From assembly GCA_017649745.1 (NCBI GenBank), contig JAGCGE010000137.1:1-16019 (forward strand): a stretch of DNA of 16,019 nucleotides. The letters run 5' to 3'. A model generated the notes under the pieces. The model was given only the letters and a program-made list of their open reading frames with translations, ran no database searches and was not told the DNA's origin. This stretch comes from Clostridiales bacterium (lineage in GTDB: Bacteria > Bacillota_A > Clostridia > Saccharofermentanales > Saccharofermentanaceae). Positions 1 through 16,019 of the stretch are shown here, one piece after another; the first letter of the stretch is position 1, and every line of letters begins with the position of its first letter. Position numbers and translations under genes: made by a program.

Positions 1-536
1 AGATCGTTGAACGCATGGGAATAAGTCCGATGGTCTACTCGTTTGTAGACGGTGTCGAGAGAGTGTCTTGGATACCTGAGAAAAAGAATGACGGTATCAT
101 CCGCTATGTGAACAACAGACCAAATGATAAACGTTTTCGAGAAGTACACGATAATGATTCTCTTTATGAGGGCGAGATATTCTACTTCACCTGCATAGGC
201 GAGAAAGAAGAACTGCAGCAGGTTTATGATGTTTTTTCGAAAGATGACCGATACAGATGCGTCATGCAGCAGGAACTCTACAGACCTGAGTACTGGTGCG
301 AGATAATGCCTGCCCGTGCATCCAAAGCGAACGCGATCAAGAAACTGAAGAAGATGTGGGACTGCGACAGGGTCATCTCATTCGGAGATGCCGTGAACGA
401 TATTCCCATGTTCGAAGTATCAGACGAATGTTATGCAGTCTCGAATGCGGTTGAAGAACTTAAGGCTATTGCGACAGGCGTTATCGAAAGCAATGAAGAT
501 GACGGCGTGGCTAAGTGGCTGGTCGACCATGTTTGA
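1..536 (+). CDS. HAD-superfamily phosphatase, Cof type (partial, 5' end outside window)
   Basis: This is the C-terminal part of a Cof/YidA-like HAD hydrolase, a cytosolic family that dephosphorylates small phosphorylated metabolites. The frame is open to the left edge (codons for I-V-E-R precede the first ATG at 15), so that ATG is internal and the true start is missing. The first part visible is cap domain. Next comes the conserved lysine segment (ASKANAIKKL), which supplies the motif III Lys, and then the motif IV metal-binding GDAVNDIPMF, where the aspartates coordinate magnesium. Family members are usually about 260-280 residues, so roughly 90 N-terminal residues with the nucleophilic Asp motif lie outside the window. 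The stop codon is 24 bp upstream of the next gene, so the two may be co-transcribed. The substrate cannot be inferred. Confidence 0.9.
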   Translation, partial: IVERMGISPMVYSFVDGVERVSWIPEKKNDGIIRYVNNRPNDKRFREVHDNDSLYEGEIFYFTCIGEKEELQQVYDVFSKDDRYRCVMQQELYRPEYWCEIMPARASKANAIKKLKKMWDCDRVISFGDAVNDIPMFEVSDECYAVSNAVEELKAIATGVIESNEDDGVAKWLVDHV

Positions 537-560
537 GGAGCATCAAGAAAGGTAAATCAA

Positions 561-1949
561 ATGGATCTAAACAAAGTTTATTTTGTAATAGGGACTTCCT
601 ATGCAGGAAAGTCCACGATAGTTAAGAACCTAGCTAAGAAGCATGGCGGTATCGCTCTTGAGGAGAACTACCACGATGCCAAGCTTCCGGAGTTAGACAG
701 TAATGAATTTCCAAATCTTACGTATACACGCGACCTTCAGGATTGGCATGAATTCATAAGGCGTACCCCTGACGAATACGTAAACTGGATCAAGGGCGTC
801 AAGAAGGAATGCGAGATAGTTGAACTTCAGATGCTTGAGGAACTTCTTAAGGACCCTGAAGCAGTAAATAAGAAGATCTTCGTTGATACTAATATCTGTA
901 TAGATACACTTCACAAGATAACGGATACCGATCACGTTCTTGTTATGCTTTCTGATCCGACGATATCTATAACGAGATTTTTCGACAGGCCGGATCCTGA
1001 AAAGCAGTTCCTATATCAGCTCATGCTCGAAGAGCCGGACCCTCAGGCTGCGCTCGATAATTACAGGGAGATCCTTACGAGGATCTGTTCCCAGGAGGCT
1101 TACGACGAATTACTGAATTCCGGCTTCAAGATCATTTATCGCGACGAGAACAGAAGTCAGGAAGAAACTGTCGAGCTTGCTGAAGAACTCCTGAAGTTCA
1201 ACGTCACGAGTAAGTTCGACGGACGAGCACAGGATTATACGACAGGAAGACCGACATATGCGCCTGAATTTATTAACTGCATGTGCGAAAAATACGGAAT
1301 CTCTTCCGACTCTTCGATAGCAGATATTGGTTCTGGAACAGGCAAGTTCGCTGTCTCTTTGTTAGAAAAGGGAAGTAAGGTTTTCTGTGTTGAACCAAAT
1401 GACGACATGCGTCACGAAGCTGAGAAGAACCTCGGTTCTTATGACAACTTCCGTTCAGTAAAAGGCGATGCGGAGAATACTACTCTTGAAGATAGTTCAG
1501 TAGACTTCGTAACTACAGCTCAGGCTTTTCACTGGTTTGACGTTAATAAGTTTCGCTCAGAGTGTTCAAGAGTCCTTAAAGATAACGGCAAGGTCTTCCT
1601 AATTTGGAACGTACGCGCTGATGATCAGATGAACAGGGAACTTCACGAAGTCTATACCAAGTATTGTCCGAATTTCCATGGCTTCAGTGGCGGCATGGTA
1701 AAGGATGATCCAAGGATCAGGGAGTTCTTTAACGGCAGGTACGACTACGAGTCTTTTGATAATCCTCTGTTCTACGACAAGGAAACATTCATCGCCCGAA
1801 GCTTGTCAGGCTCATACTCACTAAAACCGGGCGACACCGAATACGAGAAATACATTAATGCGATCCTCGACATCTTCGACCGCTATTCCGAAAACGGTAT
1901 CGTAACAATATCAAACAGCTCCGTCGCATACATAGGTTCAGTCCAATAA
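561..1949 (+). CDS. Fusion: P-loop kinase-like domain + class I SAM methyltransferase
   Basis: A single uninterrupted 462-residue frame holds two domains. Residues 1 to about 215 look like a small P-loop kinase or nucleotide-binding enzyme, with Walker A G11-TSYA-G16-K17-S18-T19 directly after a hydrophobic strand. From about residue 217 the sequence reads like the complete N-terminus of a stand-alone methyltransferase (FDGRAQDYTTGRPTYAPEF). The SAM-binding motif I follows at residues 255-261 (DIGSGTG), then an acidic motif II (VFCVEP), VDFVTTAQAFHWF, and the YIGSV tail common in this methyltransferase group. No in-frame Met marks the junction, so this is not two genes. An AGAAAGG ribosome binding site lies 8 bp before the ATG, and a terminator follows directly. 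Both domains look intact. Substrates are unknown; the P-loop domain could phosphorylate a small molecule or act as a nucleotide switch. Confidence 0.88.
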   Translation: MDLNKVYFVIGTSYAGKSTIVKNLAKKHGGIALEENYHDAKLPELDSNEFPNLTYTRDLQDWHEFIRRTPDEYVNWIKGVKKECEIVELQMLEELLKDPEAVNKKIFVDTNICIDTLHKITDTDHVLVMLSDPTISITRFFDRPDPEKQFLYQLMLEEPDPQAALDNYREILTRICSQEAYDELLNSGFKIIYRDENRSQEETVELAEELLKFNVTSKFDGRAQDYTTGRPTYAPEFINCMCEKYGISSDSSIADIGSGTGKFAVSLLEKGSKVFCVEPNDDMRHEAEKNLGSYDNFRSVKGDAENTTLEDSSVDFVTTAQAFHWFDVNKFRSECSRVLKDNGKVFLIWNVRADDQMNRELHEVYTKYCPNFHGFSGGMVKDDPRIREFFNGRYDYESFDNPLFYDKETFIARSLSGSYSLKPGDTEYEKYINAILDIFDRYSENGIVTISNSSVAYIGSVQ

Positions 1950-1956
1950 AACTCAT

Positions 1957-1984
1957 AAGGCTGTCTCAAACGAGGCGGCCTTTT
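1957..1984 (+). terminator. Rho-independent terminator after the fusion gene
   Basis: An 11-bp stem (AAGGCTGTCTC at 1957-1967, GAGGCGGCCTT at 1972-1982, with two G-U pairs) encloses a 4-nt AAAC loop and runs into TTTT. It starts 7 bp after the stop codon of the fusion gene and separates that unit from the repeat region. Confidence 0.88.
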
Positions 1985-2007
1985 GTATACAAAAACAGCG
2001 CTTATAA

Positions 2008-2016
2008 GGTTGGATT
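2008..2016 (+). repeat. Single copy of the GGTTGGATT motif
   Basis: GGTTGGATT on the plus strand, between the terminator and the left arm of repeat structure 1. It has no partner at the 41-bp spacing seen elsewhere. It faces the minus-strand copy at 2046-2054. Confidence 0.6.
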
Positions 2017-2045
2017 AACCTAGATGCTCTTGCTGTTTCCAAATA

Positions 2046-2276
2046 AATCCAACCCTTAGATTAATTCTCAAAATTCTGATTTTGGATTTCCAACCCTATG
2101 CTTGAAGGTATTTAAAGAGAATCAAGGAGAACACGTCGATTATCCCTTCTGATCCCGTTTTTTCATATACTCTGATACTTATGGTTGCATATTTATAAAG
2201 ACTTGTCCTTTGTTACTAACATAGGGTTGGATTTATAAAAATGAGATTATTTATTTGAAGCATAGAGTTGGAAAAA
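2046..2276. repeat. Repeat structure 1: two inverted pairs of GGTTGGA motifs spaced 41 bp
   Basis: The 429 bp between 1949 and 2379 contain no gene that I can support; this structure fills the middle. The left arm has minus-strand motifs at 2046-2054 (AATCCAACC) and 2087-2095 (TTTCCAACC), start-to-start 41 bp. The right arm has plus-strand motifs at 2225-2233 (GGTTGGATT) and 2266-2274 (AGTTGGAAA), again 41 bp apart. The inner motifs form a perfect 12-bp inverted repeat (TCCAACCCTATG at 2089-2100, CATAGGGTTGGA at 2220-2231) separated by 119 bp. Spacers are AT-rich and only loosely alike. Structure 2, about 9.65 kb away, repeats this layout. Its nature (protein-binding array, RNA, MITE-like element) is not shown by the sequence. 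Confidence 0.75.
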
Positions 2277-2293
2277 CTCAGAAAAAAAGCAAA

Positions 2294-2302
2294 TGCTATA
2301 AT
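2294..2302 (+). promoter_or_regulatory. Extended -10 promoter for the two-component genes
   Basis: TGC followed by a perfect TATAAT (2297-2302) lies 76 bp before the histidine kinase ATG. No good -35 hexamer sits at the normal distance, as expected for an extended -10 or an activator-dependent promoter. The outermost GGTTGGA-type motif of repeat structure 1 (2266-2274) ends 22 bp before the -10. A short inverted repeat, TGTAC/GTACA (2302-2306, 2314-2318), covers the expected transcription start and could be an operator. Confidence 0.6.
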
Positions 2303-2378
2303 GTACATAAAGAGTACACATCTTTTTACTACACTTCACGATGTAAGTTGAATTGAGCATCGTTGAAAGGAGCAAAAG

Positions 2379-3992
2379 ATGAAAAAGCAATATTTGAAAT
2401 TCGGAATCGTTTACTGTGTGTTGGTATTATTGATCTTCGCCACAGCAATGACTTTGTTTACTCGAAAAAAGGTTTCAGAAGTTAAGGATAACAAACGTCT
2501 GCATTATTTGAATATGCCTTCTTATAGTGAAACATATCAATTGGATTATCTGATCAATAAAACATATCGTTCAATGGCAAGTGATACTCCTTTCCTGACA
2601 GATGATATGGGCGCATATTATGTGATCGTAGATTGTCAGAATGATTATTCTAAGATACTTGAATCAGCTAACTTCCTGAAGATCGGCGGTCAATACGATG
2701 ATGTTTATATTCCTATAGATTCTTCGTTTCCATATAAGAATAGTGATTTCGAGAAATATACCGGTAATTTTGGAAAAGAAGGCAATCATTATGTCGAATT
2801 TAGAAATGTTGAGTTAACGGGAGCCAAATGTGACCACAACATTATCTATGACGGTACTATTTCATGGACTGATGCTTTTGACAATTCATACTCATATTCG
2901 ATCGGACATCCTGAGTATGTCAATGAAGCTGAATCTGTCGATTTTGAACAGTGGGCAGAAGAGCAAATGTACTACAGTGGTGCCACACTTTACCTGTTTG
3001 ATGACTCTTTCTCGAAAAGGCAATTAAATGAAAAAGCTGAGGAACTTGCTGATGAATATATCGAGAAATACAAAGCCGGTGATGTTCAACCTAATGAGGT
3101 TATAAAGGAGGAAGGCTTCTTCACGGCAAAGTATGTTGTGGTCGAAGTTAATGCCGACAACAAGATCTCTGTTGAAACGCTGGTGATCAAGCCTTTCAGG
3201 ATGGCATTAAGAGAGAATAAGTCGATATACATCTTGTCATTAGTGGCTTTGTTCATATCTGAACTTGCGATCGCGCTTTCTATCAGAGCTTTGTATCGTA
3301 ACCAGAAGAGCTTCGAGATCAGGAGTCAGAAACTCACAAGAGGTATCGCTCATGAACTTAAGACACCTCTTGCGATCACGAAGGCCTGTGTTGAGAACTG
3401 GGAATATATCGATGAGGAGCAGCGTAAAGAATATACAGAGAAGGTCATTAAAGAGGTCGATCATATGTCAGGCATGATCATGAACCTTCTTGAACTTTCG
3501 AAGTTCAGCAACGGCAATGTTAAGCTTAACAAGGAAGATGTTGACCTGATGGCTCTTACCAAGAATATCTACTCTCGTATGAGTGATCTGGCACATGAAA
3601 GGGATATCAACGTGACTATCACAGGCGACAGGGGAGACGGTGTGTATCCTGTTTATGCTGACCTGGATATGATGAATATCGTCATCAGTAATTACCTCTC
3701 AAACGCCATCAAGTATTGTGATCATTCGATCAAGGTAATGATCGCTCATGATGGTCGTAAGATCGAACTGTCCGTTACTAATGACGGTGCCAGGATCTCT
3801 AAGCAGGATCAGGGCAAGGTATGGGATGTTTTCTATAAGACGGATGAGGCCAGGACCGACAGACTCGGCAGCAGCGGAGTAGGGCTTTCGGTAGTTAAGA
3901 ACATTCTTGATATGCATAAGGCGAAGTATGGTTGCTATGACAACAATGCCGGAATGGTGTTCTGGTTCTCGATGGATGAATATAACAAATAA
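2379..3992 (+). CDS. Membrane sensor histidine kinase
   Basis: This is a 537-residue sensor kinase that would autophosphorylate and pass phosphate to the response regulator encoded 12 bp downstream. A membrane segment at about residues 9-27 is followed by a large extracytoplasmic region of about 250 residues, the presumed sensor, with no family that I recognise. A second membrane segment lies at about 282-303. The HisKA domain carries the H-box AHELKTPL with phospho-acceptor His325. The ATPase domain shows the N-box NYLSNAIKY (Asn438, Asn442) and the G-box SSGVGLSVVK. The usual DxGxG loop is replaced by NDGARIS, similar in style to VanS-like kinases. The start is set by GAAAGGAG a few bases upstream. 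The signal sensed is unknown. Confidence 0.93.
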   Translation: MKKQYLKFGIVYCVLVLLIFATAMTLFTRKKVSEVKDNKRLHYLNMPSYSETYQLDYLINKTYRSMASDTPFLTDDMGAYYVIVDCQNDYSKILESANFLKIGGQYDDVYIPIDSSFPYKNSDFEKYTGNFGKEGNHYVEFRNVELTGAKCDHNIIYDGTISWTDAFDNSYSYSIGHPEYVNEAESVDFEQWAEEQMYYSGATLYLFDDSFSKRQLNEKAEELADEYIEKYKAGDVQPNEVIKEEGFFTAKYVVVEVNADNKISVETLVIKPFRMALRENKSIYILSLVALFISELAIALSIRALYRNQKSFEIRSQKLTRGIAHELKTPLAITKACVENWEYIDEEQRKEYTEKVIKEVDHMSGMIMNLLELSKFSNGNVKLNKEDVDLMALTKNIYSRMSDLAHERDINVTITGDRGDGVYPVYADLDMMNIVISNYLSNAIKYCDHSIKVMIAHDGRKIELSVTNDGARISKQDQGKVWDVFYKTDEARTDRLGSSGVGLSVVKNILDMHKAKYGCYDNNAGMVFWFSMDEYNK

Positions 3993-4004
3993 AGGATTGA
4001 GTTT

Positions 4005-4676
4005 ATGTATCAGGTATTGCTGGCAGAAGATGAGAAGACTTTAAGGGAGATCCTGGAAGTGTTTTTTCGAAAAAACGGATTCGAGATCGACGCTGTAACT
4101 AACGGGATCGATGCCTGCTCATATGCGGATAAAAAACAGTATGACATAGTGATACTTGACATAATGATGCCCGGAAAAGACGGAAAAGAGGTATGTCGAC
4201 ACATCAGGAATAAGTACGATGTGCCGATCATCTTCCTGACAGCTCTTGGTGACGAATGCGATATCATCACAGGTTATGAGATAGGCGCCGATGAGTATGT
4301 GACCAAGCCTTTCTCGACGAAGGTGCTCCTTGCCAAAGTCAATGCGCTTATCAGCAGATATCACGGACTTCTTGTGAAAAACGGCAGGATAAATGTCGGA
4401 GAGATCATGATAGAGCCTGCCAGACGCTATGTAGAAGTTAACGGCAAGGAGGCTGTCCTGGCTCCGAAAGAGTATGATCTTCTGATGTTGTTCCTGGATC
4501 ATAAGGAGATCGTTCTGACGCGTGACCAGATCCTGGATAACGTCTGGGGAGCCGATTACGAAGGCTATGACAGGACTGTCGATACTCATATCAAGAAACT
4601 TCGAAAAGCGCTTGGTAAGGCGGGTTATCACATTGAGACAGTTATTAAGACAGGCTATGTCTGGAAAAATAAATGA
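4005..4676 (+). CDS. OmpR/PhoB-family response regulator
   Basis: This 223-residue transcription factor is the likely partner of the upstream kinase. The receiver domain (about residues 1-115) has the acidic pocket E8-D9, phospho-acceptor Asp52 in VILDIMMPG, Thr79 and Lys101 (TKPF). The C-terminal winged-helix DNA-binding domain (about 125-223) has the family features APKEYDLLMLFL, RDQILDNVWG and the closing RTVDTHIKKLRKAL...GYVWK. An AAAGGA ribosome binding site overlaps the kinase stop region. Kinase-first gene order is less common than regulator-first. Targets are unknown; the adjacent membrane-protein operon or its own promoter are obvious candidates. Confidence 0.95.
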   Translation: MYQVLLAEDEKTLREILEVFFRKNGFEIDAVTNGIDACSYADKKQYDIVILDIMMPGKDGKEVCRHIRNKYDVPIIFLTALGDECDIITGYEIGADEYVTKPFSTKVLLAKVNALISRYHGLLVKNGRINVGEIMIEPARRYVEVNGKEAVLAPKEYDLLMLFLDHKEIVLTRDQILDNVWGADYEGYDRTVDTHIKKLRKALGKAGYHIETVIKTGYVWKNK

Positions 4677-4696
4677 ATACGGATTATCTATTTTAA

Positions 4697-4702
4697 TATA
4701 AT
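4697..4702 (+). promoter_or_regulatory. Possible -10 box (TATAAT) before the zinc-ribbon gene
   Basis: A perfect TATAAT lies 20 bp after the response regulator stop and 37 bp before the next ATG. No convincing -35 is present, so read-through from the two-component operon is equally possible. Confidence 0.4.
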
Positions 4703-4738
4703 GAGAATGAGGAAATAGAAGTAGAGGAGAATAGATCT

Positions 4739-5608
4739 ATGAAATGCCCAAAATGCGGAGGCCATCTTACTGATGAGCCGGGAAACGAGTTCCTGGTATG
4801 CGATGACTGCGGCGAGATGTTTGAACCAGGAGAGCAGAAAGAGCAGGCTGCCCCTAATGATCAGGGAACAGATGTTGATGATATGACGCAGGAGTTTGCT
4901 AAGCTCAGTCGCGTAAAAGTTGTCGTGATCGCAATCGCTATCGTGTTGACAGCTTGTCTTGTCGGTGTAGTGCTCTACGGTATCAATCGTTATGACAAGG
5001 CAAATGATTATAAATATTCCGTCAAACAATCTGATCTTATCGAGAAGGCTAATAGTAATAATTCTCGTGAAGAACTGACTACCGAGATAATGAGAGAAGA
5101 CTATGAGAATTACTATACGCTCCGTTATGAGAGTGGAAGAGCATTCCTCATTATTGGTGGTGCTGCTGTAGGTATAGCCTTTGTGTGGGCAGCTGCTATC
5201 GTGATAATTGAGATCGCCGCTGCACGTATATTAAGAAGAGCGACGAACAAAGTTATCATTATGACGATAGGTCTTCCTGCAGTCCTGATAGTGTTGGGAT
5301 TTACCCTTTTCACATCCTACATGCTCCTGTCGAATCCTGCTTCTCCGAAAAAAGCTACATTCGACGTGTTTGAGATGGATTATCTGGGATCAAGGTGGGA
5401 TACAGTTCAAAGCTTTCATAATGGTCATCCGTCAAAAAGAATATATTACAAAATGAGTTATGAGAAAGACGGACAGAAGGTCACCGTTAATATAAGCGAA
5501 TTTGAATATAAGTATGTCTATCCGGGTACAAGTGGAAAGTATTATGTGAGTATGGTCGACGGAAAGACCTTCCACTTTTATCCGACATCTGAGTATTCTT
5601 ACAAGTGA
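4739..5608 (+). CDS. Zinc-ribbon membrane protein, function unknown
   Basis: This 289-residue protein begins with a short zinc ribbon: Cys3-x2-Cys6 and Cys21-x2-Cys24, in the form KCPKCGG...VCDDCGEMF. An acidic, Gln-rich linker follows. There are about three membrane segments, near residues 58-81, 136-165 and 171-197. The C-terminal region (about 200-289) is rich in Tyr and Lys, with alternating strands, and probably folds as a small beta domain. Topology would put the zinc ribbon in the cytoplasm. It has an AGAGGAG ribosome binding site and sits 62 bp after the response regulator, so it may be controlled by or report to that system. I do not recognise a named family beyond the zinc-ribbon-plus-membrane architecture common in Clostridia. 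Confidence 0.8.
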   Translation: MKCPKCGGHLTDEPGNEFLVCDDCGEMFEPGEQKEQAAPNDQGTDVDDMTQEFAKLSRVKVVVIAIAIVLTACLVGVVLYGINRYDKANDYKYSVKQSDLIEKANSNNSREELTTEIMREDYENYYTLRYESGRAFLIIGGAAVGIAFVWAAAIVIIEIAAARILRRATNKVIIMTIGLPAVLIVLGFTLFTSYMLLSNPASPKKATFDVFEMDYLGSRWDTVQSFHNGHPSKRIYYKMSYEKDGQKVTVNISEFEYKYVYPGTSGKYYVSMVDGKTFHFYPTSEYSYK

Positions 5609-5631
5609 TCGAAAATATGTAAAAACCCCAG

Positions 5632-5662
5632 TTTTCTGATTGAGTTCTTCCAGTTCAGAAAA
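5632..5662 (+). repeat. 8-bp inverted repeat before the amidohydrolase promoter
   Basis: TTTTCTGA (5632-5639) and TCAGAAAA (5655-5662) can pair across a 15-nt loop. It lies 24 bp after the zinc-ribbon gene stop and overlaps the -35 area of the next promoter. It is AT-rich, so a weak terminator or an operator are both possible. Confidence 0.35.
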
Positions 5663-5675
5663 AACGACGATTCAA

Positions 5676-5681
5676 TATAAT
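5676..5681 (+). promoter_or_regulatory. -10 box for the lipoprotein amidohydrolase
   Basis: A perfect TATAAT lies 30 bp before the chosen ATG at 5712. The best -35 candidate is TTCAGA at 5654-5659, with a 16-bp spacer; it is weak. Confidence 0.5.
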
Positions 5682-5711
5682 AGAATCATCAATTTTCTAT
5701 GTGGGGGAACT

Positions 5712-6779
5712 ATGAAAAAGAAATTGTTCATGGCTATAACAGCAGCGACTCTGGCTGTTTCAATGTTGGCAGGTTGCTCTGCTTCTGATACTAAAGGATC
5801 TTCAGGAACAGAGGTCAGCAGTGAGAGTGAAGCTTCAGCACTTAATGAGGATGAAGTAAAGACCATTGATTCATTTACCAATGTTGCTGACGGCATTTAT
5901 TCCATAGATTTCTATGCCGATTATAAGCTTGATGATTATCTTGCATCAAATATCACGACAGTTGAAGATTTCGATGTGTGGATGACCACTAATCTTACTC
6001 ATGGTATCCCTACAGGTGACATTCCTGATATCGGTTGCAGCTCTTTTTCTGTAATGAGTACTGATGGCGATCATCTGTTTGGTCGTAACTATGATCTTCA
6101 GGGTGGTGACAATCTTGTTATAAGGACTGCCCCTAAATCAGGTTATGCATCTATCGGTATCGTTGACCTGATGCATGTTAATCTTGGCCTTAACGGTGAA
6201 TATGAGATCAATGATGATAACAAACCGCTTCTTCTTGCTGCTCCATGGTGTGTCTGTGACGGCATAAACGAGAAGGGCTTTGGTGCTTCGATCCTGAGAC
6301 TTGATGATTTTCATGTAGTTAACGACACATCAAAAGATGACCTTCTTTTATATTCGGTTATCCGTGTTGTACTAGATAAGTGCGCATCTGTTGATGAGGC
6401 GCTCGATCTTTTGGCTCAGTACGATCTTTATTCTCCAAGTCCATACACATATCACTTCTTCTTCACTGATAAGACAGGTCGTTCAGTTGTAGTCGAGTTT
6501 TCGGACGGAGAGACAAAAGTCGTGGATGATACAGCCGTAACTAACTACATGTTAAGCTCCGGCAAGAGCGATACTGACATGCGTTATACTAAGATCCACA
6601 ACAGGATCGATGAAGTTGATTCCATGACTTCGGATGATGCAATGGGTGTTCTTGGCGTCGTTTCTGACGGTAAGTACACGAGATGGTCGGCTGTCTATAA
6701 CCTTGATAAGTATAGCCTCGAAGTTTGCTTCAATACTGACTACGATAATAAGTATTCTTTCACAGGAAAAATCGAATAA
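5712..6779 (+). CDS. Lipoprotein Ntn-hydrolase (linear amide C-N hydrolase / choloylglycine hydrolase or C45-like)
   Basis: This is a predicted 355-residue secreted lipoprotein that would hydrolyse a linear amide bond. I chose the ATG at 5712 because it begins a textbook lipoprotein signal (MKKKLF..., lipobox LAGC with Cys22) and follows GGGGGA; an upstream in-frame TTG at 5640 would hide the signal peptide. A Ser/Glu-rich linker follows the lipid Cys. The catalytic core starts at Gly108-Cys109 (IGCSSFSV), whose Cys fits the N-terminal nucleophile, and continues with the family signature FGRNYDL (Arg125, Asn126, Asp128) and DGINEKGFGASIL. Bile salt hydrolases, penicillin V acylases and C45 acyltransferases share this fold, and I cannot choose among these substrates. 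The internal Cys implies autoproteolytic activation after Gly108. Confidence 0.85.
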   Translation: MKKKLFMAITAATLAVSMLAGCSASDTKGSSGTEVSSESEASALNEDEVKTIDSFTNVADGIYSIDFYADYKLDDYLASNITTVEDFDVWMTTNLTHGIPTGDIPDIGCSSFSVMSTDGDHLFGRNYDLQGGDNLVIRTAPKSGYASIGIVDLMHVNLGLNGEYEINDDNKPLLLAAPWCVCDGINEKGFGASILRLDDFHVVNDTSKDDLLLYSVIRVVLDKCASVDEALDLLAQYDLYSPSPYTYHFFFTDKTGRSVVVEFSDGETKVVDDTAVTNYMLSSGKSDTDMRYTKIHNRIDEVDSMTSDDAMGVLGVVSDGKYTRWSAVYNLDKYSLEVCFNTDYDNKYSFTGKIE

Positions 6780-6824
6780 GCTAAGAATAACATCTGAACA
6801 TGATATAAAAGCGCTTCTCCTAAC

Positions 6825-6833
6825 TGTTATAAT
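6825..6833 (+). promoter_or_regulatory. Extended -10 promoter for the MFS transporter
   Basis: TGT followed by a perfect TATAAT (6828-6833) lies 20 bp before the transporter ATG, giving a very short leader. No good -35 is seen. Confidence 0.5.
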
Positions 6834-6853
6834 ACGAAGAAAACGGGAGCACT

Positions 6854-8068
6854 ATGTCTGACGTTAAGCAAAAAGGCGGGCTTTGGACCCTAAGATATAC
6901 ACTAATGAATGCCGCATATTTCGTGGCATTTTGTACGATACACGCATGCGCTGCGGTATTTCTTCTCGACAGAGGATTCTCTAATACAGAAGTAGGCATC
7001 CTTCTCGCGGTCGCTAACATCGTATCAGCAGTATTCCAGCCAATCGTAGCAAGTATCATCGATAAGAAAGGAAAACTCACTAACAGACGATTCATAATGA
7101 TCTCCGTAATAGTGATCCTTATAGGTTCTCTTATCCTTCTTTTCGAAAAAGATCTCAAGCCGGTAATATTCGTTATCTACGCCTTGATCTACATGATTCA
7201 GTTTGCTTATCAGCCTGTTATGACTGCGCTTTGTTTCGAGTATCAGAAAGCAGGCAGCAACATCAACTATGGCCTTGCCAGAGGCCTTGGATCAGCAAGC
7301 TTCGCAGTCACAGCCGCATTTATCGGAAGGGTTATCGAAAACAACGGAGTAAAGATCCTTCTTATCGTGAACATCATAACGATGGCAATATCTTTTATCC
7401 TTACGTTTACGTTTGTTAAGCCGAAAACCCCTGAAGAAAATGATCAGAAAAATGTCACCTCCAAAGCCAATAATGGCATTGTAAGTTTTGTAAAAACTTA
7501 TCCTGCTTTTGCATTATTTCTTGTAGGAACGGTCTGCTTTTACTTCGCTCACAACATGATCAACGATTTCATGATTCAGATCATAAGAAACTTAGGCGGC
7601 GGAGAGACTGAACTCGGCTATGCAAACTTCCTTCAGGCTATCCTTGAACTTCCTGTAATGGCGCTGATCGGTTTTGTCTTAAAGAAGATCACGTCTCAGA
7701 AACTTCTCGTTATCTCAGGATTTGCGTTCCTCATAAAGATCACGATCCTGATCTATGCGACAAATATGGCGATGATGTACTTAAGCCAGTCATTCCAGCT
7801 CTTTGCTTACGCGGTGTTCATTCCTGCCGCCGCGTTATATGTAAGTAAGACAATGAATGAGAGTGACCAAGTAAAGGGTCAGGCTTTTGTAACCAGCGCG
7901 ATAACAGTTGGCGGAGTTTTTTCGAACCTTTCAAGCGGATATATACTGGATCATTACGGAATCAGATCCATGCTCATAGTCGGAACGGCTATATGTGCGA
8001 TCGGTGCTGTGATCGGTCTTGTTGCCATGACATTTCTTAAACACAATACAAACAAAAGGGGTATATGA
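6854..8068 (+). CDS. MFS transporter (12 TM)
   Basis: This is a 404-residue major facilitator protein of the plasma membrane. About twelve hydrophobic segments are visible in two halves, separated by a hydrophilic loop near residues 195-215 (PKTPEENDQKNVTSKANNG). The N-terminal half has the loop DRGFSNTEVGILLAVANIVSAV, followed by the IIDKKGKLTNRR loop that corresponds to the MFS DxxGrr motif A. The overall pattern resembles the LacY/phenylpropionate-type branch (MFS_1-like), but the substrate cannot be read from sequence. GGGAG precedes the ATG. The stop overlaps the next start by 4 bases (ATGA), so the two proteins are translationally coupled. Confidence 0.88.
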   Translation: MSDVKQKGGLWTLRYTLMNAAYFVAFCTIHACAAVFLLDRGFSNTEVGILLAVANIVSAVFQPIVASIIDKKGKLTNRRFIMISVIVILIGSLILLFEKDLKPVIFVIYALIYMIQFAYQPVMTALCFEYQKAGSNINYGLARGLGSASFAVTAAFIGRVIENNGVKILLIVNIITMAISFILTFTFVKPKTPEENDQKNVTSKANNGIVSFVKTYPAFALFLVGTVCFYFAHNMINDFMIQIIRNLGGGETELGYANFLQAILELPVMALIGFVLKKITSQKLLVISGFAFLIKITILIYATNMAMMYLSQSFQLFAYAVFIPAAALYVSKTMNESDQVKGQAFVTSAITVGGVFSNLSSGYILDHYGIRSMLIVGTAICAIGAVIGLVAMTFLKHNTNKRGI

Positions 8069-9108
8069 TGAACGAAGAAAGATTAAAAGGAAACATTAAG
8101 TCACTCAAGGAGATGATAATTATAACTGCCGGATTATTGGCAGTCTCGATCATCGCATGCGTGGTATCTTCGTTGATGGTCAGTAAGATACGACCGGATT
8201 ATATAGAAGAGACGGCGAAAGTCGTTAATGTAGGGGTAGATGTGGAATTATCTTCCGCAAAGTACGGCAAGACCGACAGTAAACAGGTTGTTATAGTTTC
8301 ATATAAAGGTAATGACACGAAGCTTATAGGTGCCAAGAATATCAAATGGTATGTGGATGCATATAATGACGGAAAAGAAGTTCCTGTATATGAATATCAG
8401 AGTGAACTATACGCTGATCCTGATGCAATAAAGAGTACCACAACTCCGGTCAAAGTTAGGGGATTAAGCGTCCTTATGATCTTCATAAGTTTTACTTTGA
8501 CGATCGCCTTTATTATCGCTTTGGTCAATTGTAAGAGTCGTTATGCTGAGTGCCTTATGAAAAAGGAACAGCTTAAGAAAGAAGAGGCTAATAAAGTCGT
8601 TCATAAGCCGATCAAGAGAACTAAGGCGGTACCGGAACCTAAGGAACAGTATATTGATGACCTGACATTTATTAAGGCTATGAAACACATAAAAGGTCCT
8701 TGGCATCAGTATGAGATCCTCATTGATGCGCGAATATACGGTTGGGATCACATGATCGATTGGGCTGAATACATGGCAGGTGCTGATATCGATCCTGTCG
8801 ATCAGGTTACGGCTTCACATCTCGGTGAAGATACAAGAGATCTTTCTTCAGAATATAAGGAAACTAAGAGCTTTAAAGCCATGGAATCACTTAAAGAAGA
8901 AATGGGGAATCTTTCGATCGCAGGAACGAGTAAGATTCTTAATGGTCCTCTTAAGATAGTCTTCTTTAATCAGACAAGAATGCTGAGATTGTTTTCGATG
9001 ATCGACGACGATCTTCTTATGAAGAAATATGCTGAGACTATGATCAGGAGAAACTTCGGCAAACCTGGTGAAATGATGCTTGGAAAGCCTTCTCCGGAAA
9101 AGAAATGA
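8065..9108 (+). CDS. Two-TM membrane protein with DUF3592-like extracytoplasmic segment
   Basis: This 347-residue protein is coupled to the transporter gene by an ATGA overlap; the ATG at 8068 is an alternative start. A membrane segment lies at about residues 17-38. A roughly 90-residue extracytoplasmic domain follows, with the pattern ETAKVVNV...QVVIVSYKGND...KEVPVYEYQSELYADP. This resembles DUF3592-type domains, which run from a short strand pair to a V-Y-Y-P-like ending. A second membrane segment lies at about 133-155. The remaining cytoplasmic part is highly charged; residues 215-347 contain a helical region (IKAMKHIKGPWHQYEILIDA) that I do not recognise. No catalytic motif is visible. 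Confidence 0.75.
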   Translation: MMNEERLKGNIKSLKEMIIITAGLLAVSIIACVVSSLMVSKIRPDYIEETAKVVNVGVDVELSSAKYGKTDSKQVVIVSYKGNDTKLIGAKNIKWYVDAYNDGKEVPVYEYQSELYADPDAIKSTTTPVKVRGLSVLMIFISFTLTIAFIIALVNCKSRYAECLMKKEQLKKEEANKVVHKPIKRTKAVPEPKEQYIDDLTFIKAMKHIKGPWHQYEILIDARIYGWDHMIDWAEYMAGADIDPVDQVTASHLGEDTRDLSSEYKETKSFKAMESLKEEMGNLSIAGTSKILNGPLKIVFFNQTRMLRLFSMIDDDLLMKKYAETMIRRNFGKPGEMMLGKPSPEKK

Positions 9109-9110
9109 TA

Positions 9111-9116
9111 TATAAT
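9111..9116 (+). promoter_or_regulatory. -10 box for the acetyltransferase operon
   Basis: A perfect TATAAT begins 3 bp after the upstream stop codon and 46 bp before the acetyltransferase ATG. The -35 would fall inside the preceding gene and is weak. Confidence 0.45.
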
Positions 9117-9156
9117 ATCTTCGATATCACTTTGTGAATATGACAGGAGATATTTT

Positions 9157-9771
9157 ATGAATCAAAAAGAGAGAATGCTTGCTAACTTGCCATACAAATC
9201 ATGGATGGACGGTTTGAGCGAGGACAGATTCGAGAATAAAAAGAAGATCTACAGATACAATAATCTGCCGCCTGAAGCGATCGAAGAGAAGAACGCTTTG
9301 CTTCGCGATATCCTCGGCAAAACATGTGAAGGATATCTCAATATCGAGGCGCCATTTTACTGTGATTACGGATATAACATCGAAGTCGGAACGAACTTTT
9401 TCGCGAACTACAACTTTATTGTTCTTGATGTAGGAAAGGTACGTATCGGAGATAACGTAATGATGGGGCCGAATGTTGCGATCTATACTGCAGGACATCC
9501 GCTTCATCCTGAGTCACGTAATTCGGGATACGAGTACGGCATCGATGTAACTATCGGCGATAATGTCTGGATCGGCGGAAACGTTTGTGTGATGCCTGGA
9601 GTTACGATCGGCAATAACGCCGTGATCGGTGCAGGTAGCGTTGTTACAAAAGATATACCTGATAATATGCTCGCAGTAGGAAATCCGTGTAAGCCTGTAA
9701 GAGAGATCACGGAAGCTGATCGCGACTATTATTTTCGAGACAGAAAATTTGATGTGGAAGATTACAAATGA
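9157..9771 (+). CDS. Hexapeptide-repeat O-acetyltransferase (maltose/galactoside acetyltransferase type)
   Basis: This 204-residue enzyme has the full length and layout of the LacA/Maa family, which moves acetyl from acetyl-CoA to a sugar hydroxyl. The N-terminal maltose-acetyltransferase helical segment (about residues 5-60) leads into a left-handed beta helix built from hexapeptide repeats (for example IGDNVMMGPNVAIY, IGDNVWIGGNVCVMPGV, IGNNAVIGAGSVV). The catalytic His is His114 in AGHPLHP. The closing VVTKDIPDNMLAVGNPCKPVREI is typical. AGGAGA lies 6 bp before the start. The stop overlaps the following methyltransferase start by 4 bases, so the two are coupled. The substrate is most likely a sugar or glycoside. 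Confidence 0.95.
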   Translation: MNQKERMLANLPYKSWMDGLSEDRFENKKKIYRYNNLPPEAIEEKNALLRDILGKTCEGYLNIEAPFYCDYGYNIEVGTNFFANYNFIVLDVGKVRIGDNVMMGPNVAIYTAGHPLHPESRNSGYEYGIDVTIGDNVWIGGNVCVMPGVTIGNNAVIGAGSVVTKDIPDNMLAVGNPCKPVREITEADRDYYFRDRKFDVEDYK

Positions 9772-10541
9772 TAAACGATTCAAAAACAGTAAAAAATCAG
9801 TATTCGTCAGCAGACAATCTTAAGACAAGGATCTCGATCCATGACAAATATTCCACCAACAAGATGGGTTTTGGAAACTGGATCTATTCGAACTACAAGA
9901 TAGGAACCGGTATGAAAGTTCTGGAGTTAGGCTGCGGAACAGGTGATATGTGGCTCGGTCACGAGTCGATCATCAAGTCCTGTTCGGAGCTTGTTATCTC
10001 TGATTTTTCGGAAGCTATGGTGGATATGGCAAAAACAAAGATCGGCCAATACGATAACACTAAGTACATGACTATAGATGTTCAGGATATTCCGTATGAG
10101 GATGGTCACTTTGATGTAGTGATCGCCAACATGATGCTCTACCATGTTCCGGATCTGAATAAAGGCCTGTCAGAGATCAGAAGAGTCCTCAAAGATGGCG
10201 GCACTTTCTACTGCGCTACTTACGGCGAGCACGGCATCATCGAATACCTTTCTAAGCTGCTGTCAGTCTATGGAGTTGAAGATACCACAAACAAGAACTT
10301 TACGCTCCAAAACGGCGCTGAGATACTGGGTAATGTCTTTAAGAAGGTTGAACGACTCGATTATAAAGATTCTCTTGAGGTAACTGTGATCGAAGACCTC
10401 GTTGACTATATCTATTCGCTCTCAGCTATGACAACATTAAGTGCCGTTCCTCGCGATAAGATAAGTTCAGAGCTGTCATCTCACATGATTAATGGCAGCC
10501 TGACTGTGCCAAAAGAATACGGAATGTTTATAGCTCAGTAA
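9768..10541 (+). CDS. Class I SAM-dependent methyltransferase (Methyltransf_11 type)
   Basis: This 257-residue protein carries SAM motif I at residues 52-59 (LELGCGTG), the acidic loop ISDFSEAMVDMA, motif IV FDVVIANMMLYHVPD, and the post-motif RRVLKDGGTFYCATYG. This is the standard order for small-molecule or sugar/lipid methyltransferases of the UbiE-like group. It is coupled by an ATGA overlap to the acetyltransferase and probably acts on the same or a related substrate; that is inference. Its 3' end overlaps the convergent EEP gene by 14 bp. Confidence 0.9.
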   Translation: MINDSKTVKNQYSSADNLKTRISIHDKYSTNKMGFGNWIYSNYKIGTGMKVLELGCGTGDMWLGHESIIKSCSELVISDFSEAMVDMAKTKIGQYDNTKYMTIDVQDIPYEDGHFDVVIANMMLYHVPDLNKGLSEIRRVLKDGGTFYCATYGEHGIIEYLSKLLSVYGVEDTTNKNFTLQNGAEILGNVFKKVERLDYKDSLEVTVIEDLVDYIYSLSAMTTLSAVPRDKISSELSSHMINGSLTVPKEYGMFIAQ

Positions 10542-11550
10542 TCGTTGTAATAAGTGCTTCGTGATCTGATAGTTCTTTAAGTTTTAAAGATGGATCAAAG
10601 ATTGAAGTTCTTATTAACGAGGTCTGATCATAGAACCTGTTTATAAAAGAATAATCAAGTACATTGACCTGTCCTGTCGGTCTGTTCAGATCGTCCAACA
10701 TCTTGGTGTCTCTGAGCAAAGTATTGAGCTTCTTGATGTTCTCCTCAAAAGGTCCGTCAATAAAAGCATTTAGATCACCAATAAGCCAGAATTTGCTTGC
10801 TTTGTATGAGTAGAACTGTGCCATATCCAAAATGGCTTTCCACATCTTTTCGGCTAATTCGATACGGTCTTGCTTAGAGTTGAAAATCTGCGGTACCCAA
10901 ACATTCATTATTACCTGATCATCAAGCTCCACAAGGTTATATCTGTGCCTGAAACTGTAATCGTCCTTAAGTGATATGATCCTTTTGTATTCTGCGTTTT
11001 TCTCTTTGAGGATAATGCAGATGCAATTGTTGTAATCTTCTTTTTCTCTGTATGATTTCGGAAGTATCGTGTCATAGAAGTTGCCAAGTTCTCTCAACAA
11101 AGCCTTAAGGAACATCCGATTCTCTCCAACTCTGAACTCCTGCAACATAATAACTTCAGGAAGGACCTTCTTGATCTCTTCCGCAATTCCTTTGAGCCTT
11201 CTGATAAAGTCTCCCGCTGTTGCCCTGTATCCCTGCACATTAAGACTCATGACAACTTTCTCCTTAGCTCCCTTGTACAAGCGCAAAAGCGCACATACAA
11301 GCATGGAGTAGGATACAAAGATCCCGTACGTGCTCCTAATGTTTCTTTTGAGTTCTCTAAGGTACTCAAGGTTTTCGATATCAAGCTTCACTCCAACCTT
11401 TTTCCCGAAGTTTACACTCTTGTCCTTTATGAGTCGTGGCCAGAATTTCTTCAAAATGCCGCGGTCATTTCTGACAGCCTTCAAAAGTCTGTTTACTGTA
11501 AGCGGTGTACACATATTCTTAGCTGAAAATCTGATGCTGACGGTTACCAT
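10528..11550 (-). CDS. APE-like endonuclease/exonuclease/phosphatase with RHH-like N-terminus
   Basis: The start at 11550 is fixed by AAAGGAGG five bases upstream; a longer frame to 11661 lacks such a site. The 340-residue product has two parts. Residues about 51-93 show a strand-helix-helix pattern (VGVKLD, then LEYLRELKR, then VSYSMLVCALLRLY) resembling ribbon-helix-helix DNA-binding domains. From about residue 98 an EEP domain follows: SLNVQGY (Asn104), metal-binding Glu138 (LQEF), VWVPQ in the position of the APE1-type VPN, GDLNAF (Asp259, Asn261), LDYSF (Asp299) and SDH (Asp329-His330). All catalytic positions are present, so it should be active on nucleic acid or another phosphodiester/phosphomonoester. 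Repeat structure 2 lies upstream. The RHH assignment is by eye and tentative. Confidence 0.8.
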   Translation of the reverse strand: MVTVSIRFSAKNMCTPLTVNRLLKAVRNDRGILKKFWPRLIKDKSVNFGKKVGVKLDIENLEYLRELKRNIRSTYGIFVSYSMLVCALLRLYKGAKEKVVMSLNVQGYRATAGDFIRRLKGIAEEIKKVLPEVIMLQEFRVGENRMFLKALLRELGNFYDTILPKSYREKEDYNNCICIILKEKNAEYKRIISLKDDYSFRHRYNLVELDDQVIMNVWVPQIFNSKQDRIELAEKMWKAILDMAQFYSYKASKFWLIGDLNAFIDGPFEENIKKLNTLLRDTKMLDDLNRPTGQVNVLDYSFINRFYDQTSLIRTSIFDPSLKLKELSDHEALITTITEL

Positions 11551-11555
11551 AGAAA

Positions 11556-11563
11556 CCTCCTTT
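11556..11563 (-). promoter_or_regulatory. Ribosome binding site that fixes the EEP gene start
   Basis: On the minus strand AAAGGAGG lies 5 nt before the ATG at 11550. It is a near-perfect Shine-Dalgarno and argues against the longer reading frame. Confidence 0.85.
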
Positions 11564-11661
11564 GAGACATGATAGCAAGCCGGCAACACAAAAAAATCGA
11601 CATAAAATACAAAAACCGACAATTTCGTCGTAAAAGTCTCCAAACACCTGGTACACAGCAC

Positions 11662-11675
11662 TTTGAAATTTCAAA
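11662..11675. repeat. 14-bp perfect palindrome upstream of the EEP gene
   Basis: TTTGAAATTTCAAA reads the same on both strands. It lies 112 bp upstream of the EEP start and 22 bp from repeat structure 2, a plausible operator position. Confidence 0.5.
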
Positions 11676-11692
11676 AAAAGAAGAATTTCAGC

Positions 11693-11931
11693 CTTGTTTC
11701 CAACCTTATACTGCATATTTGAAATTGAGATTTCATAAATCCAACCATTGGCGTCAGAGACAGAAAGAAAAATCCGTTTATTTGAGAAACCCGAATCTTT
11801 TTTATCGCATGAGTCTTACACATATCCAACCCTAAGATCCTTTATGTTGATGATCTTGTGTAGATGTTATCGCGTAAGGTTGGATTTGGTAAAATTAGTT
11901 TTTGTAAAGAATTCATAGGGTTGGAAACAAG
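11693..11931. repeat. Repeat structure 2: two inverted pairs of GGTTGGA motifs spaced 41 bp
   Basis: The gap 11551-12023 has no supported gene and holds this structure. The left arm has minus-strand motifs at 11697-11705 (TTTCCAACC) and 11738-11746 (AATCCAACC), spaced 41 bp. The right arm has plus-strand motifs at 11878-11886 (GGTTGGATT) and 11919-11927 (GGTTGGAAA), also 41 bp. An extra minus-strand copy lies at 11823-11831 (TATCCAACC). The outer ends form a perfect 13-bp inverted repeat (CTTGTTTCCAACC at 11693-11705, GGTTGGAAACAAG at 11919-11931). Inner motifs are followed by ATT and outer ones by AAA. Motif-to-motif span is 231 bp, against 229 bp in structure 1. I see no clear target-site duplication. 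Confidence 0.78.
11834..11857. repeat. 6-bp hairpin inside repeat structure 2
   Basis: AAGATC (11834-11839) and GATCTT (11852-11857) can pair around a 12-nt loop in the centre of structure 2. It is short and could be chance. Confidence 0.3.
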
Positions 11932-12023
11932 TCGAGACATAGAAGATCGCTCCCATTCCAACGAGAATTAGAACTGAGATTTGGACAAAGTAAGACTGCT
12001 TAGCAAACTTTTATGGGATGAGG

Positions 12024-12179
12024 TTATATGATCCTTCCGATAAGGTCGTTTTTTATGTGGGTCCAGAAAGGTTCACGGTCATCAGGGTCGAGCTGCAGCC
12101 AACGAAGTGCGGACATAACAAACTTCGTGTTTATCAATGCGAATAGTAACCAGAAGATAAACTTAAAGATAACTCGCAT
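12024..12179 (-). CDS. Small single-pass membrane protein, 51 residues
   Basis: A 51-codon frame on the minus strand starts with ATG at 12179 and has AAGGAGGG seven bases upstream (plus-strand CCCTCCTT, 12187-12194). The product begins MRVIFKFIFWLLFALINTKF, a hydrophobic stretch long enough for one membrane segment. A charged tail follows (LQLDPDDREPFWTHIKNDL), giving a short amphipathic C-terminus. The strong ribosome binding site and clean start make it a likely real gene despite its size. It lies between repeat structure 2 and the divergent HIT gene. I recognise no family; toxin-like or regulatory small membrane proteins are possible, but nothing shows this. Confidence 0.65.
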   Translation of the reverse strand: MRVIFKFIFWLLFALINTKFVMSALRWLQLDPDDREPFWTHIKNDLIGRII

Positions 12180-12308
12180 AAGCTGACCCTCCTTATAACT
12201 AAATGATACACCTTAAGAGAATGTGAGATTGTAATGAGTTATGAAATTTGTGTTCAGGATGAGTTTAATGATAGACTTGTTTCATGAAATTAAAGGGAGG
12301 AAATATCA

Positions 12309-12731
12309 ATGTGCTTATTTTGTGATATTGCAGATCATAAGGTGACAGGGGCTTTTATTGTTGATGAGACTGAAAGAACGATCACGTTCCTTGATAGCGC
12401 TCCTGCTAACGAAGGCCACGTATTGATAATCCCTAAACTACATGTGGATTCTATTGTTGATCTTCCTGATGAGTATGTATTGGAGATAACTGATGTAGCA
12501 AGAAAGATCGTCAAAGCATTCTCTTTTGTATATGGTGCAACTGGATACGGCGTTATGCAAAATGGCGGTGAGAACTGCGGTTTTGGGCACTTTCATTTCC
12601 ATGTGTTCCCTAGATTTAAGGATGATGGTTATGACTGGGTATATCCGAAAGGAGAGAAAGAAGTTTCGGAGAGGATAGCCTCGAAACTTAAGGAAGGTAT
12701 TGATTATGGCAAATCCGTGGGAAAAGGTTGA
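12309..12731 (+). CDS. HIT-family nucleotide hydrolase
   Basis: This 140-residue histidine-triad protein is related to Hint/Fhit enzymes, which cleave nucleoside phosphoramidates or dinucleotide polyphosphates to release a nucleoside monophosphate. It starts with the typical CLFCDIAD, has GHVLIIPKLHV near residue 36, and carries the catalytic triad His94-x-His96-x-His98 (GHFHFHVFPRF). A strong GGGAGG ribosome binding site precedes the start. A possible promoter is TTGTGT (12248) with TGA-TAGACT (12269-12277), which is weak. The next gene starts inside it, overlapping by 26 bp. Confidence 0.93.
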   Translation: MCLFCDIADHKVTGAFIVDETERTITFLDSAPANEGHVLIIPKLHVDSIVDLPDEYVLEITDVARKIVKAFSFVYGATGYGVMQNGGENCGFGHFHFHVFPRFKDDGYDWVYPKGEKEVSERIASKLKEGIDYGKSVGKG

Positions 12732-13326
12732 TCTCGAAAGTTACGAGAAACATATGAGTCTTGATTCGGTCAAGCAGCTTCAGACATTAAACTCCATTAT
12801 GAAAGAACAGTTTGACGCTTATCCTGTTAATACTGCGATGGTGCTAGGTATTGCCGGCGGTAATGGAATCGAGCATGTTGATAAGGATAAGTTTGATACG
12901 GTTTACGGTGTTGATGTTAATGATGATTATCTGAAAGTAGTATCAGAAAGATATCCTGAATTGAATGGGGTTCTCAAGTGTCTTCAGATAGATCTTATAA
13001 ACGACAGCGACAAGCTTCCTAAGGCACGATTGGTTATAGCTAATCTATTGATTGAGTACATCGGATATCGGGTTTTTCAAAATGCTATTCGGAAGATTGA
13101 ACCTGATTACGTGTCATGCGTGATACAGATAAATATAGAGGAGAAGGCTTGGGTTTCTGATTCTCCTTATATCCATGAGTTTGATTGTCTTGATGAAGTC
13201 CATGTGCAGGTGAGCGAGAATGATCTGGTGAAAACTATGGAAAAGACGGGATATAAACTGATACTTAAAAAGTCGGAAGAACTGCCTAACGGTAAGGCTT
13301 TCGTAAGGTTGGACTTCGCATCTTGA
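12706..13326 (+). CDS. Class I SAM-dependent methyltransferase
   Basis: The start is the ATG at 12706 (MANPWEKVDL), chosen because AAGGAAGG ends 8 bases before it; an in-frame TTG six bases earlier is less likely. The 206-residue product has an unusual motif I, VLGIAGGNGIEHV (near residues 46-58), followed by an acidic VYGVDVNDDYL and an LVIANLLIEYIGY motif IV. This Gly-rich form lacks the common ExGxGxG, but the order of elements is that of a Rossmann methyltransferase. It overlaps the HIT gene by 26 bp, so translation is probably coupled. The substrate is unknown. Confidence 0.85.
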   Translation: MANPWEKVDLESYEKHMSLDSVKQLQTLNSIMKEQFDAYPVNTAMVLGIAGGNGIEHVDKDKFDTVYGVDVNDDYLKVVSERYPELNGVLKCLQIDLINDSDKLPKARLVIANLLIEYIGYRVFQNAIRKIEPDYVSCVIQINIEEKAWVSDSPYIHEFDCLDEVHVQVSENDLVKTMEKTGYKLILKKSEELPNGKAFVRLDFAS

Positions 13327-13577
13327 TACAAATCTTTTGGGGGCCTTTTGAGGTTTTTATCAAGAATAATATCAGAGTGGATCAGTATGCGAAGAATACC
13401 ACTTGTCCTGTCATTGTGATCGGATCGGATTCTGACAGGACTTTAAGTGATGATCTTCAGAGAAAGCTTTCTAAACTGTATTCAGATTCCGAATGTAAGA
13501 TATTCAGCGGTGTAGAACACGAAGATTATTATAAGACGGATTCTGTTGTCAGTTATATTAAAGAAGTGATCTCATAA
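13323..13577 (+). pseudogene. C-terminal remnant of an alpha/beta hydrolase
   Basis: The 84-codon frame matches only the last part of a serine hydrolase of the S33/DUF1749 kind. It has the strand CPVIVIGSDSDRTLSDD with the acid residue, and FSGVEHEDYYKTDSVVSYIKEVI with the catalytic His. The upstream half with the lid region and the nucleophile Ser motif (GxSxG) is absent; the frame is closed by a stop at 13293, inside the preceding methyltransferase. The only start is a TTG at 13323. This looks like a decayed fragment left by a deletion rather than a working enzyme. It converges with the next gene, overlapping by 6 bp. Confidence 0.65.
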
Positions 13578-14621
13578 CTCGTTTATAATCAGCGCTTTTA
13601 TCTCTTTTTCATATGACTTGCTGTATGAATCTGATAGATAAACTACATAGCTGTTATCTTCAGGAATGAGAATGATAACGGCAAACAGGTCATCAGCTCT
13701 TACCGTTCTGGTGTAGGTTTCTTTTCCGTTGATCATTTCTTTCTCGAACTTGTAGGTCAGGATCTCGTCAAGACTGTCCTCGCTTACTCTTCCTCTGTTG
13801 AACAGGGCCTTCGGATAATTGAAAAAGAACGTGTAGTTGGTATCGTAAAAATGATTCTCACCGTCGAAGGCTCTCTGGTCAGTAGCTTTTGAGATAAGCT
13901 CGCGTCTTTCTTTGGCGCTCGCGTCAAGGTCATAACTGCTGAGGGTTCCATTGTCGTAAAAATACATCATTTCGATCTCTGTAAGGAGTTCTTCATTGAT
14001 GTCGCTGAAGTCGTAGCTCAGGTCCGAATAGTAGACGCCGAAGCCTTGTCCTAACGCGTTGTCTGCGTATTCGCCGGAGAGTTTGTACATGATAGCGCCG
14101 TTCTCTCCTTTGTTGCTGTGAAAACAATTCCACACTTTATCATTGAACTCATCGAACTCGGTTGATTCATATGTTCCGTTCTTTATTCTGTAGAGTCGCT
14201 CGATCTTGGAATACGGGGATGAAAACGAGAATGCTTTTGAGGGGATATCTGTCTCACCCTTATTTTTCTCCTTGATCTTCACGGTGTAGTAGATCATGTC
14301 GCAGCCGACTGCGCCTTTCATCTTGAGAAGCTTGTCGCAATCGAGCATTTCAGTCGCTTTTATATACTCTTTCTTGGTGATCTCGTATTCTTCGTTCATC
14401 TCTTCGGTCGTGCCCTGATTGGTCGTCCTGTATTTGAGATAGTATTTTGAGGAAGACTGATAGACCGTGAGGTCGGCATCATAATGACCTGTGTAACCGC
14501 CGCTGTAATGAATATTAACTGATTCGATCTTAGGATCTTTTTCGAAAAGATCAGCGCAGTTTGTGATGCAAAAAGTAAACGTTAGGATCATCAGGATCGC
14601 AGCTATAGTTCTCTTATTCAT
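13572..14621 (-). CDS. Putative lipoprotein, unknown function
   Basis: This 349-residue protein has an N-terminal signal (MNKRTIAAILMILTFTFCITNC) whose end resembles a lipobox but has Asn instead of Gly/Ala before the Cys (ITNC), so lipidation is uncertain; secretion is likely. The mature part is rich in Tyr, Asp, Glu and Lys, with repeated strand-like segments (NIHYSGGYTGHYDADLTVYQ), suggesting an extracellular beta-rich domain. No catalytic motif is visible and I recognise no family. The start is supported by a GGGGG run 8 bp upstream (plus-strand CCCCC at 14630-14634). Confidence 0.75.
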   Translation of the reverse strand: MNKRTIAAILMILTFTFCITNCADLFEKDPKIESVNIHYSGGYTGHYDADLTVYQSSSKYYLKYRTTNQGTTEEMNEEYEITKKEYIKATEMLDCDKLLKMKGAVGCDMIYYTVKIKEKNKGETDIPSKAFSFSSPYSKIERLYRIKNGTYESTEFDEFNDKVWNCFHSNKGENGAIMYKLSGEYADNALGQGFGVYYSDLSYDFSDINEELLTEIEMMYFYDNGTLSSYDLDASAKERRELISKATDQRAFDGENHFYDTNYTFFFNYPKALFNRGRVSEDSLDEILTYKFEKEMINGKETYTRTVRADDLFAVIILIPEDNSYVVYLSDSYSKSYEKEIKALIINEL

Positions 14622-14649
14622 CGTGTTTTCCCCCGTAACTCTTTCTTAT

Positions 14650-14658
14650 GGTTGGATT
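14650..14658 (+). repeat. Single copy of the GGTTGGATT motif
   Basis: GGTTGGATT with preceding TTAT lies in the divergent intergenic region between the lipoprotein and kinase genes. A weaker TGGAA follows at 14691-14695, 3 bp off the 41-bp spacing of the complete pairs, so this may be a decayed arm. Confidence 0.5.
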
Positions 14659-14731
14659 TTAGGAATAACGGCGATTATCCTCAATAAAAATGGAATAACT
14701 TGCATGATATTTAATGTAATCTGCATAAGTA

Positions 14732-14740
14732 TGGTATGAT
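14732..14740 (+). promoter_or_regulatory. Extended -10 promoter for the kinase/nucleosidase operon
   Basis: TGG followed by TATGAT (14735-14740) lies 22 bp before the ATG at 14763. The -35 region is poor. Confidence 0.45.
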
Positions 14741-14762
14741 GGTCTGAAAATGGAGGAAGAAT

Positions 14763-15260
14763 ATGGATGTGATAATCATCAACGGGCCGATGGGTGTAGG
14801 TAAGACGACCGTCGGTAAATTTATAGCAGACAGGGTGCCGGGAACCGCTTTTATAGACGGTGACTGGTGTATGGATCTGCATCCTTTTGTCGGTAACCGG
14901 GAGACCAGAGCAATGGCTGTCAACAATATCCTTCATATGGCAGATAATTATCGAAAAAGTTCGCTATGTAAGCTCATAGTTATCGTCTGGCTGATCGATG
15001 ATGATAAAGTCGAAAATGAGCTTGTATCAGGACTTGGAGATCTTGGACTTAATGTCGAAAACATCACGCTGATCTGTAATGAGGAACAGCTAAGAAGACA
15101 GTGGGAAGAAGACAATAACTGCGAATGGAGAACTGATGAATGGCTTAGTGTCAGCCTTAGATCTCTTAGTGTTTTCGAAAAGAAAGATAATTGCATTGAA
15201 TCGAACGGTTTAACTGTTGAGGAAGTTGCAGAAAAGATTATAGCGAGGATAGAAAGATGA
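14763..15260 (+). CDS. P-loop kinase-like NTPase (AAA_33/AAA_18 type)
   Basis: This 165-residue protein starts with a hydrophobic strand and the Walker A motif GPMGVGKTT (Gly8 to Thr16, with catalytic Lys14), followed by FIDGDWCMDLHPF, where the Asp is placed to bind substrate or magnesium. A second strand, LIVIVWLID, and a C-terminal LTVEEVAEKIIARI helix complete a small nucleotide-kinase-like fold. Such proteins often phosphorylate nucleosides or other small metabolites; the substrate is not identifiable here. GGAGG lies 6 bp before the start. The stop overlaps the nucleosidase start by 4 bases, so the two are translationally coupled. Confidence 0.88.
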   Translation: MDVIIINGPMGVGKTTVGKFIADRVPGTAFIDGDWCMDLHPFVGNRETRAMAVNNILHMADNYRKSSLCKLIVIVWLIDDDKVENELVSGLGDLGLNVENITLICNEEQLRRQWEEDNNCEWRTDEWLSVSLRSLSVFEKKDNCIESNGLTVEEVAEKIIARIER

Positions 15261-15940
15261 AGATTGGAATAATCTGTGCTGATGATAATGAGGTAATACC
15301 TGTTATCGAGGCTATGGAAGTTACGAAGATAACAGAGAAAGCGATGCTTAAGTTCTATGAAGGTAAGCTGTGTGGCAAGGATGTTGTTGCACTCTACTGC
15401 GGTGTTTGCAGGGTAAATGCGGCAATTGGAACGCAGTTGCTGATCGATATGTTCAATGTTGATATCGTGATCAACGAAGGTGTTGCTGGTGGCATCGATC
15501 CAGAAGTGAAGGTTTTCGATACGGTCGTATCAACTGAGGTGACATATCGTGATATCCAGGAGGGCGTCCTTACGGATTATCATCCGTGGATGAAGTCGGA
15601 GTGGTTTAAAAGCGACGAGAGACTCGTTGAGATCATGCACGAAGTGGCATCTTCCGTTAAGACGAAGGGTACGATCAGATTCGGAAAGACGCTGACGAGT
15701 GAGCACTTTGTCGATGATGAGGGACGTGATGAGATCATCAGCAGATTCGATCCTTTGTCGGTTGATATGGAGACCGCTGGAATGGCACATGTATGCTATG
15801 TTAACGAGGTTCCGTTCATCTCTATAAGGAGCATTACTGATACGGCTGAGCACAGTGGTTCTGCGAATTATGAAGAAAACCTTCAGGAAGCGGTATTGAT
15901 CGTAAGAGATATCGTTATGGAATTTATTAAGAGATATTAA
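15257..15940 (+). CDS. mtnN: 5'-methylthioadenosine/S-adenosylhomocysteine nucleosidase
   Basis: This 227-residue cytosolic enzyme cleaves adenine from methylthioadenosine and S-adenosylhomocysteine, relieving product inhibition of methyltransferases and salvaging sulphur. Glu12 aligns with the conserved Glu of MTAN. GVCRVNAAIGTQ corresponds to GxGxVNAA, NEGVAGGI to the NTGSAGG loop, Glu172 in VDMETAGMA is the ribose-binding Glu, and Asp195 in SITDTAE is the catalytic Asp. The length matches the family. The Cys in GVCRVN is a variant of the usual Gly-Lys. The gene overlaps the upstream kinase by 4 bp (ATGA). Confidence 0.9.
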   Translation: MKIGIICADDNEVIPVIEAMEVTKITEKAMLKFYEGKLCGKDVVALYCGVCRVNAAIGTQLLIDMFNVDIVINEGVAGGIDPEVKVFDTVVSTEVTYRDIQEGVLTDYHPWMKSEWFKSDERLVEIMHEVASSVKTKGTIRFGKTLTSEHFVDDEGRDEIISRFDPLSVDMETAGMAHVCYVNEVPFISIRSITDTAEHSGSANYEENLQEAVLIVRDIVMEFIKRY

Positions 15941-15959
15941 CAGAAGGGAGTGACAAACA

Positions 15960-15995
15960 ATGTTCGTTCGAGATAACTACTCGGTGCAGTTCTAA
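15960..15995 (+). CDS. Eleven-codon ORF (possible leader peptide)
   Basis: ATG at 15960 opens a frame that encodes MFVRDNYSVQF and stops at TAA. GAAGGGAG (15943-15950) lies 9 nt before it. It sits 19 bp after the nucleosidase stop and the window ends soon after. It could be a translated leader, the start of a frameshifted gene, or chance. Confidence 0.3.
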   Translation: MFVRDNYSVQF

Positions 15996-16019
15996 TAACT
16001 GACAGCAGATTGTATCGAG

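Follow-up and report, generated by a model that had tools for sequence, protein, structure and literature searches.

The window analyzed here is a 16,019-nucleotide stretch of a Clostridiales bacterium genome (contig JAGCGE010000137.1). It holds two intergenic arrays of a short inverted motif, S1 and S2, and beside S2 a gene for a 340-aa protein, P0001 (Table 1). In S2, the first-pass annotation had placed left-arm copies of the motif at 11697 and 11738 and right-arm copies at 11878 and 11919, inverted and 41 bp apart; all four are present (TTTCCAACC, AATCCAACC, GGTTGGATT and GGTTGGAAA, respectively), the spacing is borne out on either side, and the 13-bp inverted repeat described at the outer ends is exact. 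S1 does share this layout, as had been proposed, and the two structures are of nearly equal size because both occupy six positions of one lattice (5 x 42 + 16 = 226 bp). Along this 42-bp lattice, TCCAACC is intact in S2 at positions 0, 1 and 3 and GGTTGGA at positions 4 and 5, while S1 has left halves at positions 0 and 1 and right halves at positions 3 (one mismatch), 4 and 5 (one mismatch). Two of these half-sites, the third left copy in S2 at 11825 and the degenerate right copy GGTTGCA in S1, had gone unrecorded; an extra GGTTGGA in the S1 region (2008-2014) lies off the lattice.

Table 1. Features of the window, with half-site strands given as + (TCCAACC) or - (GGTTGGA).
Feature	Coordinates	Strand	Remarks
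S1, six-position array	2046-2275	.	Same family as S2
S1 left half-sites	2048-2054, 2089-2095	+	
S1 right half-sites	2183-2189, 2225-2231, 2266-2272	-	First degenerate (GGTTGCA, one mismatch); last with one mismatch
Gene for double-RHH + EEP nuclease protein (P0001, 340 aa)	10528-11550	-	Start at MVTVSIRFSAKN; RHH domain predicted
Direct repeat TTGTCGG...TGTCGAT	11597-11623	-	Between S2 and nuclease gene start
S2, six-position array	11697-11927	.	Core layout matched beside orthologous gene in relatives
S2 intact left half-sites	11699-11705, 11740-11746, 11825-11831	+	
S2 intact right half-sites	11878-11884, 11919-11925	-	
S2 outer inverted repeat, left arm	11693-11705	+	CTTGTTTCCAACC, exact over 13 bp
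S2 outer inverted repeat, right arm	11919-11931	-	GGTTGGAAACAAG, exact over 13 bp

Same-strand TCCAAC pairs exactly 41 bp apart occur four times in the window, whereas 500 dinucleotide shuffles of it average 0.002 such pairs and never exceed 1. Loose copies of TCCAACCYTA (up to two mismatches) are unremarkable in number (28 versus 21.8 expected, with as many in 19 of 200 shuffles). The signal in S1 and S2 is one of geometry, not of the number of motif copies.

P0001 consists of a predicted double ribbon-helix-helix (RHH; TraY-like) domain fused to an ExoIII/TDP2-type nuclease. PF03372 scores 26.6 bits in P0001 and 31.0 bits in its homolog from genome G088, above the curated cut-off of 24.5, and N104, E138, D259, N261 and S328-D329-H330 are invariant among 39 sequences that include the G088 protein. 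We take these Asn, Glu, Asp-Asn and Ser-Asp-His motifs to be the catalytic residues of an EEP nuclease; the profile score and the motifs both place the protein in the EEP superfamily, and the fold of its C-terminal domain is that of Tdp2/ExoIII. When five members of the array-linked protein family were scanned with Pfam, PF03372 alone exceeded its cut-off, and NCBIfam returned ExoIII-type matches only, all below cut-off. Residues 1-97 have the secondary-structure order of F TraY and VirC2, with a weak structural score. A phmmer search of these residues against PDB sequences returned a ParM tandem fusion (E = 0.0005; 0.14 for the single protein), which we judged to be chance. Neither the plasmid and phage collections nor the viral contigs contained a match to the protein, PADLOC gave none for three family members, and the only match at E <= 1e-15 in a class-wide sample of 391 genomes was in G004 itself, one of the array-bearing genomes described below.

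The direct repeat in front of the nuclease gene (TTGTCGN...TGTCGAT, with a step of ~20 bp) also occurs at L145 (1356-1387); it is found before the homologous gene in G091, in G044 and in the distant G088, and is less clear in G004 and G102. It resembles a Spo0A box and is a likely candidate for the control site of another regulator.

By transporter protein (80% identity), the closest relatives of the window are rumen-type Clostridia, Ruminococcaceae bacterium KHP2 and Saccharofermentans sp. RUI264. Among the 80 loci listed, one carries arrays, in two clusters (L006, from Clostridiales RUI293, genome G004), and one more has two scattered motif matches. The DNA of S2 itself, compared with six near genomes, gave only short, weak matches, the best of them in G004. 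The plasmid collection yielded six Enterococcus records over 33 bases, which we considered uninformative; two IMG/VR viral contigs (L135 and L136) have one array-pattern match each, possibly by chance. Further copies, for which the first-pass annotation had proposed a search, do exist in the genomes of relatives. A strict pattern matched 63 places in 5 of the 115 genomes of the family (reversed control, 1 place), and a looser one matched 67 places in 6 of the 188 genomes of the order (control, 4 places); the looser match in G090 is single and chance-like, which leaves TCCAACC arrays in 5 of 188 genomes. Grouping the strict-pattern places into arrays, we counted 15 in G091, 9 in G044, 4 clusters in G004 and 1 each in G102 and G100, with a second G102 array at the protein gene. 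These counts are lower bounds, as the patterns require NTA after TCCAACC and miss TAA-centred sites such as those at the G102 gene.

Across these arrays, the site is a 17-bp pseudo-palindrome, TCCAACC-NNN-GGTTGGA, of which the outer half is mostly retained. The step is 41 to 43 bp in TCCAACC arrays and 42 bp in G088, and most half-sites of the fetched arrays sit on one lattice, with palindrome partners 16 bp apart and the next unit 25 bp further on. By hand count, 206 of 256 same-strand pairs of half-sites within 130 bp are spaced by 41 to 43 bp or multiples of it; one type of array core departs from the lattice, its steps being 53 and 79-80 bp. The arrays are also polar: left halves are commoner to the left of the array centre and right halves to the right (85:41 versus 40:82, P = 7e-8). 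Beside the nuclease gene, the window, G044 and G004 have a common core layout (+41/42, +84/85, +59, -41/42, -), which is reversed in G091. Despite this common layout, the spacers of the four arrays are barely alike, and the array at the G102 nuclease gene is laid out differently.

Homologs of the protein were found in 5 of the 188 genomes (E <= 0.001), with one match per genome. In four of these genomes, the protein is 57-100% identical to the G091 query; all four belong to the five genomes that carry TCCAACC arrays (P = 1e-7), and in each, as in the window, an array lies directly upstream of the nuclease gene. In the fifth, G088, the protein is 31% identical and what lies upstream of its gene is a 42-bp repeat of a motif unlike TCCAACC. 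The arrays of this genome have the motif GTAACC on the same lattice; another one on the gene contig carries GTAACCCTAAGGGTTAC at 42-bp steps, left halves first and then right halves. A GTAACC-type pattern matched 36 times in G088, once or twice in 31 other genomes and nowhere in the rest, while its reversed control gave single matches in many genomes and none in G088. Of the 36 matches, which are spread over four contigs, 21 fall on the 63-kb contig that carries the nuclease gene. (Searches of G088 for a TTCAC palindrome had followed a spacer sub-motif, yet led to the L159 array.) With G088, array-bearing genomes number 6 of 188.

G088 thus combines a diverged protein with a diverged motif on an unchanged lattice, with palindrome length and polarity also unchanged. 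Because the motif diverged where the protein diverged while this geometry was kept, we regard their co-divergence as the strongest argument for the arrays being read by the protein. Judged from sequence comparison, S2 and S1 are probably DNA arrays on which a single dedicated protein, the product of the gene beside S2, assembles, a reading to which we assign a probability of roughly 0.7. A dispersed element or a protein-assembly site of fixed layout had been suggested from the window by itself; copies in relatives and the lack of an Rfam match support that suggestion, to which the link with the adjacent nuclease, unseen at the time, is added here.

We infer binding, cutting and copying of the arrays, in a model that would run as follows. 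Each array site would be bound by the double RHH domain, which, like F TraY, would hold both halves of an RHH dimer in a single chain. With four helical turns per step, all copies of the protein would come to lie on one face of the DNA, and the polarity of the half-sites would set two protein trains facing each other. Positioned above the array, the nuclease domain could nick or trim the DNA, and repair from sister arrays would then yield copies in nearby intergenic places and altered numbers of units. The sites would be kept for some useful or self-maintaining effect of the assembly.

Substitutions in orthologous arrays fall largely between the sites. In seven orthologous pairs of G091 and G044, 5 of 343 site positions are substituted compared to 345 of 1823 spacer positions (P = 1e-21), and with G044 as the reference the figures are 12 of 371 and 348 of 1879. 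Gaps within spacers are few (19/1842, and 55/1934 in the other direction). Spacers diverge more than flanks (18.9% versus 11.4%); the gap rate of the flanks (18%) is affected by slice ends and was not counted as evidence. Conserved site letters among unconserved spacers are what would be expected for DNA sites. That the arrays act instead as structured RNA or a transcribed hairpin seems very improbable. RNA folding of the inverted half-sites is strong (z = -3.8 for S2 and -3.3 for S1), but the folding energy is low because the motif itself is inverted. A known RNA family, raised in the first-pass annotation as an explanation that would undo its own, finds no support in Rfam, which gave no family at gathering score (and no tRNA) over the whole window, no match around S2 up to E = 1 and, over 12 array-bearing loci, a single tRNA away from the array (L110, 5515-5587). 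The suggested comparison for compensatory changes, made across four orthologs, showed paired motif columns that are nearly invariant and do not covary, the sole compensatory cells belonging to a 2-bp hairpin. Array orientation relative to genes also takes every form.

The position of the arrays between genes bears on whether they are operators, through which P0001 or another regulator would control transcription of the neighbours as a regulon. In the TCCAACC genomes, the 28 arrays with both neighbours (G091 and G044 orthologs counted apart, four arrays without a right neighbour dropped) comprise 19 co-directional, 9 divergent and 0 convergent cases, and at the EamA-like gene of G004 inspection by eye shows a -10-like TGCTATAAT immediately after the array. 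The absence of convergent cases looked strong as an argument for promoters, but it failed on G088, where 3 of 7 array gaps are convergent, and on the background: over nine contigs or stretches, array gaps are co-directional, divergent and convergent in 9, 7 and 3 cases, no different from the 11, 8 and 3 among other gaps of at least 150 bp (open reading frames for both orientation counts being mechanical picks rather than annotation, and partly differing, as for the right neighbour of the G091 C2 array). Arrays thus occur between genes regardless of their orientation. In addition, the neighbour genes read, ten of which were scanned with Pfam, have no common theme, and arrays crowd around one gene, that of the nuclease, least clearly in G004. 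We consider a regulon unlikely.

Crowding around one gene recalls ParB-parS, in which repeated palindromic sites cluster around the gene of the cognate protein, and the arrays might label one part of the chromosome for its organisation or segregation, in the manner of parS or matS. Consistent with this, within 48 kb of the 63-kb gene contig of G088, arrays recur at intervals of about 7-13 kb, and arrays are orientation-blind, keep their positions between G091 and G044 and have conserved sites. A core function would be more widespread, however, than 6 of 188 genomes including G088, and the protein has a nuclease fold, not that of ParB or MatP; Pfam found no ParB domain in the five family members. 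The arrays, likewise palindromic sites around a cognate gene, differ from parS in being phased and patchily distributed, and their gene neighbours differ by eye among G088, G091, G004 and the window. We rate such a role slightly below that of operators.

Arrays keep stable positions, yet they also change. All four array positions in a 22.7-kb region are common to G091 and G044 (one site has one core versus two), and three of the four G004 clusters adjoin genes with relatives flanking G091 arrays: the nuclease, an EamA-like transporter and a 115-aa protein. At an array locus common to G102 and G100, the left flanks are 98% identical and the arrays have seven versus two positions. Arrays at non-orthologous loci are 70-79% identical, or up to 96% over 82 bp in G088, with the orthologous pair G044_C7c/G091_C54c left out of these figures. 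Separate G088 arrays are alike in part (89-96%), and one such match stops close to the array edge.

This likeness, which in some non-orthologous pairs reaches the array edge, would also suit ordinary miniature transposable elements with an unrelated transposase and the nuclease gene as a chance neighbour. Against such elements, an array adjoins the gene in G088, in the window and in the four TCCAACC homolog genomes; protein and motif have diverged in step; and the flanks inspected by eye showed no target duplication. We regard such elements as improbable. No array-free orthologous gap was found in G044 and G004 for the two G091 loci searched. A pattern in which positions and sites are kept, spacers change fast and copying happens now and then is what would be expected of a resident, used array, and we infer that arrays may at times be repaired or copied by the nuclease sitting on them.

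The nearest organisation that we know of is REPIN/RAYT, in which a single-copy nuclease gene stands next to palindromic repeats of its own, further copies are dispersed between genes, and different RAYT proteins go with different repeats (PMC3116915). The array system likewise has a single-copy gene, adjacent repeats and dispersed copies. Its protein, however, belongs to the EEP nucleases, not to the Y1 HUH enzymes, and carries a predicted double RHH domain, and its sites form arrays on a 42-bp lattice, of which few were found, crowded around the gene. REP sequences reportedly carry a GTAG or CGTC tag (PMC3733652), which is lacking from the TCCAACC or GTAACCC sites and their AT-rich flanks. 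Because the Y1 HUH enzyme and the REP tags are absent, the system is not a REPIN/RAYT member.

ExoIII, APE1 and Tdp2, all PF03372 proteins, are repair enzymes with the same fold and catalytic residues as the C-terminal domain; the array protein differs in its fusion to a predicted DNA-binding domain and its tie to repeat arrays. F TraY is a single-chain RHH dimer that sits on DNA as a train (PMC12117103). Residues 1-97 match F TraY and VirC2 in secondary-structure order as noted above, and no transfer genes occur among the array neighbours read. A CRISPR array would have identical repeats and cas genes; here, the sites of a single array vary and occur in inverted orientation, and none of the ten Pfam-scanned neighbours is a cas gene.

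Searches of open-licence full texts for the EEP-RHH combination, for repeats in Saccharofermentans and for such phased half-sites turned up no account of this system among the matches listed (for the EEP-RHH combination, the family name was written without slashes, which may miss papers). Among the systems known to us, none links an EEP nuclease to phased arrays of a cognate site, and the joint change of protein and motif points to an undescribed protein-plus-repeat system. More tentatively, it is possible that the arrays represent a new class of self-maintaining repeat system, in which a TraY-like-guided, ExoIII/TDP2-related nuclease would assemble on its own 42-bp arrays and cut, and repair would copy the arrays into neighbouring gaps. 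Protein and site would then co-evolve like lock and key, in an independent, REPIN/RAYT-like invention of unrelated chemistry. If true, this would add to REPIN/RAYT another nuclease that coexists with dispersed palindromes, one of unrelated chemistry, and it raises the question of why a repair-type nuclease is tied to rigid chromosomal arrays. The two natural versions of the motif, TCCAACC and GTAACC, would then make specificity, assembly and cutting testable at once.

Several further observations concern single genomes. The nuclease homolog of G102 (L144) has an in-frame TAA, and few arrays were seen in this genome by the patterns used; in G100, with one short array at the locus in common with G102, no homolog was found. 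One array has different neighbours in two genomes, a short-chain dehydrogenase-like gene in G091 (L116, 10837-11553) and a large surface-protein-like gene in G044 (L123, 3184-5433), with gene names assigned by eye; this difference is a gene replacement that ends near the array. Positions 16211-22716 of G091 C54 (L139/L140) are 98.7-98.9% identical to G044 C7 (L137/L138), compared to 90.6-92.4% in neighbouring parts. This tract is a recent exchange; the idea of recombination at the nearby arrays was set aside, as no inner-side breakpoint falls at an array. In G088, positions 48091-48511 of contig C6 (L174) contain ~3.5 repeats of a 126-bp higher-order unit equal to three lattice steps, close copies of which lie at the ends of contigs C44 and C75.
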